This document shows positions 1 through 64,000 of a DNA stretch of 64,000 nucleotides, piece by piece. Positions within the stretch are counted from its first letter, which is position 1. Every line of letters starts with the position of its first letter. This DNA comes from Candidatus Zixiibacteriota bacterium (GTDB lineage: Bacteria > Zixibacteria > MSB-5A5 > GN15 > FEB-12), in contig JAGNLV010000004.1 in assembly GCA_017999435.1 (NCBI GenBank), positions 62,001 to 126,000 of the forward strand, read 5' to 3'. The translations under genes were made by a program, and so were the position numbers. Below the pieces are notes generated by a model. It was given only the letters and a program-made list of their open reading frames with translations, ran no database searches and was not told the DNA's origin.

Positions 1-184
1 TGAGCGCGAGCAGGGCCGCGATCGTCGATTTCCCTTCCGCGAGCATGGCCGAGGTGATCATGATCGCTTTCGTCTCGCGGCTCTCGCCGTGCTTGCGCAG
101 CCGGTGGAGGAGCCGGCGGAACTCCGTGGCGAAGGGCTGGTCGAGAGAAAACAGGTCGATGATGGACAGGGGTTTCCGCGCCAT
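1..184 (-). CDS. CpsD/CapB-like tyrosine autokinase, N-terminal part (cut by window edge)
   Basis: The gene starts at ATG 184-182 and runs off the left edge, leaving about 61 residues. An AAAGGA Shine-Dalgarno lies upstream of the ATG. The visible part ends with a Walker-A-like stretch (SAMLAEGKST) after an ITS beta strand. This matches bacterial tyrosine kinases and Wzc C-terminal kinase domains, where the motif is S-x-x-x-x-EGKST. The family autophosphorylates a C-terminal tyrosine cluster and controls polysaccharide polymerisation together with a Wzz-type membrane activator. Such an activator without its own kinase domain is encoded two genes upstream. Walker A', Walker B and the tyrosine tail lie outside the window, so activity cannot be judged. 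Confidence 0.75.
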   Translation of the reverse strand, partial: MARKPLSIIDLFSLDQPFATEFRRLLHRLRKHGESRETKAIMITSAMLAEGKSTIAALLAL

Positions 185-191
185 GTGGTGA

Positions 192-1313
192 TTATCCTTT
201 CGGCCCCATCGCTTCCAGCGTGGAGCGCATCCGCTCGTATTCGTCTTCCGCCGCTCGCAGCCGCTCGACCGCCTGGGTCAGGGCGGGATTGAGTTCCGTG
301 GCCCGCCGGTACTGCGCGATCCCCTTCTGCCACCCCAGCCGCGCCCGCTCCAGGTAGCAGCGGCCCAGTTCCGTGTAGAGGTCCACGTAATTCGGATTGC
401 GCCGCACCTCCCCCTCGAGGTAGCGGATCCGCTCCTCGATCATCTGCTCGGACACCCATTCCGGGTGGAGCACGTAGCGCATGTGGAATCCGGCCAGCTC
501 GCGCCGCCGCCGGGCCTTCCACGCGGACTTCACTTCGTTCATCGCCGCCCACGCCCGGGTCGCCTCGCCCGCCGCCAGCGCCCGCATGCCGTCGTCGAAA
601 TAGCCGGCGTCGTACCCGACGTTGACCATGGCGGCGCGGCGGAAACAATCGGCCGCCTTGTTCAACAGCGCGCGCGAGTCCTTGACCATCTCGTTGGTGC
701 TGGCCAGCCCGACGTAGGTGAGGCCGAGATTGAAGTAGGCGTCGCCGTAGTAGAGGTTGATCTTGACGGCTTCGGAGAACTCGCGGTGGGCGCGCTCGAA
801 CTGGCCCGCGGCCAGGAGCGCTTCGCCGCAGCCGTTGCGATAGTCGGCGTAGCCCGGCCGGGCCGTGGCCGCGGCTTCGGCGGCCGCCACCGCCTCATCG
901 ACCTCGTCGAGCGCCAGGCAGGTCATGCCGAGGTAGGCGCGGGCCAGGTGGTTTTTCGCATCCAGCGCCACCGCCGCCTGAAAGACGCTCCGCGCGTCGG
1001 CAAAGAAATTCCTGTGAAAGAGCGCCGTCCCCAGGTGCAGCATCATCTCCGGATTCCCCTCGTTCATGATCCGGCGGTAGGCCCCCAGGAGCGTCTCGAG
1101 CTCCTTCTTCCGCTCGCCGTGGGTTTCTTTCAGCAGCGAGAGGACTTCCTCGGCCCGGATGTCGGGCGGGTGGGGTTGGCTGGCGGCCTCGGCCAGCCGG
1201 CCGTCGATGTAGATTTCCGACGAAATGGCGCCGAGGTTGGCGTCGTTGGCCGTCTGGATGACGAACTCGCGGTCGTGGTCGACCAGTCTGCTCTTGAGAC
1301 GATATGTTTCCAT
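192..1313 (-). CDS. TPR-repeat protein of the exopolysaccharide operon
   Basis: 373 residues, ATG start, 3 nt after the Wzz-like gene and 7 nt before the kinase-like gene, so probably one transcript. No signal peptide or membrane segment is visible. From about residue 75 the protein is TPR-like helix pairs (alanine-rich pattern such as AYLGMTCLALDEVDEA, LGLTYVGLAST and ELGRCYLERA), with a final repeat near residues 310-350. The N-terminal 60 residues are not recognised. TPR proteins in such operons usually scaffold the assembly or export machine. That role is inferred from position. The exact partner cannot be read from the sequence. Confidence 0.7.
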   Translation of the reverse strand: METYRLKSRLVDHDREFVIQTANDANLGAISSEIYIDGRLAEAASQPHPPDIRAEEVLSLLKETHGERKKELETLLGAYRRIMNEGNPEMMLHLGTALFHRNFFADARSVFQAAVALDAKNHLARAYLGMTCLALDEVDEAVAAAEAAATARPGYADYRNGCGEALLAAGQFERAHREFSEAVKINLYYGDAYFNLGLTYVGLASTNEMVKDSRALLNKAADCFRRAAMVNVGYDAGYFDDGMRALAAGEATRAWAAMNEVKSAWKARRRRELAGFHMRYVLHPEWVSEQMIEERIRYLEGEVRRNPNYVDLYTELGRCYLERARLGWQKGIAQYRRATELNPALTQAVERLRAAEDEYERMRSTLEAMGPKG

Positions 1314-1316
1314 GGT

Positions 1317-2819
1317 CTAGCGCCTGACGCTCCTCAACTTGTCGATGCGCGGGATGGTGGCGAGCACGGGCAGCCCGAGGCGCTCCTCGATATCCTCGAT
1401 CCGCTTGACCGAGGTATCGAATATCTCGGCCAGAAACACGGCCGCCCCGCCGAGGAGGAAGCCGAGCACCACCCCGAACACCATGATCTTTTTGCGGTTC
1501 GGCCACTCCGGCGCCACCGGCACCCGCGCCGGCTCGATCACCCGGTAGGTCGTCCGCTCCTTGGTTCGCTCCGACAGAATGCCGACCGTGGTCTCCTCCG
1601 ACTTGAAGGCGTCCCGATACTTCCGGGCATCATCCACGCGTCGCTCGAGCTCCTGAATTTCGGCCTGAAGGCGGGGGAGGCGGTTGACCCGCTGATCGAT
1701 GTTGGCCAGCGAGGTTTCGAGCTGGGATTTGCGCGACCGCGCCACGTCAAGATGCTCCTCGGCGATGAAATACCGTTTCAGCAGATCCCGTTGGCTCGCC
1801 TCATAGGAGGCAAACTGGTTGTCGACCGCCTGCTGGATCGCCCCCTCGAGCCGCCGGAGGTTGTCGTTGAGGCGGACGTTGACGTTGATGACGTTCTGCT
1901 CGTTCCAGGCGTACTTCTCCATCATGGTGGCAAACCGGGTCATCTGCCCGTCGATCTCCGTCCGCAGCTCCACGATGGAATCGGTGTATTTCAGGCGGGC
2001 CGACGCCAGGGCGAGTTCGGCCAGGCGCCCGCGGAGCTCGTCGCGCTCATCCGAGTAGTCGTCGATCTCCAGCTGGGTCTTGTCGATGTCGGTGACGATG
2101 TCGCGGCGGTTGGCCTCGGCGGAGATGTTCTCGGGAAGCTGCAGCGACTGCAGGCGCGCCTGGGCCGCGGTCAGCGAGTCCAGCATCTGCCGGTAGCGGA
2201 ACTCCGTCTTCTGGAGCTGCAGGTCGGCGAAATCCTGGTTGTCGAGAATCTTCTCGAGTTCGTACTTGGTGCGCTCTTGTTCCATGATCCGCGCCAGGCT
2301 CACGACCATATCTTTCGCCTGCACCGGGTCGGAGGACTTGACCGCCAACTCGATCTGGTCCTTGCCGACGAACGACACCTCGACCCGCCCGCGGATGTCG
2401 TCCACCAGCAGGTTGAGCTTCAACTGATCGAGGGAGTAGGAGAGGTTCGCCTCACGCATCTTGGCCGCCTGGCGCGTGACCTCCGGGTCGTTGTCGAGCC
2501 CGAGCTCTTTGATCAGCTGGAAGAGGTACGTCTGCGAGGTCAGCTCGTTCTGCAGCGCCTGGACCTGCCGCCGCTGCTCCTCGCTGCTCACTCGTCCCTC
2601 CTGTTCGCGCCCGAGGATCATCCCGAGTTCGCGGGACACGTTCGACGGCTGGTCGATCCAGATGATGGTCGAGGACCGGTACACGGGCGTCATCAGGTAG
2701 GTGCTGGCGAAGGCCAGACCGGTGACGGCGATGATGGGGATGATCACCAGCCACTTCCGCTTCAGGAGAATGGCGGCGATGTCCTTGAGATTGAGCGGTT
2801 TTTCCTGCGGTGTCTGCAT
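1317..2819 (-). CDS. Wzz/GumC-like polysaccharide chain-length determinant (polysaccharide co-polymerase)
   Basis: 500 residues. It has a short cytoplasmic N-terminus, TM1 near residues 23-42 (WLVIIPIIAVTGLAFAS), a long periplasmic part rich in predicted coiled coil (about 90-420), a proline-containing PVAPEWPNRKK segment and TM2 near 446-465. After TM2 comes a short tail (FDTSVKRIEDIEERLGLPVL) of the kind that precedes the kinase domain in Wzc. Here the protein stops, and the kinase domain is a separate gene two loci downstream, as in Firmicute CapA/CapB pairs. The family sets the length of exported polysaccharide and activates the tyrosine kinase. It begins 12 nt after the Wza-like gene. 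Confidence 0.88.
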   Translation of the reverse strand: MQTPQEKPLNLKDIAAILLKRKWLVIIPIIAVTGLAFASTYLMTPVYRSSTIIWIDQPSNVSRELGMILGREQEGRVSSEEQRRQVQALQNELTSQTYLFQLIKELGLDNDPEVTRQAAKMREANLSYSLDQLKLNLLVDDIRGRVEVSFVGKDQIELAVKSSDPVQAKDMVVSLARIMEQERTKYELEKILDNQDFADLQLQKTEFRYRQMLDSLTAAQARLQSLQLPENISAEANRRDIVTDIDKTQLEIDDYSDERDELRGRLAELALASARLKYTDSIVELRTEIDGQMTRFATMMEKYAWNEQNVINVNVRLNDNLRRLEGAIQQAVDNQFASYEASQRDLLKRYFIAEEHLDVARSRKSQLETSLANIDQRVNRLPRLQAEIQELERRVDDARKYRDAFKSEETTVGILSERTKERTTYRVIEPARVPVAPEWPNRKKIMVFGVVLGFLLGGAAVFLAEIFDTSVKRIEDIEERLGLPVLATIPRIDKLRSVRR

Positions 2820-2831
2820 GGCTGTCCCGGT

Positions 2832-3788
2832 TTAGTCATCCCGGCGCAATTGATCGTACACGAGGATCGAGGTGGTGATCACGCCGGCCAGGGTCGCTAC
2901 CGTGGTGACGTTGAACCCCTGGAAGAATCCGCTCTTGTGCGGCACGACCACGACATCCTCGCGGCCGAGGACGTAGCGGGCGGGGGCGCCGGAGCGGCTG
3001 TAGCGCTCGAGGTCGATCTCGAGCGCCTGGCCGTAGAACTCGTCCTTGCACACCACCCGCGCCTTCTTCACGTTCGCTTCGTTGGTCGGGCCTCCGGCCA
3101 GCGCAACCGCCTCGAGCACGTCGATGTTCGGCTGGTACTCGACCGGGCCGGGCGTGGTCACTGCGCCGACTACGTAGACCAGGTTTTTGCGCTCGGCCGA
3201 CCGGTCGAAGCTCGCCGAGGGCAGCCCCACCGGCGTGCGGGGGATGTCGATCGTGTCGCCCCGCCGGATCTTCGGCAGCCCCCCGAGCTGGCCCGCGGCG
3301 ATCGCGGCGGCCACGTTCACGACCTCGACGCGGCCGGCCTCCTCGCCGCCGCGGATAATCGTCACCCGGCTCAGGTCCCCGGTCTCGGTTACACCGCCCG
3401 CCTCATTTATGATCGTCCACAAATCCGGAATCTCTTCAAAGGTCATCTTGCCCGGATGGTTCGCCTGTCCGGACACGAACACGTAGAGGTAGTTATACTC
3501 CTGCACGCGGACAACCGCCTGCGAAATCCGCTGGTTCAGGCGCGACATCTGGCGCACGATGTCCTCCTGCAGCTCCTGCGTCGTCCGGCCCGAGGCTTTG
3601 ATCTCCCCGATGATGTCCAGCGTGATCGTCCCGTCAAAGGACACCCGCAGCGTCGAATTCAGGGTCGGATCCTGCCAGAATTCGATCTCGAGGACGTCCC
3701 CGGGACCGATGCGGTATTCCTGGCCGGAGCCGATCCCGCAGGCGGTCAGGACGAGCAGCGATGAGAGCAACAACAATCTCGTGTTCAT
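2832..3788 (-). CDS. Wza-like polysaccharide export lipoprotein with SLBB domains
   Basis: 318 residues from ATG 3788. This start is preferred over an ATG 36 nt upstream because it directly precedes a lipoprotein signal (NTRLLLLSSLLVLTAC, lipobox LTAC). A GGGAGG lies 14 nt before it, an unusually long spacing. The mature part has the Poly_export segment (EYRIGPGDVLEIEFWQD, about residues 23-100) and two SLBB-like domains (about 100-190 and 205-280). It ends in a hydrophobic helix near residues 290-312, as in the Wza trans-outer-membrane barrel. It should form the outer-membrane exit pore for a capsule or exopolysaccharide, working with the Wzz-like protein next door. A promoter and a CsrA-like site lie just upstream. 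Confidence 0.88.
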   Translation of the reverse strand: MNTRLLLLSSLLVLTACGIGSGQEYRIGPGDVLEIEFWQDPTLNSTLRVSFDGTITLDIIGEIKASGRTTQELQEDIVRQMSRLNQRISQAVVRVQEYNYLYVFVSGQANHPGKMTFEEIPDLWTIINEAGGVTETGDLSRVTIIRGGEEAGRVEVVNVAAAIAAGQLGGLPKIRRGDTIDIPRTPVGLPSASFDRSAERKNLVYVVGAVTTPGPVEYQPNIDVLEAVALAGGPTNEANVKKARVVCKDEFYGQALEIDLERYSRSGAPARYVLGREDVVVVPHKSGFFQGFNVTTVATLAGVITTSILVYDQLRRDD

Positions 3789-3801
3789 ACTTTTTGTGCC
3801 A

Positions 3802-3813
3802 ACCTCCCTGTAA
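3802..3813 (-). promoter_or_regulatory. CsrA-like binding site in the Wza-like mRNA leader
   Basis: On the minus strand the leader reads UUACAGGGAGGU, about 10 of 12 positions of the E. coli CsrA consensus RUACARGGAUGU. The site contains the Shine-Dalgarno of the export lipoprotein gene. Flanking UGCC and GGCA could pair and place GGGAGG in a loop. A csrA gene lies in the same window. Binding is inferred, not shown. Confidence 0.45.
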
Positions 3814-3872
3814 GTATCCGGCATCTAATGTCTTATATACATATCGGCGCGTCGCCGAGACTCCATTAAATC

Positions 3873-3901
3873 AAAATACACTCTTCCAACATCTCTGTAA
3901 A
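3873..3901 (-). promoter_or_regulatory. Sigma70-type promoter for the exopolysaccharide export operon
   Basis: TTTACA (-35, 3896-3901), a 17-bp spacer and TATTTT (-10, 3873-3878) on the minus strand. This predicts a start near 3866 and a leader of about 78 nt before the Wza-like ATG. The leader contains a small hairpin (TCGGCG-ACG-CGCCGA). The 167-nt gap after the cyclase gene holds no other feature. Confidence 0.5.
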
Positions 3902-3955
3902 GGCATATCTGCGTTTGCGCTACGGAGGCCGCGATGCTTCCCGCCGGCTGGAGAT

Positions 3956-5599
3956 TCACGGTGACTCGGCCGGCGCGTCCCCATACAGAACCGCTTTGTT
4001 CCGCCCTTGTTCCTTGGCCTTCAGGAGCGCCATGTCGGCGGCGAAGATCAACTGGCGCGGGTTGTCGGCGTGGTCGGGGTAGAGCGCTCCTCCGAGCGAG
4101 GCTGTCGAAGTCAGGGGCGCTGCCAAACCGGTCACCGGGAACTCCGCTTTGGCCACCTCGATCTTGACCCGCTCCATGAACCGGATGGACATAGCGCGGT
4201 CGGCCTCGGGCATGATGATGCAGAACTCGTCCCCGCCGTAGCGGGCGATGATGTCGATCGATCGGATGTTGTTGCGCAGGATCCGCCCCATCTGCCGTAT
4301 GAGCGAATCGCCGGCCAGGTGCCCGTACGTGTCGTTGGTCTGTTTCAGACCGTCGAGGTCGAAGAAAATGAGGGCCAGCCGGCGGCCGTAGCGCTTGGCG
4401 CGCTGCACCTCCTCCTCCAGCCGGCGCTTGAAATACCTCTGGTTGGCCAGCCCGGTGAGCGCGTCCGTCTGCGACAGCTCCTCGATCTTCTCGTATGTTT
4501 CGACGTTGGCGATCAGGTCGCGGACGTGGCCGCGCACAGTGTCGATTTGCTCCCGGGGCACCGCCCCGGTCCGGTCGCTGTAGGCCAGCAGAGCCGGCCG
4601 CCCCTGTATCGCCGGGAAGGCCGTCACGTGGTCGAGCCCGGCCTCGCGGAGGCTCTTGACCCACTCCCGCAGCCCGGGCTGCTCCTGGGCCAGCCGCGCG
4701 AGCGTGTAGACGTCCTCATTCTTGATCGCCCGCAGGACCCCCTCGACCTGCCCCTTTTCCTGCGCCGGCAGGTTCATCCGGACGCCGTCCTGCACCACCT
4801 GCGGTTCCCCCCCGCCGTTGGGCTGATAGAGGTAGGCCACCCGCTCGAGTCCGAGATCCTTGCGGATCGACTCCACCAGTTTCGGCAGAAGCGTCTGCGA
4901 ATTGCGGTGCGTGACCAGCCGCAGCAGGTGGCTGGCGGCGCGCCCTTCCCCTGCAGGCGGTTTTTGTGCCGAGGCCCGCGCCCGCTCGAGCTGCTCGCGC
5001 ACCAGGTCGTAGCGCGACTCATGCCACTTGATGTGGTAGGCCGCCGCGAGCGAGTGGGCCAGGCTCGCCACCAGCACGTGAAACGACGGCGATTGGGTCT
5101 CCAGCGTGCTCCGCACGAAGTACAGCCCGTAGAGGTTGTCCCGCCAGAAGACGGGGAAATAGAGCCCGAAACCGTGGGTCCGCAGCCGCTCAAGGTAATC
5201 GTCGGCGAAATGCCCCTGCAGCCGATCGAGCGGCGCGGGGCGAAAGTCGGTCGCCAGCGCAGCCAGCAGGCCCCGTTCGGCCGCCGCGCGGAGCTGCGCC
5301 CGGTCGATGTCCCGCAACCCGTGGTGGTAGCTGAGCTCCAGGAAATCCCGTTTCTTGCGGAGGAACAGGATCAGGTCGCACCCGAACGCCGTGCGCAGCA
5401 GATCCGACACTTTCCGCGCCACTTCGACGATGTTGCCCTCGACGCTGTTGCGGCGGAGGAACTCGCTGAATTCCTCGAGTTTCATGCGCCGCAGGCCTTC
5501 CACCTGGCGCCGCTCCCGGCGAATCCGGTGGACCAGGAGGGCGGCCAGCACGACCACCAGCAGCGCCAGTGCAACCGTCAGGACCGTCTGGTCATCCAT
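3956..5599 (-). CDS. Membrane-anchored diguanylate cyclase with GAF-like sensor regions and GGDEF domain
   Basis: 547 residues. An N-terminal membrane segment at about residues 6-24 is followed by a basic stretch. Two regulatory regions resembling GAF domains (about 50-190 and 215-370) precede a C-terminal GGDEF domain. The active-site signature is intact (RYGGDEFCII), and an RSID sits exactly five residues before GGDEF, the classical RxxD inhibitory site for product feedback. It should make cyclic di-GMP from two GTP. The gene follows the partner-switch genes and precedes the polysaccharide export genes. Control of exopolysaccharide output by its product is plausible from position but not demonstrated. 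No EAL domain is present. Confidence 0.9.
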   Translation of the reverse strand: MDDQTVLTVALALLVVVLAALLVHRIRRERRQVEGLRRMKLEEFSEFLRRNSVEGNIVEVARKVSDLLRTAFGCDLILFLRKKRDFLELSYHHGLRDIDRAQLRAAAERGLLAALATDFRPAPLDRLQGHFADDYLERLRTHGFGLYFPVFWRDNLYGLYFVRSTLETQSPSFHVLVASLAHSLAAAYHIKWHESRYDLVREQLERARASAQKPPAGEGRAASHLLRLVTHRNSQTLLPKLVESIRKDLGLERVAYLYQPNGGGEPQVVQDGVRMNLPAQEKGQVEGVLRAIKNEDVYTLARLAQEQPGLREWVKSLREAGLDHVTAFPAIQGRPALLAYSDRTGAVPREQIDTVRGHVRDLIANVETYEKIEELSQTDALTGLANQRYFKRRLEEEVQRAKRYGRRLALIFFDLDGLKQTNDTYGHLAGDSLIRQMGRILRNNIRSIDIIARYGGDEFCIIMPEADRAMSIRFMERVKIEVAKAEFPVTGLAAPLTSTASLGGALYPDHADNPRQLIFAADMALLKAKEQGRNKAVLYGDAPAESP

Positions 5600-5644
5600 T
5601 CCGCTTACTCTCTGCCAAAGAAGAACCTGCGGGGAAGCCGGGGC

Positions 5645-5956
5645 TCAGAACCGCCGGGCCGGACCCCTCCCGCGCCCGCGCCCAAAGCGAAACCGCGAGC
5701 GGCGGCTCAGCAAGCCATGCCGGCGGAGAACGCCGAAGATTCGCCACCACCCGGCATCCGGGAACAGACCCGTTTCACGGACGGCGCGGCTGAGTTCGGA
5801 AATACTCGCGAAGGGGTCATCCTTGACCAGGCGAAGCACCGCGGTGTCCAGATCCCCGCCGTTAAGCACCTCGTCGGCCGGCCCGATCCCGCGCGGCCCC
5901 CAGCGGTCGGCCGTCTCAACACCAAGGTCGTCAACCACCGTCAGTCCGGCGGTCAC
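5645..5956 (-). CDS. Small protein coupled to the STAS gene, winged-helix-like; function unknown
   Basis: 103 residues. The ATG overlaps the STAS stop codon (ATGA, 5953-5956), indicating translational coupling, and the cyclase gene starts 45 nt downstream. The middle (LVKDDPFASISELSRAVRET and GWWRIFGVLRRHGLLSRR) has the spacing of a small winged-helix unit: an ISELS helix, then a recognition-like helix and a basic wing. The tail is very Arg/Gly-rich. No family is recognised. It could be a DNA-binding output of the partner switch or a structural adaptor. The strict coupling is the main reason to accept it as a real gene. Confidence 0.55.
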   Translation of the reverse strand: MTAGLTVVDDLGVETADRWGPRGIGPADEVLNGGDLDTAVLRLVKDDPFASISELSRAVRETGLFPDAGWWRIFGVLRRHGLLSRRSRFRFGRGRGRGPARRF

Positions 5957-6339
5957 TCCGCTTTTTTTTTTGCCTCTCCGGACTCCGCGGCCCCGAACTC
6001 CCGCCGCGCCGCATCCACGCTCTCGTGCGCCCGGAGGACTCTGTCGAACTCCAGCAGCTCGTAGATCTCGTAGACGTTCGGCACCATATTCGCGAGCTTG
6101 ATGTCGCCGCCGAGGTTCCGCACGTCCTTGATGTGGGAGATGAAGATGCCCCAGCCCGCCGAGGAGATATAGTCGACGCCGGCCAGATCGACCACGACCC
6201 GGTAGCGCCGCCGCTTCATCAGCGCATCCATGACCTCTTCGAGCTCCCCCGCCGTCGTCGTGTCGATCACGCCGTCGACCCGGATCTCAGAAATGTTGTC
6301 GCGCTCGCTCTCGGAGAGCGAAATGGAGATATTTTCCAT
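5953..6339 (-). CDS. STAS-domain anti-anti-sigma factor (SpoIIAA/RsbV-like)
   Basis: 128 residues, a single STAS domain over about residues 5-108 and a charged lysine-rich tail. The phosphorylation loop is intact (DYISSAGWG; Ser59/Ser60, where the family is phosphorylated on serine in the SSxG-type motif). Family members are phosphorylated by an RsbW-like kinase, dephosphorylated by a SpoIIE/RsbU-type PP2C, and sequester the kinase or another partner when unphosphorylated. Both activities are encoded in the neighbouring upstream gene, so this is the probable substrate. The sigma factor or other final target is not visible in the window. Confidence 0.88.
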   Translation of the reverse strand: MENISISLSESERDNISEIRVDGVIDTTTAGELEEVMDALMKRRRYRVVVDLAGVDYISSAGWGIFISHIKDVRNLGGDIKLANMVPNVYEIYELLEFDRVLRAHESVDAARREFGAAESGEAKKKAE

Positions 6340-6427
6340 GGCCGTTTCTGCAGCCGGAGCTGCCTGGGTTCAGTCGGCCTCAAGGAAAGGATTCCGCCCG
6401 ATGCAGGCAAGCATAAAACACGGCCGG

Positions 6428-8470
6428 TCAGTTCGGCCCGCCGGCCGCCGTCGGGTTCGACGGTCTCTCCCGCGCCCCGTCGGCCGTCCCCTCGGGCGGG
6501 TCCGCGAGGCGGCCCAGCGCCGCCCGCCCGATGATGAAGGTGATATCGTCGGCCGGCCCCGACAACCCGCAGAACTCCTCGAGCTCGGCCATGAGGGCCG
6601 CCGAGATGCCCGGCAGTTTCACGTCGGGCTGGGCCAATTGCGCCTTCATGAACCGGATGAGCCGGTCGATGCCGTAGTACTGCCCCTCCCGGCTCGACGC
6701 CTCCGTGATCCCGTCGGTAAACATGAAAAACAAGTCCCCGTCCTGCAGCTCGAGCTCGTACTGCTCGAGGCGCTGCTCGAAGGTCGTGTCGATCGCGGCC
6801 GGCACGCCCATGGGCATTCCGGCCGGGTTGAGGGGGCGGATTTCCCCGCTCGCCGCGTGGTAGTACAGGAGGGGGTTGTGGCCGGCCGACACGAAATTCA
6901 GCCTCCGCCGCGCGCTGTCGTACACCGCCAGCATGATCGTGATGAACATCCCGGGCGGGATGTTCTCCCGCAGGTACTCGTGGACGAGGACGAGGGTGCG
7001 CCGCGAGGAGTGCGACTGCCCCGCCTGGATCTGGATCACCGTCCGCAGCATCGACATCACCAGCGAGGCCGGCACCCCCTTGCCCGAAACGTCGGCCACC
7101 GCCAGGCAGTACATGCCCGGGTCGATCTCGAACACGTCGTAGAGGTCGCCCCCGACGACGGCCGCCGCCCGGTAGAACGTGTCGATTTCCAGCCCCGGCA
7201 GATCGGGCAGGCGGCGCGGCATGAGGGTCTTCTGGATCTGCGAGGCCACCTCGATCTCTTTGACCATCTTCTCCCGGGCCACGATGTTTTCGCGGTCCTG
7301 GCTCACCCGGGTCATGAGGTCGTTGAAGGCGCGCGAGATTTCGTAGAACTCCTCCGCGCCCTCCAGCGACAGTTCCGAGCGCAGGTCCCCCGAGGCGAAG
7401 CGCCGGACCCGCTGGGTGATGCGCACGATCGGGTCGACGAAGTAGTTCGACAGGACCCAGATCCCGGCCACCCCCACCATCAGCAGGACGAAAGTGAGGA
7501 CGAGAATGCGCCGGCGCGCCTCGGCCAGCCGCTGCTGGAGCTGCTCGGAGGAATACACGGCGTGGACCGTCCCGAACGACCGGTCCCCCTGCCGGATCGG
7601 CAGCATCAGGTAGCTCAGCGCACGCCCGTTCTCGGAGAACCGGAAGGGCACCCCGACGCGGGCCGCGTGCACCTCCGGCGGGGGCGCGTACGGTTTGCGG
7701 ATGTTGTGGATGTCGTCGGAGTGGGCCAGGATCGTTCCGGCCGTGTCCGTGAGCACCACCTGCCGCAGGATGCCGGCGTTGGAGCGCACGGCGCTCACGA
7801 TCAACTCGTCGAACTCGACGTCCGACCGCCGGTTGATCACGTACCCGGCGGCCTGATCCCCGATCGTGTTCACCAGCGACGCCACCGTCTCGTCGAGGTG
7901 CGATTTCATCTGCCGCGTCGTCTGGCTGTCGAAGTAGTAGTAGGCGCCCCCAACGATGACCAGCACGATGAGGAAGGTCCAGACCGAAAACTTCGCCCGC
8001 AGCGTGGCCATGTGGCGGAGGAAGGGGATGCTCTCGCTGGCCACCGGCTGCGCCTGCTTGATCATCCGCAGTTCATTGTACCCCGCCGAGGAGATGTACT
8101 CCACCGAGTCCATGATCTTCTTGATCATGTAGAACCCCAGCCCCCCCTTGCGGCCCGATTCGACGAGGCGCTGCAGGTCGAGCTTGCCGTCCGACTCCGG
8201 CTGGTACGACCGCCCGGTGTCGATGAGCGAGAAGACGATCATTTTCTTGTAGATCACGATGCGGAGCCGGATGGTCCCCTTCTCGTAGAGGTAGGCGTGG
8301 CGGATGATGTTGGTGGCCCCCTCCTCGATCGCCAGCAGAATGGGCGAGACCTCTTTCCTGGACAGCCCGGCCGAGAGGCAGGCCTCGCGGGTGATGCGCT
8401 GGAGGCTGTCGAGGTATTTCTCCTCCGCCACGACTTCGGCGTTGATCTCTTTGACGGGACGACGGAACAT
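6428..8470 (-). CDS. Membrane protein fusing an RsbW-like ATPase to a HAMP/SpoIIE-type PP2C phosphatase
   Basis: 680 residues from ATG 8470. An ATG at 8506 is less likely because an intrinsic terminator for the upstream gene ends there. The N-terminal 1-140 is an RsbW/SpoIIAB-type HATPase: N-box EEGATNIIRHAY, then DTGRSY, then a G2 stretch GRKGGLGFYMIKK. TM1 lies at about 162-179, a periplasmic region at 180-318, TM2 at about 321-341, then HAMP. The C-terminal SpoIIE/PP2C domain carries metal ligands in VGGDLYDVF, ADVSGKG and FTDGITEA. The protein thus holds the kinase and the phosphatase of a partner switch in one sensor. The STAS protein downstream is the obvious substrate. No clear Shine-Dalgarno precedes either start. 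A TACTAT six nt before ATG 8470 would suit leaderless initiation. Confidence 0.85.
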   Translation of the reverse strand: MFRRPVKEINAEVVAEEKYLDSLQRITREACLSAGLSRKEVSPILLAIEEGATNIIRHAYLYEKGTIRLRIVIYKKMIVFSLIDTGRSYQPESDGKLDLQRLVESGRKGGLGFYMIKKIMDSVEYISSAGYNELRMIKQAQPVASESIPFLRHMATLRAKFSVWTFLIVLVIVGGAYYYFDSQTTRQMKSHLDETVASLVNTIGDQAAGYVINRRSDVEFDELIVSAVRSNAGILRQVVLTDTAGTILAHSDDIHNIRKPYAPPPEVHAARVGVPFRFSENGRALSYLMLPIRQGDRSFGTVHAVYSSEQLQQRLAEARRRILVLTFVLLMVGVAGIWVLSNYFVDPIVRITQRVRRFASGDLRSELSLEGAEEFYEISRAFNDLMTRVSQDRENIVAREKMVKEIEVASQIQKTLMPRRLPDLPGLEIDTFYRAAAVVGGDLYDVFEIDPGMYCLAVADVSGKGVPASLVMSMLRTVIQIQAGQSHSSRRTLVLVHEYLRENIPPGMFITIMLAVYDSARRRLNFVSAGHNPLLYYHAASGEIRPLNPAGMPMGVPAAIDTTFEQRLEQYELELQDGDLFFMFTDGITEASSREGQYYGIDRLIRFMKAQLAQPDVKLPGISAALMAELEEFCGLSGPADDITFIIGRAALGRLADPPEGTADGARERPSNPTAAGGPN

Positions 8471-8508
8471 AGGTCGATAGTATGCGATGGACGGGCCGGC
8501 GTCCATTT

Positions 8509-8536
8509 AAAAAACGCGCGTCCCGGCGGGACCGCG
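8509..8536 (-). terminator. Intrinsic terminator after the PorV-like gene
   Basis: On the minus strand CGCGGTCCC-GCC-GGGAC(G)CGCG forms a stem with one bulged G, followed directly by TTTTTT (8509-8514). It separates the PorV/surface-protein transcript from the partner-switch genes. Confidence 0.7.
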
Positions 8537-8579
8537 GGTCGGGGCGCCGCGCCGTGCCGCCCCGGCAGCCGATGGCCGC

Positions 8580-10415
8580 CTAGTCCTGGTTGTTCGACTT
8601 GAGGCGGAGTCGAGCCTGCTCAATGTTGTCCAGCGTGGCTTCGTTGCCCGGATACCGCTCCAGCACCTTCTCCCACGCGTCGATCGCTTTCTGGTACTCC
8701 TGGTTCCGCATGAAGCGCAGGCCCTCGAGGTACAGCTGCCAGGCCTCGGGATCCTGCTGGATCTCGTCGAGCGTCGGCGGATGCTCAAGCGCGGTCTCGA
8801 TGCGGCGCAGGTACTCCTGGGCCACCGGTTCGTCGGGACTGGCCGAGAGCACGAGCTCGAACTGCCGCCGCGCATCCCCGTACCGGCCGGCCTTAAACAG
8901 GTCGATGCCGGTGTTGAGGTGCCGCCCGACATCGAGACTCCGGGCCAGCGCTTCTTTTCCCCGCTGCGCCGTCACGTTGTTGGGGTCGAGGTAGAGGACG
9001 CGCTCGTAGGCCTCGATCGCGGCGACCGTGTTGCCGTCGCGCCGCGCCTCGCGGGCGGTTTCGAGAGTTTCCGACACCGCAGTCGCCATCGCCGCCTCAA
9101 TCCCCGCCTTGAGCGCCCGCGCCGGCGCGTAGTTCGGATCGACCTCGAAAATCAGCTGGATCATGTCCAAGGCCGCGGGGTAGTACTCTTTCCCCGCGAA
9201 ATTCCGCGCCTGCTCGAGATAGGACGCCATCATCCGGTTCAACTCGTGCTGCCGCTCGAGCAGATCCGTCTGCTCGCTCTGCTGGATCCGCTGCGTGCTC
9301 TCCATGGCCGCGATCGCCCCGATAATCTCCTGATTGTTCTCGTCGAACGCCAGCGCCCGCTGGTAGTAGGTCAGGGCGGAATCAAGCCGGAAGCGGGCGC
9401 GGAATTCGTCCGCCTTCTGCTTGTACAGATTGAACTGCCGCCGCCGCTCTTCCTCGAGCAGATCGGTGCCTTTGCGTAGTTCCGCCAGGCGCTGTTCCTC
9501 AGCCTGCTCGGCGACCGAGGGCCCGATGTCGTAGGAGATGGAGAACCGGTGCGAGTCGGGGATGTAGTCCATCAGCTTGTAGGTGTAGTCGACCTGGAAC
9601 CGCCCGCGGCGGAAGCCGGCACCGAAAGCCAACTGGTCGCGGTCCCAGCCGGCCCGCACGGCATAAGCTCCGGCGAACAGGAGCTCGCCGCCGGTGTGGA
9701 CCCGCACCGCCCGGTCCTCGATCTGCTCCAGCTCGAACGAGATCAGCCCCGCGATGTCGTCGCGAATCCGCAGCCCGCTGACCGACATGCCTCCGGCCAC
9801 CGACAGGGGCGCGGTTTCCTCTTCCTGGTTGAGAGTGAGGCCGGCCGGAATCACGTCCCGCAGCACCATCCCCACCGAAACCTGCTCGTGCGGCCGGGCG
9901 AGCAGCCCGAGATCCGCCCCCACTCCCCAGTTCGAGTAGACGTCGAGCGTCTGGTACACGACTTTGAGCGAGGCCCCGGCGGCGAAGTGGGGGTGGAACC
10001 GCCGCCCGTAGGACAGCAAAATTTGCGATTGCACATAGTCAAACGTGCCGGTTTCAATGAACTCCTCGCGGCGCACGATATCGCCCGTTCCCAGGCGCAT
10101 GACGCCGAGCCCGAACCCCCCGCGCGACACGGTCGGGTACACCCAGGCCGCGTAGTCGTAGATCGTCCCCTCGAGCAGCGACATGTGCATGGCCGTGACT
10201 TCCTGGTAGTCCAGGCGCGTCAGGCCGGCCGGGTTGTAGTAGATGGTCGCCGCGTCGTCGGCCACCGAGGTGAACCCGCCGCCCAATCCGAGCGCCCGCG
10301 CTCCCACGCCGACGGTGAAGGGCGACTCCCGCCCGGCGTCCCCGGCAGTCACCGCCGCGGCCGTCGCCAGCAGCAGCGCCGCCGCCAGCCCGCTCAGAGA
10401 TCGGCGCCCCATCAT
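8580..10415 (-). CDS. PorV/PorQ-family outer-membrane beta-barrel protein with C-terminal TPR domain
   Basis: 611 residues. A signal peptide (about 1-24) is followed by a PorV/PorQ-type barrel: GVGARALGLGGGFTSVADDA and IYYNPAGL at the mature N-terminus are the family hallmark, and the barrel runs to about residue 310. A charged helical linker and several TPR repeats fill the remaining 300 residues. PorV-type proteins are outer-membrane barrels associated with type IX secretion of C-terminal-signal proteins. The start codon lies 1 nt after the stop of a 1218-residue surface protein, so the two are coupled and probably work together. The large soluble TPR extension, presumably periplasmic, is unusual for PorV itself. 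Confidence 0.8.
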   Translation of the reverse strand: MMGRRSLSGLAAALLLATAAAVTAGDAGRESPFTVGVGARALGLGGGFTSVADDAATIYYNPAGLTRLDYQEVTAMHMSLLEGTIYDYAAWVYPTVSRGGFGLGVMRLGTGDIVRREEFIETGTFDYVQSQILLSYGRRFHPHFAAGASLKVVYQTLDVYSNWGVGADLGLLARPHEQVSVGMVLRDVIPAGLTLNQEEETAPLSVAGGMSVSGLRIRDDIAGLISFELEQIEDRAVRVHTGGELLFAGAYAVRAGWDRDQLAFGAGFRRGRFQVDYTYKLMDYIPDSHRFSISYDIGPSVAEQAEEQRLAELRKGTDLLEEERRRQFNLYKQKADEFRARFRLDSALTYYQRALAFDENNQEIIGAIAAMESTQRIQQSEQTDLLERQHELNRMMASYLEQARNFAGKEYYPAALDMIQLIFEVDPNYAPARALKAGIEAAMATAVSETLETAREARRDGNTVAAIEAYERVLYLDPNNVTAQRGKEALARSLDVGRHLNTGIDLFKAGRYGDARRQFELVLSASPDEPVAQEYLRRIETALEHPPTLDEIQQDPEAWQLYLEGLRFMRNQEYQKAIDAWEKVLERYPGNEATLDNIEQARLRLKSNNQD

Positions 10416-10416
10416 G

Positions 10417-13400
10417 CTACTTCACCACCGCCACTTTCATGCGCGCCTCTTCGCCGGTCCGCACCACCTTGACCGCCACGATGTATACGCCGTTGTTCAC
10501 CATCCCGCCTTCACCGTTGCGCCCGTCCCATGCGAACTCGATCCGCACGTCCCCCTGCGGCACCTCGTCCTCGTATACCGTCTCGCCGGTCAGCGTAAAC
10601 ACCCGCACCTCCACGGCCGAAGGCTCGGCGATTTCCAGTTCGAAGCGCGCCGGGCCGACTTTCGGGTTGAACGGGTTGTTCTCAATCACGTAGGATTCCT
10701 CGAGCCCCCGCCCGCGCATCACGTAAGTGCGCGAGAACAGGTACGGTCCGGCCGGCCCCTTCACCCGCACCGGGAAACCGTCGTGCGTTCCCCCCTGGAA
10801 AACGGCCTCGAACCCGTCGGTCTCCAGGCCCAGCGTGAAGGGGGGCGGCAGGCTGTTGACGAATCCGCCCCGGAACGTCAGTGACCGGGTGTGGCCCGAG
10901 GCGATAGTCAATCCGTCGAAAGCAACCGCGATCTGGTCGGCTACCGTCACTTCGGCCGGCACCGGCACACCGTCCTCGAGCACAACGGTGCGGTCGGCGA
11001 CGAACAGCCGCGCGGCATCGGTCGGCCGCCCGGTGCGGTCCCGGACATCCATGCGCATCCGCTCCAGCCGGATGACGGAGACGGTCGACGATCCCTCGTT
11101 GGTCAGATCGATGCGGAACAAGTCCCGGTCTTCACCCGGACTAATCAGGTTGGATCCGAGCTCGGTGACTTTCACGAACAGGTCGGCGTCCTGCGACTCG
11201 ACACGCAGGATAAAGGAGAACTGGTCCTCCTCGATGTGCGCCGGCGCCCCGAGGTTGAGGTCATGGGGAATGCGCAGGAGCCGGAACTGGAACAGGGCCG
11301 CGGTATCGAAGGACGGCGCGGTGAAGGGGAACTCGATGTGGCGTCCGACCGCGATGGGTCCCTCGAGCGTGTCCGGGGCGCCGAAATCGATGCCGCCGGT
11401 GAGCAAGCGGTAGAACCCGCTGTCGACAGCCGCCTCGCCGCGGTTTTCGATCTCCACGGTGAGCCCGAAGGGCGTGCTGTGGTCCACGACGACGGCCGGG
11501 AGCACGCCCCAGAGGCTGTAGGTCAGGCGCAGGTCCGCCGGTAGCTGAATGCGCACCAGCGCCACGTTATCATCGGGCGGCTGCACGACCGCCTGGTCGG
11601 GCGTGTCCGGCTCCGCCCGCACCTGGAATATTTCGCCCGGATTGGGCGCGGCCGCCGCCCGGCAGTCGAAATACACATCCGCCGTGTCTCCCGGCGGAAT
11701 GTGGGCGACCGTTTCTGCGCTGTCATAGGTCGAGTAACCGTCGCTGGTCAGGCGGAGCGTCACCGGCCCCACGTCGATCGTCGAGATATTGGCCACCCGC
11801 GCGAGCAGCCGGAACGCCTGATCGGTGTTCACGTTGGGGGCATTCGGCGCCAGCACGTCGAGCGCCGCCACCCGCACGACCCCGAGACTCCGCACCTCCA
11901 CCCCCTCCCCGCCGAAATCGAGCGCCACCGTGTCGGACACGCCGGCCGATGGGATATATACGACCGCCGTTCCCGCGCAAGCCAGCGTCCCGCCGACCTG
12001 GCTCTCGGGAACAAACAGCGCCTCCGTCGCCATCGGGTTAAGTCCCGGCGCCGGCGCCCCGTCCACCGGGGCAAAACTGGCAAAGGCCGCGAAATCGACC
12101 CCGGTGAGGCCGAACGCCGATTGGACGCCCTGCCACTCCACGTCGTAGGCGACCGCGAGATCGAGATCGAACATGAAAGCCGAGTGGTACCCGCCGGGGA
12201 CTAACCGCGGGCGGAGGGATCCCGGCGCGTAAGTCAACCGCACCGGCTCCAGCACGACGGCGGTATTCGCGGTGAACGCCGCCTCATATATCTGCCCGTC
12301 GGTGTACAGCGTGACGGTCAACTCGTAGGGTGTGGCCGCCGCAGGGATCGCGGGAGCCGCGGCCGGCAGACCGCGATACTGCAGGATCCCGTCCTCGCCG
12401 GCTGTCGCGGCGGCGATGCCGGAGAACAGCGCGGGGCTGATTCCGGCCAGCGCAATGGTAACCCGCGTGGAGTCCACCGGCAATGCCAACCCGCTCACGC
12501 GCACATCGAACCCGAGTTCCAGGGGCATTTCCGGATAAAGTGTATCCGGCCCCAAAGACTCGGACACCAGGTCCAGAGCGATGGGCGCAGTGATCGTCAC
12601 CGGATACAACGCGGTTTGTTCCACCGGGTAGATCCGGCCGCCGATCTCAAACTCCGCCGCCAGGCGGAGCGTCAATTCCGTTTCTCCCTCCGGCAGACCG
12701 GCGGTGGAGATGCTCAGCAAGACCGTATCGGTCCGGCCGTCGGAGCCGCCAACAAAAGTGGCCGTGCCGCCGCCCGCCGGGCTGCTCGCGAAATCCGCTT
12801 CCAGCGCAGCCGGTCCCGCCGGCGCCAGGAGCCCGCGGTTGGAGACAACCACCCGTAGCGCGGTGATCGACTCGGCCGGGAGCGCCGCCGGTGTCCCGCC
12901 GTCCGGCCCCAGCAGCGCGAGAAAGTCATATCCGCTGAACGACACCGGCTCGGTGTCGGACACGGCGTAGGCGGTTCGACCCGAGATCGTCGTTTGCGCC
13001 GTCGGTCCCCGATAGACCACACCGGCTGCGTCAAGATCGATGATGCCGCCGCTGATGAAGGCGTTGTCGTCGAGAAACGCCGGTTCCAGCGCTCCTTCCC
13101 CGCCCATCACCTCCAACGGGTCGGCCGCGAGATCGTGCCCGCCGCAGAGATTGCCGCAAGCATCGAACACGAGCACGCGGGCGGGACCGAAGAGCGGCTG
13201 CCCCACCAGTTGCTGCGGGGGGACATCAAAATCCAGCAGGGCGGCCGGCCCGGCAATCACGGTGATCAGGCCGGAGAGGGCCGTGAGACCTCCAAGGGTC
13301 GCCTGCACCCGCCCACTCCCGACCGTGCGTGTCGCCAGCGTATTGCCGCTCACCGTTCCGATCGCTCCTTCCATGAGCGACCAGCTCACCGGGGGATCAT

Positions 13401-14073
13401 CGACCCGGTTGCCGAATTCGTCGTACCCGGCCGCCCCGAACGCCAGTAGCGTCCCCGCGGTCACCGTCGTATCGGCCGCCGGGAACACCTCCAGCGACTG
13501 AATCGCGCGCGGGTAGATCCGGAATGGATCTGACAGCACCGGGCCGGCCAGAATCATCCCCTGCCGGTCGAACGCCAGACCGGCAGCCTGATAGTAGCCG
13601 GCCGTCTGCGGATTGATTACGTCAGCTATCACCAAAGTGAGCGTTACAAGCGAATCCGTCTCTCCGGGCTGGCCGTAGACGCCGAGCCCGATCGTCACGA
13701 CGTTGTCGGCGATCACGGTTTCCTGGATGACGAACTTGAGTCCGGCGTTGTCGTCGGTGAGCGCCCCCACTTCCGCGTGGTGCAGGCTGAATCCCTCGGG
13801 GAACGAGAACACGAACCCGCCGAGGCTGTTCACCAGAATCCACGGTGCGGTCACCCGGCAGGTGAGCGTGTAGCGCGCGGTGTCCGCGGCCACGGAATCG
13901 TCAAGCGCCACGGCAAACTCCCGGAACTCGACATAGACCGCAGATGACGGAGGCGCCAGGCGGCCCTCGCGGAGCAACGGACCATAGGTGTTACTGATTG
14001 CCTGGAGATCGACGGCGCCGAAGGCACGGGCCGCGAGGAGGACAGAAAGGAGTATCTTAAGCGTCAACTTCAT
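10417..14073 (-). CDS. Large secreted surface protein with Ig-like domains and a FlgD/T9SS-like C-terminal domain
   Basis: 1218 residues from ATG 14073, chosen because it opens a signal peptide (KLTLKILLSVLLAARAFG). The rest looks like a string of beta-sandwich domains: a Big-like Ig domain near residues 210-330 (TVTAGTLLAFGAAGYDEFG) and later CARDB-like repeats (ANISTIDVGPVTLRL, IENRGEAAVDSG). The final 85 residues match the FlgD-Ig/type IX sorting style (AVEVRVFTLTGETVYEDE, WDGRNGEGG, NNGVYIVAVKVV). No catalytic motif is seen. It is followed by the PorV-like gene with a 1-nt gap. Adhesion or cell-surface structure is a reasonable guess. Ligand unknown. Confidence 0.75.
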   Translation of the reverse strand: MKLTLKILLSVLLAARAFGAVDLQAISNTYGPLLREGRLAPPSSAVYVEFREFAVALDDSVAADTARYTLTCRVTAPWILVNSLGGFVFSFPEGFSLHHAEVGALTDDNAGLKFVIQETVIADNVVTIGLGVYGQPGETDSLVTLTLVIADVINPQTAGYYQAAGLAFDRQGMILAGPVLSDPFRIYPRAIQSLEVFPAADTTVTAGTLLAFGAAGYDEFGNRVDDPPVSWSLMEGAIGTVSGNTLATRTVGSGRVQATLGGLTALSGLITVIAGPAALLDFDVPPQQLVGQPLFGPARVLVFDACGNLCGGHDLAADPLEVMGGEGALEPAFLDDNAFISGGIIDLDAAGVVYRGPTAQTTISGRTAYAVSDTEPVSFSGYDFLALLGPDGGTPAALPAESITALRVVVSNRGLLAPAGPAALEADFASSPAGGGTATFVGGSDGRTDTVLLSISTAGLPEGETELTLRLAAEFEIGGRIYPVEQTALYPVTITAPIALDLVSESLGPDTLYPEMPLELGFDVRVSGLALPVDSTRVTIALAGISPALFSGIAAATAGEDGILQYRGLPAAAPAIPAAATPYELTVTLYTDGQIYEAAFTANTAVVLEPVRLTYAPGSLRPRLVPGGYHSAFMFDLDLAVAYDVEWQGVQSAFGLTGVDFAAFASFAPVDGAPAPGLNPMATEALFVPESQVGGTLACAGTAVVYIPSAGVSDTVALDFGGEGVEVRSLGVVRVAALDVLAPNAPNVNTDQAFRLLARVANISTIDVGPVTLRLTSDGYSTYDSAETVAHIPPGDTADVYFDCRAAAAPNPGEIFQVRAEPDTPDQAVVQPPDDNVALVRIQLPADLRLTYSLWGVLPAVVVDHSTPFGLTVEIENRGEAAVDSGFYRLLTGGIDFGAPDTLEGPIAVGRHIEFPFTAPSFDTAALFQFRLLRIPHDLNLGAPAHIEEDQFSFILRVESQDADLFVKVTELGSNLISPGEDRDLFRIDLTNEGSSTVSVIRLERMRMDVRDRTGRPTDAARLFVADRTVVLEDGVPVPAEVTVADQIAVAFDGLTIASGHTRSLTFRGGFVNSLPPPFTLGLETDGFEAVFQGGTHDGFPVRVKGPAGPYLFSRTYVMRGRGLEESYVIENNPFNPKVGPARFELEIAEPSAVEVRVFTLTGETVYEDEVPQGDVRIEFAWDGRNGEGGMVNNGVYIVAVKVVRTGEEARMKVAVVK

Positions 14074-14321
14074 CTGTTTCAGGCGTTGGAACCTACCTAC
14101 CGGGTGTAGAAATCCTAGCGTCGCAAAAAGCAAAGTCTATGCCCTCAAACTTCGCTATCGCTGTTGCAGACTGACATGCCCGCGAGTTCGCTCCGCCGGG
14201 CCGGACGGTACGGTAACGTATTGGCATGGAATCGGTTGGAGAATCGTGAGGAAAGCGAGAACGTCCGCTGCGGGCGATTGCCGACCAAAAGATCCATCCT
14301 GTCCGCCCGGAACCGAAACGA

Positions 14322-14339
14322 TGCGCAAGCGCTTGCGCA
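14322..14339 (-). terminator. Perfect 18-bp palindrome just after folD (possible weak terminator)
   Basis: TGCGCAAGCGCTTGCGCA is fully self-complementary and begins 6 nt past the folD stop. As RNA it can fold to a 7-bp stem with a GCGC loop, but only a short UCGUUU follows. It could equally be a protein-binding operator. The rest of the 272-nt gap to the surface-protein gene has nothing I can name. Confidence 0.35.
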
Positions 14340-14345
14340 CTTTAG

Positions 14346-15251
14346 CTAGGTGCTTGCATAGTCGGTTGCGCCGACCAGTGCGAGTTCGGCCGCCGCCACG
14401 GTGTTGGACATCAGCATCGCGATTGTCATCGGGCCGACGCCGCCCGGCACCGGGGTAATCCACGAGGCCCGCTCGGCGCAGGCTTCGTAGTCGCAGTCCC
14501 CGACCAGGCGATACCCCTTCTTGGCCGATTCGTCCTCCACCCGGTTGACGCCGACATCGATCACCACCGCCCCCGGCTTGACCATATCGCCCGTGATAGT
14601 CTGCGGCCGGCCGATCGCGGCGATCACGATGTCGGCGCGCCGGACCACGGCGGCGAGATTTGCGGTCCGCGAGTGCGCCACCGTCACCGTGGCATTCGCC
14701 CAGGCCGCCTTCTGCAGCAGCATCGCGGCCACCGGTTTGCCGACAATATTCGACCGCCCGACAACCACGACTTCTTTCCCCGCCGGATCGAGGCCGTAAA
14801 ATTCGAGCAGCTTGACGATGCCGTGCGGCGTGCAGGGTAGCAGCCGGGGAAATCCGAGGGCCATCATCCCGACGTTGTAGGGGTGAAAGCCGTCGACGTC
14901 TTTGCCCGGTCTAATCGCCAGGGTGACCGCCATCTCATCGATGTGCCGGGGCAGGGGCGACTGCACGAGCACGCCGTGGATTTTCGGATTCGCGTTGAGA
15001 TCGGCCACGATGCGCATCAGCTCGTCCTGTCCGATATCCGCCGGCCGCCGAATCACCTCGGAGTAGAGGCCGATCTCCTCGCACTTCTTGGCTTTCGACC
15101 GCACGTAGGTCGCCGAGGCCGGATCCTCGCCCACGAGGACGGCCGCCAGTCCGGGCGTCACCCCCCGCTCCCGGAGGGCCGCGATGCGCGGCTGGAGGCG
15201 GTCCAGCACGCTGGCTGCGACTTCTTTTCCGTCGATAATCTTCGCGCTCAT
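14346..15251 (-). CDS. folD: Bifunctional methylenetetrahydrofolate dehydrogenase/cyclohydrolase
   Basis: 301 residues, normal length for FolD. It interconverts 5,10-methylene-THF, 5,10-methenyl-THF and 10-formyl-THF with NADP, in the cytosolic one-carbon pathway. Visible signatures are the catalytic-lysine region [13 protein letters not shown], the VQSPLP loop, the [12 protein letters not shown] block, the NADP-binding [11 protein letters not shown] turn and the C-terminal [11 protein letters not shown] motif. The ATG overlaps the stop of the metallophosphoesterase gene (TGATG), so the two are translated in tandem. Confidence 0.96.
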
Positions 15252-16138
15252 CAGACCTCTTCCCCGTCGGCTTCATTGTCGAATTCCTCCTCCGGCGCCG
15301 CGTCCTCCGTCCCGTCGGCCGGCGCGATGTCGGTGGGCCGGAAGGTGGCGATGTCGAAGGGGTACATGATCCGCTCGATCCGGTGAGCCCGCCCCGTCTC
15401 CGATTCGATCGTGAGGACGGCGCCGGCCAGCCGGCAGTCTCCCTCGGCCGTGTTGAAGCGCTTCGGCATCCCCGTGAGAAAGCGCTCGAGCGACGGCTCT
15501 TTGTCCATGCCGATGATCGAATCGTAGGGCCCCGTCATCCCCACATCGGTGATGTAGGCCGTCCCTTTCGGCGTCACCTGCTCGTCGGCCGTGGCCACGT
15601 GGGTGTGCGTGCCGATCACCGCCGACACCTTGCCGTCGAGCCAGTAGAGCATGGCCTGCTTTTCGGAGGTGGCTTCGGCGTGCATGTCGACGATGATCAC
15701 GCTGGTTTCCCGCCGCACCTCCTCGACCAGCCGCCGGGCCACCTGGAAGGGGCAGTCGATATCCTTCATGTAGGTCCGTCCCATCAGGTTGATCACGGCG
15801 ATGGTGACTCCGTCCACCCGGTCGACCGAGCACCCGCGGCCGGGGACGCCCTCGGGGAAATTCGCCGGCCGGAGCATGCGGGGGTTCTCGTTGAGGTACC
15901 GGATGATGTCGTACCGGTCCCAGATGTGGTTTCCCGAGGTCTGCACGTTCACGCCGTAGGCGAACACCTTGCGCGCCATCTCGGCCGTGATCCCGAAGCC
16001 GCCGGCGGCGTTTTCGGAGTTGGCGATGACGTAGTGCGCGCCGTACTTCCGCCGCAGCGGTTTGACCATGTGCGCCAGCGCCTGGCGGCCGACTTTGCCG
16101 CAGACATCGGCGATAAACAACACGGTGACTAACGACAT
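15251..16138 (-). CDS. YmdB-like (TIGR00282) metallophosphoesterase
   Basis: 295 residues from ATG 16138. The 25 upstream in-frame codons are not conserved in character, and [15 protein letters not shown] is the usual N-terminus. Metal-site motifs of the calcineurin-like fold are visible: [33 protein letters not shown] and GTHTHV. The family member YmdB of Bacillus is a cyclic-nucleotide phosphodiesterase. The rny-ymdB neighbourhood seen here is the classical arrangement in Firmicutes and elsewhere. The C-terminal 40 residues are an acidic tail ([12 protein letters not shown]) beyond the domain. It is coupled to folD by a 1-nt overlap. Confidence 0.9.
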
Positions 16139-16219
16139 GAGTGAACTTTCCAGGGCGGGCCGACTGTTTTCCCGCGGCCGGGGCGCCCACCGCTTCCACC
16201 CTGCCGGCCGCACAGACTA

Positions 16220-16247
16220 AAGGCGGAGTTTACAACAACTCCGCCTT
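16220..16247 (-). terminator. Hairpin terminator after rny
   Basis: Perfect 11-bp inverted repeat (AAGGCGGAGTT, 6-nt loop, AACTCCGCCTT) lying 46 nt past the rny stop in the 154-nt gap before the metallophosphoesterase gene. The T-run after the stem is short, so it may only attenuate or protect the 3' end. Confidence 0.55.
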
Positions 16248-16292
16248 CAGCGCAACGAATAATCTCCGCCCGTCCGGGCGGGCGTATCGTCT

Positions 16293-17858
16293 CTAGCGCG
16301 CGAACTCGGTCGCCCGTGTTTCCCGCACCACCGTGACCTTTATCTGCCCGGGGTACTGCATTTCGCGCTCGATGCGGGCGGCGATGTCGCCGGCAAGAAT
16401 CGAGGTCGCCAGGTCGTCGAGGGTATCGTTTTCCACGATCACCCGGATCTCGCGGCCCGCCTGGATCGCGTAGGCTTTCGCCACCCCCTTGAAACTGTCG
16501 GCCAGTTCCTCGAGCTGCTGGAGGCGCTTGATGTAGGCTTCGAGGGGCTCGCGCCGGGCGCCCGGCCGCGCCCCCGAGATCGCGTCCGCCGCCTGCACGA
16601 GCACCGGGTAGGGGCCCACCATCGGCACGTCGCCGTGGTGCGACTCGATAGCGTTGATTACTTCCGGCGCCTCTTTATACCGCCGCATAAAATCCGCCCC
16701 GATCTGCGTGTGCGTCCCTTCCGTCTCCCGATCGATCGCCTTGCCGATATCGTGCAGGAGCCCGCACCGCTTGGCCAGCGGCGCATCGAGCTCCAGTTCG
16801 GCCGCCATCAGACCGCACAGCATGGCGACCTCCTTGGCGTGGGCGAGCACGTTCTGCCCGTAGGAGGTGCGGAAGTGCAGTTTGCCGAGCATCTTGATGA
16901 TGTCCGGATGCAGCCCGTGAATGCCCAGCTCGAAACAGGCCTGCTCCCCCGCCTCCCGGACGATCACTTCCATTTCCTTCTGCGCCTTCTCGACCACCTC
17001 TTCGATCCGGGTGGGGTGGATGCGCCCGTCGGCAATCAACTTCTCCAGCGCCATGCGGGCGATCTCCCGCCGCACCGGATCGTACCCCGAGAGGATCACC
17101 GCTTCGGGGGTGTCGTCGACGATCACGTCGATTCCGGTGGCGGTTTCGAAGGAGCGGATGTTCCGTCCCTCCCGGCCGATGATCCGCCCCTTCATCTCGT
17201 CGTTGGGGAGGTTGACGACGGAGACGGTGGTTTCGACGGTGTGGTCGGCGGCGCAGCGGTAGATGGAGGAGAGGATGATTTCGCGGGCTTCTTTTTCGGC
17301 GTCGGCTTCGGCCTTCTCGCGGATTTCCTTGATGTATTGGGCCGCCTCCATGCGCGCGGCGTTGATCATGTTGTCCATCAACTGCTTCTTGGCTTCTTCG
17401 GGCGTCATCTGCGCGATTTTCTGGAGGCGTTCATTTTGTCGGGCGATGATCTGGTCGAGTTCTTCCTCCCGCAGAGCGATCCCCTTTTCCCGCGCCTGGG
17501 TGGCTTTTTCGCGGTTGACGAGATCTTTTTCTTTGGCGTCGAGGTGCTCGGTCTTGCGTCCCAGGTTGGTGTCGAGTTCGGAGAGCCGTTTGTCGGCTGC
17601 GTCGAGTTCCTGCCGTCGGGCGGCCACCTCCCGTTCAAAGTCCCCTTTGAGCTTGAGGAACTCCTCGCGGGCCTCGAGGCGGGCCTCTTTCCGCCGGATT
17701 TCGGCTTCCTTTTTGGCCTCCTCGACCACGCGCTCCGCCTCGACCGTGGCCGCTGCGAGCTTCTCGCGATTCATCCGCTGGGCCGCACGCCAGGAGAGGA
17801 AGTATCCGATGACGCCGGCGACAACCGCGGCGGCGGCAACGATGATGATTTTATCCAT
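16293..17858 (-). CDS. rny: Ribonuclease Y
   Basis: 521 residues from ATG 17858, with GGAGGA seven nt upstream. An in-frame GTG at 17870 overlaps that Shine-Dalgarno and is rejected. The order is as in known RNase Y: an N-terminal membrane anchor ([19 protein letters not shown]), a long charged coiled coil to about residue 195, a KH domain ([15 protein letters not shown]) and an HD domain ([10 protein letters not shown] with the preceding AHAKEVA). It is a membrane-bound endoribonuclease that initiates mRNA decay. A hairpin (CCGGCAC-GCG-GTGCCGG, 17872-17888) sits in the leader just before the Shine-Dalgarno and might modulate its translation. Confidence 0.95.
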
Positions 17859-17958
17859 TGCGTCCTCCACCCCGGCACCGCGTGCCGGTGGACTGATGCA
17901 TGTATCTCAAAAAGGGAGTAAGAAGAGAACGGCGCGGATCGGAGTTTCGCTGATCCAC

Positions 17959-18261
17959 TCAACGACTGTCGGAAACCGGCGCCAGCTCACGATCGAGGCG
18001 ATCCAGCAGGGAATCGAGGTTGCCCTCGACCTGTCCCAGGGTCGATTCCAGTTGCTCTGATTTCTCCAGCAGCTCCGATGCGATTTGCATGGCTGCCAGG
18101 ATCGCAACTTTGTCGCGAGCCTTCACCCGGCTGCTCTGCGCGATTTGCTGCATCCGCGCATTGACGAAATCTGCAACCCTGGAAATATGAGCGGCATCAG
18201 TCACACCCGTGATCGGGTAGTCCTCGCCGTATATATTCACCACGACAATGTTCGCTGCCAT
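17959..18261 (-). CDS. zapA: Cell division protein ZapA
   Basis: 100 residues. The N-terminal globular part (VVVNIYGEDYPITG, HISRVADFVNARM) and C-terminal coiled coil are typical of ZapA, which cross-links FtsZ protofilaments at the septum. It follows a zapB-like gene and the pheST operon, a common arrangement, and precedes rny by 100 nt. A strong sigma70-type promoter lies about 70 nt upstream, so zapA-rny can be made independently of the translation operon. Confidence 0.92.
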   Translation of the reverse strand: MAANIVVVNIYGEDYPITGVTDAAHISRVADFVNARMQQIAQSSRVKARDKVAILAAMQIASELLEKSEQLESTLGQVEGNLDSLLDRLDRELAPVSDSR

Positions 18262-18332
18262 ACTTTCAAACGCCGTTGTGGGCGGTTTGTCAGATCGCGC
18301 TTGTTCTCTCTTATCCCGCTTACAGTCAACGA

Positions 18333-18361
18333 TTTATAATTCGAGCGGAGAATCCTGTCAA
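18333..18361 (-). promoter_or_regulatory. Near-consensus sigma70 promoter for zapA-rny
   Basis: TTGACA (18356-18361), 17-bp spacer, TATAAA (18333-18338) on the minus strand. Predicted start near 18326 and a leader of about 65 nt. It occupies the 108-nt gap after the zapB-like gene. Confidence 0.75.
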
Positions 18362-18369
18362 GAAAAAAT

Positions 18370-18621
18370 TTACTGCCCCTCGGTGCGCTCCAATTCGTCC
18401 AGCCGCTGTAACACGCTGGACAGCTTGGAGGTAACCAGATCCGCCCGGTCGGCGGCCTGGAGTTTTAACCGGTGGCACTCCGCCCGTAACCCGGCCAGCT
18501 CCCGCTTCAATGAATCGTTCTCCCGGCTCAGGTCGGAGTTCTCTTTCCGAAGGGTCTGGCTTTGCCTGGTGAGGCCGCCGACCTGCTCCAGCAATTTCTG
18601 AAATTTCTCCTCAAGGTTCAC
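18370..18621 (-). CDS. ZapB-like coiled-coil protein
   Basis: 83 residues, almost entirely one predicted coiled coil (EEKFQKLLEQVGGLTRQSQT then LRKENSDLSRENDSLKREL). The start is a GTG that overlaps the pheT stop codon (GTGA), so translation is coupled to pheT. Short coiled-coil proteins upstream of zapA are commonly ZapB-like division factors. The sequence itself is low-complexity coiled coil, so identity rests mostly on position next to zapA. Confidence 0.65.
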   Translation of the reverse strand: MNLEEKFQKLLEQVGGLTRQSQTLRKENSDLSRENDSLKRELAGLRAECHRLKLQAADRADLVTSKLSSVLQRLDELERTEGQ

Positions 18622-21002
18622 TTGTCCCGCACCTCTGCGTTAAACAGTTTCTTCACCGCCGCGACCACCTTCTGCTGCGCCGCTTCAACTTCCTCGCTGG
18701 ACAAGCTGCGTTCTTTGGAGCGGTAGGAGATCGCCACGGCGATCGATTTTTTTCCGGCCTCGATTTGCTTGCCCGTATAGAGATCGAAGATACTCACGTC
18801 TTCGGCCAGTTCCCCGGCCGCCGTGCGGATCGCACCGACAATATCGCCGGCCGGCACCGTTTCGTCAACGACCAGGGCGAGGTCGCGCGGGGCGGCCGGA
18901 TAAATCGGCAGCGGCTCGTACGCCGCCACCCGCGAGGAAAGCGGCAGAAGCGGCCCGGTCGCCACCTCCGCCAGCCATACCGCCTGCTTGATATCCGCCT
19001 GCCGGGCCAGCTTCACCGACAACTGCCCGATGGCCCCGATCTCGGTTTCCCGCACCCGCAGCCGGAACGAAGCTCCCGGCTCCAGGAACGATACCGCCTG
19101 CGGGACGAACTCCAGCGCCGGCCAGTGGAAGTGTTCCGCCAGCCTCTCCAACCCGGCCTTCACGTCGTAGAAGTCGTGCGGGCGCGGCTTCTCCCGCCAG
19201 GTGTGCGGGGTATCGCCGGTCACTGCCAGCAGGATCCGCTCGTCCTCGATCCACTCGCCGGCCGGGGTCGGCGGGAAGTACACTTTGCCGATCTCAAAAA
19301 TCCGCAGGTCGACATTGCGCCGGGCCACGTTATGGCCGAGGATGGGGACAGCCGAGAGGATCATACTGTTGCGCATGATGTTCAATTCCGCACTGGCCGT
19401 GCTGACCAGCCGCAACTGCGGAAGCTCCGGCGCCGCGAGGTCGGCCAGGCGGCTGTCGGCGAGACCGTGGCTGAGCACCTCGTCGAATCCCGCCCCCGTC
19501 AGCACCTGCCGCACCTGGTCTTTGAAGGTGTCCTCGAAATGCAGCGGCGTGAACAGCGGACCGATCGTCGACCGGGCGTCTTCCACCCGGTCGAACCCGA
19601 GAATCCTCACGACTTCTTCGATCAGATCAATCTCGCGCTCGACATCCGGCCGAAAGGTCGGCACCGTGACCCGCAACGGGTCGCCGTCCTCGACGGCGAA
19701 CTCCAGCCCCTCCAGGATCTCCTTCATCTGTGCGGCGGTCAGGTCGGTCCCGAGCACGTCGTTGCACCGGCGGGGGCGCAGGGCGATGGCTTTCGGGTCG
19801 ATCCGCCGGGGGTAGGCATCGACCATCCCGGCGAGCACCTCGCCGCCGCCCAAGTCGGCCAGGAGAGCCGCCGCCCGGTCGATGGCGTACTCGATCCCGT
19901 TCGGGTCAACGCCCTTCTCGAAGCGCTGCGACGATTCGCTCTGGGTGGCGAGCGCGCGGCGGCTTTTGCGGATGGTCGGCGGATCGAAATACGCCGCTTC
20001 CAGAAGGATATTGCGGGTGGTTTCGGCCACCTCCGAGTTTTCGCCGCCCATGACGCCCGCAGCGGCCACGCCGACCGCGCCGTTGGTGATCAGCAGCACC
20101 TGCGGGTCGCACACGTGGGTCTTGCCGTCGAGCGTCGTGAACCGCTCGCCCTCGCGCGCCCGCCGCACCACCACCTCGCGCGACCCGAAGCGGTCGAGGT
20201 CGAAGGCGTGGAGTGGGTGCCCGCACTCGAGCATGACGAGGTTGGTGACATCGACCACGTTGTTGATCGGGCGGACGCCCGACATCATGAGCCGCCGGCG
20301 AATCCACCAAGGGGACCGGCCGAGGGTGACGTTCCTGATCACGCGCGCGGCGTAGCGGGGACAGGCCGCGGGATCATCGAGCCGCACACTGATGACATCG
20401 GCCGCCTTCTCCGCCGTTTCCCGGAGGCGGACCGCGGGCCGCCGCAGGCGGACTCTGGCCAGGGCCGCGATGTCGCGTGCAATCCCGATGGCCGACATCG
20501 AGTCAGGGCGGTTGGGCGTCAGCTCAAAGGTCATCCGGTAGTCGGCCGCGTCCAGCGCCTCGGCCAGCGGCGCGCCCACGGGCATCTCGGGTTCGAGCAC
20601 CATGATTCCGCTGTGGTCGTCCGACAGCCCCAGCTCCCGCTCCGAGCAGATCATTCCAAGCGACTCGACCCCGCGGATGGTCGCGCGCCGGACCTCGACC
20701 TCCCCGGCCAGTTTGGCGCCGAGCAGCGCCACCGGGACCTTCTGTCCCGCGGCGACATTGGGGGCCCCGCAGACCAGGTCCAGGGTCTCCGCCCCGATCG
20801 CCACCGTCGCCCGCCGGAGCTTGTCCGCGCCGGCAATCGGCGCGACCGCGCACACCTCGCCCACCACCACCCGGTCCATGTGCCGGGCGAAGGGGGTAAT
20901 GCCCTCGCAGGCCGTCCCGCACAGCGTCAGGCGGCGCGCCATTTCCTCAACCGACCAGGTCACCCCGGTCAGCTCGATCAACCACTGGTAGGAGACTTCC
21001 AT
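18618..21002 (-). CDS. pheT: Phenylalanyl-tRNA synthetase beta subunit
   Basis: 794 residues, normal length. The order is an N-terminal domain, an EMAP/OB-type tRNA-binding domain (about 40-150, VVVGEVCAVAPIAGADKLRRA), the B3/B4 editing region (RYAARVIRNVTLG), B5 and the catalytic-like core (DLIEEVVRILGFDRV). A C-terminal FDX-ACB anticodon domain (YPAAPRDLALVVDE) completes it. It works as an alpha2-beta2 enzyme with PheS to charge tRNA-Phe and edits Tyr-tRNA-Phe. It starts 3 nt after pheS and is coupled to the zapB-like gene. Confidence 0.97.
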   Translation of the reverse strand: MEVSYQWLIELTGVTWSVEEMARRLTLCGTACEGITPFARHMDRVVVGEVCAVAPIAGADKLRRATVAIGAETLDLVCGAPNVAAGQKVPVALLGAKLAGEVEVRRATIRGVESLGMICSERELGLSDDHSGIMVLEPEMPVGAPLAEALDAADYRMTFELTPNRPDSMSAIGIARDIAALARVRLRRPAVRLRETAEKAADVISVRLDDPAACPRYAARVIRNVTLGRSPWWIRRRLMMSGVRPINNVVDVTNLVMLECGHPLHAFDLDRFGSREVVVRRAREGERFTTLDGKTHVCDPQVLLITNGAVGVAAAGVMGGENSEVAETTRNILLEAAYFDPPTIRKSRRALATQSESSQRFEKGVDPNGIEYAIDRAAALLADLGGGEVLAGMVDAYPRRIDPKAIALRPRRCNDVLGTDLTAAQMKEILEGLEFAVEDGDPLRVTVPTFRPDVEREIDLIEEVVRILGFDRVEDARSTIGPLFTPLHFEDTFKDQVRQVLTGAGFDEVLSHGLADSRLADLAAPELPQLRLVSTASAELNIMRNSMILSAVPILGHNVARRNVDLRIFEIGKVYFPPTPAGEWIEDERILLAVTGDTPHTWREKPRPHDFYDVKAGLERLAEHFHWPALEFVPQAVSFLEPGASFRLRVRETEIGAIGQLSVKLARQADIKQAVWLAEVATGPLLPLSSRVAAYEPLPIYPAAPRDLALVVDETVPAGDIVGAIRTAAGELAEDVSIFDLYTGKQIEAGKKSIAVAISYRSKERSLSSEEVEAAQQKVVAAVKKLFNAEVRDK

Positions 21003-21005
21003 GAG

Positions 21006-22019
21006 CTAGCGAAATTGCCGAAGGAATCGGATGTCATTGTTGAAGAACAGCCGGATGTCGTTGATCCGGTACTTCAGGAGCGCCTGCCGCTCCACCCCCA
21101 TCCCGAACGCGTAACCGGTGTACTTCTCGCTGTCGATCCCGGCCTTGGTCAGGACGTTGGGGTCGATCATCCCGCACCCCAGAATCTCCAGCCACCCGCT
21201 GAACTTGCACAACTGGCAGCCCGTCCCGCCGCAGAGGATGCAGGAGATGTCGACCTCGGCCGAGGGTTCGGTGAAGGGGAAGAAGGACGGGCGGAACTTG
21301 AGCTTGATATCCGGCCCGTAGAACGCCCGGCAGAAAGCGACGAGGGCGCCCTTCAGATCGGCGAGCGTCACGCCCTCGTCGACGAGGAATCCGTCCACCT
21401 GGTGGAAAGCGACGTGCGAGCGGGTGGAGATCGCCTCGTTGCGGAACGTCCGGCCGGGCGTGATGCACTTGATGGGCGGGCGGCGCGTCTCGAGCACGCG
21501 CGCCTGCACGGGGGTCGTGTGCGTGCGCAACAGCCTCCCCCCTTCGACAAAGAGCGTGTCCTGCATATCGCGGGCGGGGTGGTCGGGCGGGAAATTGAGC
21601 GCCTCGAAATTGTAGTAGTCGGTCTCGACGTCGGGCCCCTGCGCCGTCTCGAACCCCATCCCGTAGAACGTCCGGCAGATATCCCCCATCACCTGGTTGA
21701 TCACGTGAACGGCGCCGACATACTGCCCGGTTCCGGGAAGCGTCGGATCGATCGTCCCCCTGGGGCCGGCTCCCTCGAGGCGCCCGGCCGCCTCGGCGAG
21801 CCACTGCTCGAGCGCGGCGCGGGCCCGGTTGGCCGCGGCCCCGACCGCTTTGCGCTCGTCCGGGGGAAGCTGTCCGAGTCCTTTGAGGATGGCGGTGATC
21901 CCGCCCTTGCGCCCGAGGTACTCGATGCGCAGTTCATTAAGCAAATCAAGCGAATCGGCGGAGCCGATTCGCTTCTTTGCTTCCTGCTCCAATCTCGCGA
22001 TGTCATCCGGGAGCGTCAT
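21006..22019 (-). CDS. pheS: Phenylalanyl-tRNA synthetase alpha subunit
   Basis: 337 residues from ATG 22019. The longer upstream reading frame overlaps rplT and is not PheS-like. An N-terminal coiled-coil arm is followed by the class II catalytic core: the HPARDMQDTLF and RTHTTPVQAR blocks, motif 2 region (PGRTFRNEAISTRSHVAFHQ), and motif 3 (GFGMGVER-type, here AFGMGVERQALLKY). A Cys cluster (CILCGGTGCQLCKF) near residue 255 resembles a zinc knuckle seen in part of the family. It forms the alpha2-beta2 synthetase with PheT and sits between rplT and pheT as in many bacteria. Confidence 0.97.
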   Translation of the reverse strand: MTLPDDIARLEQEAKKRIGSADSLDLLNELRIEYLGRKGGITAILKGLGQLPPDERKAVGAAANRARAALEQWLAEAAGRLEGAGPRGTIDPTLPGTGQYVGAVHVINQVMGDICRTFYGMGFETAQGPDVETDYYNFEALNFPPDHPARDMQDTLFVEGGRLLRTHTTPVQARVLETRRPPIKCITPGRTFRNEAISTRSHVAFHQVDGFLVDEGVTLADLKGALVAFCRAFYGPDIKLKFRPSFFPFTEPSAEVDISCILCGGTGCQLCKFSGWLEILGCGMIDPNVLTKAGIDSEKYTGYAFGMGVERQALLKYRINDIRLFFNNDIRFLRQFR

Positions 22020-22036
22020 GTCACGCGGTCCCGGAT

Positions 22037-22387
22037 CTACTTGCCCGACGCCATCTTGGCCAGCGACGAGAAGGTCGCCATGTCGCGGGCGGCGATATCC
22101 GCCAGCATTTTCCGGTCGAGGTTCACCCCCGCCGTCTTCAACCCCGCGATCAACTGCGAGTAGTTGGTGTCGCACATGCGGGCCGCGGCCGAGATGCGGG
22201 CGATCCACAGTTGGCGGAATTCCCGTTTTTTTGCCCGGCGGTCGCGGTAGGCGTACTTGAGACCTTTGTGGACCGTTTCGAGGGCGGTGCGGTAGAGTTT
22301 GCCGCGGCCGTTCCAGTTGCCCGAGGCCCGGTCCAGCACCCTTTTATGCCGCCGGTGGGCGGCCACGTTGTTTTTCGCGCGTGCCAT
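22037..22387 (-). CDS. rplT: 50S ribosomal protein L20
   Basis: 116 residues, full length and typical: basic N-terminus (ARAKNNVAAHRRHKRVL), RDRRAKKREFRQLWIARI and the C-terminal NYSQLIAGLKTAGVNLDRK. It is an early assembly protein of the large subunit and in several bacteria represses its own infC-rpmI-rplT operon. Order infC-rpmI-rplT-pheS-pheT is conserved. Confidence 0.98.
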   Translation of the reverse strand: MARAKNNVAAHRRHKRVLDRASGNWNGRGKLYRTALETVHKGLKYAYRDRRAKKREFRQLWIARISAAARMCDTNYSQLIAGLKTAGVNLDRKMLADIAARDMATFSSLAKMASGK

Positions 22388-22424
22388 CTGCGTGGTACTC
22401 CTTCGGTACGACTGTCGTCAAATC

Positions 22425-22619
22425 TCAGTTAGGCAGCATCCGCTTGACCCGCCCCTGGTCGGCGTGTGAGAGGATCGCCGGCCGGCGCAGTTTGCGGATC
22501 CGCTTGGGCGTTTTCTTCGTCAGGATGTGGCTCTTGAACGCCCGTTTGCGCTTGTACTTGCCGGTCCCGGTCTTCTTAAACCGCTTCGCGGCCGCGCGCT
22601 GGGTTCTCATCTTGGGCAT
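22425..22619 (-). CDS. rpmI: 50S ribosomal protein L35
   Basis: 64 residues, very basic, with [20 protein letters not shown] at the N-terminus and [16 protein letters not shown] in the middle, diagnostic for L35. It lies 21 nt after infC and 37 nt before rplT in the translation operon. Confidence 0.98.
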
Positions 22620-22640
22620 GGTGCTGCTATCCTTCTCTCG

Positions 22641-23321
22641 TTACTCGTTATTTTCACCGGTCCGGTCGCCGCCGCCGTCGGCCGGGGATTCCTGGAGCTC
22701 CCCGGGCTGTTCGTCGGGCATGGCCTCGCCCGCCTCGGCCGCGCGCTCCCGCTCTTTGAGCTCGGCCCGCTCTCTCTGTTCCGCCTTCTGCTTGAGCACC
22801 TTCATCACCTCGGGCCGCGGCGCCACCAGCATGTTCATGTTCCGGCCTTCCATCTTGGGGGCGCTCTCGACGGTGGCGATGTCTTTCAGTTCTTCCGCGA
22901 CCCGGTCAAGCACCTTGCGCCCGTACTCCTGGTAGGCCATTTCCCGACCGCGGAACATGACATACACCCGGACCTTGCTCCCCGACTCGAGGAAGTTGCG
23001 CACGTGTTTGGTCTTGAACTCGAAGTCGTGTTCGTCGATCTTGGGCCGGAAACGCATCTCCTTGAGCTGGAACGAGTGCTGCCGCTTTTTCGCCTGCCGG
23101 TCTTTCTTCGACAACTCGTACTTGTACTTGCCGAAATCCATGATCCGGCAGACCGGGGGGCGGCTGTTGGGCGACACTTCCACGAGGTCCAGCCCGAGGG
23201 TTTCCGCCCGTTCGAGCGCTTCTTTGGTCGGCAGAATGCCGATCTGCTCGCCTTCGGGACCAATCAGCCGCACGGGCGACACCCGGATGCGGCGATTGAT
23301 GCGCAAGTCTTTGCTGCTGAT
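22641..23321 (-). CDS. infC: Translation initiation factor IF-3 with a probable AUC start codon
   Basis: 226 residues if started at ATC 23321. Between the in-frame thrS stop (TAA 23333-23331) and the body of IF-3 the only codons are GGA GGT TCT ATC AGC AGC AAA GAC TTG. A full Shine-Dalgarno TAAGGAGGT sits 4 nt before ATC but 19 nt before TTG. The resulting N-terminus (fMet)SSKDLRINRRIR matches usual IF-3 starts. The rest has the N-domain (EVSPNSRPPVCRIMDFGKYK), linker and C-domain (KVRVYVMFRGREMAYQEYG). A charged C-terminal extension of about 45 residues follows. IF-3 discriminates against non-AUG starts, and AUU or AUC starts on infC are the known basis of its autoregulation. Confidence 0.92.
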   Translation of the reverse strand: MSSKDLRINRRIRVSPVRLIGPEGEQIGILPTKEALERAETLGLDLVEVSPNSRPPVCRIMDFGKYKYELSKKDRQAKKRQHSFQLKEMRFRPKIDEHDFEFKTKHVRNFLESGSKVRVYVMFRGREMAYQEYGRKVLDRVAEELKDIATVESAPKMEGRNMNMLVAPRPEVMKVLKQKAEQRERAELKERERAAEAGEAMPDEQPGELQESPADGGGDRTGENNE

Positions 23322-23330
23322 AGAACCTCC

Positions 23331-25268
23331 TTACCTGGCGCCGGCGCCGCTCTGGGCCAGTCCCCTCGTCCGGATTTCCGCGAGCAGCATATCGCGGGCC
23401 TCCTCCAGGGACCGGACGCCGAGATCCCCGACGCCGTGTTTGCGCACTGCCACGTTCCGATTCTCGGCCTCGCGGCCGCCGACCACGAACATGTAGGGCA
23501 CCTTCATCAGTTCGGCGTCGCGGATCTTGGCCCCGATCTTGTCCGATCGGTCGTCCACCTGCGCGCGAATGCCGTGCCGCTTGAGCTCGTCCGCGAGCGC
23601 CCGGCCGTAGTCGTTCTGGCTGTCCGTGATCGGAAGCACTTTCACCTGCACGGGCGCCAACCAGAGCGGGAACTTCCCGGCATAGTGCTCGATGAGCACG
23701 CCGAAGAACCGCTCGATCGATCCGAGCAGGGCGCGATGGATCATAAAGGGCCGCTTCGGCCGGCCATCGGCGTCAATATAGTGCATGTCGAACCGTTCCG
23801 GCAAGTTGAAATCGAACTGGATGGTCGAGCACTGCCACGACCGGTTGAGCGCGTCTTTAATTTTGATGTCGATCTTGGGGCCGTAGAACGCCCCGCCCCC
23901 CTCGTCCACGTCGAACGGCAGCCGGCGCACCTCGAGGGCCTGCCGCAGGCTCGCCTCGGCGCGCACCCAGTCCTCCTCGCGACCGGTCGATTTCTCCTTC
24001 GGCCGGGTGGCCAGGTAGATGTCGTAGTCCTCGAAGCCGAACGAGCGGAGCATGTGCACGCAGAAATCCAGCACCCACCCGACCTCCTCCTCCATGGCCT
24101 CCTGGGTGACGAAGTGGTGGGCGTCGTCCTGGGTGAACCCGCGCACCCGCATCAGCCCGTGCATCACCCCCGAGGCCTCGAACCGGTACACGGTCCCGAG
24201 TTCGGCCCACCGGAGCGGGAGATCCCGGTAGGACCAGCGCCGGGACCTGTACATGACAATGTGGAAGGGGCAGTTCATCGGCTTGAGCTGAAACTCGCGC
24301 TCCTCGATCGTCATCGGCCCGAGCATCGACTCCTGGTAGAAATCGAGGTGGCCGCTCGTCCGCCACAGCTCGCGGTTGGCGATGTGCGGGGTGTAGACGA
24401 GGTCGTAGCCCGCTTTCAGATGCTCGTCGCGCCAGAACTTCTCGATCTCATGCCGCACCATGGCCCCTTTCGGATGCCACAGGACGAGTCCCCCGCCGAT
24501 CTCATCGGAAATCTGGAAGAGCTCGAGCTGTTTGCCCAGCAGGCGGTGGTCCCGCCTCTTGGCTTCCTCAATCCGCTGGAGGTAGGCGTCGAGCATCGCT
24601 TTCTTCGGATACGACACCCCGTAAATGCGCTGGAGCATGGGGCGGTGTTCGTCGCCGCGCCAGTACGCGCCCGAGGTCGCGGTGAGCTTGAAGGCCTTGA
24701 TGATCCCGGTGTGGGGAATGTGCGGCCCGCGGCACAGGTCGATAAAGCGCGAGTGGGTGTAGAAACTGACCTCGTCGTCCGCGAACCCCTCGAGCAGCTC
24801 CACCTTGTAGGGCTCCCCGCGCTGCCTGTAGTAATCGATGGCCGCGGTCCGCGACCGGTGCTCGCAGCGGAACTCCGCGTCTTCGTCGATGATTTCCTGC
24901 ATCCGCCGTTCGATCCGGGCGATGTCCTCCGGCGCGAACGGCTTGGCGACGTCGAAATCGTAGTACCACCCCTCGTCGATAGGCGGTCCGATCGCCAGCT
25001 TGACGTTGGGGAACAGCTCGACCACGGCCTGCGCCATGATGTGCGAGCTGGAGTGCCAGAACACCTGCCGCCCGTCGGGGTGGTCGAACGTGAGGATCTC
25101 GACGGTCGCCTCGGAGGGCAGCGGCGCGTTGAGATCCCGCACCGCGCCGTTGACCCGCACCGCGATCGCCTCCCGGGCCAGGCGCGGGGAAATCGACAGG
25201 GCGAGGTCGGCCCCGGTGGTTCCCTGTTCGCAGGGCCGCACCGACCCGTCGGGCAATGTGATCTGCAT
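23331..25268 (-). CDS. thrS: Threonyl-tRNA synthetase
   Basis: 645 residues from ATG 25268, giving the standard N-terminus (QITLPDGSVRPCEQGTTG). The order is a TGS domain, the SAD editing domain (HSSSHIMAQAVVELF and the later Cys/His region), and the class II catalytic core with zinc-site residues (MNCPFH, and the histidine in IMHRALLGS-like IHRALLGS). A C-terminal anticodon-binding domain (VLPITDSQNDYGRALADELK) ends the protein. It charges tRNA-Thr and heads the infC-rpmI-rplT-pheST operon. Its stop codon provides the upstream in-frame boundary of infC. Confidence 0.97.
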   Translation of the reverse strand: MQITLPDGSVRPCEQGTTGADLALSISPRLAREAIAVRVNGAVRDLNAPLPSEATVEILTFDHPDGRQVFWHSSSHIMAQAVVELFPNVKLAIGPPIDEGWYYDFDVAKPFAPEDIARIERRMQEIIDEDAEFRCEHRSRTAAIDYYRQRGEPYKVELLEGFADDEVSFYTHSRFIDLCRGPHIPHTGIIKAFKLTATSGAYWRGDEHRPMLQRIYGVSYPKKAMLDAYLQRIEEAKRRDHRLLGKQLELFQISDEIGGGLVLWHPKGAMVRHEIEKFWRDEHLKAGYDLVYTPHIANRELWRTSGHLDFYQESMLGPMTIEEREFQLKPMNCPFHIVMYRSRRWSYRDLPLRWAELGTVYRFEASGVMHGLMRVRGFTQDDAHHFVTQEAMEEEVGWVLDFCVHMLRSFGFEDYDIYLATRPKEKSTGREEDWVRAEASLRQALEVRRLPFDVDEGGGAFYGPKIDIKIKDALNRSWQCSTIQFDFNLPERFDMHYIDADGRPKRPFMIHRALLGSIERFFGVLIEHYAGKFPLWLAPVQVKVLPITDSQNDYGRALADELKRHGIRAQVDDRSDKIGAKIRDAELMKVPYMFVVGGREAENRNVAVRKHGVGDLGVRSLEEARDMLLAEIRTRGLAQSGAGAR

Positions 25269-25299
25269 GGTCGCCACGAATCTTTTCCGTTTACAGCAC

Positions 25300-25342
25300 G
25301 AGCGGATTGACGGGTGGGGTTCCCCCACTGGCAAACCCGCTC
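25300..25342 (-). promoter_or_regulatory. Two-part stem-loop in the thrS leader
   Basis: Between tRNA-Val and thrS the minus strand holds GAGCGG ... GTGGGG-GAA-CCCCAC ... CCGCTC, an inner 6-bp hairpin inside an outer 6-bp stem, ending about 30 nt before the ATG. In E. coli thrS is repressed by ThrRS binding tRNA-like hairpins in its leader. Whether this is such an operator, an attenuator or a tRNA-processing signal is not decided by the sequence. Confidence 0.4.
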
Positions 25343-25360
25343 ATCGTTTGGACTCACTAA

Positions 25361-25437
25361 TGGTGGGCGATACTGGAATCGAACCAGTGACCCCTTGCAT
25401 GTCAAGCAAGTACTCTAACCAACTGAGCTAATCGCCC
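25361..25437 (-). tRNA. tRNA-Val(GAC)
   Basis: Complete 77-nt cloverleaf on the minus strand including an encoded CCA (25361-25363). The acceptor stem is GGGCGAT/ATCGCCC with discriminator A, and the D-loop is AGTTGGTTA. The anticodon stem CTTGC/GCAAG carries loop TTGACAT, which places GAC at positions 34-36 and reads GUC/GUU valine codons. The T-arm is ACTGG TTCGATT CCAGT. It lies 92 nt before thrS, behind a strong promoter. Confidence 0.97.
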
Positions 25438-25484
25438 ATGTCCGTTGTTCCCCACCAACTTAAGCTATCGGCGGGCAGTTGGTT

Positions 25485-25513
25485 ATTTTATACCCTGGGC
25501 GAACAGTTGTCAA
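25485..25513 (-). promoter_or_regulatory. Near-consensus sigma70 promoter for tRNA-Val and probably thrS operon
   Basis: TTGACA (25508-25513), 17-bp spacer, TAAAAT (25485-25490) on the minus strand. The start would fall near 25478, about 40 nt before the mature tRNA. No terminator is visible between the tRNA and thrS, so the translation operon may be read from here. The rest of the 340-nt gap (25438-25777) holds only the downstream terminator of the HDOD gene. Confidence 0.75.
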
Positions 25514-25716
25514 GCCGAATTTTCCCGGCCGCGGGCAAGACCCGCGCCGGCCGAATCGCGACTCCGCCAAGGACGTCGGGCCACCGGTCAGCTTCGAATC
25601 CTGTAACCATCGCCGCCCCACCCGGTTCCTCGGAATTGCGGGACCACAAACGGGGGACACGCGAGGCGGTACCGGCCCGCCTTTCCGGGCAAGGAGACCG
25701 GACATTACCCTTGGTG

Positions 25717-25751
25717 AAAGCGAAAGACCCCGCGCCGTGGGGCGCGGGGTC
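25717..25751 (-). terminator. Intrinsic terminator after the HDOD gene
   Basis: Perfect 11-bp stem GACCCCGCGCC / GGCGCGGGGTC with a 4-nt CCAC loop (25726-25751), then TTTCGCTTT on the minus strand. It ends the FlgM-like/HDOD transcript. Confidence 0.75.
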
Positions 25752-25777
25752 GTCGTCGAACTCTCAGCGGGGCGCCC

Positions 25778-26698
25778 CTACCCCGTCAGCCCCAACATCT
25801 GCATGAACGTCTCCGCCTTCGCGTACTCGTCCCGCAGCTTATCAGCGAATCCCTCCAATCGGCCCTCATCGATCCCCAGCTTCGCCAGGGCTTCCGGATC
25901 GGGGTGGCCGATGAGATGCTGGTCCTCGCGCCCGTAGAACGTGTGCTTGGCGACGAAGTTGCCGGAGTGGACGATACAGGCGAGCAGCTCCGGGGCCGGG
26001 GCCGCGGTGGGCGAGTGGTGAAACGCAATCGCATCCCCCAGGCGCTGCGGCAGCTTCCACTGCATGGCCAGAAAGCCGCCGAGGTGGTCGTGGGTGTACC
26101 CGAGCGTCTCGCGCTCGATTTCCAGGTCGGTCGCGGTCACGTTGTCGCACCGGACGGCGGCGAACTTGGCGTACTCCTGCGCAAGGAAGCACTCGATCAC
26201 CAGCTTGCCCACGTCGTGGAGCAGCCCGGCGGAGAAGGCCGAGTCGGGATCGATCATACCCCGGTCCCGCACGCTCCGCGCGATGAGGCGGGAGCAGAAG
26301 GCGGTGGCCAGCGAGTGGCGCCAGAACCGTTCCTGCCGTTCCTGGTCGAGAGTGTTTCCCTTGAACATGTCCAGCACGCTGGCCGAGAGCACGAGGTTCT
26401 TGATCGCCTCCATGCCGACCACTACGACCGCCTGTTTGACCGACTCCACCTCGCGCGCCAGCCCGTAGAACACCGAGTTGGTCAGCTTGAGCACTTTGAC
26501 CGACATCGCCGGGTCTTCCCCGAGAATGGCCGCCACCTGGGCCGCCGAGGCGTTGGGGTCGCTGATGACTTTCTGAATCTGGTGGAAGACCACCGGCGGG
26601 GTGGGCAGATTGCGGATATTCGAGACAATCTGTCGAATCCGCGTGTCTATGGTCGCCGCTGGCGTTTCCACGTGCGTGCTCACTGCTTCGTGCGTCAT
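25778..26698 (-). CDS. HDOD-domain signalling protein
   Basis: 306 residues from ATG 26698, which overlaps the stop of the FlgM-like gene (ATGA). The HDOD domain spans about residues 25-225 (LPTPPVVFHQIQKVISDPNA, VLKLTNSVFYG, then the degenerate HD region GLLHDVGKLVIE). A C-terminal extension of about 70 residues follows. HDOD proteins are non-enzymatic relatives of HD phosphohydrolases. They often act in chemotaxis, c-di-GMP and stress signalling as protein scaffolds. This one retains an HD pair in LLHDVGK, so residual metal binding is possible. Coupling to a FlgM-like anti-sigma factor suggests a role in flagellar gene control. Confidence 0.85.
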   Translation of the reverse strand: MTHEAVSTHVETPAATIDTRIRQIVSNIRNLPTPPVVFHQIQKVISDPNASAAQVAAILGEDPAMSVKVLKLTNSVFYGLAREVESVKQAVVVVGMEAIKNLVLSASVLDMFKGNTLDQERQERFWRHSLATAFCSRLIARSVRDRGMIDPDSAFSAGLLHDVGKLVIECFLAQEYAKFAAVRCDNVTATDLEIERETLGYTHDHLGGFLAMQWKLPQRLGDAIAFHHSPTAAPAPELLACIVHSGNFVAKHTFYGREDQHLIGHPDPEALAKLGIDEGRLEGFADKLRDEYAKAETFMQMLGLTG

Positions 26699-27093
26699 TC
26701 GTCTTTCGGGGTCTCGGGTTGTTCCGGCGACCGCCGGCACATTTCGTCCGCCAGGCGGTCGGCGATCTGTCGCTTGATCTCGGGCCGGTCGTAGTACCCG
26801 GAGCGCATCCGGTCGCTCGCCAGCCGCATCTTCTCCATCCTCAGTCCCTCGGCGTCTTCGGGGGGCGGCGTGAGGATTTCCTCCGCGCGGGCGGCGTCGG
26901 CCAGCGCGGCCAGCCGTGCCCGGGCGTCCTCCGAGATCACCAGTTGATCGCCGGGCGTGCCGGCCTTCCGCGCTCCTCCGCCCTCCTCCGGCGCGGCGTT
27001 GTTCCTGCCTTTCCTGCGCACCGTCGTCTCATCGCCCGGCGTCCGCGCCGTGTCGAGCGACGGCCGCACCGTCCGAACCCTTCCTATGTTCAT
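26695..27093 (-). CDS. FlgM-like anti-sigma28 factor (probable)
   Basis: 132 residues, ATG 27093 with GAGG seven nt upstream. The first 50 residues are basic and look disordered. The C-terminal half has the FlgM pattern: ISEDARARLAAL, a helix with EKMRLASDRMRSGYYDRPE and then KRQIADRLADEM, equivalent to the family's sigma28-binding helices (typically a 'k..I..G.Y' motif before the last helix). FlgM holds FliA inactive until the hook is complete and the factor is exported. It is longer than the usual 90-100 residues. A sigma28-type promoter precedes the flagellin gene in this window, which supports the call. Confidence 0.6.
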   Translation of the reverse strand: MNIGRVRTVRPSLDTARTPGDETTVRRKGRNNAAPEEGGGARKAGTPGDQLVISEDARARLAALADAARAEEILTPPPEDAEGLRMEKMRLASDRMRSGYYDRPEIKRQIADRLADEMCRRSPEQPETPKDE

Positions 27094-27209
27094 ACGGCTG
27101 CCTCATGGTGTGAAAGTCCTGCTTCTATCCGGCGCACCCGCCGGCGTTACCTTCCTATGGCGCGCTCCGCGCGTCGCGCCGACCGCACCCGTGGCCCTCT
27201 CATCTCTGC

Positions 27210-27228
27210 CCCCGCCCGGCGGGCGGGG
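27210..27228 (-). terminator. GC-rich hairpin after the FliT-like gene
   Basis: CCCCGCCC-GCC-GGGCGGGG lies 8 nt past the FliT-like stop in a 143-nt gap. No T-run follows, so it is at best a weak terminator or an mRNA 3'-end stabiliser. A second small hairpin (CCGGCG-GGTG-CGCCGG) occurs nearer the FlgM-like gene. Confidence 0.3.
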
Positions 27229-27236
27229 CCGACTCC

Positions 27237-27689
27237 CTACTTCTTTCCGTCCACAAACTGCGGCGACGGATCCGGTTCGCTGAGGTACTGGAGAATCTGC
27301 TGGCTGTTGCGCAGTTCCCCGAGCTCCTCCTTGATCCGGTTGACCCGTCCCTGCAGGTATTCGTCGCATTCGGACACCACGTCGACGCTCTTTTTGACCA
27401 GCGTCCGGATGCTGTTGATCGTCCTCTTCACTTCCGGGAGCGCCGCGGCGAGCCGGAAGGCTTTGGGGTGTTTTTCCTGAAGCTGCCGGATCGTCAACTC
27501 CGACCGGGCGATTCTCTGGCGGTAGCGCTCGACCTCGGCCAGCAGATCCAGGAGGTGGTCGTCGCGGTTGAAGCGGACCGCGTCCCGCTGCTTGTCGAGG
27601 GTGAGGTAGAGCGACTGGTAGAACGTATACTCTTCTTTGAGCACCGCCAGCAGTTCGCGTTCGAGTTGTTTGAGCACGTCGTAGTCCAT
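27237..27689 (-). CDS. FliT/FlgN-like flagellar export chaperone
   Basis: 150 residues, nearly all helical with coiled-coil character (LERELLAVLKEEYTFYQSLY, LAEVERYRQRIARSELTIRQ). It sits directly after fliS (9-nt gap) in the position normally held by fliT, the FliD chaperone. The fold resembles FlgN, but a separate FlgN is encoded between flgJ and flgK. FliT-like is therefore the better reading, resting on context more than on a signature. Confidence 0.6.
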   Translation of the reverse strand: MDYDVLKQLERELLAVLKEEYTFYQSLYLTLDKQRDAVRFNRDDHLLDLLAEVERYRQRIARSELTIRQLQEKHPKAFRLAAALPEVKRTINSIRTLVKKSVDVVSECDEYLQGRVNRIKEELGELRNSQQILQYLSEPDPSPQFVDGKK

Positions 27690-27698
27690 GGCGCTCTC

Positions 27699-28133
27699 TC
27701 ATGCCGAGCCGACGAAACCGCCGGGCGCGGCCGCCGGGGCCGGCCCGCTCGGCGCCGGATCGGCCGATTGGGCGCGAAGGCCGATCCAGCCCTCGCGAAG
27801 GTTATTGAGTATGGCAATGTTGTCGTCAATCACGCCCGGGTCGCCGGTGGCCGCGGCCACACTGATCCGGTTGATCACGTAGGCGTACAGCCGCCCGAGT
27901 TGTGCGGAGATGTCGCCGCCCCGCTCGGCGTCCAGGGTCGTGTAGAGGTGGGTGACGAACGTCTGCGCCCGCTCCAGTTGCTCCCGACCGCCGGCCGCGT
28001 CGTCGCTCCGGTACCGGTCGGCCGCCGCCCGGAAGGCACTGATGGCCCCGTCGTACACCTGAATCACCAGTTCCAGGGGCGACTTCCCCGCCATCTCCTC
28101 CCGCCGGTACGCGGCCACTTTGCTGCTCGCCAT
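27699..28133 (-). CDS. fliS: Flagellin chaperone FliS
   Basis: 144 residues from ATG 28133. The longer frame would overlap fliD needlessly. Typical features are AAYRREEMAGKSPLELVIQV near the N-terminus, then YDGAISAFRAA, ERAQTFVTHLYTTLD, and a LYAYVINRISVAAATGD helix, all characteristic of FliS. It binds the disordered C-terminus of flagellin in the cytosol and prevents premature polymerisation. The last 25 residues are a Pro/Ala-rich tail. It lies between fliD and the FliT-like gene. Confidence 0.92.
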   Translation of the reverse strand: MASSKVAAYRREEMAGKSPLELVIQVYDGAISAFRAAADRYRSDDAAGGREQLERAQTFVTHLYTTLDAERGGDISAQLGRLYAYVINRISVAAATGDPGVIDDNIAILNNLREGWIGLRAQSADPAPSGPAPAAAPGGFVGSA

Positions 28134-28156
28134 CTGTTGTTCTCCTCCCGAAGGCA

Positions 28157-30493
28157 CTACTGCTTGCTCGTTCGAAATCCCCAGTTCGTGTTGATGCCCG
28201 CGAGTTGCGATTCGAGGTAGTTTCCGATGCTCTGCATCTCTCCGAGCGTCTGCTCCATGAGGTAGTATTTCTGCAGGAGCGACTCGCGCCGGAGCTTGAG
28301 CCGCTCGTCGATTTCCGCCACCCGTTTGGCGATCGTGTCGACCTGGGACTGGTAGCTCTTGATCCGCCGGTCGAAAGTCCCCTCCTCGGCCTTGGTCAGG
28401 CTCTCGACGACGTCTTTGAGGCGGGCGGCCACGCCCTTGGTCACCGTCACCTGCCCTTCGGCGCCGGAGATCACCTGCGTCTCATCGAGCGTCACCCGGA
28501 GCACCAGGCCGTCGGTGGTCGCGTTTCCCGTTTTTCCGGTCAGCAACTGCCCCTTGCCCTCGGCCGTCTCGCCGTTGATGGTTCCGGCCACATCTTGCCC
28601 GGCGACGCTCTCTCCGGCGGCGAGCCCGAGCGCCACGGCGGCCGAATTGTCGACCGCCTCGATTGTCACTTTCGAGGCCGACCCGTACGAGGCGCTGGCG
28701 ATCGTCAGGTACCCGCCGCCGGCGCTGCTCACCCAGGTGACCGTCACCCCGCGCGGTCCGAGGTTCTCATCGGTGGCGATCCGCGCCTGGATTTCGGCCG
28801 CCAGGGCCTCGCCCGAGCTGTAGCTCCGCGGCGTGAGGTACAGCTCCTGCGACTTGATCCCGTCGACCGTGATCTTGAGGGTGTTGTTCGACCCCGTAAG
28901 CACGAGCGGCGCAGCCTCGAGATTCCCCAGATCCCCCCCCCGGTAGTACCCCTTCGTCGCCGCCTGGGTGATGTCGACGGCGTACCCCTGGCCGACTTTG
29001 GTCGCGGCCGTCGAGGAGACGAATTCGATGCCGGTGCGCGAGGCGGACCCGGTTCGCGACATGAGCGCAATGACGTCGTCGAGATTGGTGCGCAGGGCCT
29101 CTTCGAAACGACCCGCGTCGGTAATCGCGAGCCGTCCGTCCCCCTGCGTCCGGATTCCCAGCGCGTACAACTGGGTGAATTTCGAGTCGATCCCCGGAAT
29201 GCGGTCGGCGACCGCGTTGCTCAGCGAGTTCCGCACCATCCACAGGGTCGCGTCGCCGAACAGGATCCCCGCCTCGTCGGCCTCCTGGTCGTAGCTATTC
29301 TGTTCCTCGATGAAATCGATGACTTCGTTGTAGCGCTTGATGAAATTCTGCACCCTCTCGCGGATCGCCGTGATGTCCCGCTCCGTGCCGACCGTCACCG
29401 TCTCCCCGGGAGCCGTCAACTGCGAGGCCCGCAGGGTCAGCCCTCCGATCACGTTGGTGAAGGTGTTGGTGGCCGAGGTCACAACGATGGGGGATCCCTG
29501 GCCGTCCTGCGAGCCGATGGCGATGCGGGCGTCCGAGGCTTCCTGCAGCGTGGGGGCGAACGTGCTCACCTGGAACGTGTCGCCGCCCGTCAGGATCCCG
29601 GCCGACAGGGTAATTTTGAGCCCGTCCGATCCGACCCCGGCCAGTTCCGTCTCCAGGTCGGCCTGGGTGACGACGATGGCGCCGCTGTTGGTCCCGTCGG
29701 TCCAGTTCAGCGTGATCGGCTCGTTTCCGACCGTGACCGTGGAGGTCCCGGCCACGGTGAAGGTGTAGATCCTGTTGGCCGTTCCCGTGTACGCCGCGGT
29801 CGTGCCGAGGAACACCTTGGCCGTCGACCCGCCCGCGAACGACAGTACTTCGGGCGCGTCGAACGACGGCGTTGCGAAATTCAGGTTCGCCCCGCCCGTC
29901 AGGTCGGATGTCACGGTGATTCGGTTCGCCCGTCCCGTCTTGTCCGCCGTGAGCACGAGCCGGTAGGGGTTCGAGGACGAGCCGTCGTTGACGATGCTCG
30001 CGGTGACCCCGGCGCCGGCGTCGTTGATCGCCTGGCGGATGCCCGCGAGCGAGTTGTTTGTTCCGTCGATCGTAATCGTCTTCAGCGGTCCCGCGCCGGT
30101 CTGAATCCGGATCGTCCCGGTCCCGAGCAGCGCCTGGGTGTCGCCGGCGAACCCCTGGGCGGCGAGCTGGTGGTTGCGCGCGAGCGACAGCACCTGGACG
30201 TCGTACGACCCGCCGGTGACCCGCCCGCTCGCCGTCGCCGAGAGCACGTCCGGGTCGGAGACGGTCACGGCCGCCGCTTCGTAGGACGAGGCCCGCACGA
30301 GCTGGGCCAGTTCGGTGTTGAGCGCGAGGAATTTTGCCTGGAGCGCCTTGAACGCGGAAATGATCGCCGTCTTCTTCGCCTGCTCCTCTTCGAGCAGGTC
30401 GGCGTTGCGCCGCTCCCCCTTGATGATGGTGTCGACGATCTCGGTCGTGTTGAGACCGGAGATTATTCCATCGATGGATCCTATCCCGGCCAT
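28157..30493 (-). CDS. fliD: Flagellar cap protein FliD
   Basis: 778 residues, longer than the 450-500 of many FliD proteins. The N-terminal signature is clear (IDGIISGLNTTEIVDTIIKG), followed by a coiled coil. Central Flagellin-IN-like repeats (TIDGTNNSLAGIRQAINDAG; another near residues 530-620) account for the extra length. The FliD C-terminal domain (SLTKAEEGTFDRRIKSYQSQ, MEQTLGEMQSIGNYLESQL) closes the protein. FliD forms the pentameric/hexameric cap that folds flagellin at the filament tip. It lies 155 nt downstream of fliC, separated by a hairpin, and upstream of fliS. Confidence 0.93.
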   Translation of the reverse strand: MAGIGSIDGIISGLNTTEIVDTIIKGERRNADLLEEEQAKKTAIISAFKALQAKFLALNTELAQLVRASSYEAAAVTVSDPDVLSATASGRVTGGSYDVQVLSLARNHQLAAQGFAGDTQALLGTGTIRIQTGAGPLKTITIDGTNNSLAGIRQAINDAGAGVTASIVNDGSSSNPYRLVLTADKTGRANRITVTSDLTGGANLNFATPSFDAPEVLSFAGGSTAKVFLGTTAAYTGTANRIYTFTVAGTSTVTVGNEPITLNWTDGTNSGAIVVTQADLETELAGVGSDGLKITLSAGILTGGDTFQVSTFAPTLQEASDARIAIGSQDGQGSPIVVTSATNTFTNVIGGLTLRASQLTAPGETVTVGTERDITAIRERVQNFIKRYNEVIDFIEEQNSYDQEADEAGILFGDATLWMVRNSLSNAVADRIPGIDSKFTQLYALGIRTQGDGRLAITDAGRFEEALRTNLDDVIALMSRTGSASRTGIEFVSSTAATKVGQGYAVDITQAATKGYYRGGDLGNLEAAPLVLTGSNNTLKITVDGIKSQELYLTPRSYSSGEALAAEIQARIATDENLGPRGVTVTWVSSAGGGYLTIASASYGSASKVTIEAVDNSAAVALGLAAGESVAGQDVAGTINGETAEGKGQLLTGKTGNATTDGLVLRVTLDETQVISGAEGQVTVTKGVAARLKDVVESLTKAEEGTFDRRIKSYQSQVDTIAKRVAEIDERLKLRRESLLQKYYLMEQTLGEMQSIGNYLESQLAGINTNWGFRTSKQ

Positions 30494-30596
30494 CCCGCTC
30501 CTCCTGATGTCGGCGACGTCACTGTCATTGTCCTTCCGTCTCCCCGTTCGGTCCGGCGCCCGGCCGCCGCGGCGGTCGGGCCGTTCCGGTCAAGTG

Positions 30597-30624
30597 GCCG
30601 GGGGAGGCATTGGCCTCCCCCGGC
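30597..30624 (-). terminator. Perfect 12-bp hairpin after fliC
   Basis: GCCGGGGGAGGC / GCCTCCCCCGGC with a 4-nt loop, 24 nt past the fliC stop. It lacks a T-run. It is likely a strong 3'-end stabiliser or partial terminator that lowers fliD relative to flagellin. Confidence 0.55.
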
Positions 30625-30648
30625 ACATGTGGTTCGGCCGCGGTTCGC

Positions 30649-32814
30649 TTACTGGAACAGCGACAGAATGATCTGCGGAACCTGGTTGGCCTGGGCCAGC
30701 ATGGCCGTGCCGGCCTGCACCAGGATCTGGTTCTTCGTGAACTCCGACATTTCTTTCGCCATGTCGGTGTCGCGAATCATGGACTCGGACGCGGTGAGGT
30801 TCTCGGCCGCGATCCGCAGGTTGCGGAGGTTGGATTCCAGGGTATTCTTCTGGAACGAACCCAGCGTGCCGCGGGTCGTCGACACCTCGTTGATCGCCGC
30901 GTCGATGATCGCCTGGGCGTCCTGCGCCCCCTGGACCGTCGTCACGTCGATCTCGGCGAGCGAGCTGAACATGTTGGCCGCGAAGCCGCGCCCGAGCGCG
31001 CTGGCCGCCATGTTGCGCAGGCCGATCTTGGCCGTCTGGCCGACGTTGGCGCCGATCTGGAACACGAGCGAGCGATCGACGTTGTTGATCGTCTCGGTCC
31101 CGCCGGCCGAGGTCAGATCGTACCAGAGGACTACCGACTCCGAGCGGTCGGCATTGTAGACCGTGGTGTTCACACCCGCGGTGACCGAGGTCGCCGGGCC
31201 GCCGTCGAGGCGCACGTCGAACTTGGCAGCCTTGACGTCGAGCAGCGCGCTGCCGACGTTGAGGCCGGTCGAGGCCTTGGCGATCGTCAGGTTCAGCGTC
31301 CCGCGGCCCACTTCGCCGGCCGCCTTGTTGGCGATCTCAACGTCCCACGTCGAGCCGTACTTCACCCGGTCCACCGACTGGGTGTAGTTGTCGAAGCGGA
31401 TCAGGGCGTCGGTCCCGGCGTTGGCGATCGAGTCCTCGGTCAGGCCCAGGATGTGCTCGAGATTGCCGGTCGCCGTGCCCAGCGTCCCCATCTGGAGGCC
31501 GTAGGCCGAACCTTCGTCCTTCGTGCGGATCTGAATCTTGTCGCTGTCGGTGACCACCGCATCGACATCATGCTCGCCCGCAGCGCCGCCGGCCACCAGG
31601 CCGAAGGCCGTCCCGAGCTGGGTGTCGATCTCGGTCACGATATCGGCCAGCGAGGTGTAGGTGCCCGCGGTCAGCGTGATCGTCTGCGACACGGTCGAGT
31701 TCGCTTCCGTGGTCGCCGTCAGCGTCAGCTGGTTCGCGCTCACACCCCGGTCGCTGGTCGCGGCGACCGCAAACAGGGCATCGGTCGCGTCGGTCGACGA
31801 GGCCGTCGTCCGGATCGAATACTGCGCGCCCTCGTTGGAGGCGGCCAGCGTGACCACGCCGGCGGCCGCCGAGGCGCTGATCCGGCCGGAGAGCACCGAG
31901 TTCATGCCGATCTCGGTGTTGATCTTGGCCGCCACCGCGTCGGCGTCGTCGCCGAGCTCGATATCGACCGCGATCGTCTGGGCCGAGGTCGTGCCTTCAT
32001 TCACGTCCGAATACTGGACGGTGAAGGTGTAGGTGCCGACGTTGCCGGCGGTCGCCGCCGCAAACGCGCCCGTCGCGATCGAGGCCGCATCGGCGGCCGC
32101 CGCGATCGTCAGAGCGTTGCCGAAAGCGTCCGCGATCTGCACCGACCCGGAGGTCTTCTTCGCCACGTCGGAGGCCTGCACGATGTCGAGGTTGTGGATG
32201 TTCTCGGTCAGGTTGGCCGGATCGCCGTCCGTGTTCGCCAGCGTGAACCCGAGCGCGGTCGTGTTCAACGTCGCCGTCGAATCGGCCGTCTTGGTCGCCG
32301 TAATCGAGTGCGTGCCGCTCGTCAGGTTCGACTGGCGGACCGTCACGGCGGAGTTGTTCGAGCTGGTGATGGTGGCGATGTTCGCCTTGGAGCCGTCGAG
32401 CAGCTTCTTGGTGCCGAACTGGGTGTTGGCCGCGATTCGATCGATCGTGGCGATGGCGTTTTCGATTTCCGCCTGGTCGGCCGCCAGCTGGTCGGCGTCG
32501 TTGAACCCTTCGTTCGCGGCGTGAATCGCCAGTTCGCGCATGGAAATCAGCAAATTGTTGATTTCGTTCAGCGCGCCCTCGGCGGTCTGCACCATGCTGA
32601 TCGATCCTTCCGAGTTGTCGATCGCGCGGTTGAGGCCGGCGATCTGCGCCCGGAACTGCTCCGAAATCACCAGGCCGGCCGGGTTGTCGGCGCCCTGGTT
32701 GATGCGGTAGCCCGAGGACAGCTTCTGCATGGACTGCTGCAGCGAACTGTTCGTGTTCACCAGGTTCCGGTGAGCGTTCAGCGCTGCCAGGTTGTGGTTA
32801 ATGCGAAGTGACAT
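30649..32814 (-). CDS. fliC: Flagellin, large form
   Basis: 721 residues against about 270-500 in many bacteria. The D0/D1 ends are conserved: SLRINHNLAALNAHRNL and KLSSGYRINQGADNPAGL at the N-terminus, and SMIRDTDMAKEMSEFTKNQI and LAQANQVPQIILSLFQ at the C-terminus. Residues about 170-610 are a Thr/Ala/Asp-rich variable region that would form enlarged surface domains. The gene has its own sigma28-type promoter, a leader of roughly 190 nt with CsrA-like sites, and a good Shine-Dalgarno (AGGAGG 8 nt before ATG). It polymerises into the filament. FliS, FliW and FliD neighbours support the assignment. Confidence 0.96.
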   Translation of the reverse strand: MSLRINHNLAALNAHRNLVNTNSSLQQSMQKLSSGYRINQGADNPAGLVISEQFRAQIAGLNRAIDNSEGSISMVQTAEGALNEINNLLISMRELAIHAANEGFNDADQLAADQAEIENAIATIDRIAANTQFGTKKLLDGSKANIATITSSNNSAVTVRQSNLTSGTHSITATKTADSTATLNTTALGFTLANTDGDPANLTENIHNLDIVQASDVAKKTSGSVQIADAFGNALTIAAAADAASIATGAFAAATAGNVGTYTFTVQYSDVNEGTTSAQTIAVDIELGDDADAVAAKINTEIGMNSVLSGRISASAAAGVVTLAASNEGAQYSIRTTASSTDATDALFAVAATSDRGVSANQLTLTATTEANSTVSQTITLTAGTYTSLADIVTEIDTQLGTAFGLVAGGAAGEHDVDAVVTDSDKIQIRTKDEGSAYGLQMGTLGTATGNLEHILGLTEDSIANAGTDALIRFDNYTQSVDRVKYGSTWDVEIANKAAGEVGRGTLNLTIAKASTGLNVGSALLDVKAAKFDVRLDGGPATSVTAGVNTTVYNADRSESVVLWYDLTSAGGTETINNVDRSLVFQIGANVGQTAKIGLRNMAASALGRGFAANMFSSLAEIDVTTVQGAQDAQAIIDAAINEVSTTRGTLGSFQKNTLESNLRNLRIAAENLTASESMIRDTDMAKEMSEFTKNQILVQAGTAMLAQANQVPQIILSLFQ

Positions 32815-32822
32815 CTGTCATC

Positions 32823-32854
32823 CTCCTTGAACATTTCGGGGTATCCCTACCCCG
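32823..32854 (-). promoter_or_regulatory. CsrA-type translational operator in the fliC leader
   Basis: On the minus strand a hairpin CGGGGTA-GGGA-TACCCCG (32837-32854) shows a GGA in its 4-nt loop. Eight nt later comes AGGAGG (32823-32828), the fliC Shine-Dalgarno, also with GGA. This two-site layout (hairpin plus Shine-Dalgarno) is that of the Bacillus hag leader bound by CsrA. csrA and fliW lie in the upstream operon. Binding is inferred. Confidence 0.6.
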
Positions 32855-33013
32855 CGGTATGTGGTTCTGGTCTGGTTTGGCAACTCGTCACTTCCCATGT
32901 CGCTTGCGAAATCCGTCCTGGGTCCCGATTCCTCTTGCCCCGGCGCAGCGGACCGATCCTCCTTCTCTCCTCAACTGACTTCGACCTTTGCGTAACACCT
33001 ATTGCTTATTCCA

Positions 33014-33040
33014 ACATCGGCACTTCGGCCCCGAACTTTA
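33014..33040 (-). promoter_or_regulatory. Sigma28 (FliA) promoter of fliC
   Basis: TAAAGTTC (33033-33040), 11-bp spacer, GCCGATGT (33014-33021) on the minus strand. The enterobacterial consensus is TAAAGTTT-N11-GCCGATAA, so 13 of 16 positions match with exact spacing. The start would be near 33007, about 190 nt before the flagellin ATG. Apart from the CsrA-like operator, the leader shows several further GGA triplets but no other recognised element. Confidence 0.85.
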
Positions 33041-33083
33041 TCCCCGGCGCTCCCTTGGCCCCCCGGAAAGCGGAGAGACGGCC

Positions 33084-35822
33084 TCAGCCCGGTCTGACGG
33101 TTTCCAACAGCTCCTGCAGCCGCCGCTGGGCCGGCTCGAAGTCGCGGTCAAGTTCGAGCACCCGGCGGTAGCCAAGCATCGCCGCATCGCGGCAGCCCAG
33201 CTGAAAATAGCATTCCGACAGGCTGAAGAGTGCCAGCCGGTCTCCCGGGTTTCGCTGCAAGCATCTCTCGTACAACGAAATAGCCTGCCGATAGGCGCCT
33301 TGCCGGGCGTGCAGGTCGGCGATCAGATGCACCACCTCCGCCTGCGTCGGATCGGTCTCCGCGCTCCGTTCGAGTGCGGCAATCGCCTCGGCCGGCCGGC
33401 CTTGTCGCACCCGGGTCAGCCCGAGATTGCGCAACACCGCCGCCGACTCCGGCGCCAGTTCGAGCGCCCGGCCGTACCAGTGCTCCGCCTGTTCCAGATC
33501 CCCGGTTTTATAGAAACACCCGGCGAGATCATTATAGAGGTCGCTGTCGGGCTCACCCTCGGCCGCCAGGGCCTCGTACAGCTCGGCCGCCGGTTGGTAC
33601 TGCCCCGCTTTGAAACAGATCTCGGCCGCCGCCCGCCGCCCCGCCCGATCCAGACTGCCGGTCGCCGCGGCGGCCACGGCGAACCGCGCCGCCTGTTCCC
33701 GCGCATCGTAACGCAGCAGTAGCGCGGCCTGGGCCGCCAGATCCGCTCCTTTGGTTCCCGCCACCTCGAGCGCCCGCGCCATGAGCAGCTCTCCGGCGCG
33801 CTCCCGTCCGGATTCGCGGAGGACCAGCGCCTGGCCGACTAAGGCCGCGGCCATTTGGGGCTCGGCCGCGAGCTGCCGGGCAAAGCATTGCCCCGCCTCC
33901 GCCAACCGTCCCGCCGCCAGGTGGAGGTGGCCCATACGAAGGTGAACATCGAGAAAGTCCCCGCCGTCAGCCGCCGCCTGCTCATAGCACTCCCGGGCCC
34001 GCTCGTAATCGGCGCGCGCCTCGGCCGCCATCCCCAGCCCGTACCAGGCCGCGTGGCGGCTCCGCAGGTGCACGACGATGATTTCGTCCCGCTCGGCGGA
34101 CGGATCGTAGGCGGCCTGAGCCTCCAGATAGGCACGGTAGGACTCCTCCGCCTGCTCCGGTTCCCCCGTGCGCAGGTGAACGTGGCCGAGCAGCAGCATC
34201 GGATCGAGGTAGTCGTCTTTCAGCGCGAGCGCCCGGAGCGCCTGCTGGCGGGCCTCGTCATAGGCCCCGGTCAAGTAGCAGGCGAGCGCCCTCTGGTAAG
34301 TCGCCATCAGGTGAATGTGCCGTTCGCCCGGAGCGGACGGGTCGGTCAGTTCCGTCGCCCGCCTCGCCGCGTCCATTATCCGCTGCGCCGTCGCTTCGTC
34401 CGCCGGCGCCCCCAAACCCAGAAGCACCTGCGCGGTGTTGAACAGGGCGAAAGCGTTGTCGGGATCCTCGCGGAGCTGTCGCTCGAGCAGCGTGAGCGTG
34501 CGCTCGGCTTTCGCCCGCATCTTCTCCGGCGCCAGGGCGTAGCCCAGGTGCTCGATGGTCGCCGCCGCGCGCACCACCGGTTCAGCCGGGTCCAGCAGGA
34601 GCTGGTTGTGCACGATCCCCTCGTAGCGCAGGCCAAGTTCCCGCCGGAAAAGGCGCACCGAGGGCAGAAACGTCGTCAACTCGCCGTGCGCACCAGCGGC
34701 GTTCAGGATATTCACGGCGATCGCCCGCGCCCGCGGATCGTCCAGGTACCGGCGGATCGCCGGCACGTCCGCCTCGCTGAACCGCTCGTCGGCGTCGATC
34801 ACGAGGATCCAGTCGCCGGTCGCCTGCGCCAGCGAATAATTCCGGTGTTTCGCGAAATCCCCCTCCCAGGCCTGATGGAAAACCTTCGCCCCGTACTCCT
34901 GCGCGATCGCGGCCGTCCGGTCGGTCGATCCGGTGTCCACCACGATGATCTCGTCGACCCAGTCGCGGATCGATGCGAGGCAGCCCGGCAGCAGCTCTTC
35001 TTCGTTTCGGACGATCAGGCAGGCCGACACGGTCGGCCGCGCCACCAGCGTTTCCGCCAGCATCCGCAATTCATCGGTCCGGGCGCAGGCCCTGAGTCCC
35101 CGCTCCACGGCCGCGCAGGCCTCGTCCCGGCGGCCGTCCCGGCGGTACGCTTCGGCCAGGCTCAGGTAGGGCGCCTGATGGCCGGGATCGGCTTTGATCG
35201 CGCGTTCGAAAGCGGTGGTGGCCGCCGCCCGGTCGCCGCGCGCGAGCGCCGCCTGTCCCTGAATCTCAAGCACCTGCGAGAGGCACCGGTAGTCCCCGGT
35301 GTACTCGTCCCCCCGCCCGTCGGCCTGGAACGCGCGGCGAAAGGCCTCGATGTATCTTTCGGCGGCCGCCTCGGCCTCCGCGTACTCGCGCAGCCGGGCG
35401 GCGACGCGGCACAAGATGTAGTGGGCATCGAGCGACTCCGGGTCGATGGCCAGCGCCCGCCGGGCTTCTTCCTCGGCCGTCAGCGCATCGTCGCGCCGCC
35501 ACCGGGCCAGGGCGCGCAGACGGAAAAGGCGGCTCTTGGCCGCCGGCTCGGCCGGGAGGGTGTCCCCTCCGCCGTCGAGCGCTTCGAGCGCCTGCTCCGC
35601 CTCGCCGCGCCGGAGACACGCCTCGGCCTGGGCTAGCCGCGTCGGCCAGTCGCGGGGGAGCTGCAATGGAGCCGCGGGCGCGCCCGCCGCGCGGGCTTCG
35701 CGTATCGGCCGCATCGAGGCGGCCTTCCGACGCGACCGCGCCGCCCCGGTTCGCCGCACACCTGCCCCCGCGGTCGCGCGCCGCGGACGGCCGGACCGTA
35801 TGCGTCCTGTCGCTTTTGCCAT
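33084..35822 (-). CDS. TPR-rich family 2 glycosyltransferase, candidate flagellin glycosyltransferase
   Basis: 912 residues from ATG 35822, with GGAGAGAGG upstream. A very basic N-terminal 50 residues precedes TPR-like helices (about 60-255). A GT2 domain follows at about 262-470: TVSACLIVRNEEELLPGC, IIVVDTGSTDRT and the metal-binding DADE at 343-346. Many TPR repeats then run to the C-terminus. No membrane segment is seen, so it should act in the cytosol with a nucleotide sugar. It lies between fliW and the fliC promoter, a position where flagellin-modifying enzymes are common, and TPR-GT2 proteins are known in flagellin glycosylation. The acceptor is inferred from position. Confidence 0.75.
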   Translation of the reverse strand: MAKATGRIRSGRPRRATAGAGVRRTGAARSRRKAASMRPIREARAAGAPAAPLQLPRDWPTRLAQAEACLRRGEAEQALEALDGGGDTLPAEPAAKSRLFRLRALARWRRDDALTAEEEARRALAIDPESLDAHYILCRVAARLREYAEAEAAAERYIEAFRRAFQADGRGDEYTGDYRCLSQVLEIQGQAALARGDRAAATTAFERAIKADPGHQAPYLSLAEAYRRDGRRDEACAAVERGLRACARTDELRMLAETLVARPTVSACLIVRNEEELLPGCLASIRDWVDEIIVVDTGSTDRTAAIAQEYGAKVFHQAWEGDFAKHRNYSLAQATGDWILVIDADERFSEADVPAIRRYLDDPRARAIAVNILNAAGAHGELTTFLPSVRLFRRELGLRYEGIVHNQLLLDPAEPVVRAAATIEHLGYALAPEKMRAKAERTLTLLERQLREDPDNAFALFNTAQVLLGLGAPADEATAQRIMDAARRATELTDPSAPGERHIHLMATYQRALACYLTGAYDEARQQALRALALKDDYLDPMLLLGHVHLRTGEPEQAEESYRAYLEAQAAYDPSAERDEIIVVHLRSRHAAWYGLGMAAEARADYERARECYEQAAADGGDFLDVHLRMGHLHLAAGRLAEAGQCFARQLAAEPQMAAALVGQALVLRESGRERAGELLMARALEVAGTKGADLAAQAALLLRYDAREQAARFAVAAAATGSLDRAGRRAAAEICFKAGQYQPAAELYEALAAEGEPDSDLYNDLAGCFYKTGDLEQAEHWYGRALELAPESAAVLRNLGLTRVRQGRPAEAIAALERSAETDPTQAEVVHLIADLHARQGAYRQAISLYERCLQRNPGDRLALFSLSECYFQLGCRDAAMLGYRRVLELDRDFEPAQRRLQELLETVRPG

Positions 35823-35888
35823 GTTTGCCTCTCTCCGCGTGCGAGCGCCGCCGCCGGCCAACCCGAGTGCGCCGGGGCCCGCGCCGCC

Positions 35889-36356
35889 CTAGACTTCGAC
35901 GGTCTCGCGTTCGCGCACCGGTTCTTCGTCGGCCGCCGGCAGCAGCCGGTGCCGCACGCTGTAGCTCGAGTTCACGAGCACCAGTTGCTTGGCGAAATTG
36001 TTGCCCCGGTTGATCACGATCGGACCCTGCAGGTTCACCGAAATGTCCCGCGGGTTTTCCGGAACCGTCACGATCACGTACGTCTCCACCTGCCGCAGCG
36101 AGGTAATCTCCAGGTCCCTCACCTCTTCGGCGTGCACTTCGATCCGATAGTCCGGGCGCACCAGGAGGGGGTTGATCACGATGAAAGCGAGGTCCGGACG
36201 GTCGGCCGACTGCAGCCAGAGAAACGGCCGGAACTCATCCTGCTCGACCAGGAAAAACGTCGCACACCCTTCGAAACCGAGAATCGGTTTCTGCAGACGT
36301 ATGAGCTTTTCCTCGGGCGCCTCGATCGGACCAAAGCGTTCTGTCTGCACTACCAT
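35889..36356 (-). CDS. fliW: Flagellar assembly factor FliW
   Basis: 155 residues with standard FliW features: RFGPIEAPEEKLIRLQKPIL and GFEGCATFFLVEQDEFRPFLWLQS (in two parts) near the N-terminus, then PENPRDISVNLQGPIVIN. FliW binds flagellin or, when free, the C-terminal region of CsrA, releasing flagellin mRNA from repression. Located 24 nt after flgL and one gene from csrA. The C-terminal 15 residues are an acidic tail. Confidence 0.93.
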   Translation of the reverse strand: MVVQTERFGPIEAPEEKLIRLQKPILGFEGCATFFLVEQDEFRPFLWLQSADRPDLAFIVINPLLVRPDYRIEVHAEEVRDLEITSLRQVETYVIVTVPENPRDISVNLQGPIVINRGNNFAKQLVLVNSSYSVRHRLLPAADEEPVRERETVEV

Positions 36357-36380
36357 AGTCCCATTTCCTCTCCGCTTGCC

Positions 36381-38300
36381 TTATTGCAGAAAATCCAACA
36401 GGCTCGGCTGGATAATCCGGGCACTCGCCATGAGTGCGGCTTGGTAATTGTTCTCGTACGTGGCCAGGTCCGTGACGAGCTTCGTCATGTCCGCGTCTTC
36501 CACCTCCGACAGGAGCTTCGTGAACCCGAGCTCCAGGTCGGTCAGGCGGCTGTGGGTGCGTTCCAGGCGGATATCGCGCGCCCCCACCGAGGCCCGCTGG
36601 TTGAGCAGGTGCTCGATCCCGTCATCCAGATTTTGCAGCAACCTCCCTGTCCCCTCCTGGTCGTCCGCCCGCAGCGACTCGATCAGAAGGAGCATCGAGC
36701 CCATGAGGTCGGCCCCGCCCCAGACGCCCAGCGCCTTGGCCGCCCGCCCGTTTCCGACGTCCGCAACCACCAGCGAGCGCGTCGAATCGTTGTTGTCGAT
36801 TTGAATTCCCCGCCCGCCGGCGTTGATCGCAGCCGTAATATCCAGGCCGCAGCCGTTGAGGGCGTCGATCAGATCCTGCACGGTCACCATCCCCGGCGCA
36901 TCGAGCGCGATCGTCCGCGTGCGCTCTCCCTGGCGGAGGACGATCTCCCCCTCGCCCAGCCCCAGTCCGTGCTGGAGCGACGCGAGCGGCGTCGTCGGCT
37001 GCAGGCGCGGGTCGAGGTCGTTCCCCGCGAAGTCGCCCGTAATGTCGCCCGCCAGGCCGAGGTCGGTCGCCGTCGTCCCGGTCGTCTCGGCCACCCGGAA
37101 CGCGGCCGTCGGCGCCAGGTCCGCTCCCACCAGGAGCGACCCCACGGTTCCCGCGAGGCCCAGATTGGCTGCCGTCGTCTGGTCGGGCGCGACTTCCTCG
37201 ATCCGCAGGCCCAGCGGGGGCGCCCCGGCATCGGTGATCGCAAGCCCTGTCCCGGCCGCGTTGAGGCCCATGGTCACGCCGCCGTAACCGGCCGCGCTCA
37301 TGTGGGCGTTGAAGGCGGCGATGATGTCGCCGACCGTGGCCGCCCCGGAGAAGTCGATCACCTCGTTGATCCCCGCCCCGTCGGTCACCCGGATCTGGCC
37401 CGGCTGGAGGTCGACCCCGTTGCCGCTGTTCAGGCGCGCGAGCGCCGTGGCCGCCGAAATCAACCCGGTCTCGCTCGTGTCGAGCATCAGGTTGTTCCCC
37501 TCGGCTCCGGGCCGGGCGGTCAGGCTGGTGATCCCGTCCGCCGCAAGCTGCGCGTTGATGGCCGCGATGACGTCATTGAGGGTCGCTGCCCCCGACACGT
37601 CGATGGTTGACGTGAGGCCGAGGTTGAGGTCCGTAATCGTGAATGTCCCGGGCGCCGTGTCGATGCCCGCACCGTTATGCAGATCGGCCACGAGCGTGCC
37701 GCCGGAGACGCCCGCGTCGAGGTCCGCCTCGGCGCCGACCGGCCGCAACTGCCGGAGAAACACTTCCGACCCGATGAGGTTGACGGTGAGGCGGGCCGAG
37801 GCCTCGATCTGGTAGTCGATTTGGCCGGTGTCGCCGCGGTAGACGACGCCGGTTGCGGTCGAGGTGAGTGCCTTGGTGGTCGTGCGGTGGCCTGAAAACA
37901 CCTGCCGCCCCTCCAGTTCGCTCGTGGCCAGCTGGAGAATCCGCTCGTAGAGGGACTCGACCTCGGCCGCCGCGCCGTTCCGCGTCACGTCATCGTAGAC
38001 GCCGTTGGCCATCGCGACCGCGATCTCTTTCGCGCTCGAGACGATGTCCTTGAGGTCGCCGAGGATCGTGTCGTAGGACTGCATCCACGTCTGCGCCTGC
38101 TCGATGTTGCTCCGGTACTGCTCCCCTTTGGCGAGTTCCGTCCGGTAGCCCAGGTCGCGCTGCGTTCCGACGGGGTCGTCCGAGGGCTGGTTGATGCGCC
38201 GTCCCGACGACATCTGGGTTTCGAGCCGCAGAAACCGCGCGAGCGAGCGCTGCATGTTGAAGACCACGCGGTCGTTGAGCATGTTGGTGGAGATTCGCAT
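36381..38300 (-). CDS. flgL: Hook-filament junction protein FlgL (HAP3) with inserted Flagellin-IN-like repeats
   Basis: 639 residues from ATG 38300, about twice the usual 300-320. A GTG two codons upstream is rejected in favour of the ATG with GAGGG upstream. The flagellin-like N-terminus (RISTNMLNDRVVFNMQRSLA, MSSGRRINQPSDDPVGTQ) and C-terminus (LSEVEDADMTKLVTDLATYE) are intact. Between about residues 200 and 530 there are three related blocks of Flagellin-IN type, each with a beta segment then an 'atv.diiaain' helix (GAATLNDVIAAINAQL; GAATVGDIIAAFNAHM; GMVTVQDLIDALNGCG). The repeats should form extra surface domains on the junction ring. It lies between csrA and fliW. Confidence 0.92.
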   Translation of the reverse strand: MRISTNMLNDRVVFNMQRSLARFLRLETQMSSGRRINQPSDDPVGTQRDLGYRTELAKGEQYRSNIEQAQTWMQSYDTILGDLKDIVSSAKEIAVAMANGVYDDVTRNGAAAEVESLYERILQLATSELEGRQVFSGHRTTTKALTSTATGVVYRGDTGQIDYQIEASARLTVNLIGSEVFLRQLRPVGAEADLDAGVSGGTLVADLHNGAGIDTAPGTFTITDLNLGLTSTIDVSGAATLNDVIAAINAQLAADGITSLTARPGAEGNNLMLDTSETGLISAATALARLNSGNGVDLQPGQIRVTDGAGINEVIDFSGAATVGDIIAAFNAHMSAAGYGGVTMGLNAAGTGLAITDAGAPPLGLRIEEVAPDQTTAANLGLAGTVGSLLVGADLAPTAAFRVAETTGTTATDLGLAGDITGDFAGNDLDPRLQPTTPLASLQHGLGLGEGEIVLRQGERTRTIALDAPGMVTVQDLIDALNGCGLDITAAINAGGRGIQIDNNDSTRSLVVADVGNGRAAKALGVWGGADLMGSMLLLIESLRADDQEGTGRLLQNLDDGIEHLLNQRASVGARDIRLERTHSRLTDLELGFTKLLSEVEDADMTKLVTDLATYENNYQAALMASARIIQPSLLDFLQ

Positions 38301-38325
38301 CGTCACCCTCTCGGCCGACCCGCCG

Positions 38326-38664
38326 TCAGCTCTCGTCCTTACTCCGGTCCGTCTGCCCGCCCGGTTTCCGTTTGGGCGAGGGTTTCCGGTAATCGATCGG
38401 CGCCGGCTTGTCCTTCTCCTGTTCCTTGCCCGTGATCTTGTCTTTCAGCAGGTTGACCATGCCGAAGAGATCCCCGCGGATCGACTTCGACGCTTTGCGG
38501 TTTTCCTGCTGGATCTTCACGTAGATTTCCTCGCGGTGGACGACGACGTCGTTCGGCGCATCGATCCCGATGCGGACCTGGCGGCCGTGGATCCCCAGAA
38601 CGGAGACGCGGATGGAGTCTCCGATGGTGATCGATTCGCCCAACCTCCTTGTGAGTATCAGCAC
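38326..38664 (-). CDS. csrA: Carbon storage regulator CsrA with C-terminal extension
   Basis: 112 residues against about 60-75 normally. GTG start with GGAGGG upstream. Residues 1-55 are a standard CsrA core: [15 protein letters not shown], the RNA-binding residues Leu4 and Arg44 and an IYVKIQ strand. Residues 57-112 are a charged extension ([15 protein letters not shown] then Lys/Pro-rich). CsrA dimers bind GGA motifs at Shine-Dalgarno sites and repress translation. FliW antagonises CsrA through its C-terminal part in Bacillus, so the extension could enlarge that interface. Encoded between flgK and flgL, so made with the late structural genes. Its own Shine-Dalgarno contains GGA. Confidence 0.93.
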
Positions 38665-38704
38665 AGTACCCTCCGTGGTGGTTACCGTTGAGGACTCGTC
38701 CTTG

Positions 38705-40096
38705 TTATCGTCCGACTACCCCCATCCTGGAGATAACCGTGTCCAGCGCCTCGTCCATGGTCGTGATGACGCGGGCCGCCGCGTCGTAGGCGTGCTGGAA
38801 TTTCACCATATTGGCCATTTCTTCATCGAGCGACACCCCCTGGACAGCCTGGCGCGCACTCTCGATTTGGTGCACGAGCAGGGCGCTGTTCTCGGCGAAC
38901 GAGGTCGCCTGGTGCGCCTCCACGCCGAGTTGCCCCACGAGACTGCTGTAGTAGTCGTTGATGGTGGTGGTCCCCGAGGCCATCACCCGCTCGTTGCGGA
39001 GGTTTTGAACCGCCAGCGTGATTGACCCGTCGCCCACCTCGCCGCTCGCCGAGGCGGCGATCCGGTGCGGCGCGGCGACCAGATCCTCGTTGATCCGGAT
39101 CGACTCTGCGTCGGTGTAGCGGCTATCGAAGAAGTTCAGCCCGGTCGACCCGTCCAGCCCGTATCCCGTCCGGTGCACCGCGTTGACCTGCTCGACCAGG
39201 GTGCGCGCGAGCGCGCCCAGCTCCTGGAGGTAACCGGGGATGATCTTGTCGCGGGTGTCCAACAGCCCCTTCAGCTCGCCGTTCACATTTTTCAATTCGA
39301 CCGCCGTATTCCGCCACACCAGTTCGTGGGTCATGCGGCCGTTGTCGTTGAGAATCCGCGTCGCGATCGGGATCGTGTCCAGACCGGTCACGATCTCCAT
39401 CGCCCCGACCATCACCCGCACCGCTCCGTTCGCATCCTCGATCGTGTTCACGTCGAGCAGCGAAGAGAGCTCGTCGATCAACTGGTCGCGGCGGTCCCGG
39501 AGATCGCTGGCCCGCGACCCGTCCACTTCCTGCGTGACAATCTGGCGGTTGAGGGCGGCGATTTCGCCGGTCGTCTGGTTGATCTGGCTGGTGTAGGTGG
39601 CCAGGTCGGCGTCGACCGAATCGCGCAGCTTGTTGATGTCGCGGGCGAGGGTGTGGAAACTCTCGGTCAGCAGGCGGGCCGCTCCGATCACCCCTTCCCG
39701 GTTGGTCGCGTTGGGGTTTTTTGACAGGTCGTCCCAGGAATCCCAGAACTCGTTGAGACGGTCGGCCAGGGTGTTGTCGTTGGGTTCGGCGAACAGCGAC
39801 TCCACCTGGCTCAGAATTTTCTGCTTGTAGGTCCACTGGCCGAGGGTCTTGTTTTCCTGGCGGTACTGGTCGCCGAGGAACAGGTCGCGCACGTGGCGGA
39901 TATCCTCGACCGTGACGCCGGTCCCGACCAGTCCGGCGGCCGTTTCCGACGGGTAGGTCGAGCTGATCGTGACCCGCTGCCGCGAGTAGCCGGGTGTATT
40001 GACGTTGGCGATGTTGTGGCCGATTGTCTGCAGGTTGACCTGGTGCGACAGCAGCGCCCGTTTTCCGATTTCCAGTCCCGCCATTAGTCCGGACAT
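38705..40096 (-). CDS. flgK: Hook-filament junction protein FlgK (HAP1)
   Basis: 463 residues from ATG 40096, overlapping the flgN stop (TGATG). A GTG one codon earlier is less likely. The N-terminal rod/hook motif ([35 protein letters not shown]) and the C-terminal [20 protein letters not shown] are diagnostic. Length is within the FlgK range. FlgK joins hook to filament and is exported with help from FlgN, which is encoded immediately upstream. csrA follows 40 nt downstream. Confidence 0.95.
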
Positions 40097-40584
40097 CACA
40101 CCCTCCGATCCAGGGCGACCGTGCGGGCCTCGGCCCCCGCGGCGCCCGCCGGCGCGTACGTTTCCGCCCGGGGGCTCGCAATCCGCGAAAGCAGTTCCAT
40201 GGTCCGCCGGATATACTCGCGCGACCGGTTGAGCAGCAGGACGTTCTGGTTCCGGAGCCGGAGTATTCGCTCGTTGAGGTCGAGGATCGTGCCCCGGAGC
40301 GCGGCGAGGCGGTCGGCGCGGTCGGCATCGACCATCGCCACCAGCCGCGTCACCGTCAGGTCGCCCTCGATCGCGTTCGTCCGCCGGATGTCGGCGAGCA
40401 CGCCTTCCCGCTCCTCGTGCAGCCGCCGGCTTTCCGCGAGCGTCTCCCGCTGGAGATCGGTGACCCGCGTGAGTTCTTCCTGGTCGTTGGCGACCAGGGC
40501 GCGCTGTTGCCGCTCGAGCAAAAGGAGAAAGCGTTCGAAGAGGGCCGCTTCCCTGCCGATGATGTCGATGAGCCTATCCACCAT
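40096..40584 (-). CDS. flgN: Flagellar export chaperone FlgN
   Basis: 162 residues, long amphipathic helices (EAALFERFLLLLERQQRALV, LTRVTDLQRETLAESRRLHE). A LRNQNVLLLNRSREYIRRTM helix near the C-terminus is typical of FlgN. It sits between flgJ and flgK with a 1-nt overlap to flgK, the standard place for this chaperone of FlgK and FlgL. The alanine-rich last 25 residues are probably disordered. Confidence 0.85.
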   Translation of the reverse strand: MVDRLIDIIGREAALFERFLLLLERQQRALVANDQEELTRVTDLQRETLAESRRLHEEREGVLADIRRTNAIEGDLTVTRLVAMVDADRADRLAALRGTILDLNERILRLRNQNVLLLNRSREYIRRTMELLSRIASPRAETYAPAGAAGAEARTVALDRRV

Positions 40585-40614
40585 GTTTCTGCATCCTGCA
40601 AGACCCCTGTGGTG

Positions 40615-41655
40615 TTATCGGCGCGCGCCGCCGGGGGCTTTAGACTCCCCGTCCGGAGCCCCCCCGTCGGCCGCGAGCGCCCGGGCCGAATCCAGCACTT
40701 TCTCCACGTAGGCCCGGGTCTCGGCGTAGGGCGGCACGCCGCCGTGCCGCTCGACCGTGCCCGGTCCCGCGTTGTAGGCCGCCAGCGCCAGCTTGAGATC
40801 GCCGAAGCGGTCGATCAGCCGGCGCAGGTATTTGGTTCCCGACATGATGTTCTCGCGCGCATCGAACGGCTCTTTCACACCCATGTCCGCGGCGGTGGTA
40901 TCCATGAGCTGCATCAGTCCTTTCGCGCCGGCCGGCGATACGGCGCGCGGATTCCCGCCCGACTCGGCGGCGATGACCGCGCGGATGAGCGCGGAATCGA
41001 GCCGGTTGGCCTCGGCCGCCTCGTCGATCCACCGTCCGAACCGCGCCTGGATGGGATCGGCCGCGTCGGCCGGGGCGCTTTCGGGCATCGGCTCGGCGGG
41101 CGGCGCCTGCACCGGCGCGCGCGGCGGCGGCGGGGCAGCGGGCGGCGCCGCGTGATTCGGCCGGGGCGGAAGCGGCGGCGGCCGTTTCGGCGCCAGGGGC
41201 GCCGGGTGCGGCTCCCCCCGGTCCAGCGGCAGCCGCGGCCCCTGTATGGCAATCGCCTTGCGCTCCCGGTCGCCGCTCTCCAGCGGCCGGATCGCCGTCG
41301 GCACGGGCGTCTGCCCGGAATCCGCGGTCACTGTTTTTTCCAGCGCTCGGCAGAGGATATCCGAGATCGACCCGTGCCCGCCGGTGGCCATGCCGCGCGC
41401 GAGCTCCAAATCAAAAAGGTCAGTGTAGGTGTCCTTGCCCAGGCTTCCGCCGAGGGGGAGGTTTTTCGCCAGGGAGCTCTCTCCCACCGTCTGCCGCATC
41501 GCTTTGAGCATCTGGTACATGAAGAGGGCCTCGAATTCCTGGGCCGCCTTGCGCAGACGCGCTCTCTCCTGCTCGGGGGTAGCGGCGGGGCCGCGCAGCC
41601 GATCGAGGTCGCCGTTCGCGACGACCGGCGCGTCTATGGGTCGCAGGGTTGACAT
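40615..41655 (-). CDS. flgJ: FlgJ-like rod-binding protein fused to an SLT (lytic transglycosylase) domain
   Basis: 346 residues. The N-terminal rod-binding domain covers about residues 30-110 (AAQEFEALFMYQMLKAMRQT, YTDLFDLELARGMA). A Pro/Ala-rich linker at about 145-205 leads to a C-terminal SLT domain at about 210-335: catalytic glutamate in AVIAAESGGNP, then GAKGLMQLM, and LALAAYNAGPG. In Salmonella FlgJ the C-terminal hydrolase is a glucosaminidase (GH73). Here it is a lytic transglycosylase instead, a variant known from some other lineages. No signal peptide is seen, in keeping with export through the flagellar apparatus. It opens the wall for the rod. It overlaps flgI by 1 nt. Confidence 0.9.
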   Translation of the reverse strand: MSTLRPIDAPVVANGDLDRLRGPAATPEQERARLRKAAQEFEALFMYQMLKAMRQTVGESSLAKNLPLGGSLGKDTYTDLFDLELARGMATGGHGSISDILCRALEKTVTADSGQTPVPTAIRPLESGDRERKAIAIQGPRLPLDRGEPHPAPLAPKRPPPLPPRPNHAAPPAAPPPPRAPVQAPPAEPMPESAPADAADPIQARFGRWIDEAAEANRLDSALIRAVIAAESGGNPRAVSPAGAKGLMQLMDTTAADMGVKEPFDARENIMSGTKYLRRLIDRFGDLKLALAAYNAGPGTVERHGGVPPYAETRAYVEKVLDSARALAADGGAPDGESKAPGGARR

Positions 41656-42779
41656 TACAGAATCACCAGCTCCGCGCGGAGCGCCCCGGACTGCTTTAGC
41701 GCCTGGAAGATGGCGATGATGTCGCGCGGGGTCGCCCCGATCCGGTTGAGGGCGTTGGCCACGTCCGACAGATACACCGCCGGCTTGAGTTCCACCACCC
41801 GCGCTTTCTCATCCTGGACCTGGATCCGCGCGTCGCTCGTCACCACCGTCTCCCCCTGCGAGAAGGGTTCGGGCTGTGAGATCACGGGCGTGCTTTCAAT
41901 ATTGACCGTGATCGACCCGTGGGCGATCGCCACGGCGTCGATCGTCACGTGCTCCCCGGCCACAATGGTCCCCGTCCGCTCGTTGATGACCACCCGCGCC
42001 GGGTTGTCCGGCACCACCTGGAGCTGGCCGACGTCGGACAAGAACTCGATCCGCGCCGTCGGGTGCGACAGCGAGTCGGGCACCACCAGTCGCACCGACC
42101 CGGCATCGACCGGGTAGGCGAGGAGGCCGTACTTGATGTTGATCCGTTCCGCCACCCGGTGAGCGGTGGTGTAGTCGGGGCTTCGCAGAGAGAGGTAGAT
42201 TTCACGCTCGGTGGCGTTCTCAGGGGTCGGCGGAGCGGTGACCTTGCCGCCGTTTGGCACCCGCCCCACGAGCGTGTAGTTGTTGTAGAGCTTGTTCGAT
42301 TCGTCGACCTGAATGTTGAACCCGCCGATCGACACCGGCCCCTGGGCCACCGCCCGCACCGTCCCGTCAAGTCCGCTCAGCGGGGTCATCAGCAGCGTCC
42401 CCCCCTGCAGCGATTTCGCGTCCCCGATCGACGACACGGTCACGTCGATCAGCCCGCCCTCCGTCTGGCTGCTCGTGATCCGCCCGGTGACCATGACCGC
42501 CGCCACATTCTTGACCTTGACCTTCTCGACGTCCACCGTCATTCCCATCCGCTGCATCATATTGACCAGCGACTGCACGGTGAACTGGGTCCCGGTCCCG
42601 TCCCCCGTTCCGTCGAGACCGATCACCAGTCCGTAGCCGATCAGGTCGACCTGCTGTTCGTTGCGGAAGTCGGCGATATCCTTGATGCGGACCTTGTTCG
42701 CCTCCGCAGTTGTCGCCCAGGCGAGGAGAATCGCCAGCGCGATCACGAGCCCGGTCGGCGTCGCCAGTCGATGGCACAT
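41655..42779 (-). CDS. flgI: Flagellar P-ring protein FlgI
   Basis: 374 residues from ATG 42779. An in-frame GTG at 42791 is possible but adds nothing conserved. A signal peptide (to about residue 28) is followed by the hallmark VRIKDIADFRNEQQVDLIGY and GLVIGLDGTGDGTG. Later come IDVTVSSIGDAKSLQGGTLL, and a conserved end with ALNRIGATPRDIIAIFQALK. It forms the ring around the rod in the peptidoglycan layer with help from FlgA. The L-ring gene precedes it and flgJ follows. Confidence 0.95.
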   Translation of the reverse strand: MCHRLATPTGLVIALAILLAWATTAEANKVRIKDIADFRNEQQVDLIGYGLVIGLDGTGDGTGTQFTVQSLVNMMQRMGMTVDVEKVKVKNVAAVMVTGRITSSQTEGGLIDVTVSSIGDAKSLQGGTLLMTPLSGLDGTVRAVAQGPVSIGGFNIQVDESNKLYNNYTLVGRVPNGGKVTAPPTPENATEREIYLSLRSPDYTTAHRVAERINIKYGLLAYPVDAGSVRLVVPDSLSHPTARIEFLSDVGQLQVVPDNPARVVINERTGTIVAGEHVTIDAVAIAHGSITVNIESTPVISQPEPFSQGETVVTSDARIQVQDEKARVVELKPAVYLSDVANALNRIGATPRDIIAIFQALKQSGALRAELVIL

Positions 42780-42801
42780 TGTTCCCACCACGTCCCGCCT
42801 C

Positions 42802-43389
42802 CTAGAAGAGCCAGTTGATGATTCGGGTGAAAATGCCCGGCCGAGTCCCGCTGTTCAGGCTCCCCTTCCCCGTGTAGTGGATCTCGGCGTCGCCGATGAG
42901 GTACGAATCCACCGTGTTCTGCGGGGTGACGTCCTTCTGGCGCACCACCCCGGCGAGGTGGAGCGTCTCACGCTCGCCGTTGATCCCGATCGTCCGCGAT
43001 CCTTCGATCACGAGGTCGCCGTTGGCGCGCACCTCGACCACCGTCACCGACATGCGCGCTCGGAGACTCCCGTTGCGCGAGTTCGATCCCTTGCCGTCGA
43101 AGGTGCTCTCGTTTTTCGCGTCCGCCCCGAACAGCTTGATGAAGTCGAGGCTCCCGACCCCCGGTCCCCCCGAGGTCGAGGCTTCCGTGCTCTTCTCGGT
43201 TTTGGTCTGGGCGTTCTGCTGCGCCGTGTTGTTCTCGTAGATGAGCACGGTGAGCAGGTCCCCGACCCGGTTGGCCTTTACGTCCGTGAACAGCGAACGG
43301 CTCTGTCCGAAATCCTGCCCCTTGAGCTTCAGCGAGTACGGAAGCAGCAGCAGGATCAACAGGATGATGAGCGCTTTGAGCAGTTTCAT
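42802..43389 (-). CDS. flgH: Flagellar L-ring protein FlgH lacking the usual lipobox cysteine
   Basis: 195 residues. The ring-forming part is typical (SLFTDVKANRVGDLLTVLI, GSNSRNGSLRARMSVTVVEV, NGDLVIEGSRTIGINGE). The N-terminal signal (KLLKALIILLILLLLPYSLK) has no cysteine, and no cysteine occurs anywhere in the protein, whereas FlgH is usually an acylated lipoprotein. The ring may therefore be held in the outer membrane without lipid anchors. Sits 12 nt after flgA and 22 nt before flgI. Confidence 0.93.
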   Translation of the reverse strand: MKLLKALIILLILLLLPYSLKLKGQDFGQSRSLFTDVKANRVGDLLTVLIYENNTAQQNAQTKTEKSTEASTSGGPGVGSLDFIKLFGADAKNESTFDGKGSNSRNGSLRARMSVTVVEVRANGDLVIEGSRTIGINGERETLHLAGVVRQKDVTPQNTVDSYLIGDAEIHYTGKGSLNSGTRPGIFTRIINWLF

Positions 43390-43401
43390 CGCTCCGCCTT
43401 C

Positions 43402-44127
43402 CTATGGCTCCACGGTCACCGCGCCGGCGTCGGCGACGCGGGCCGTGATGACTTTGCCCGATGAATCGTTTCTCACCTTGATGGCCTCCCCGACCCGCCC
43501 CGCCTGCAGCGCCGTCCCGCGGGTGGCGATCCGGCACTGACCGTCGCGGTACACGATCTCCACCGTGCGCCCCGATTCGACGTCCGGCGGGATCTCCACG
43601 CAGGCCGTCGTCAGCACCGTCCCCTTCCGGATCATGCGGGCCGCCCGCATCCCGGCCAGTTCGCCGACCGCGGTGAGCGGCTTTTCGTACATCGTCGTCA
43701 CGTCGACCCGCCGCACCTCGACCTGCTCCGGGGCGATCGGCGCGCGCATGTCGATGCGGTCGGCCGCCACCAGGACCTGGGCGAATTTCGTGATGCGAAA
43801 GCGGATCATCGCGCTCTCGACCGGCGCCCCGCCCTGCTCCACGGTCGCCTCCGCCGTAAACAGCCCGAGCGGCTCTTTGGCCGAGAGCGGCCGCAGGGTC
43901 AGTCGGGACGGCTCGGCGGCCGCGCCCGGCGCGGTCGCGGGGATGGTCCCGACCTCCGTCGTGTGGAGCCGGTTGAGGTCCACGTCGATCGCATACATCG
44001 TCGTGTCGAGCCCGTACATGCGCACCAGTTCATCGATCGCCGCCTGCGTGACCGGAACGGCCCCGCCGGCAGCCGCGAACGCGAGAAAGAGCAGGATCAG
44101 GATGATTTTCCGTATCAGCTCGGTCAT
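43402..44127 (-). CDS. flgA: Flagella basal-body P-ring chaperone FlgA
   Basis: 241 residues with a signal peptide (about 1-23). The C-terminal SAF domain is recognisable (APIAPEQVEVRRVDVTTMYE, RAARMIRKGTVLTTACVEIP, and a final stretch with AIKVRNDSSGKVITARV). It is a periplasmic chaperone for FlgI polymerisation. It lies between flgG and flgH, 5 nt after flgG, as in many non-enteric flagellar operons. Confidence 0.92.
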   Translation of the reverse strand: MTELIRKIILILLFLAFAAAGGAVPVTQAAIDELVRMYGLDTTMYAIDVDLNRLHTTEVGTIPATAPGAAAEPSRLTLRPLSAKEPLGLFTAEATVEQGGAPVESAMIRFRITKFAQVLVAADRIDMRAPIAPEQVEVRRVDVTTMYEKPLTAVGELAGMRAARMIRKGTVLTTACVEIPPDVESGRTVEIVYRDGQCRIATRGTALQAGRVGEAIKVRNDSSGKVITARVADAGAVTVEP

Positions 44128-44132
44128 GGCCG

Positions 44133-44921
44133 CTACCTCTTGAGGTTGTTCGCGATCTGCGCCATGTCGTCGGCGGTCTGAATCGCCTTCGAGTTCATCT
44201 CGTAGGCCCGCTGGGCGACGATCATGTTGACCATTTCATCGACCACTTTCACGTTCGACATCTCGAGATACCCCTGGTCGATCTGGCCCAGCCCGCTCTG
44301 CGTCGGCACGTCGGTCAGGGCGTCCCCCGAGGCCCGCGTGGGCGTGAGCAGGTTGCGCCCGACCGCGAGCAGTCCGGCCGGGTTGACGAACCGCGCCAGT
44401 TCGATCTGGCCGATCTCCACCGGATCGCTCTGCCCCGCCACCATGACTTCGATCGTCCCGTCGGTGCCCACCGCCAGCGCCGTCGCATCCTGCGGGATCG
44501 ACACCTGCGGCAGCAGGAAGTATCCGTCGGAAGTGACTATCTGGCCGTCGCCCGAAATCTTGAAGGCCCCGTCGCGCGTGTAGGCCGTGGTCCCGTCCGG
44601 CATCTGCACCTGGAAGAACCCGTCGCCGTCGATCGCCAGGTCGAGCGGATTTCCTGTCGGGGTCAGGTTCCCCTCCGCGTACTGCCGGACGGTCGCCGAG
44701 GCGCGCGTGCCGTACCCGATCGCCAGCCCCGTGGGCACCTCGGTGCCGATCGCGGTCGCCGTCCCGGCCCGCCGGAGATTCTGGTAGAGCACGTCCTGGA
44801 ATTCGATTTTCGCCTGCTTGAAACCCGTGGTATTCACGTTCGCCAGGTTGTTGGCGATGTTGTCGACATTCATCTGCTGGGCGACCATTCCGGTCGCCGC
44901 CGTCCGCATCGCTTTGATCAT
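44133..44921 (-). CDS. flgG: Distal rod protein FlgG
   Basis: 262 residues, exactly the normal size. The N-terminus (IKAMRTAATGMVAQQMNVDN, NIANNLANVNTTGFKQAK), the central NPLDLAIDGDGFFQVQ and the C-terminus (EMVNMIVAQRAYEMNSKAIQ) are diagnostic. It builds the distal rod that spans the periplasm. It follows flgF after 77 nt in which nothing else is seen. Confidence 0.96.
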   Translation of the reverse strand: MIKAMRTAATGMVAQQMNVDNIANNLANVNTTGFKQAKIEFQDVLYQNLRRAGTATAIGTEVPTGLAIGYGTRASATVRQYAEGNLTPTGNPLDLAIDGDGFFQVQMPDGTTAYTRDGAFKISGDGQIVTSDGYFLLPQVSIPQDATALAVGTDGTIEVMVAGQSDPVEIGQIELARFVNPAGLLAVGRNLLTPTRASGDALTDVPTQSGLGQIDQGYLEMSNVKVVDEMVNMIVAQRAYEMNSKAIQTADDMAQIANNLKR

Positions 44922-44998
44922 CTCATATCTCCTGTCTCACGCGTGCATCAATCTTCTCGCCGGATCCGGCCGCCGGCGCAAACGGGGTGATCGGCCGC

Positions 44999-45730
44999 TT
45001 ATCCATCGCCGCCCACCCGCCGGAAGAGGTTGTCCAGGCTCTGGTCCTGGGTCGTCACCGCCCGCGCGTTGGCCTCGTATTCGCGGAAGGCCACGATCAT
45101 GTCGATCATCTCGCGGACTATATCCACGTTTGATTCTTCGACGTACCCCTGGCGGATCTCAGCGTGTTCCACCGGGATCAGCTCCGTCCCCTCCGGGACG
45201 GCGAAGAGCGAGGCCCCGATTTTCTCGAGCGCCCCCACATCGGCCGTGGTCACCGGTCGGACCTGCCCGACCGCGCTCCCGTCCACCTCAATCTGCCCCG
45301 CCGCGGTCACGGTGAGCTTTCCGTTGCCGACCTCCACCGGCCCCCCTTCGGCCAGCAGCGTCGAGCCGTCGGCCAGCGCCATCAACCCGTCGCGGTTGAT
45401 CGAAAACGCGCCCGACCGCGTGAGCGCGGTGCGGCCATCGGGGAGCTGCACGGTGAAGAACCCGTCCCCGTCGATCGCCAGGTCGAGCGGATTGTCCGTC
45501 CGGCTGAACGAGCCCCCTTCGAAATTCGTGTACACCTCGTCCACCATCGGCTGCTCCCAGTCCGATTTGACGGGCACGAGTTTTCGCTGGGCGCGGGAGA
45601 GTTCTTTGGTGAACACCGCGTCTTTCTTGAATCCCGCGGTGTTGGCGTTCGCGACGTTGTTCGCGATGGTCTCCTGCCGCTTGATGGCGGGCAGCATCCC
45701 GGAGGCTGATCTGAAGAGTCCTTTGATCAT
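44999..45730 (-). CDS. flgF: Proximal rod protein FlgF
   Basis: 243 residues from ATG 45730, with GGAG about 9 nt upstream. The longer frame upstream is not conserved and would overlap the promoter. FlgF/FlgG-type ends are present (IKGLFRSASGMLPAIKRQET, NNVANANTAGFKKDAVF; C-terminal EMIDMIVAFREYEANARAVT). Together with its place before flgG and its shorter length this fits FlgF. It is the first gene of a long operon flgF-G-A-H-I-J-N-K-csrA-flgL-fliW-GT and has a sigma54-type promoter directly upstream. Confidence 0.92.
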   Translation of the reverse strand: MIKGLFRSASGMLPAIKRQETIANNVANANTAGFKKDAVFTKELSRAQRKLVPVKSDWEQPMVDEVYTNFEGGSFSRTDNPLDLAIDGDGFFTVQLPDGRTALTRSGAFSINRDGLMALADGSTLLAEGGPVEVGNGKLTVTAAGQIEVDGSAVGQVRPVTTADVGALEKIGASLFAVPEGTELIPVEHAEIRQGYVEESNVDIVREMIDMIVAFREYEANARAVTTQDQSLDNLFRRVGGDG

Positions 45731-45753
45731 AGTATTTCTCCGGGGATTCCTAA

Positions 45754-45769
45754 AGCAGGAGGCGTGCCA
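45754..45769 (-). promoter_or_regulatory. Sigma54 (RpoN) promoter of the flgF operon
   Basis: TGGCACG-CCTC-CTGCT on the minus strand. The consensus is TGGCACG-N4-TTGCW, so there is one mismatch, and the invariant GG and GC are separated by the required 10 bp. The start would be near 45743, leaving a 12-13 nt leader that contains the GGAG Shine-Dalgarno of flgF. Confidence 0.8.
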
Positions 45770-46018
45770 CAACCGGCTCTCGCCCATAAGGTCTTGCTCA
45801 GTAACAACTTGGAGAGGCCCCCGAAACCGCGGGCGGACTGCCTTCGGGAAAGAAATTCAGATCCGGTACGGACGATTTTTCCCTCTCCCTGCGGGAATAC
45901 CGGATCCGGGTGGCCCTGGGCGCCGATCCAGCACGGTGACACGTCAACGCGCAGGTCGGACGCAGCGCAGCCTCGGGCCGCATTTCGGCGACGCGCTCCC
46001 AATCACGCCGGTCGATGC
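45770..46018. other. Accessory stretch upstream of flgF, no gene recognised
   Basis: The space between the sigma54 element and the coding remnant at 46019 shows no convincing reading frame. A plus-strand open frame runs through it, but its translation is Arg/Pro-rich and unlike the coding part further on. An enhancer site for the sigma54 activator is expected here. Only single GACAC-like half sites (around 45937-45945) are visible, not a palindrome. Confidence 0.4.
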
Positions 46019-46366
46019 GTGGTCGAGGCCAGAGCGAACTACGCATCCAGTGACCATTACGTTCCGTTCTCCCTCACCCGAGTGCAGCCGGTGGTGAGCG
46101 GGACAAAGAAGTTCTACCTGACCACGATGACCGACAATACTTCCGACGAGTTCGAGATTCGGAATCTCCGCCTGACGGCGATGTTCTTCCCAACCGCATA
46201 CGGTAGTGTGGAGGCCACCGGGTCGTCCGCTGACACTCCGGAGCACTCGGAGCTATATGACGCCCGGGGCGCGGTTGAAGCGGAGCGGGCGGCCGAGCTG
46301 GAGGCACAACGCAGGTTGATCGAGGCGAAAGTCCAGGGGTCGGCCCGGAACAAATCGGACAAGTAG
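46019..46366 (+). pseudogene. Coding remnant, 3' end of an unrecognised protein gene (5' part missing)
   Basis: About 115 codons reading in one frame to a TAG stop at 46364-46366. The translation changes character from about 46040 onward to normal protein (FSLTRVQPVVSGTKKFYLTT, EFEIRNLRLTAMFFPTAYGS), then an acidic helical tail (AVEAERAAELEAQRRLIEAK). The beta-rich FYLTT/MFFPTAYGS part resembles the C-terminus of a structural or carbohydrate-binding protein, but I cannot name the family. No start codon with a ribosome site or signal peptide precedes it. A truncated gene is the most likely reading. Confidence 0.4.
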
Positions 46367-46880
46367 AATGAAGTAGACGCTACTTGATGCGGCAGTCATC
46401 CGCGGCCCAGGACGACCCGACTTCTGGTGGACGGCGGTCGATTTGACCGGCGCTTACCGATACGCGGCTCTTGGCGGCCGCCCATGCATACGCCTTTCCC
46501 TGGCTCCAACGCGCGTACGGGCGGGGTCTGCCTCTGCCCCGACGCAAGGGAACCGGACATGCGACTCTCGTGAGAGAGAACCGGCCCACAGATTATCCGA
46601 GTGACGATGACATTCCTTAGGCGCCGCTTCCGTCTTGGGCTCGCCCCCCTGCCCTATGCTTCCCCATGCCTCCTTTGGCAGGTTCCAGCTCATCAATCCC
46701 CCCCGCACCACCTGGTCTGCTGCCGACACCGTCGAATTCCGCTTGCCCCCCATTTTGACAACTGCGTAATTGACCGCGAAACTAGGCGCCTGCGCTGACA
46801 CGGAAATACCTGTTCTCCCGCGTCAGCCTCCCGGGCGCCTCCGGTTCGATTGGGATCCTGCAGTCTGAAAGGAGCTCTCC
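46367..46880. other. 514-nt accessory gap, no gene recognised
   Basis: Starts with a small inverted repeat (AAGTAG-ACG-CTACTT) right after the remnant's stop, possibly its old terminator. A minus-strand open frame at 46454-46801 (115 codons) has no ribosome site, no recognisable family and an odd, Arg/Ser/Gly-rich composition, so it is not called. Base composition is slightly lower in GC than the flanking operons. The end carries AAAGGAGC, the Shine-Dalgarno of the following plus-strand gene. A TTGACA at 46755-46760 has no matching -10. Confidence 0.4.
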
Positions 46881-47132
46881 ATGCTCAACATTCTCTGGTA
46901 CATTATCGTCGGCTTCCTGGCCGGCCTCGTCGCGCGGGCGATCCTGCCCGGCGCCGACCACATGGGCTTCTTCGCCACTACAGCCGTGGGTATTGTCGGA
47001 GGCATCCTCGGCGGTCTCATCGGCGACCGCTTCAGCAAAACCCCGAGTGCGGCCAAATTCCGTCCCGCCGGCTTTATCATGTCCGTCATCGGCGCCGTCA
47101 TCTTGCTCATTGTCCTCCGGCTCCTCCGCTGA
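46881..47132 (+). CDS. GlsB/YeaQ/YmgE-family small membrane protein
   Basis: 83 residues with AAAGGAG 9 nt upstream. Three predicted membrane segments (WYIIVGFLAGLVARAIL, TAVGIVGGILGGLIGD, IMSVIGAVILLIVLRLL) and the family motif around PGADHMGFF. These glycine-rich inner-membrane proteins are often induced by stress, but their biochemical role is not known. It faces the propeller lipoprotein gene convergently. The 204 nt between them contain GC-rich inverted repeats (for example CGATAG-N7-CTATCG at 47301-47319) but no clear terminator. Confidence 0.88.
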   Translation: MLNILWYIIVGFLAGLVARAILPGADHMGFFATTAVGIVGGILGGLIGDRFSKTPSAAKFRPAGFIMSVIGAVILLIVLRLLR

Positions 47133-47336
47133 CACCCGACAGAGCCTCGCCGCGCGGGAGTCCCTCGGCTCCCGCGGCTTCCCGGAGGCGAGGGTATCCC
47201 GGCGCGGTCTCCGTCTCCTGCGTCAAACTAACAAAGCAACGGTCCCCCAAAACGCCGCAGGCCCCCCGGGAGGAGCGCGGCGCCGGAGAGCCTGCGGGTG
47301 CGATAGAATCGCGCTATCGGTTATGATCGTCGTGCC

Positions 47337-48443
47337 TCATTTCGCCGCCGCCACCGGCTGGGCGCCCACTGCGTCCGCCGAATCGACCAGCGCCCCGGCC
47401 GGGAGCGGCTCGGAGAACTGCGGCGCCGCCTCGGCCAACACCGGGATCGTCTCCGCCCGGATCAACGTCGACACCACCGGGCCCGCTTTCAGAAGCACTC
47501 CCTCCCGCTCGGTCGCCACGATCAGCTTGCGGCCGAATGTCCGCACAAGGGTGGCGGCGCGGTCCTCGAGCCTCGCCACCGGCGCCACATCGTAGTTGAA
47601 CCACGACGCTACTCCCGCCGGTGTCCCGAGGTAAACGACCCACCCCGAGGCGTCGATCGACCTGATCCGATTCGACGGCAGCCCGTCGTCAGTCGTCACC
47701 GTCTCCCACCGCCCGCCATCGTAAACATAGAGCGCCTCGTCGGTGCCGACAAAGAGGTGGCCGTGGGCGAAGGCGAGGGCGTTGATGAAGTCGAACACCG
47801 CCGTGTCGCGAAGCAGATAGCGGCGCTGGAACTCCGCCCCATCCCAACGATAGAGCCCCTGTCCGCCGGTCCCCACCCACAGTTCATCGCTATCCCCCGC
47901 CATAGCGGTCACGTCGATTCCTTCGAAGAGCGCCTCATCGCCGAAAATCGAAGACGCGAAGAGCCCCGTGCTCGTCCCGATCATGAGCCGGTACTCGTGC
48001 CCGGTCAGGGCGCGAATGGTCCCGTCGAACGCCGCCGCCGCCGGTTCGAGCCCGGTCTCCCCCAACTCGTAGAGTGCGGTTCCGCCCGCATAGATCTTCC
48101 CGTTGTGCTCCGTCACGGCGTACAGCCCTTCGGCCGCGCTCACCCGCCGCTCGCTTTTGGTTTTGAGATCGGTGATAATCAGCTCGTTTCCGGCCACCGC
48201 GTAGAGGGTCGAATCGACGCGGATCATGTCGGCGATCGGAAACCCCTTTTCCCCGGTCACCGCGGGCCGGCTGGCCCCGAGCAGTTCGGCTCCCGCAATG
48301 GTGGAGGGCATGGCACCGGCCTCAGCCGCCGGCGCCGCCTGGTTCGGCTTCTCCGCTTTGCCGTCGCCAGAGCAGCCAGTAAGAGTGAACACCGCGACAG
48401 CCATCGCTATCGCCATCATTTCAAGAATCCTTTTCGTTTTCAT
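47337..48443 (-). CDS. Lipoprotein with two-component-regulator-type beta-propeller repeats
   Basis: 368 residues from ATG 48443, chosen because GGAGG precedes it and because it opens a lipoprotein signal (lipobox LTGC, cysteine at about residue 24). The mature protein is a series of propeller blades of the Reg_prop kind: repeats such as YAVTEHNGKIYAGG, ELWVGTGGQGLYRWDG, HLFVGTDEALYVYDGGRW and the TTDDGLPSNRIRSID signature. In hybrid sensors such propellers bind ligands. Here no signalling domain is attached. The C-terminus is Ala/Pro-rich. It is divergent from a sensor-kinase operon, so it might act as its periplasmic accessory, which is inference. Confidence 0.72.
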   Translation of the reverse strand: MKTKRILEMMAIAMAVAVFTLTGCSGDGKAEKPNQAAPAAEAGAMPSTIAGAELLGASRPAVTGEKGFPIADMIRVDSTLYAVAGNELIITDLKTKSERRVSAAEGLYAVTEHNGKIYAGGTALYELGETGLEPAAAAFDGTIRALTGHEYRLMIGTSTGLFASSIFGDEALFEGIDVTAMAGDSDELWVGTGGQGLYRWDGAEFQRRYLLRDTAVFDFINALAFAHGHLFVGTDEALYVYDGGRWETVTTDDGLPSNRIRSIDASGWVVYLGTPAGVASWFNYDVAPVARLEDRAATLVRTFGRKLIVATEREGVLLKAGPVVSTLIRAETIPVLAEAAPQFSEPLPAGALVDSADAVGAQPVAAAK

Positions 48444-48508
48444 CACTACCTCCAGAAATTCGAGGGTTCGGTTCATGTCGAGTTCCCTCATCTCAAGCGA
48501 TATGCCAA

Positions 48509-48529
48509 ATTGACTAACATATTGTCAAT
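48509..48529. promoter_or_regulatory. Inverted repeat ATTGAC-N9-GTCAAT in the divergent promoter region
   Basis: A 21-bp dyad lies about 65 bp upstream of the propeller lipoprotein ATG, in the 249-nt divergent region. On the minus strand its right half is a TTGACA that could serve as -35 for the lipoprotein gene, though the -10 (CATATC, 18 bp away) is poor. An operator for a regulator of the lipoprotein gene is plausible. Confidence 0.4.
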
Positions 48530-48574
48530 CAATAGCATACGTGGAATTCCCCGTGGTCGATGCCACCCCTGGTC

Positions 48575-48592
48575 TGTGTCTCTCATGACACA
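48575..48592. promoter_or_regulatory. Operator palindrome 1, TGTGTC-N6-GACACA
   Basis: Perfect 6-bp dyad with a 6-bp spacer (TCTCAT), ending 5 bp before the -35 of the kinase operon promoter. A second copy of the GTGTC-N6-GACAC core lies 65 bp further on, centre to centre. Confidence 0.55.
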
Positions 48593-48596
48593 ATTG

Positions 48597-48625
48597 TTGC
48601 GCGAGCAGTCGGTTGCCGATATAAT
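48597..48625 (+). promoter_or_regulatory. Promoter of the SBP-like/sensor kinase/sigma54-activator operon
   Basis: TTGCGC (48597-48602), 17-bp spacer, TATAAT (48620-48625). The -10 is perfect and the -35 weak, which suits activation or repression through the flanking palindromes. Start predicted near 48632, 60 nt before the first ATG. A similar TTGCGC-N17-TATATT promoter occurs at 54778-54806. Confidence 0.55.
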
Positions 48626-48640
48626 TCAACAGGTTATCGC

Positions 48641-48656
48641 GTGTCATGCGTGACAC
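48641..48656. promoter_or_regulatory. Operator palindrome 2, GTGTC-N6-GACAC
   Basis: Second copy of the dyad, just downstream of the predicted transcription start, so that the two copies bracket the promoter. The arrangement suggests looping repression or autoregulation by the operon's own response regulator or an unlinked factor. Confidence 0.55.
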
Positions 48657-48692
48657 ACATATCCGGCAGGCCTTCTCACGTGTATACAGGGC

Positions 48693-49946
48693 ATGAGGTC
48701 TCAGGTGACTCGTTGCTCATGGATCTTCGCGCTTCCGCTCCTCCTGGCGGCCGTCTGCGCAGCGCAGCCGGGCGACAGCCTGTGGATCGAGAGTCGCCCT
48801 CTGCAGGTCAAGTTGGACCGCCTCTACCTCGATTGCGGACTGGAGGCGCGTGTGTTCCCCGACTGCCGGTTTGTCGTGCATCGCGGTCCCGATTCGCTCT
48901 ACAGCGGATGCATCGAATCCTCCTACCCCGGGGTGGCGGTCAGCTCCCCGGTCGGCGGCTTCTTCGACACTCTCCGCCTGGCCGATCTCCGCGTGTGGCT
49001 GGAGCGTGCCCCTTATGACACGCTGGCCCCGATCGTGCTCGGCCAGGTCGGCTTGCTCCCGGCGCCCCTGGCCGGCGTCGGCGACTCGACCGCCGGAGGC
49101 CGCGTCGTGTTCCGGCCGTATGCTTCGCATTTTGAGGCTTCGCTGGCATTCGAGGATCAGGTGATCGACGGGTTCTTCTCGTACCGCCGGTACACGGCGG
49201 GCGGAGAAGATGTCGCCTCAGTCAGTCGGCCCGCTCCCTTCTTCGTCGCCCTCGTTCCCAACCCGGCGCGGGCGATTGCCCAGCGTGGTTTTCTGTCCAC
49301 GTCGCTCTACTATCGGCTCGATCCGCAGCGGCTGGCGATGATATTCGAGGGGGATGAGCTCCGCGCGTTCAACCGCTGCGGGGTGGGTGGCGACACGGCC
49401 GCGCGTCCCTACCCGTACGCGCCCGGCCCGGGCCGCGCGCTGCTGAACAACCTGCGCGGTCCCTCCCGCTCGGTCGTCATCGCCGTGGAGCACCCGATGT
49501 TCGAGCCGGCCGCCGGCTACTTCGCGGACATCCTGTCGCGCGATCGTTTCCGCCCCACCGTGACCTCCACGCTCGCCGGAGCCGACCTTCGCCTGGTCGC
49601 GGTTCCGCTCGGTGAGAGCGAGGCGGATGGTCTGCGCTGCTTGAGCGGCCTGCTCGCCCTCGATACTCTGGCCGGCTCGGCGGCGGCGCAGTCGCTGCAG
49701 GCTGTCAGCAGTTGCCTCGATTCGGCGGCCCTGGCGGCGGAGCCGGCGGCGGCGCTGCGGTACGTGCAACTGGCCGAGAGCGTCCTGCGCGACGACCTCG
49801 GGGTATTCCCGCTGTTTCGCCCCACCCTGTATTTCACGGCCCGCCGGAGCCTGCTCGGCGAGGTGTTCGACCGCCGGGGCGGTATCGACGTATCCGGTCT
49901 GGCCCGCGTCCGAATTCCGCAGAACCGGAAGGACTGCCGGCCATGA
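48693..49946 (+). CDS. Secreted protein with remote resemblance to peptide-binding (SBP_bac_5) proteins
   Basis: 417 residues. A signal peptide of about 24 residues is followed by no membrane segment. No family is recognised with certainty. Some parts recall oligopeptide/nickel-binding ABC proteins in the right order: a middle segment FFVALVPNPARAIAQRGFLS-type with the following STSLYYRLDPQRLA, and an end LAESVLRDDLGVFPLFRPTL then YFTARRSLLGEVFD. The typical N-terminal ligand-binding section is shortened. The gene overlaps the sensor kinase by ATGA, so the protein may deliver a ligand signal to the kinase's periplasmic domain. The resemblance is by eye and needs a profile search. Confidence 0.5.
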   Translation: MRSQVTRCSWIFALPLLLAAVCAAQPGDSLWIESRPLQVKLDRLYLDCGLEARVFPDCRFVVHRGPDSLYSGCIESSYPGVAVSSPVGGFFDTLRLADLRVWLERAPYDTLAPIVLGQVGLLPAPLAGVGDSTAGGRVVFRPYASHFEASLAFEDQVIDGFFSYRRYTAGGEDVASVSRPAPFFVALVPNPARAIAQRGFLSTSLYYRLDPQRLAMIFEGDELRAFNRCGVGGDTAARPYPYAPGPGRALLNNLRGPSRSVVIAVEHPMFEPAAGYFADILSRDRFRPTVTSTLAGADLRLVAVPLGESEADGLRCLSGLLALDTLAGSAAAQSLQAVSSCLDSAALAAEPAAALRYVQLAESVLRDDLGVFPLFRPTLYFTARRSLLGEVFDRRGGIDVSGLARVRIPQNRKDCRP

Positions 49947-51577
49947 CTTTCACGGGCCGCATCCGCTTGTACCTGATCCTCGTGGCCGTGGTGCCGACGG
50001 TCCTGGTGGTGTCGGTCATCTACCTGCTCGGGATGCGCCAGGCTGCGGCGGCCGAGCGGCGGTCGGCGCAGCACAGCCTTGACCGGTTCGCGCAGTACCA
50101 GCGGGCGGTGGCCGATGAATTGCGGCAGGCGGTGATCGCCGCCGCCGCCACGCCCTCGGCCGCGCGCGCCCTGCTTCTGCTCAAAGCCGGCCGGGCATCG
50201 GATGTCCGTTTCGACGCCGTACCGGCGGGGCTGGACTTCTTCGAAATTGCCGATTCCTCCCTGCTCGTGCAGGCCAGCGCCCGCCGCCCGGGGCTCATCG
50301 GGGAGAGGCTCCCGTCCCTGGACAGCCTGGCGGCGGACTCGGCGCCGCTGGCGTCCGTGGAGTATGACCTGAACGGCCCCCACGCCGCGCTGGCGTGGAG
50401 ACTTCCGGCCGAAAGCGCCTATGTCGTCTATGCCGGCCGCTATCTCGACAGCCAGTACACCGGGACGGTGGCGCGCCTGATCGGAGCCGACGTGCGCATT
50501 GTGCTGGCCGGCGACACCGGCGGCGGGTTGTCGGGCATGGACCCCGGCCGTCTCTACGCCGAACGGGATTCGCTGGTCGCGGTGCTCGCCGGCGGCGATG
50601 CAGCCGGCTGGTTCCTCGCCGCTTCCTTCCGGTCCGGCCCCGAGCAGCGCGTTTTTGGCAACCTCCTGGTTGTGAGCGGGCTGGTCGCGCTCGGATCGGT
50701 GCTGGCGGCCGTGGCGCTCGGCCTGTATATCAGCGGGCGCGCCCAGCGGGAATTCGACAACCTCCTCACGGCGACCGCCCGCGTCTCGGGCGGTGACCTC
50801 AGCACGCCCGTCATGGCCTACGAGGAAGGGGAGTTCGCCCAACTGGCGGATTCTTTCACGGCCATGACCTTCCGCCTCCGAGACGCCCAGCGGCGGCTGG
50901 CCACGACTGAGAAGATCGCGGCCTGGCAGGCCGTCGGCCGCAAGATCGCCCATGAGGTCAAGAACCCCCTCACCCCGATCGTGATCAGCACCGACGATCT
51001 CCGCCGTTCGTTCCAGGAACAGCTCCCGGATTTCCCCAGGATCCTCGAAGAGACGACGGCGACGATCAAGTCCGAGGTGGAGCGCCTCACCCGCCTGCTC
51101 GATGAATTCGTGGGCTTCGCACGGATGGGACCGCCGGTCATCCGGGATGTGGCCCCGGCGAGACTCCTGGAACCGCTGGCCGCGCTCTACCGCGGCGAGA
51201 CGGGCACTGGCCGTCTGACGTTGTCGAACAGGAGCGCGCGGCGGAGCGTCCGCCTCGACCCGGAGATGATGCACCAGGTGCTGGTCAACCTGGTGAAGAA
51301 CGGTCTTGAAGCCTCGCCCGAGAGCCGGGTGGCGGTTGCGCTGGGGGACGAGCCCGGGGCGCTCGTGATTACGGTAGCCGATACCGGCCCCGGTTTCGCC
51401 CGCGACCTGCTCGAGCGCGGTCTGGAACCGCGGGTTTCAACGAAGAAGGGCGGCAGCGGGCTCGGGCTGGTCATTTGCCAGCGAATTGTCCACGACCACG
51501 GCGGCGCGATCGATCTGCAGAACCGCGCCGACGGCGGCGCACTGGTCACCCTCAGACTGCCGGTGGAACATGGCTAA
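49943..51577 (+). CDS. NtrY-like membrane sensor histidine kinase
   Basis: 544 residues from ATG 49943, coupled to the preceding gene by ATGA. TM1 lies at about 8-30, a periplasmic region at 31-237, TM2 at about 238-262, then HAMP. The HisKA domain has the phospho-acceptor in AVGRKIAHEVKNPLTPI. The HATPase has an N-box LVNLVKNGLEASPES, DTGPGFA and the G2 motif GGSGLGLVICQRIV. The H-box with NPLTPI is typical of the NtrB/NtrY branch, whose partners are sigma54 activators, and the next gene encodes one. It overlaps that gene by 8 nt. The periplasmic sensor region is not of a family I recognise. Confidence 0.88.
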   Translation: MTFTGRIRLYLILVAVVPTVLVVSVIYLLGMRQAAAAERRSAQHSLDRFAQYQRAVADELRQAVIAAAATPSAARALLLLKAGRASDVRFDAVPAGLDFFEIADSSLLVQASARRPGLIGERLPSLDSLAADSAPLASVEYDLNGPHAALAWRLPAESAYVVYAGRYLDSQYTGTVARLIGADVRIVLAGDTGGGLSGMDPGRLYAERDSLVAVLAGGDAAGWFLAASFRSGPEQRVFGNLLVVSGLVALGSVLAAVALGLYISGRAQREFDNLLTATARVSGGDLSTPVMAYEEGEFAQLADSFTAMTFRLRDAQRRLATTEKIAAWQAVGRKIAHEVKNPLTPIVISTDDLRRSFQEQLPDFPRILEETTATIKSEVERLTRLLDEFVGFARMGPPVIRDVAPARLLEPLAALYRGETGTGRLTLSNRSARRSVRLDPEMMHQVLVNLVKNGLEASPESRVAVALGDEPGALVITVADTGPGFARDLLERGLEPRVSTKKGGSGLGLVICQRIVHDHGGAIDLQNRADGGALVTLRLPVEHG

Positions 51578-52889
51578 GATCCTGATTGTCGACGACGAGG
51601 AGAGCATCCGCAGTTCGCTGAAGGCGGCGCTCGAGCGCCGCGGCCACGAGGTTGTCACGGCCGAATCGTACGCGCGCGGCGAGACTTTCATGTCCGGACG
51701 TTTCGATCTCATTTTTCTCGACGTGCTGCTCGGCGACGGCAACGGCATCGACCTGCTGAAGGCGGCGCTCGAGAAGAATCCCCGGCACATCATCGTGATG
51801 TTCTCCGGCCACGCCGACATCGACATGGCGGTCCGGGCCACGCGCGCCGGGGCCTACGATTTCATCGAGAAACCCCTGTCTCTGGACCGCGTGCTCGTCA
51901 CGGTCGACAATGCGGTGCGGACCCGGCGGCTACAGGCCGAGGCCGACCGCCTCGCCCTGCGCGCCTACGGGGAGTTCGTCGGCGAGTCGCCGGAGATACT
52001 CAAACTGAAGTCCGACATTTTGCGGGCGGCCCCGAAAGCGGCGCGCTTTCTCATCCTCGGCGAGAACGGCACCGGCAAGGAGCTTGTCGCCAACATGATT
52101 CATCGCGCCAGCGGCCGGAGCAACGGACCGTTTGTCGCCGTCAACTGCGCCGCTCTGCCATCGGAATTGGTCGAGTCCGAGCTTTTCGGGCATGTGCGGG
52201 GCGCTTTCACCGGCGCCCGCGCCGACCGCCGGGGAAGATTCGTCGAGGCCGACCAGGGGTCGATTTTCCTCGACGAGATCAGCGAAATGCCGGCCGGCGC
52301 CCAGGCGAAAATTCTCCGCGTCATCGAGACGCGCGAAGTGACCCCGGTCGGGGCAAGCAGAACGTACTCGGTCGACTGCACGATCATCGCCGCCTCCAAC
52401 CGCGACCTGGAGACGATGGCGGCCGACGGCTCGCTGCGGCAGGATTTGCTCTATCGCCTGAACGTCGTGACTTTCCACCTCCCCCCCCTGCGGGAGCGGA
52501 CCCAGGACATCCCTTTGCTCGCCGATCACTTCCTGGCCCGCTTTGCCGGCGAAACCGGCTCGGTCCCGAAACGTCTCGAGCGCGACAGCCTGAAGCTGCT
52601 GTGCGCTTACTCCTTCCCAGGCAACATCAGAGAACTCAAGAACCTGATGGAGCGGGTCAACATCTACTGTGAGCGGAGTGTCGTGACTGTGGCCGACCTG
52701 AAGCCGCTCCTGCCGGCGGCCGCGCGCGGCGGTCGCCGGTCGCTGAAAGAGGCGATGGCGGAGTTCGAGCGCGAGTATCTCGAGGCCGCAATCGCGCGCC
52801 ACGGCGGCAACATGACCGAGGCCGCCCGCGAGCTCGGCATCGAACGCTCCCTGCTGTACAAGAAGCTGCGCCGCCTGGAGGAGGGCTAA
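51570..52889 (+). CDS. NtrC-family sigma54-dependent response regulator
   Basis: 439 residues from ATG 51570. The receiver domain (about 1-120) has the acidic pocket VDDEES, phospho-acceptor in LIFLDVLLGDGNG and lysine in FIEKPLSL. The AAA+ domain (about 135-365) has Walker A GENGTGKE, the sigma54-contact loop GAFTGA, Walker B GSIFLDEIS and the arginine-finger region. The C-terminal Fis-type HTH covers about 400-439 (GGNMTEAARELGIERSLLYK). All activation motifs are intact. It should be phosphorylated by the kinase upstream and activate sigma54 promoters. The flgF and flgB sigma54 elements in this window are candidate targets, but a dedicated flagellar activator elsewhere is equally possible. 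Confidence 0.92.
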   Translation: MAKILIVDDEESIRSSLKAALERRGHEVVTAESYARGETFMSGRFDLIFLDVLLGDGNGIDLLKAALEKNPRHIIVMFSGHADIDMAVRATRAGAYDFIEKPLSLDRVLVTVDNAVRTRRLQAEADRLALRAYGEFVGESPEILKLKSDILRAAPKAARFLILGENGTGKELVANMIHRASGRSNGPFVAVNCAALPSELVESELFGHVRGAFTGARADRRGRFVEADQGSIFLDEISEMPAGAQAKILRVIETREVTPVGASRTYSVDCTIIAASNRDLETMAADGSLRQDLLYRLNVVTFHLPPLRERTQDIPLLADHFLARFAGETGSVPKRLERDSLKLLCAYSFPGNIRELKNLMERVNIYCERSVVTVADLKPLLPAAARGGRRSLKEAMAEFEREYLEAAIARHGGNMTEAARELGIERSLLYKKLRRLEEG

Positions 52890-52936
52890 CCGCCTCCGCC
52901 CTCGGGCGCGGCGCGCCGCCTGGCCGCCCCGCCCGC

Positions 52937-52966
52937 AAAAAAAAGCGCGGCCCTGCCGGACCGCGC
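52937..52966 (-). terminator. Intrinsic terminator of the secreted-protein gene (possibly bidirectional)
   Basis: On the minus strand GCGCGGTCC-GGCA-GGGCCGCGC (9-bp stem with one G-U pair) is followed by eight T. It lies 27 nt past the secreted-protein stop. On the plus strand it stands 48 nt after the response regulator with a weaker T-poor tail. Confidence 0.85.
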
Positions 52967-52993
52967 CCTTCACTTTGTCCCTGCCGACCCGAC

Positions 52994-54184
52994 CTACTTC
53001 ATCAAGATCATCTTTCGGGTCACGACCGTCTCCCCCGCCGACAACCGGTAGAGGTACACGCCGCTGGCCACGGCACTGCCGGTGCCGTCGGTTCCGTTCC
53101 ACTCGACCGAGTGAACGCCGGCATCGAAAGGCCCGTTGGCCAGCGTCCGCACGAGCCGCCCCTGGACATCGTACACGCGCAGGGTGACCGGCCCGGCCTG
53201 GGGAAGGGCGAAGGTGATCTGGGTTGACGGGTTGAAGGGATTGGGATGGTTGGCGAGTGCGAAATCGGCCGGGGCCTGCACCTTTCCGGTCGGGCCGCCC
53301 CCGCTATTGCCCTCCGGCCTCCCGCCGCGCTGCACGCGCACACAATCGACGCCGCTAAGAGGAGTGCCGTCAAGCAGCGATCCGGTCAGGACGAGCGGTG
53401 CGTAATCGCCATCGGCGGCAAACGAGACGGCCGGGGCGACCTCTGCGCGATAGAACTTGAGGGTCAGATCCATGTACCCGTCGGGGCCGTACTCGTGGCA
53501 CGCGCAGGTGTCGTATGGATCGGCTTTCGGCCGGCCGACATCTTCGTAACTCCAGCGGACAACTTCGGCGCCGCCCAGCGCGAGCGTCGGCGGGTTGATC
53601 GTGCGGACGTCGAAATCCGGCGCGCCGAGAACGGCGGCCGGCAGCACGGCCTTGCCGTTGTCCGACGGTCCGACGAGATTGAGCGGGTTCGGACACGACC
53701 CGGGTTTGATGTCGAGGGAAACCTCCCGGTATGCCGGCGGGGCCGTGAGGAATCGGCAGACGGCGAAGCTCTCCCCGTTCGCCGTCCAGATCACGGGGGG
53801 CGCAGCCGCAACGGGCACGCCGTTGACCACAAAGCGCAGCGTATCCCCCGGTTCCGCGCCTTCATCCTCGGCCGAATAGGCGTCATCCCGGTAGACGGGA
53901 GCGAACCCGTACATGCCGTCGGCATGGACAATTGCCGCGCCGCAGCACATGTTGTCCGGGTCGTAGACGAAGATCGTGTCGCCCGGCGCCAGCGGCGCGC
54001 CGTCGAGCGTGGGCTCGCCGCAGTATATGTCAATCCACTCGTAGGTGGGCGTCACGGGCAGGGTGTCGCCCGCCCCCGGCAAGACGGTGACAGTCGGCAC
54101 GCTCCCTCTTCCGGGCGTGCCGGCCGCCGGGGCGGCGGCCGCGACGAGTGCGCTCACCATGACGACCGCAATTAAACGAAACAT
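52994..54184 (-). CDS. Secreted protein with T9SS-type (FlgD-Ig-like) C-terminal sorting domain
   Basis: 396 residues from ATG 54184, with GGAGG six nt upstream. A signal peptide (about 1-24, FRLIAVVMVSALVAAAAPAA) starts the protein. Two beta-rich regions follow: one near 30-150 (DTIFVYDPDNMCCGAAIV), and one near 165-290 opening with SLDIKPGSCPNPLN, a motif common in secreted proteins of this lineage, and containing CACHEYGPDGYMDL. The last 80 residues are a textbook T9SS type A/FlgD-like sorting domain (NHPNPFNPSTQITFALP, LRVYDVQGRLVRTL, GVYLYRLSAG). It is probably exported to the surface or medium. Function unknown. The 254-nt gap upstream shows only weak promoter-like sequences. Confidence 0.78.
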   Translation of the reverse strand: MFRLIAVVMVSALVAAAAPAAGTPGRGSVPTVTVLPGAGDTLPVTPTYEWIDIYCGEPTLDGAPLAPGDTIFVYDPDNMCCGAAIVHADGMYGFAPVYRDDAYSAEDEGAEPGDTLRFVVNGVPVAAAPPVIWTANGESFAVCRFLTAPPAYREVSLDIKPGSCPNPLNLVGPSDNGKAVLPAAVLGAPDFDVRTINPPTLALGGAEVVRWSYEDVGRPKADPYDTCACHEYGPDGYMDLTLKFYRAEVAPAVSFAADGDYAPLVLTGSLLDGTPLSGVDCVRVQRGGRPEGNSGGGPTGKVQAPADFALANHPNPFNPSTQITFALPQAGPVTLRVYDVQGRLVRTLANGPFDAGVHSVEWNGTDGTGSAVASGVYLYRLSAGETVVTRKMILMK

Positions 54185-54438
54185 TCCGAGCCTCCACACA
54201 TAGGTCGACTGCACACCACGCATCTGCTTGTTTACGCGAGTCGTAGATCGCGGCAGGACCCTAATGAACCCGCGCTCCACCGCCGCCAGGGCGGGGGCGC
54301 CATGCAGTATGGGGCAAGGATAGGCAGATTTCGGCAAATCCGCAAGAGGGATTGCGCGCCGACCGGGGGCGCGGGGCTCCCCGAATTCGTCAGGACAGAT
54401 CCTGGCAGCGGCGCTCTCCCCGGTCACGGGGAAGGGTC

Positions 54439-54651
54439 TTACTTGTCCAGACCGGCGTAGACCGCCCGGGTCCTGTCGATCAGGCGGTCCATCGCCTCGT
54501 GGAATGCCGCCTCGTCGGAGTATTCGCCGTTGCACTTCCGGTACAGCGGGCAATCGGTCTTGTACCCGAAGCACTTAAGCTCATCCGCGAGGTAGCAGGC
54601 CCGGATGTAAGTACACCGGAATACTGTCCTGGGGGTCATTTCCTCCGGCAT
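54439..54651 (-). CDS. Small cysteine-rich protein
   Basis: 70 residues if started at ATG 54651. An ATG four codons later has GGAGG only 2 nt away, and a TTG start would add 29 unremarkable residues. Five cysteines are grouped in the middle (FRCTYIRACYLADELKCFGY, TDCPLYRKCNG) with spacing C-x5-C-x7-C-x6-C-x5-C, which suggests a metal site or a small [Fe-S] or zinc module. The C-terminal helix (EAAFHEAMDRLIDRTRAVYA) is amphipathic. No signal peptide. Family not recognised. Confidence 0.55.
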   Translation of the reverse strand: MPEEMTPRTVFRCTYIRACYLADELKCFGYKTDCPLYRKCNGEYSDEAAFHEAMDRLIDRTRAVYAGLDK

Positions 54652-54777
54652 ATCCCCTGTATCGGCGGGCGGGGTGAGGTTTGTGAGACGCTCCCCGTAT
54701 TCCGGGGTGGGAAAAGGGTTGCAGCACCGCTTGTGCAACCCGCCCGGCCGCGGTTGGCGGACGCCTGATCTTTCCGG

Positions 54778-54806
54778 TTGCGCCGCCGGTCGATTGTCCC
54801 TATATT
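54778..54806 (+). promoter_or_regulatory. Promoter of the dockerin-like protein gene
   Basis: TTGCGC (54778-54783), 17-bp spacer, TATATT (54801-54806), the same -35 and spacing as the promoter at 48597. Predicted start near 54813, about 135 nt before the ATG. Confidence 0.5.
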
Positions 54807-54947
54807 ACTTTCCGGAAAGAGCTTCGCTCATAGTTACTTACATTCACCCCCCGGTTCCGGCCGGGCAACCTGGTAGGCCAAGCGACCTTTCTTCGATAAC
54901 GCGCATTGAATTTGCTCAGTTCAGTCGTGAAAGAAAGGGTTATCCGT

Positions 54948-55709
54948 ATGCAGAGTCGGATTGCACGAGCTTGCCTGTTGTGTCTTGCCGGGATGGTTCT
55001 CCTGGCGCCCGCCGCGGCGGCGCAGGATCCCGGTATTCCGGACACGGTGCACGTTGACTCGATCGGCGCTTTCACCAACACTCGCGCCATCGTTCCGGTC
55101 AACTTCTACAACGACGAGCCGCTGGGCGGGCTGGAGGTGACGCTGCACTTCAGTTCTCCCGATGTCCATGTCGACTCCTTCTCGTTCGCGGGCGGCCGGC
55201 TGCAATCGTATTCGGTCAAGGGGACCTACACGCCTTCCGGGGGCTTCTCGATCTACTGCGTGCCGTTCGCGGGAGAACCCACGATCCCGGCCGCTTCCGG
55301 CCTCCTCGGGCGGCTCTATCTCTCGTGGAGCGTGGGAATCAGCCCGCAGCTGGTGAGCATCGACACCATCACGATTGTGAATGTCGACGTCTCCTATTCG
55401 ACCAGGTTCTCGACCGCGTCGGCCGTGGCCTTCACGCCGAAATACCGGCGCGGCTGGGTGAAGATTGACCAGGGGTTCGGCTGCTGCATCGGGACCCGGG
55501 GAAATGTCGATGGCGATCCGACCGACGCCGTGACGCTGCCGGATCTCACCCGCTTGATCGGGATTTTGTTCCGCGGCATGGCCCCGGCTGATTGTCCGGA
55601 AGAAGCCAACATCAATGGCGACGCCACGCCTCAGCCGACGGTAGCCGACATCACGTACCTCATCGCCTACCTCTTCCGGGGCGGTCCACCGCCGGCTCCG
55701 TGCCAGTAG
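54948..55709 (+). CDS. Secreted protein with cohesin-like and dockerin-like parts
   Basis: 253 residues from ATG 54948. An in-frame TTG 42 nt earlier lacks a signal-like continuation. A signal peptide (about 1-26) leads to a cohesin-like beta-sandwich (about 35-175: IVPVNFYNDEPLGGLEVTLH, LGRLYLSWSVG). The C-terminus has two dockerin-type calcium loops (GNVDGDPTDAVTLPDLTRLI and INGDATPQPTVADITYLIAY), each followed by an LF-R-G end. Such proteins are abundant in Zixibacteria-like genomes, which supports the lineage guess. Self-assembly or cell-surface attachment is possible. No enzyme domain is present. Confidence 0.8.
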   Translation: MQSRIARACLLCLAGMVLLAPAAAAQDPGIPDTVHVDSIGAFTNTRAIVPVNFYNDEPLGGLEVTLHFSSPDVHVDSFSFAGGRLQSYSVKGTYTPSGGFSIYCVPFAGEPTIPAASGLLGRLYLSWSVGISPQLVSIDTITIVNVDVSYSTRFSTASAVAFTPKYRRGWVKIDQGFGCCIGTRGNVDGDPTDAVTLPDLTRLIGILFRGMAPADCPEEANINGDATPQPTVADITYLIAYLFRGGPPPAPCQ

Positions 55710-55753
55710 CGGCCGGAGTTGATGGTCGCAGGCCATTCAAAATGATTCTGAAG

Positions 55754-55782
55754 ACAGCCCGGCGCCGCCGGGCTGTTTGTTT
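55754..55782 (+). terminator. Intrinsic terminator after the dockerin-like gene
   Basis: ACAGCCCGGC-GCC-GCCGGGCTGT perfect 10-bp stem followed by TTGTTT. It abuts the end of fliJ on the other strand, so it may stop both convergent transcripts. Confidence 0.85.
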
Positions 55783-56236
55783 AGGCCGGTTTTCCGCGGC
55801 CCGCCCGAAAGACGTTCAGCCCGATTTCGTCGGTCTCTTTCCGCTCGCGTTGTTCGGCCTCGTGGTAGAATTCGCTGCGTCGGTGATCCTTGAGCGTGTC
55901 GTAGATCTTGCGGTTCTTGGCGGCCTCGAGAAGCGCCTCGCGTTTCTTGGCCTCGGTCTTGCGGAGGGCGCGGAGGACCTCGTCCGCCCCCAGCGTCTCG
56001 CGTTTGAGCCGATGGAGGAAGCGCGCGCATAACTGCAGTTCGGCGACGGCCAGGGTGCCCGTCTGCCGCGCGCGCTTGTGTGCGAGCGTTTCCCGGCTGC
56101 GCTCGATGAGGCCGTCGAGCGCCTGTTTCTGCCGCGCCGTCCGGCGCATCGCCTCGGCGAGTTCGCGCCGGCGGTCCTTCTCAATCTGTTCCCGCTGCTT
56201 GAGGAGCGCTTCCAGGCGAAAACGAAACTTCTTCAC
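55781..56236 (-). CDS. fliJ: Flagellar export protein FliJ
   Basis: 151 residues from GTG 56236, with GGAGG 6 nt upstream. No ATG is available. The N-terminus KKFRFRLEALLKQREQIEKD is the standard FliJ start, and the whole protein is one antiparallel coiled coil with high Lys/Arg/Glu. FliJ sits in the centre of the FliI hexamer and promotes export coupled to the proton gradient. Last gene of the basal-body operon, 17 nt after fliI, and directly followed by a terminator. Confidence 0.9.
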   Translation of the reverse strand: MKKFRFRLEALLKQREQIEKDRRRELAEAMRRTARQKQALDGLIERSRETLAHKRARQTGTLAVAELQLCARFLHRLKRETLGADEVLRALRKTEAKKREALLEAAKNRKIYDTLKDHRRSEFYHEAEQRERKETDEIGLNVFRAGRGKPA

Positions 56237-56253
56237 GCGGCGCCTCCGGGACC

Positions 56254-57570
56254 TCAGTCGGCGAGGAGCTGCCGGAGCTGGGCGACCGATTGGTCGAAGT
56301 CCGAGATTTCGTGAATACCCTGCCGGAAGAACGCGTCGAGCGCATCCATCTTGGCGATGGCCCGATCGATCTTGGGATTGGAACCCCTCACGTAGGCCCC
56401 GATGTTGATGAGGTCCTCGGCCTCGCGGTACACCGAGAGGAGCTCCCGCACCTGGCCGGCGAGTTCGACCTGCTCGGGCGTGCAGACCGATTTCATGAGC
56501 CGGCTGACGGAATCGAGGATGTCGACGGCGGGGTACTGGTTGCGGGCGGCCAGGCGGCGCGACAGAGCCACGTGCCCGTCGAGGATCGACCGCACGGCGT
56601 CGGAAACCGGCTCGTTGAAGTCGTCGCCCTCGACCAGCACGCTGTACAGGCCGGTGATCGATCCCTTCTCGGCCTGGCCGGCCCGCTCGAGCAGGCCCGG
56701 CAGGAGGGCGAAGACCGAGGGCGTGTATCCTTTGGCAGTGGGCGGCTCGCCGATCGCGATGCCGATCTCCCGCTGCGCCATCGCGATACGGGTGAGCGAG
56801 TCCATCAAGAGGAGAACGTCCATCCCCTGATCGCGGAAGTGTTCGGCAATGGCGGTCGCCACCAGAGCCCCCTTGATGCGGATGAGAGCCGGTTGATCGG
56901 AGGTGACGGCCACCACGACCGAGCGCCGCATCCCCTCCGGGCCGAGGTCGGATTCGACAAACTCGCGCACTTCGCGGCCGCGTTCGCCGACGAGGGCGAG
57001 GACGTTGACATCGGCGCTCGTCCCCCGCGCCATCATCCCGAGCATGATTGATTTGCCCACGCCGGAGCCGGCGAAAATCCCCAGGCGCTGTCCCTTTCCG
57101 ACAGCGGTCACGAGGTCGACGGCCCGGATTCCGGTGCGGAGCGGTTCGGTGATCCGCCGCCGTTTCAGCGCCGGGATCGGTTCGCCGCTGAGTTGCCGCC
57201 ACGCGCCCGTGCCGAGCGGACCCTTGCCGTCGATCGGCTGCCCCAGGCCGCCGAGCACGCGCCCGATCAGTTCGCGGCCGACCGGCACCCGCAGGTGCTC
57301 GGCGGTCGAGGTGACGATCGCCCCGGGCGTGATGCCCGTGATCGGCCCGAGCGGCATCAGCAGGATCCGGTTGTCCCGAAAACCCACTACTTCCGCCCGG
57401 ATCTTGGCTCCGGTGTCGTGGTTTTCGATGGTGCAGAGCTTTCCGATCGAGACCGCCGGCCCGGCCGACTCAATCACGAGACCGACCACCTGCATCACTT
57501 TGCCGTAGTGTCGGATGGTGTGGGCGGCCCGAATCCGCTCGGCGTACATATGATAGGAGGGAGCGCTCAC
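56254..57570 (-). CDS. fliI: Flagellar export ATPase FliI
   Basis: 438 residues. Walker A is in FAGSGVGKS, followed by ALVGERGREVREFVE. The Walker B region is MDVLLLMDSLTRIAMAQREI, and the signature GEPPTAKGYTPSVFALLPGL is present. It powers docking and unfolding of export substrates at the flagellar type III gate. Its ATG overlaps the fliH stop (ATGA), and fliJ follows. Confidence 0.96.
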   Translation of the reverse strand: MSAPSYHMYAERIRAAHTIRHYGKVMQVVGLVIESAGPAVSIGKLCTIENHDTGAKIRAEVVGFRDNRILLMPLGPITGITPGAIVTSTAEHLRVPVGRELIGRVLGGLGQPIDGKGPLGTGAWRQLSGEPIPALKRRRITEPLRTGIRAVDLVTAVGKGQRLGIFAGSGVGKSIMLGMMARGTSADVNVLALVGERGREVREFVESDLGPEGMRRSVVVAVTSDQPALIRIKGALVATAIAEHFRDQGMDVLLLMDSLTRIAMAQREIGIAIGEPPTAKGYTPSVFALLPGLLERAGQAEKGSITGLYSVLVEGDDFNEPVSDAVRSILDGHVALSRRLAARNQYPAVDILDSVSRLMKSVCTPEQVELAGQVRELLSVYREAEDLINIGAYVRGSNPKIDRAIAKMDALDAFFRQGIHEISDFDQSVAQLRQLLAD

Positions 57571-58268
57571 TGGCCGGCCTCTTCGGCGAGGAGAACCTCG
57601 CGCACGACTTCGAACTGCGATTCCAGCCGGGCGTCGACATCGCCGTGCGGCGTTTCAATCAAACATCCCCCTTCGCGAACGCGGGGGTCGGGCTCGATCG
57701 TGAGTTCCTTGATCAGGGCCGAGCCTCCGAGAAACTGCGCGATGCTCTGTTCCACGATGGGGAGGTGGCCGGGGTGGACCTTGATCCTGATGCGCGAGCG
57801 GTCGAGCAGGGTGTCGATCACGCCGTTGATCAGCCGCAGGGTCGACTCCGGATCGATCGTGACCGCGTCGAAGGTCACTTTGCGGCTGATCTGCACGACC
57901 AGGTCGAGGATCTCCCGCCGCGCCTCGTCGAGCAGCCGGTGCCGCTGTTCGATTGCGTCCGCAATCGCGGCGTCGAACCGGCTGAGCACCTGTTCGGCTT
58001 TCGCCAATCCCTGGGCGAGCCCGGCCTGCTGGCCCTCCCGATAGCCGCGCCGGTATTCCTCCTCGTGCGCCGCCCGGCAGGCGTCCTCCATTGTGAAAGC
58101 TTCTTCGACCGGGATGAAGCGCGCTCCGCCGGGGTCGGTGACGATCGCCACCGCCGGGAAGAGCCGGCCGAGGACGGCGACGGCGCGGGATTGGCGGTCA
58201 TGGTCGAGTTGCCGTTCGCCCACGCACACCGTCGGCGCCGGCCGCACGTGTCGCAGTACCTTAGACAA
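57567..58268 (-). CDS. fliH: Flagellar assembly protein FliH (TTG start)
   Basis: 233 residues from TTG 58268, overlapping the last 8 nt of fliG. AAGGAAG stands 6 nt before this TTG, and the peptide LSKVLRHVRPAP begins right after it. The longer upstream frame lies inside fliG and is rejected. Typical FliH features are a GxxxG-rich helix (EEEYRRGYREGQQAGLAQGL), a long helix and a C-terminal domain with LELTIEPDPRVREGGCLIET-like ELTIEPDPRVREGGCLIET. FliH dimerises on FliI and links it to the C-ring. Confidence 0.9.
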   Translation of the reverse strand: MSKVLRHVRPAPTVCVGERQLDHDRQSRAVAVLGRLFPAVAIVTDPGGARFIPVEEAFTMEDACRAAHEEEYRRGYREGQQAGLAQGLAKAEQVLSRFDAAIADAIEQRHRLLDEARREILDLVVQISRKVTFDAVTIDPESTLRLINGVIDTLLDRSRIRIKVHPGHLPIVEQSIAQFLGGSALIKELTIEPDPRVREGGCLIETPHGDVDARLESQFEVVREVLLAEEAGQ

Positions 58269-59280
58269 TGATATCTTCCTTGCCGCCCCGGCCGGAGACG
58301 ATGATCTGGCCTTCCTCCTCGAGACGGCGCACGGCCTCGACGATCCGTCCCTGGGCCGCCTCGACATCGGACAGGCGGGTCGGTCCCATGAACTCCATCT
58401 CTTCCCGGATCATCACGGCGACGCGTTCGGAGACGTTGCTGAAGATCTTGTTCTTGACTTCATCGCTGGCCGCTTTGAGGGCGATCGCGAGGTCCTTGGT
58501 CTCCACTTCCTTCAGCAGCCGCTGGATCGACCGGTCGTCGAGCAGCGTGAGATCGTCGAAGACGAACATCATGTTCTTGACTTCGGCGGCGAGGTCGGGG
58601 TCGTCGGCCTCGAGCGACTGGAGGATGTTCTTCTCCGCCGTCGTGTCGATCAGGTTGAGGATTTCGGCGATGGCTTTGGCGCCGCCGGACGCGGACATCT
58701 GGGCCGCGGCGCCGGCGTCGAAATGCCCCGAGAGGGTCTGCTCGATCTCGTGGAGGATCTCCGGCGCGATTTTCTCCATCATGGCGATGCGCAGGGCCAC
58801 CTCCCCCTGCAATTCCGGCGAGAGCTCGGAGAGCACGGCCGCGGCGTGCTGGGGCGAGAGCTGGGTGAGGATCAGGGAGATGGTCTGGGGGTGTTCATTC
58901 TGGAGAAAACTGGTCAACTGTTTCGGGTCGATGTCTTTCAGGAGCGAGAAGCCGGAGGATTTGATGGTGGTTTCGAGGCGCTGCATGATTTCGCGCGCTT
59001 TGGCGACGCCGACCGCCGATTCGAGGATCTTGCGGGCGAAATCAATTCCCCCCTGTGAGATGTACTGGCGCGCCATGAAAATCTGGTAGCACTCGTCGAT
59101 CACCTTGTCCTCGACATCGGGCGGCACTTCCCGCAGATTGGCGATTTCAATGGTGATCTTCTCGAGGTCGGCCTCGGGCATCCCCTTGAGGACGTGGGCC
59201 GACACTTCCGGTCCGAAGGCTACCAGGGCGACTGCCGCCTTCTGCAGGGGCGTCATCGATTCGTACTTGAGCGCTCCCAT
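58261..59280 (-). CDS. fliG: Flagellar motor switch protein FliG
   Basis: 339 residues, normal length. The N-terminal FliF-binding domain (LQKAAVALVAFGPEVSAHVL), middle domain (EHPQTISLILTQLSPQHAAA) and C-terminal torque domain (NMMFVFDDLTLLDDRSIQRL) are all present. The charged stator-facing residues lie around LKAASDEVKNKIFSNVSERV. The end (GGKEDIIV) overlaps the fliH start. It forms the rotor ring that interacts with MotA. Confidence 0.97.
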   Translation of the reverse strand: MGALKYESMTPLQKAAVALVAFGPEVSAHVLKGMPEADLEKITIEIANLREVPPDVEDKVIDECYQIFMARQYISQGGIDFARKILESAVGVAKAREIMQRLETTIKSSGFSLLKDIDPKQLTSFLQNEHPQTISLILTQLSPQHAAAVLSELSPELQGEVALRIAMMEKIAPEILHEIEQTLSGHFDAGAAAQMSASGGAKAIAEILNLIDTTAEKNILQSLEADDPDLAAEVKNMMFVFDDLTLLDDRSIQRLLKEVETKDLAIALKAASDEVKNKIFSNVSERVAVMIREEMEFMGPTRLSDVEAAQGRIVEAVRRLEEEGQIIVSGRGGKEDIIV

Positions 59281-60842
59281 CAGACGTCACTCATCATGGT
59301 TTTGATCGCGCGGGCGATCTCTTCGGGCTGCTTGCGGGCCGCGTCCTGCATCTCATCGACCAGGCGGGTTCGCCGCTGCTCGGGGATCACGCGCGGCCCT
59401 TCCTCCGCGGCGGCTTCGGGGGCCGCGCCCGGCGTCAGCGGCCGGGCGGGGGTCCGTTTCGGCGCCGCGGCCATGGCCCCGATCGACTGGAACAGCCGGC
59501 TCACCTTGCGCCGCAGGTACAGGAAGACCAGGAGGGCGAGCAGGACAAGGCCGACTTTCTTGGCGATTTCGAGGTAGAAATCCCGCCGGTACATGCTGTC
59601 GAGAGCCTGCTGGTCCTCGATCAGGTCGCGGCGGTCGAAGGCGATGTTGACCATTTCGATCTGGTCGTTGCGCTGGGAGTCGAAGCCGACGGCGTTGCGG
59701 ACGATCGCGGCCAGCCGGTCCAGTTCCTCCTGGGAGCGGGGCTGGTAGGACATCGCCGCGCCGCCGTCCTCGGCGGCCGCCGGGGTATAGACGCCGTCCA
59801 CCATCACCGCCACCGAGAGGCGTTTGATCGAGCCGATCCCGTTGATGATGTGCTCGACCGTCTTGTTGAGTTCGTAGTTGGTGATGGTCGTTTCGGTGGA
59901 TCCCTGTTCCTGGCTCTCGCTGGCCTCGGCGGCCTTGTCGGTCGAGGCGTTGGTCTGCTTGGTGCGTTCTTCGCTGCGCACGGCCGGCTGGTTGGCGTCG
60001 TACGTCTCCGAGGTCCGCTCGGTCTGGTTGAAGTCAAGTTCGGCGGTGACCCGGATCACGGAGCGTCCCGGCCCGAGCACGTCGTCCAGCATCGACTGCG
60101 CCTTGTGTTCGAGATAGGTCTCGGCCTGTTTGCGCACGTCGAGCTGCGAGGCGGTCAGTCCGGCCAGCTCATCGGTCGGCTGGCCCGAGGAGAGCAGGTT
60201 GCCGTCGTAGTCGACAATCGAGATATTTTCGGGCCGCAGGCCTTCCACCGAGGCCGCGACGAGGTGGGAGATCCCGTTGATCTGCTGTTTGGTCAGGCCG
60301 CCGCTGCGCAGTTTGAGGACCACCGAAGCGGTGGCCTGTTTCTGGTCCTGCTTGAAGAGGCGGTCGGAAGGCATCACGATGTGGACCCGGGCGGCCTGCA
60401 CCTCCGACAACTGCATGATCGTGCGCGTCAACTCCCCTTCGAGGGCGCGGCGGAAATTGAGGTTCTGCAGGAAGTCGGTCATCCCGAGGTTGTTCTTGTC
60501 GAAGATCGAGTAGCCGATGTTGCCGTTGCGGGGAAGGCCCTCGGAGGCCAGCGCAATCCGCGTCTTGTAGACCTGGTCGGAGGGTACCGCGATCGTCCGC
60601 CCGCCGTCGCTCAACTCGTAGGGGATCTTGTTGTCGTTCAGGTAGGCGACCACCTCGCCGGCCTCGGCCTCATCGACGTCAGAATAGAGGCGGGCGTAGG
60701 TGACGGTATTGACCCAGCCGACGAGGAGGATCGTGCCGACGATGGTGCCGGCGGCGATTCCCAGCAGCATCATGACCTGGCCGGGCGAGAGCCGGCCGAC
60801 CCACGCGGCGAGGTTGCGGAAAAACTGTCTCACTTGCTCCAT
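59280..60842 (-). CDS. fliF: Flagellar MS-ring protein FliF
   Basis: 520 residues. TM1 lies near residues 22-42 (VMMLLGIAAGTIVGTILLVG), followed by ring-building motifs (YLNDNKIPYELSDGGRTIAV, IFDKNNLGMTDFLQNLNFRR, RALEGELTRTIMQL). TM2 lies near 425-445 (VGLVLLALLVFLYLRRK). The C-terminal tail binds FliG (RLVDEMQDAARKQPEEIARA). It overlaps fliG by TGATG. It is the platform of the basal body. Confidence 0.96.
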   Translation of the reverse strand: MEQVRQFFRNLAAWVGRLSPGQVMMLLGIAAGTIVGTILLVGWVNTVTYARLYSDVDEAEAGEVVAYLNDNKIPYELSDGGRTIAVPSDQVYKTRIALASEGLPRNGNIGYSIFDKNNLGMTDFLQNLNFRRALEGELTRTIMQLSEVQAARVHIVMPSDRLFKQDQKQATASVVLKLRSGGLTKQQINGISHLVAASVEGLRPENISIVDYDGNLLSSGQPTDELAGLTASQLDVRKQAETYLEHKAQSMLDDVLGPGRSVIRVTAELDFNQTERTSETYDANQPAVRSEERTKQTNASTDKAAEASESQEQGSTETTITNYELNKTVEHIINGIGSIKRLSVAVMVDGVYTPAAAEDGGAAMSYQPRSQEELDRLAAIVRNAVGFDSQRNDQIEMVNIAFDRRDLIEDQQALDSMYRRDFYLEIAKKVGLVLLALLVFLYLRRKVSRLFQSIGAMAAAPKRTPARPLTPGAAPEAAAEEGPRVIPEQRRTRLVDEMQDAARKQPEEIARAIKTMMSDV

Positions 60843-60903
60843 GGCATCATCCTATGTCACGTCCGCGGCCGGTCCCTGGCCGCGCACCCACGTTGGCTGC
60901 CGA

Positions 60904-61224
60904 CTACAAGGGCATCTGTATAAGCTGCTGGTATCCCTCGACCAGCTTGTTGCGGATTTCAATGAGGAGCTCGGCGGCGACCCCGGCTTCCTCCGCTTTC
61001 ACCATCACCTGGTGCAGTTCGACCGGCTCGCCTTCGAGAAACGCCTGCTGGATCTGCGCCGATTCGTACTGCAGCGAGTTGACGCCGCTGACAAAGTCGG
61101 AGAGCATCTCACCGAAACCGTCCTCGGCCTTCATCTCCGGCAACGGCACGGTCTTTCCAGTCGGCTCGAGCCGCGCCACGAGTCCCGGCACCAACCGGGT
61201 GAGGCCATTGACAGGTGCCGTCAT
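60904..61224 (-). CDS. fliE: Flagellar hook-basal body protein FliE
   Basis: 106 residues. The C-terminal part is diagnostic: FGEMLSDFVSGVNSLQYESA, VELHQVMVKAEEAGVAAELL, then EIRNKLVEGYQQLIQMPL. FliE links the MS ring to the rod. It follows the unknown gene by 1 nt and precedes fliF by 61 nt. Confidence 0.95.
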   Translation of the reverse strand: MTAPVNGLTRLVPGLVARLEPTGKTVPLPEMKAEDGFGEMLSDFVSGVNSLQYESAQIQQAFLEGEPVELHQVMVKAEEAGVAAELLIEIRNKLVEGYQQLIQMPL

Positions 61225-61225
61225 G

Positions 61226-61540
61226 TTACACCTTCACGTCGATCAGTTTACCGAGCACCCGGGACTCGGCGGCCTCGCCGCCCAGGGCCGCTCCGAAGCG
61301 GCCGGAGTCGCCGAAGCGCTGGAAGAGCAGCTCCAGGGCCGCGCGCTCGGCCTCGGTGAGGAAATCGGCGTAGGATCCCTCGGGCGCTTTGACCGCGAGG
61401 TCGGATCCGGACGCGGCCGCCTGCGGCGCGATGGTCAGCTCGCGTGCGGCGTCGGCCGGCCGGGCCTGCTCGTCCGGGCGCTGCGGCTGCCGCTGCACGA
61501 GCTGCTGGTACGACTGAATTGCTGTCGGGTTAATCTTCAT
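61226..61540 (-). CDS. Conserved-looking small protein between flgC and fliE; function unknown
   Basis: 104 residues, ATG 61540, with a 17-nt gap from flgC and a 1-nt gap to fliE, so it is surely part of the operon. The N-terminal half is Gln/Ala/Pro-rich and probably disordered (KINPTAIQSYQQLVQRQPQR). The C-terminal half has a compact block (YADFLTEAERAALELLFQRF, GDSGRFGAAL) and ends in VLGKLIDVKV, a LGxxIDV tail I recall from small flagellar-operon proteins in other FCB bacteria. No signal peptide. It could be an export substrate, a rod-assembly factor or a chaperone. This cannot be settled from sequence. Confidence 0.65.
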   Translation of the reverse strand: MKINPTAIQSYQQLVQRQPQRPDEQARPADAARELTIAPQAAASGSDLAVKAPEGSYADFLTEAERAALELLFQRFGDSGRFGAALGGEAAESRVLGKLIDVKV

Positions 61541-61557
61541 GGCTGCCTGTCACTTTC

Positions 61558-62052
61558 CTATATGTCCAGTGCATCTTTGGCCATCTGCTTGGCGGCGGCG
61601 ATCGTCACCGTGTTGGCCTCGTAGGCGCGCGCCGCCGCCATCATGTCGACCATCTCGTTGACCACCTCAATGTCCGGCATCTTCACGTACCCCTGCTCGT
61701 CGGCGTCGGGATGCTCGGGATCGTGGATGAGCCGGTAGCTCGATTGCGGATCCCGGATTTCCTTCATGTCGACGTCGGGGACCTCCACCTCAGATTGCAC
61801 ACACACGCCGCGGGCGGGGAAATGCCGGGTGTTGGTGCGCTCGAGGGAGACGCCGGCGCGCCGCATGGCCTGCCGGAACGACACCCCCGTCTCGTCTTCC
61901 CGCACCTGCACGCGCTTGCGCCGGTAAGGGCCGCCCTCCGGGGTCTGCGTGGTCTCGGCGTTGGCGATGTTTTCGGCCGTGGCGTTCATTTTTGCCCGCT
62001 GGACCGACAGTCCGCGCGACGCAATCTCAATGGCTCCGAGTATGCCCGCCAT
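61558..62052 (-). CDS. flgC: Proximal rod protein FlgC
   Basis: 164 residues. Diagnostic ends are AIEIASRGLSVQRAKMNATA, ENIANAETTQTPEGGPYRRK and, at the C-terminus, NEVVNEMVDMMAAARAYEAN-type VNEMVDMMAAARAYEANTVT. The central RLIHDPEHPDADEQGYVKMP is also typical. It follows flgB by 11 nt. Confidence 0.96.
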   Translation of the reverse strand: MAGILGAIEIASRGLSVQRAKMNATAENIANAETTQTPEGGPYRRKRVQVREDETGVSFRQAMRRAGVSLERTNTRHFPARGVCVQSEVEVPDVDMKEIRDPQSSYRLIHDPEHPDADEQGYVKMPDIEVVNEMVDMMAAARAYEANTVTIAAAKQMAKDALDI

Positions 62053-62063
62053 ACCTTACTCTC

Positions 62064-62471
62064 CTATCTCCCCGCTATGGCCCGCCGCAGCCCCTCAAAT
62101 TTCTTCTGCAGGAGCCGAGCGGCCACCGTAAACTGAAGTTCGTTCTGGGCCATCTGCGAGACCTCCCGGTCGATGTCGACGGCGTTGAGCTCATCCGGTT
62201 TGGGTCTGGTCTCCTCGATATCCGGTTCGCGGTCGCGGTGCGCGCCGAGAGGCAGGTGCGCGGGGTGGGTCAACTCGCCGGCCACCCGGCCGGTCTCGCC
62301 GGTGAGGCGCGTGTACTCGGCTTGAAAGTCGATGTCCCGGGCGCCGTACCCGGGCGTCGACACGTTGGCCACGTTGCTGCTGATCAGCTTGTGCCGGAAC
62401 GAGGAGACATCCAGGTACGCCTCGAATCTGTGGACGCCGGTCGACTTGAAGAGAAAGTCCGCTATTTTCAT
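62064..62471 (-). CDS. flgB: Proximal rod protein FlgB
   Basis: 135 residues from ATG 62471. A GTG four codons upstream is nearer to a GAGG sequence and cannot be excluded. Conserved elements are FRHKLISSNVANVSTPGYGA, ARDIDFQAEYTRL and the C-terminal VDIDREVSQMAQNELQFTVA. It is the first gene of the basal-body operon flgB-flgC-unknown-fliE-F-G-H-I-J, behind a sigma54-type promoter. Confidence 0.94.
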   Translation of the reverse strand: MKIADFLFKSTGVHRFEAYLDVSSFRHKLISSNVANVSTPGYGARDIDFQAEYTRLTGETGRVAGELTHPAHLPLGAHRDREPDIEETRPKPDELNAVDIDREVSQMAQNELQFTVAARLLQKKFEGLRRAIAGR

Positions 62472-62513
62472 ACGGTCACACACGGCCTCATGGTTTTTCT
62501 CGCGCTGCGTCTA

Positions 62514-62529
62514 TGCAACGTGCGTGCCG
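62514..62529 (-). promoter_or_regulatory. Sigma54 (RpoN) promoter of the flgB operon
   Basis: CGGCACG-CACG-TTGCA on the minus strand, one mismatch to TGGCACG-N4-TTGCW, with GG and GC separated by 10 bp. The start would be near 62503, about 32 nt before flgB. It lies in the 178-nt gap after motB. Confidence 0.8.
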
Positions 62530-62649
62530 AATCGCGGTCGGACGCCGCAGGCGGTTGCGGCCCAGCGGGTTGGACTGACGCGCGCGGTCCCACAGCGCGG
62601 GGCGAGCCCGAGTGTCAGGGAAAGTATTTCCGGAGGAGCCGGGAAAAGA

Positions 62650-63396
62650 CTACTCGTTGGCGGCCGTGAAATACAACTGCGAGGTCGGTTCTTTGAGCGA
62701 GAGTTCCATGGTGAGGATCACGATGTCGACGCGCCGATTCATGGCCCGGTTCTCGATCGAGTTGTTGGGGCGGATCGGCCGGAACTCCCCGTAGCCGAGC
62801 GCGGAAATGCGGTCGGGCGGGAAATCGTGTTGGTTCACGAAAAAGCGCACGACCTCGGTCGCGCGGGCCGCCGAGAGCTCCCAGTTGGAGGGAAACCGCA
62901 GCGTGGCGATCTGGCGGTCGTCGGTGTGCCCCTCGATCCGGAGGTGGTTGGGCATAGCGCGGACTTCGTCGTTGATGAGATCGAGGACGTCGATCGCCTG
63001 CGGCTTCAGGTCGGCCGCCCCCTCGTCGAACAGCGCCCGGTCGACAATGTGAATCACCAGCCCGCGCTCGGTGATCTCCGAGCTGACGTCGTCCAGCCGG
63101 TTGATTCCTTTGAAGCGTTCCTCCACGCGGGCCTGCAGCATGCGCAGGTTGCCGAGTTTCAGCAGGCCATGGCCGTCCTCGGTCGGTTTCGCCTCGTCGT
63201 AGTCGAAGACGTTCTCCCCTCCTTTAAGAATGCCGTGGAGAGCCTTGGCCATCTGCCCGAAGCGCTTGGCGTCGACCTGCGACATGGAGTACATGACGAC
63301 GAAGAACGCCAGAAGCAGCGTGATGAGGTCGCTGTAGGTGAGCAGCCAGCGATCGAGGTTCTCCTTGTCTTCGACCCGGCGGCGAAAGCGGCGCAT
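62650..63396 (-). CDS. motB: Flagellar motor stator protein MotB
   Basis: 248 residues. A basic N-terminus is followed by one membrane segment with the proton-carrying aspartate in LLTYSDLITLLLAFFVVMYS (about residues 18-38). A plug/linker region leads to a C-terminal OmpA-like peptidoglycan-binding domain (about 130-235, LRIEGHTDDRQIATLRFPSN, WELSAARATEVVRFF). It forms the stator with MotA and anchors it to the cell wall. It starts 2 nt after motA. Confidence 0.95.
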   Translation of the reverse strand: MRRFRRRVEDKENLDRWLLTYSDLITLLLAFFVVMYSMSQVDAKRFGQMAKALHGILKGGENVFDYDEAKPTEDGHGLLKLGNLRMLQARVEERFKGINRLDDVSSEITERGLVIHIVDRALFDEGAADLKPQAIDVLDLINDEVRAMPNHLRIEGHTDDRQIATLRFPSNWELSAARATEVVRFFVNQHDFPPDRISALGYGEFRPIRPNNSIENRAMNRRVDIVILTMELSLKEPTSQLYFTAANE

Positions 63397-63398
63397 GG

Positions 63399-64000
63399 CT
63401 ACTCCTCGTGGTTGCGGTGGATCGGGGCGATGAAAGCGAGCAGGCGGGTGCGGATGTGCCGCGGGTTCTCACCGGACTGGAGGGCCATGATCCCCTCCAT
63501 GATCAGTTCGAGGTGGGCGATCTCCTCCTCGTGGCGCATGCGCAGTTTGTCCGAGACCGGGAGAAAGAACAGGTTGGCCAGTCCGACTCCCCAGAGGGTG
63601 GCGATGAACGCGGCCGCGATATGGGCCGCCATGCGCGAGGCGTCCGAGGTGTTCCCCAGCGTGTGCACCAGGCCGAGGACGGTCCCGAGGATCCCCATGG
63701 TCGGCGAGTAGCCGCCCGCTTTCTGGAAGAAAGTGATGCCGCGCTTGTGCCGCGCCTCGAGGTAGGCGATCTCGGTTTCGAGGATTTCGCGGAGCGCGCT
63801 CGTTTCCGTCCCGTCGATGACCAGGCGCACGGCTTTCCGGAAAAACGGGTTCCGGATGCGCTCCATGTCGCGCTCGAGGCCGAGAATGCCTTCCCGCCGG
63901 GCCTTCTCCCCCAGTTTCACGATCTGCTCGATCGTGTCGCTGAACCGGTGCGACCGGCCGAAGAAGGCGATGCGCAGGTAGTGGGGAATGTGGTTGACGG
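63399..64000 (-). CDS. motA: Flagellar motor stator protein MotA (5' end beyond the window)
   Basis: About 200 C-terminal residues are present. The reading frame continues upstream to the edge with the typical HYLRIAFFGRSHRFSDTIEQ segment, so the GTG at 63920 is not the start. Visible parts are the cytoplasmic domain (REILETEIAYLEARHKRGIT) and the third and fourth membrane segments (GYSPTMGILGTVLGLVHTLG; AHIAAAFIATLWGVGLANLF). The TM1-TM2 region is largely outside. MotA forms the proton channel with MotB. Confidence 0.95.
   Translation of the reverse strand, partial: VNHIPHYLRIAFFGRSHRFSDTIEQIVKLGEKARREGILGLERDMERIRNPFFRKAVRLVIDGTETSALREILETEIAYLEARHKRGITFFQKAGGYSPTMGILGTVLGLVHTLGNTSDASRMAAHIAAAFIATLWGVGLANLFFLPVSDKLRMRHEEEIAHLELIMEGIMALQSGENPRHIRTRLLAFIAPIHRNHEE

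Follow-up and report, generated by a model that had tools for sequence, protein, structure and literature searches.

The window, i.e. the whole 64-kb stretch of Candidatus Zixiibacteriota DNA that was analysed (64,000 nucleotides), carries on its minus strand, to which all coordinates below refer, a gene (6431..8470) for a bifunctional transmembrane sensor of 680 aa with the domain order kinase-TM-Cache-TM-HAMP-PP2C, assigned by Pfam matches and full-length orthologs. It is preceded by a conserved gene for a PorV/PorQ-family protein with TPR (8580..10415; NF033709, 103.5 bits against a cut-off of 90; synteny) and followed by a STAS gene (5953..6339) and a winged-helix (wHTH)-like region. Then come a diguanylate cyclase (DGC; 3956..5599) of 547 aa with a membrane helix, two GAF-like domains and a GGDEF domain with an RxxD I-site (GGDEF, 2e-46; model and fold search), an outer-membrane polysaccharide export protein (2832..3824; Poly_export, 1.1e-20; SLBB), a Wzz/XrtA-type chain-length determinant (1317..2819; Wzz, 4.4e-10; TIGR03007, 1.2e-37, under the cut-off of that model) and a TPR protein, which is the conserved last gene of the string (192..1313; synteny). 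The initial annotation had placed a STAS gene, then a cyclase and polysaccharide export genes beside the sensor, and the domain matches, in an order that is kept class-wide, bear this out.

The N-terminal domain of the sensor (residues 15-138; 8057..8428) is RsbW/SpoIIAB-like (HATPase_c_2 of Pfam, E 3e-21; RsbW structure 6m36 of the PDB, E 1.1e-7) and the C-terminal domain (residues 451-647; 6530..7120) is a SpoIIE-type PP2C phosphatase (Pfam, 1.2e-42). Between them lie a predicted periplasmic sCache_3_2 domain (residues 184-319; 7514..7921; Pfam, 1.6e-7), flanked by hydrophobic segments at about 154-181 and 319-346 according to hydropathy, and a HAMP domain (residues 340-390; 7301..7453; Pfam, 1.2e-7), in agreement with the earlier description of two membrane segments, a periplasmic region of about 140 residues and HAMP between an RsbW-like ATPase and a PP2C. 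The kinase residues E50, N54, D84, G86 and GGLG109-112 are invariant among 70 sensor orthologs, and the PP2C residues D442, D460 and D586 are present in 70/70 of them and D642 in 69/70. The GHKL kinase thus has intact N, G1 and G2 boxes and the SpoIIE-type PP2C its metal-binding aspartates, as expected of a partner-switching system, and both enzymes look intact, which supports the original idea of a single receptor that holds two opposing activities and adjoins the STAS, DGC and exopolysaccharide export genes.

The domain order was looked for in other genomes, as had been proposed, and full-length orthologs of the sensor were found through most of one Zixibacteria class. The order sensor, STAS, wHTH part, DGC and export genes is kept across most of this class, and the GGDEF/GGEEF motif is present in 31/32 DGC orthologs. 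In those f7, f18 and f5 genomes where the sensor lies elsewhere, a GGDEF gene directly follows STAS-wHTH, and in families f7 and f18 the export genes come after it; in the f2 family the sensor adjoins the DGC and STAS-wHTH is at another place, which weighs against the switch proposed below. Because the genes keep the same order through most of the class, a link of the switch to c-di-GMP and exopolysaccharide output is plausible. In one scan of genome contigs the matches lay in Zixiibacteriota and MAGs, in a Pseudobutyrivibrio, where they are separate proteins, and in a Spirochaete, where PP2C and kinase stand in another order; when 72,556 plasmids were searched by tblastn, no match reached 80% query coverage. 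The genome under study also carries two further modules made of a separate kinase gene and a STAS gene.

The STAS protein has 128 aa in the unslipped reading, which ends in ...GEAKKKAE* (PF01740, 4.5e-16; TIGR00377, 65.3 bits against a cut-off of 53.45). Its YISSAGW motif is conserved among relatives, and the second Ser of YISSAG (Ser60) is the predicted phosphosite, which we take to be equivalent to Ser58 of SpoIIAA; the candidate substrate of the partner switch therefore has a Ser/Thr residue at the expected position. The gene contains a run of ten A (5962..5971), the proposed slippage site and the only A10 in the window, compared with 0.01 expected. There are four A10 runs in the whole genome, and STAS, dnaX and coaBC are among the genes carrying one. 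A run of A9-A11 occupies the STAS/wHTH junction in 54/54 of the examined genomes of families f1 and f4 that have both domains, and no other A/T run of at least nine was found in 370 kb of f1 and f4 loci. It does not reflect a codon habit, because AAA and AAG Lys codons are equally common in the sensor genes of these genomes. A point against the proposal is one relative (L011/L039) that has neither the run nor the wHTH domain. After the run, the frames other than that of the wHTH domain stop within 20 codons, so the STAS gene combines the dnaX-type features of a conserved coding run of at least nine A and early stops in the other frames.

The reading frame at the junction is not constant: among the 54 genomes it is continuous in 21, at -1 in 29 and at +1 in 4, and the tree calls for 15 or more changes of frame with the run retained. 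The case for slippage is built on genome consensus sequences, mostly MAGs. Sequencing error was considered as the cause of the split between STAS and wHTH and rejected, as the run varies little in length and it is bases elsewhere than in the run that change the frame, in many independent MAGs. Slippage is a way in which homopolymers mutate, lengths of 9 and 11 do occur and the frame toggles on the tree, all of which would suit a phase-variation switch in which slippage during replication leaves the STAS-wHTH fusion on in some cells and off in others. However, 44 of 52 genomes have exactly ten A, and these A10 genes are themselves divided between in frame (21), -1 (21) and +1 (2); the frame therefore does not follow the run length. 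Moreover, the same run is found in the housekeeping genes dnaX and coaBC, and we regard phase variation as a poor candidate.

The "coupled small protein" of 103 residues in the initial annotation corresponds to 5645-5956, and its frame is open upstream as far as the A10 run. The -1-frame continuation of STAS (5645..5971) comprises a KKK linker and a wHTH-like domain, as judged from in-frame fusions in relatives and from pN/pS, and the sequence from the run onward (KKKSGVTAGLTVVDD...) matches relatives having STAS and this domain in one reading frame. The domain itself (5648..5863), with a basic C-terminal tail, is a three-helix AlphaFold2 model of pLDDT 75. Its closest structural neighbours are for the most part wHTH DNA-binding domains, with Z of 5-5.6 and thus weak matches; Foldseek gave no match at E<=0.001, and a sequence search of the PDB yielded no CapS-like wHTH. 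Separate genes coupled in translation, with an incidental A run, could in principle account for the window, where a GTG (5954-5956) overlaps the STAS stop within 5953-5956 and could start the small protein, and a possible start lies near the run in some relatives too. Such an arrangement is hard to reconcile with the 16/31 analysed out-of-frame genomes that have no ATG, GTG or TTG ahead of the wHTH core, and with a start at or before the post-run motif in only 7/25 out-of-frame genomes where that motif was found. Likewise, the run is kept throughout, including the 21 genomes that are fused in frame and still have A10, and other families have STAS fused outright to the wHTH part, there without an A run; we consider separate genes very improbable. 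The second half is under purifying selection even in out-of-frame genomes, with pN/pS of 0.21-0.48 for out-of-frame sister pairs and 0.21 for the pair L072/L073, both members of which have no start. The STAS protein of the earlier description stands; its small partner is very probably encoded by the latter half of the same gene, into which slippage at the conserved A10 would lead.

Runs of at least nine A are a known signature of transcriptional slippage (PMC1088944), and dnaX of Thermus and Chlorobi carries A9/A10 runs (PMC1088944, PMC3711429). The dnaX gene of the genome under study serves as an internal control: its A10 is in frame, and a stop in another frame comes just after it, and A9-A10 occurs at the same place in 19/25 f1 loci, this genome included. 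As proposed here for STAS, dnaX of Thermus and Chlorobi combines an A9-A10 run with near stops in the other frames, short and long products, and both in-frame and two-ORF layouts (PMC1088944, PMC3711429). The STAS gene differs in that its second part encodes a wHTH-like domain and its frame toggles often between relatives. The fusion could alternatively be made by programmed -1 ribosomal frameshifting, since ribosomes are known to shift at A_AAA_AAA (PMC3711429) and, among the out-of-frame cases in 52 genomes, -1 outnumbers +1 (27 against 4). On the other hand, the four genomes that need +1 cannot be served by a -1 shift, the length of the run fits the slippage signature, and neither SD-like sites upstream nor hairpins downstream of the run are enriched over controls. 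The lack of a stimulator above controls argues against programmed frameshifting, without proving transcriptional slippage. We therefore regard the ribosomal route as unlikely and prefer slippage of the RNA polymerase.

The combination of a kinase and a PP2C in one protein is already known; what is new is the membrane-spanning domain order. The view in the initial annotation that the opposing enzymes normally are separate proteins does not hold generally, since both are present in each of HsbR, CrsR and Rv1364c (PMC6482189, PMC9138534). HsbR-HsbA-HsbD of Pseudomonas aeruginosa and CrsR-CrsA of Shewanella likewise have PP2C and an RsbW-type kinase in one protein that sets the phosphorylation state of a STAS protein, and in the former the STAS protein acts on a DGC, so that such a switch already steers one (PMC6482189). 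However, HsbR is a REC-PP2C-kinase response regulator, whereas the sensor described here has no REC domain, and its STAS gene, unlike theirs, has an A10 run and a wHTH extension. In Rv1364c of Mycobacterium tuberculosis, PP2C and kinase also share one polypeptide and act on a STAS domain (PMC9138534); that protein is PAS-PP2C-kinase-STAS, whereas the present sensor crosses the membrane, has Cache and HAMP domains and leaves STAS separate. The SiaABCD system of P. aeruginosa controls aggregation through the HAMP-PP2C phosphatase SiaA, the kinase SiaB, the STAS-like SiaC and the DGC SiaD (PMC7647112, PMC8457831). There, SiaA and SiaB are separate and SiaC belongs to DUF1987; here, one protein holds both enzymes, and the candidate substrate belongs to the classical STAS proteins (PF01740), with no Pfam match to DUF1987. 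The SiaA and SiaD models score far below their cut-offs (71.4 bits against 700 and 142.7 against 290, respectively). In CapK-CapS, the kinase is of the GHKL type and acts through a conserved serine on a DNA-binding protein composed of STAS and wHTH (PMC13373217). A similar pairing may exist here: relatives have outright STAS-wHTH-like fusions, in the window the two parts would be joined only by slippage, and the wHTH assignment is weak. CapK has the order HTH-STAS-GHKL, and neither a phosphatase nor a membrane part is described for it, whereas our kinase is the N-terminal part of a Cache-HAMP-PP2C protein; CapS is encoded in a single unbroken frame and is a repressor of immune operons, whereas STAS-wHTH in the window is split by frame. 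The locus therefore resembles known biofilm switches and is built in a new way. Literature searches, covering mostly sources other than subscription journals, found no papers linking transcriptional slippage with an anti-sigma factor antagonist or Zixibacteria with a diguanylate cyclase.

Taken together, we favour, with somewhat better than even confidence, a partner switch in which one bifunctional receptor acts on the product of a STAS gene that is read in two ways by slippage at A10, with outputs to the DGC and exopolysaccharide and perhaps to DNA. The N-terminal RsbW-type kinase would phosphorylate the STAS protein and the C-terminal PP2C would dephosphorylate it, the balance between them being set by the Cache-HAMP module in response to a presumed signal. 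RNA polymerase (or, less likely, the ribosome) would slip at the ten-A run in some proportion of passages, yielding STAS alone and STAS joined to the winged-helix domain. By synteny and by analogy with HsbA and SiaC, the adjacent GAF-GGDEF cyclase, and through it the export of exopolysaccharide, is probably tuned by the STAS form. The long form probably binds DNA under the control of phosphorylation, as CapS does, and the short form may compete with it. Alternatively, the kinase domain could be a classical anti-sigma factor whose true target is a sigma factor and not the DGC or the wHTH domain, given that RsbW/SpoIIAB-type kinases hold sigma factors and that CrsR and HsbR bind RpoS (PMC6482189). 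We think this improbable, as that role could be filled by the two other modules of the genome with their separate kinase and STAS genes, and the class-wide neighbours of the present one are the DGC and export genes.

If the proposed switch is correct, a partner-switch substrate is made in two lengths via slippage, an arrangement kept in every examined f1 and f4 genome that has both domains, and one receptor and one gene would join a phosphorylation switch to a c-di-GMP output and a possible DNA-binding output. It would also add to dnaX one of the few cellular examples of a frame that drifts although its slippery run persists. We speculate, more tentatively and with some doubt, that in Zixibacteria slippage at A10 is a standing isoform split in a small set of genes (STAS-wHTH, coaBC and dnaX), and that the ratio of STAS to STAS-wHTH may, together with phosphorylation by the bifunctional membrane enzyme, couple c-di-GMP output to transcription by way of a single gene. 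Gene callers will split genes of this kind, and an annotation that ends at the STAS stop lists as a small coupled protein what may occur only as part of a longer one.

The 680-residue sensor protein (6431-8470), encoded like all the genes at issue on the minus strand of the window, contains in this order the domains HATPase_c_2 (3e-21), sCache_3_2 (1.6e-7), HAMP (1.2e-7) and SpoIIE (1.2e-42), with the Cache domain bracketed by two hydrophobic segments. The kinase is RsbW-like by sequence (PDB 6m36, E-value 1.1e-7). Among 70 orthologs, its residues E50, N54, D84, G86 and GGLG109-112 are invariant, as are D442, D460 and D586 of the PP2C domain, while D642 is kept in 69. The Pfam domains and these near-invariant catalytic residues confirm the initial annotation of a single protein with both a kinase and a PP2C, but its interpretation holds only in part: the premise that the opposing enzymes are normally separate needs qualification, because they share one polypeptide in HsbR (REC-PP2C-kinase), CrsR (same layout) (PMC6482189) and Rv1364c (PAS, PP2C, kinase and STAS joined) (PMC9138534), whereas in the Sia system the same job is done on SiaC by two separate proteins, SiaA and SiaB (PMC7647112, PMC8457831). 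What distinguishes the sensor from the known kinase-PP2C fusions is that its two enzymes, both predicted to be cytoplasmic, flank a sensory module that spans the membrane, one at each end. The system is partner switching in a new variant, and the part of it unexpected to a specialist is the STAS gene apparently split by slippage.

The STAS frame (5953-6339, minus strand) ends with GCA AAA AAA AAA GCG GAG TGA and thus contains a run of ten adenines (A10, 5962-5971), while its -1 frame reads KKKSGVTAGLTVVDD... and runs into the "103-residue protein" (5645-5956, minus strand), a putative winged helix-turn-helix (wHTH) half (5645-5971). In many relatives a KKK linker joins both halves in one frame, e.g. 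KKKDREVTRVTVVEGL. Among the 52 distinct genomes analysed, 44 have A10 at the junction, 7 have A9 and one has A11; of two further genomes inspected by eye, one has A9 and the other A10. With these two included, 21 genomes have the wHTH half in frame, 29 have it at -1 and 4 at +1. The junction run is the only A10 in the window (0.01 expected) and one of four in the whole genome, and 370 kb of the relatives' loci contain no A or T run of at least 9 apart from the 52 junction runs. Neither the run nor the wHTH is present in one relative (L011/L039), and in families outside f1 and f4 STAS and wHTH are fused outright without the run.

A 58-row tree requires no fewer than 15 changes of frame state, with the run persisting throughout. 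Because the frame varies mostly while the run stays A10, phase variation at this site is less likely. The wHTH half has about the same pN/pS in out-of-frame sister pairs (0.21-0.48) as in in-frame pairs (0.22-0.45), and by this sequence comparison it is under purifying selection; of 31 out-of-frame genomes, 16 lack any ATG, GTG or TTG from the run up to the wHTH core. Lysine codons AAG and AAA are equally frequent (520 each) in the sensor genes of in-frame genomes, and the retention of A10 in in-frame genes despite this equal use is expected if the short form there needs slippage. Ribosomal frameshifting at the run is possible but less likely than RNA polymerase slippage, since the search for its stimulators, an SD-like site or a hairpin, found none above control levels.

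The other A10 runs of the genome are in dnaX, coaBC and an Stp-type PP2C gene. In dnaX, a textbook slippage gene, the run (L163, G000:C4:265155-265164, plus strand) is in frame, with a stop just beyond it in another frame. Among 30 dnaX loci (relatives L234-L263), A9-A10 occurs at the same in-frame place in 19 of 25 from f1, the window's genome included, and in 0 of 5 from f4; the run-bearing loci have a stop in another frame within a few codons after the run, like dnaX of Thermus and Chlorobi with its comparable run (PMC1088944, PMC3711429). The coaBC run (L160, G000:C1:363539-363548, minus strand) lies between CoaC and CoaB, and the gene is split, at -1 in the window's genome; of 30 loci (relatives L174-L203), 28 have A9-A10 between the two domains, the frame being continuous in 19 and shifted to -1 in 9. 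The Stp-type PP2C ends at its run (L161, G000:C1:765028-765037, minus strand), past which another frame encodes a hydrophobic, membrane-anchor-like tail; in relatives the tail is mostly in frame, without a long run. Of 21 A10 runs in six whole genomes, 15 are in the STAS gene, dnaX or coaBC; the lineage thus shuns A10 nearly throughout its sequence but retains it in a handful of genes.

We propose as the most likely mechanism that the receptor would set STAS phosphorylation in both directions, in response to a presumed signal, and that slippage at A10 would yield a short STAS and a long STAS-wHTH. The STAS part is predicted to tune the diguanylate cyclase (DGC), by analogy with HsbA, which is acted on by HsbR and acts on the DGC HsbD (PMC6482189), and with SiaC, which activates SiaD when unphosphorylated (PMC7647112, PMC8457831). 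The long form may bind DNA, by analogy with CapS, likewise a STAS joined to a wHTH, a repressor whose dimer falls apart when phosphorylated (PMC13373217); the short STAS could pair with STAS-wHTH and blunt it. The wHTH assignment is weak: it draws on a basic tail and on a three-helix AlphaFold2 model (pLDDT 75), whose weak fold matches are mostly wHTH DNA-binding domains. In other families the sensor itself has a tail of some 240-350 residues at its C-terminus (loci L055-L064, L076, L083-L085, L087). In L057 this tail matched helix-turn-helix families and IS481-type transposase domains, and the wHTH of STAS-wHTH is weakly similar to part of such tails (best E-value 1.3e-6 among 19 tails).

The source genome comprises 3.5 Mb in 7 contigs, and most of the closest relatives that have a named record are MAGs labelled "Candidatus Zixiibacteriota". 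The sensor is present in most lineages, often at full length (117 relatives, then 132 genomes of the phylum), with no match at threshold in families f6, f16 and f19. Further STAS and RsbW-type kinase genes exist in the window's genome, among them two places at which a STAS and a kinase gene are adjacent but separate. Comparison of the window genes with the relatives' loci by tblastn revealed a conserved gene order that begins with a large gene (10417-14133 in the window) and continues with a PorV/Q-TPR gene, the sensor, STAS, the wHTH part, DGC, Poly_export, Wzz and TPR. The order of the PorV/Q-TPR gene and the 1238-aa gene ahead of the sensor (8580-14133) is kept across the class. The model of the DGC (3956-5599, minus strand; pLDDT 69.5) combines a membrane helix with a pair of GAF-like domains and a GGDEF domain; 31 of 32 orthologs have a GGDEF or GGEEF motif, and the same 31 the RxxD I-site. 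In f7, f18 and f5 genomes the sensor is elsewhere, but a GGDEF gene directly follows STAS-wHTH, with Poly_export and Wzz next in f7 and f18; in f2 the sensor adjoins the DGC and the STAS-wHTH fusion is elsewhere. Just outside the window start (L047, G000:C4:42001-62000), inspection by eye shows a polysaccharide-deacetylase-like gene as well as a BY-kinase-like fragment, which would fit an exopolysaccharide locus. In some families a ParA/BcsQ-like ATPase gene sits between the sensor and STAS-wHTH (L057:7297-8088; neighbours in L055, L058, L061). In L067, L068 and L081 (f18, f5) heat-shock genes, grpE/dnaK-like and in L068 and L081 also hrcA-like, take the place of the STAS and export genes downstream of the sensor.

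Follow-up and report, generated by a model that had tools for sequence, protein, structure and literature searches.

A predicted TPR-flanked GT2 flagellin glycosyltransferase encoded next to fliC in Zixiibacteriota

The 912-residue protein encoded directly upstream of fliC in the window (the whole stretch of DNA analysed, 64,000 nucleotides of a Candidatus Zixiibacteriota genome) is, with high probability, a flagellin-dedicated protein O-glycosyltransferase, soluble and located in the cytoplasm, that captures its substrate through TPR repeats. Its predicted assignment as a flagellin glycosyltransferase is well supported because the protein is homologous to GmaR, its gene lies beside fliC and the two genes co-occur across the phylum. 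According to the proposed mechanism, the GT-A domain would bind a nucleotide sugar, which would be transferred non-processively to Ser/Thr of FliC in the cytoplasm before export, and the N-terminal TPR module and the C-terminal TPR superhelix would together act as the scaffold on which flagellin is bound and brought to the active site; GmaR and FlmG are the analogues that suggest this role for TPRs. Counted against this reading are one relative with a similar flagellin, in which no glycosite signature was found, and no GT2 domain, another with the GT gene and no adjacent flagellin, the weak clustering of flagellin-linked genes on the GT tree, and that no gene for sugar synthesis could be recognised next to the GT gene in the window.

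GT2-TPR flagellin glycosyltransferases are already known as a kind, from GmaR and from predictions in Clostridium, and therefore the window enzyme is a phylum-wide variant of it. Cytoplasmic flagellin glycosylation of the TPR-GT2 type is here extended, by prediction, to the flagellated members of a whole phylum, at a locus with strongly conserved gene order where additional glycosyltransferases and sugar genes come and go. Added interest lies in this modular gain and loss, above all in a domain deletion found in one relative, which together with a double-GT2 fusion provides natural domain-swap experiments on the role of the TPR scaffold apart from catalysis.

Anatomy of the protein and its nearest known relatives

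The ORF, the Pfam matches and the neighbouring genes (Table 1) confirm the 912-residue TPR glycosyltransferase between fliW and fliC that a sequence-only reading had described. The ATG is at 35822, with a GGAG-type sequence just 5' of it, and a start at the in-frame TTG at 35861 would lengthen the protein by 13 residues. Pfam places Glycos_transf_2 at residues 266-375 (86.1 bits, cut-off 23.3) and also matches many TPR families. The AlphaFold2 model, built from a 17-row alignment (mean pLDDT 87.0), has helices at residues 59-260, an alpha/beta GT domain at about 262-425 and helices again at about 432-908, in agreement with the earlier picture of a GT2 domain wrapped in TPR arrays; its pTM of 0.64 makes the relative placement of the domains less certain. 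The DADE motif, which we take to be the metal/nucleotide-sugar site, is intact: D343, D345 and E346 are invariant and A344 nearly so in the 17 aligned full proteins, and DADE together with the other motif residues is invariant in 29 of 29 aligned GT cores. The highly basic N-terminus was also recovered, since the first 50 residues hold 15 K/R against 1 D/E. The model gives residues 1-49 a pLDDT below 50, and a net charge of at least +5 in the first 30 residues is found in 35 of 40 full-length proteins (the window's included) compared to 1.1% of random internal 30-mers. This conserved tail could contact flagellin, RNA or membrane. As a separate observation, the PHROG family 'beta-1,4-glycosyltransferase' matches residues 264-618 (124.7 bits), and thus relatives of the GT2-TPR part are carried by some phages.

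Table 1. Features of the flagellin locus in the window.
Feature	Position	Strand	Evidence
TPR-GT2-TPR protein, 912 aa, predicted flagellin O-glycosyltransferase	33084..35822	-	ORF scan, Pfam, PDB match, AlphaFold2 model
Basic N-terminal tail, predicted disordered, residues 1-50	35673..35822	-	composition, model, conservation
N-terminal TPR module, residues 59-260	35043..35648	-	helices in AlphaFold2 model
GT2 / GT-A catalytic domain and following stretch, residues 261-453	34464..35042	-	GmaR 22ao_A match E 2.4e-36; Pfam Glycos_transf_2
DADE motif, residues 343-346	34785..34796	-	conservation in 17 aligned proteins
C-terminal TPR superhelix, residues 457-908	33099..34454	-	Pfam TPRs, AlphaFold2 model, OGT TPR domain 1w3b
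csrA, 112 aa	38326..38664	-	TIGR00202, above cut-off
flgL, 641 aa	36381..38306	-	TIGR02550, 275.4 bits, above cut-off
fliW, directly upstream of GT gene	35889..36356	-	PF02623, 132 bits
fliC, 721-aa flagellin, directly downstream of GT gene, presumed substrate	30649..32814	-	Flagellin_N and Flagellin_C
fliD, 778 aa	28157..30493	-	FliD_N and FliD_C
fliS	27699..28157	-	PF02561, 85 bits

When solved structures were searched by sequence with the full-length query, engineered TPR proteins ranked first, and the TPR superhelix of OGT (1w3b) superposes on residues 504-911 of the model (Z 20.4, rmsd 9.2, 388 residues). With the GT domain alone, GmaR (22ao) was the best match (E 1.7e-37 over 192 query residues), followed among the matches cited by SunS (6.9e-18). 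The window GT domain and GmaR have the stretches SAC-IV-NEE, VDTGSTD, W..DF...RN and IDADE in common, about 70 of 195 aligned positions are identical by hand count, and in both proteins a GT2 GT-A domain is joined to TPRs. GmaR is described as the flagellin GlcNAc transferase of Listeria monocytogenes, a 637-residue protein in which the GT is N-terminal and TPR, linker and antirepressor domains come behind it, and the authors of its structure propose that its TPR binds flagellin (PMC9638930). This order, with the GT first, is not that of the window protein, in which the GT starts at about residue 262, after the basic tail and a TPR module, and precedes a TPR superhelix about 450 residues long. 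That GmaR was not among the matches listed in the fold searches (structures to April 2026) carries no weight. In these searches the best PDB superposition of the GT domain with the first repeats was to the peptide S-glycosyltransferases SunS/ThuS (Z 25.0-27.1, rmsd 2.7-6.3, 278-300 residues), which are alike in the GT-A domain and first helical repeats; however, the window protein is about twice their size, lies in a flagellar locus and scores 69.7 bits against the SunS family TIGR04195, below the NCBIfam cut-off of 350.

PF01973, named MptE-like in Pfam and associated with the Maf flagellin glycosyltransferase, is missing from the 19 Pfam families listed for the window protein; it gave no match in any of 61 genomes either, though among the controls only the archaeal ones were positive. 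GT2-TPR proteins encoded among flagellin genes, which resemble the window protein in domains and location, have been described as predicted flagellin glycosyltransferases in Clostridium (PMC13317340). FlmG of Caulobacter is reported as a modular TPR and GT protein, a cytoplasmic flagellin glycosyltransferase whose N-terminal TPR domain binds flagellin and whose catalytic domain resembles GT-B (PMC7591256), in contrast to the GT2/GT-A domain of the window protein; in layout, the only feature compared, accessory TPR-GT4 genes of relatives are closer to FlmG than the window protein is. Among the papers listed on Zixibacteria and flagella, judged by title and opening lines of the abstract, none was about flagellin glycosylation.

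Linkage of the gene to flagellin

In the window's genome and 60 relatives taken together, 56 of the 61 carry an orthologue that scores above 200 bits. Across 132 Zixiibacteriota genomes, counting a GT at more than 200 bits and a full-length flagellin at a Flagellin_N match with E below 1e-30, 87 have both, 8 the GT only, 5 the flagellin only and 32 neither (Fisher p 4.9e-18, a statistic that ignores relatedness). In the flagellin-only genomes G005 and G079 the flagellin is close to a contig edge, in G094 a GT fragment is truncated by the contig end, in G097 the contig extends 2.4 kb upstream of fliC, and in G003 the GT2 domain is absent within a long contig. Contig breaks also account for some GT-only cases, and in G075, a single 3.3-Mb contig, the GT is present and flagellin is not adjacent.

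The gene order csrA-flgL-fliW-[X]-GT-fliC-fliD is strongly conserved in the phylum, and in the window fliW and the GT gene are direct neighbours. Flagellin-locus regions were taken from 54 of the 60 relatives (leaving out G004, G018, G023, G046, G049 and G059); the loci were picked according to where GT, FliW and flagellin matches fell, and therefore the linkage is partly selected for. Both genes occur in 46 of the 54 loci, with the GT directly upstream of fliC in 45 of them (gap 229-644 bases) and separated from it by a 106-residue ORF in the exception, L080. The other eight have GT without FliC (5), FliC without GT (2; L041 and L042) or neither (1; L074). Outside the phylum, among the matches listed (the best 80 less the five Zixiibacteriota loci), flagellin was within the examined flank at 28 of 75 named loci and not at 47. 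The five best named loci are all labelled Candidatus Zixiibacteriota, and in a tree built from 81 GT cores these five alone share a six-row clade with the window protein (support 99/93), which places the organism in that phylum; flagellin is nearby in 14 rows of the enclosing 22-row clade (98/94). Over the whole tree the flagellin-near label is weakly clustered (21 changes compared to a shuffled mean of 25.8, with 12 of 500 shuffles as low).

Several minor observations concern these loci. In G114 the GT gene is apparently split, with a 658-residue front (L182, 10087-12063) about 1.37 Mb from a 402-residue TPR end beside fliC (L183, 4838-6046), whereas in the congener G115 (L184) it is one 935-residue frame; the split seems to be a rearrangement or a misassembly. 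A total of 12 Glycos_transf_2 matches was counted in the window's genome, which is 98.2% complete at 3.50 Mb in 7 contigs, and a NeuB search gave two weak matches (43.6 and 39 bits) on another contig. This genome also has a second, short flagellin-like gene at G000:C1:936146-936559 (open frame 281 residues), with similar short frames in many relatives. In the window CsrA the Pfam family covers residues 1-53 only, leaving a long C-terminal extension, and 27237-27689, after fliS, encodes a 150-residue protein without Pfam match, for which position would suggest, as a guess, a FliT/FlgN-like chaperone.

A TPR-only frame at one flagellin locus and the alternative readings

The sequence-only reading had named absence of the gene from relatives with the same flagellin as grounds for refutation, and one such relative was found, G003, whose FliC is 63% identical to the window's flagellin and 78% to that of its congener G031. 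Between fliW and fliC this genome has a 320-residue TPR-only ORF (L041, 2912-3874, +) on a 150-kb contig, in a retrieved stretch that contains no N. The ORF aligns to residues 1-205 (48.5%) and the last 91 residues (56%) of the 856-residue enzyme of G031, and lacks the GT2 domain together with the greater part of the C-terminal TPRs, the reading frame being kept. The G031 GT domain, its middle TPRs and its TPR-GT4 neighbour had no tblastn match in the 19-kb locus stretch, and the only match to the GT query in the genome was a 256-residue frame elsewhere (E 4.1e-15). We read this as the loss, in one lineage, of glycosylation by this predicted enzyme. Judged by nucleotide changes unique to G003, constraint on the relic looks relaxed, though its frame is open: the third-position share is 0.39 in one TPR part and 0.27 in the other, compared to 0.46-0.52 in congeners, and therefore the relic may be decaying; it may also still work, or be an assembly collapse. 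FliC of this one genome has 0.160 first-plus-second-position changes per codon versus 0.068 and 0.086 in congeners, and FliW is not faster (0.089 versus 0.127 and 0.089). Loss of Ser/Thr was considered as a pointer to glycosylation sites and rejected, since the G003 flagellin lost 1 of 26 conserved Ser/Thr columns, the same number as the GT-bearing congener G085, and thus gave no glycosite signature.

The deletion also bears on whether a chaperone or regulatory function towards flagellin, exerted through the TPR scaffold, is the protein's main one, with glycosylation secondary or sometimes lost. GmaR, described as bifunctional in doubling as an antirepressor (PMC9638930), gives a precedent, and G003 has kept both TPR ends as an open frame without the catalytic domain. 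We nevertheless consider this improbable, because the catalytic motifs are invariant in all the aligned GT cores and the relic evolves faster than its congeners. A search for MogR (PF12181), the partner of GmaR, gave no match in the window's genome, but none in the control genomes either. From a flagellin-bearing genome that lacks the GT2 domain it follows that loss of this enzyme is possible; a different function for it does not follow. A narrower possibility, rather unlikely as well though less so, is that the TPR scaffold also serves flagellin homeostasis independently of catalysis (as a chaperone, or as a FliW/CsrA partner), in a role that outlives the enzyme, as the TPR-only frame kept in G003 without GT2 and TPR-GT4 would suggest.

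It is very unlikely that the substrate is instead a cell-surface polysaccharide, or a different axial component (FliD or FlgL, for instance), with adjacency to fliC serving co-expression only. The GT2 family is broad, and the Thr-rich 721-residue flagellin to which the sequence-only reading had drawn attention, true in length and composition (11.1% Thr), is unremarkable beside FliD (11.3%), so that its Thr content was rejected as a clue. However, the co-occurrence with flagellin and the position directly before fliC argue for FliC, and the lower-scoring GT2 matches in the genomes searched, mostly frames of about 230-350 residues scoring below 120 bits, are located away from the locus.

Accessory glycosyltransferases and sugar genes at the locus

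A predicted flagellin O-glycosyltransferase is thus retained from the earlier proposal, on GmaR homology, fliC adjacency and co-occurrence, and its relatives show a variable neighbourhood. Tandem TPR units with two GT2 domains are fused in proteins of 1467 and 1464 residues (L040, 1343-5746, and L061, 2230-6624) at the flagellin locus of G002 and G030, two species of one genus, and in the G030 protein the two GT2 domains are 51% identical and both have IDADE. The QxxRW motif is typical of processive GT2 polymerases. Neither this tandem form nor the long TPR superhelix shows processivity, and the processive, polymerising activity that had also been proposed was rejected as scarcely credible, since QxxRW had no match in the window protein and the nearest solved relatives of its GT domain, GmaR and SunS/ThuS, are protein or peptide glycosyltransferases.

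An accessory GT4 domain, absent from the window, lies between flgL and fliD in 18 of the 54 loci. In 13 of these it is within an ORF of 487-615 residues, and all six scanned ORFs of this class combine TPRs and GT4 (L039, L044, L054, L055, L062 and L076); L053 has a GT4 fragment within a TPR ORF and L051 a 333-residue GT4 ORF without TPRs. In family f3 (three genomes) the GT4 ORFs reach 1168-1243 residues, and the two scanned (L071 and L074) contain TPRs, GT4 and GT2. In such relatives, the glycan would be lengthened or altered through the additional glycosyltransferase or through sugar-nucleotide genes. Epimerase genes adjoin all three long ORFs of family f3 and weak methyltransferase matches adjoin two of them, and in more distant families a NAD-epimerase, a DegT aminotransferase, a hexapeptide protein or a Polysacc_synt_2 enzyme is encoded upstream of the GT.
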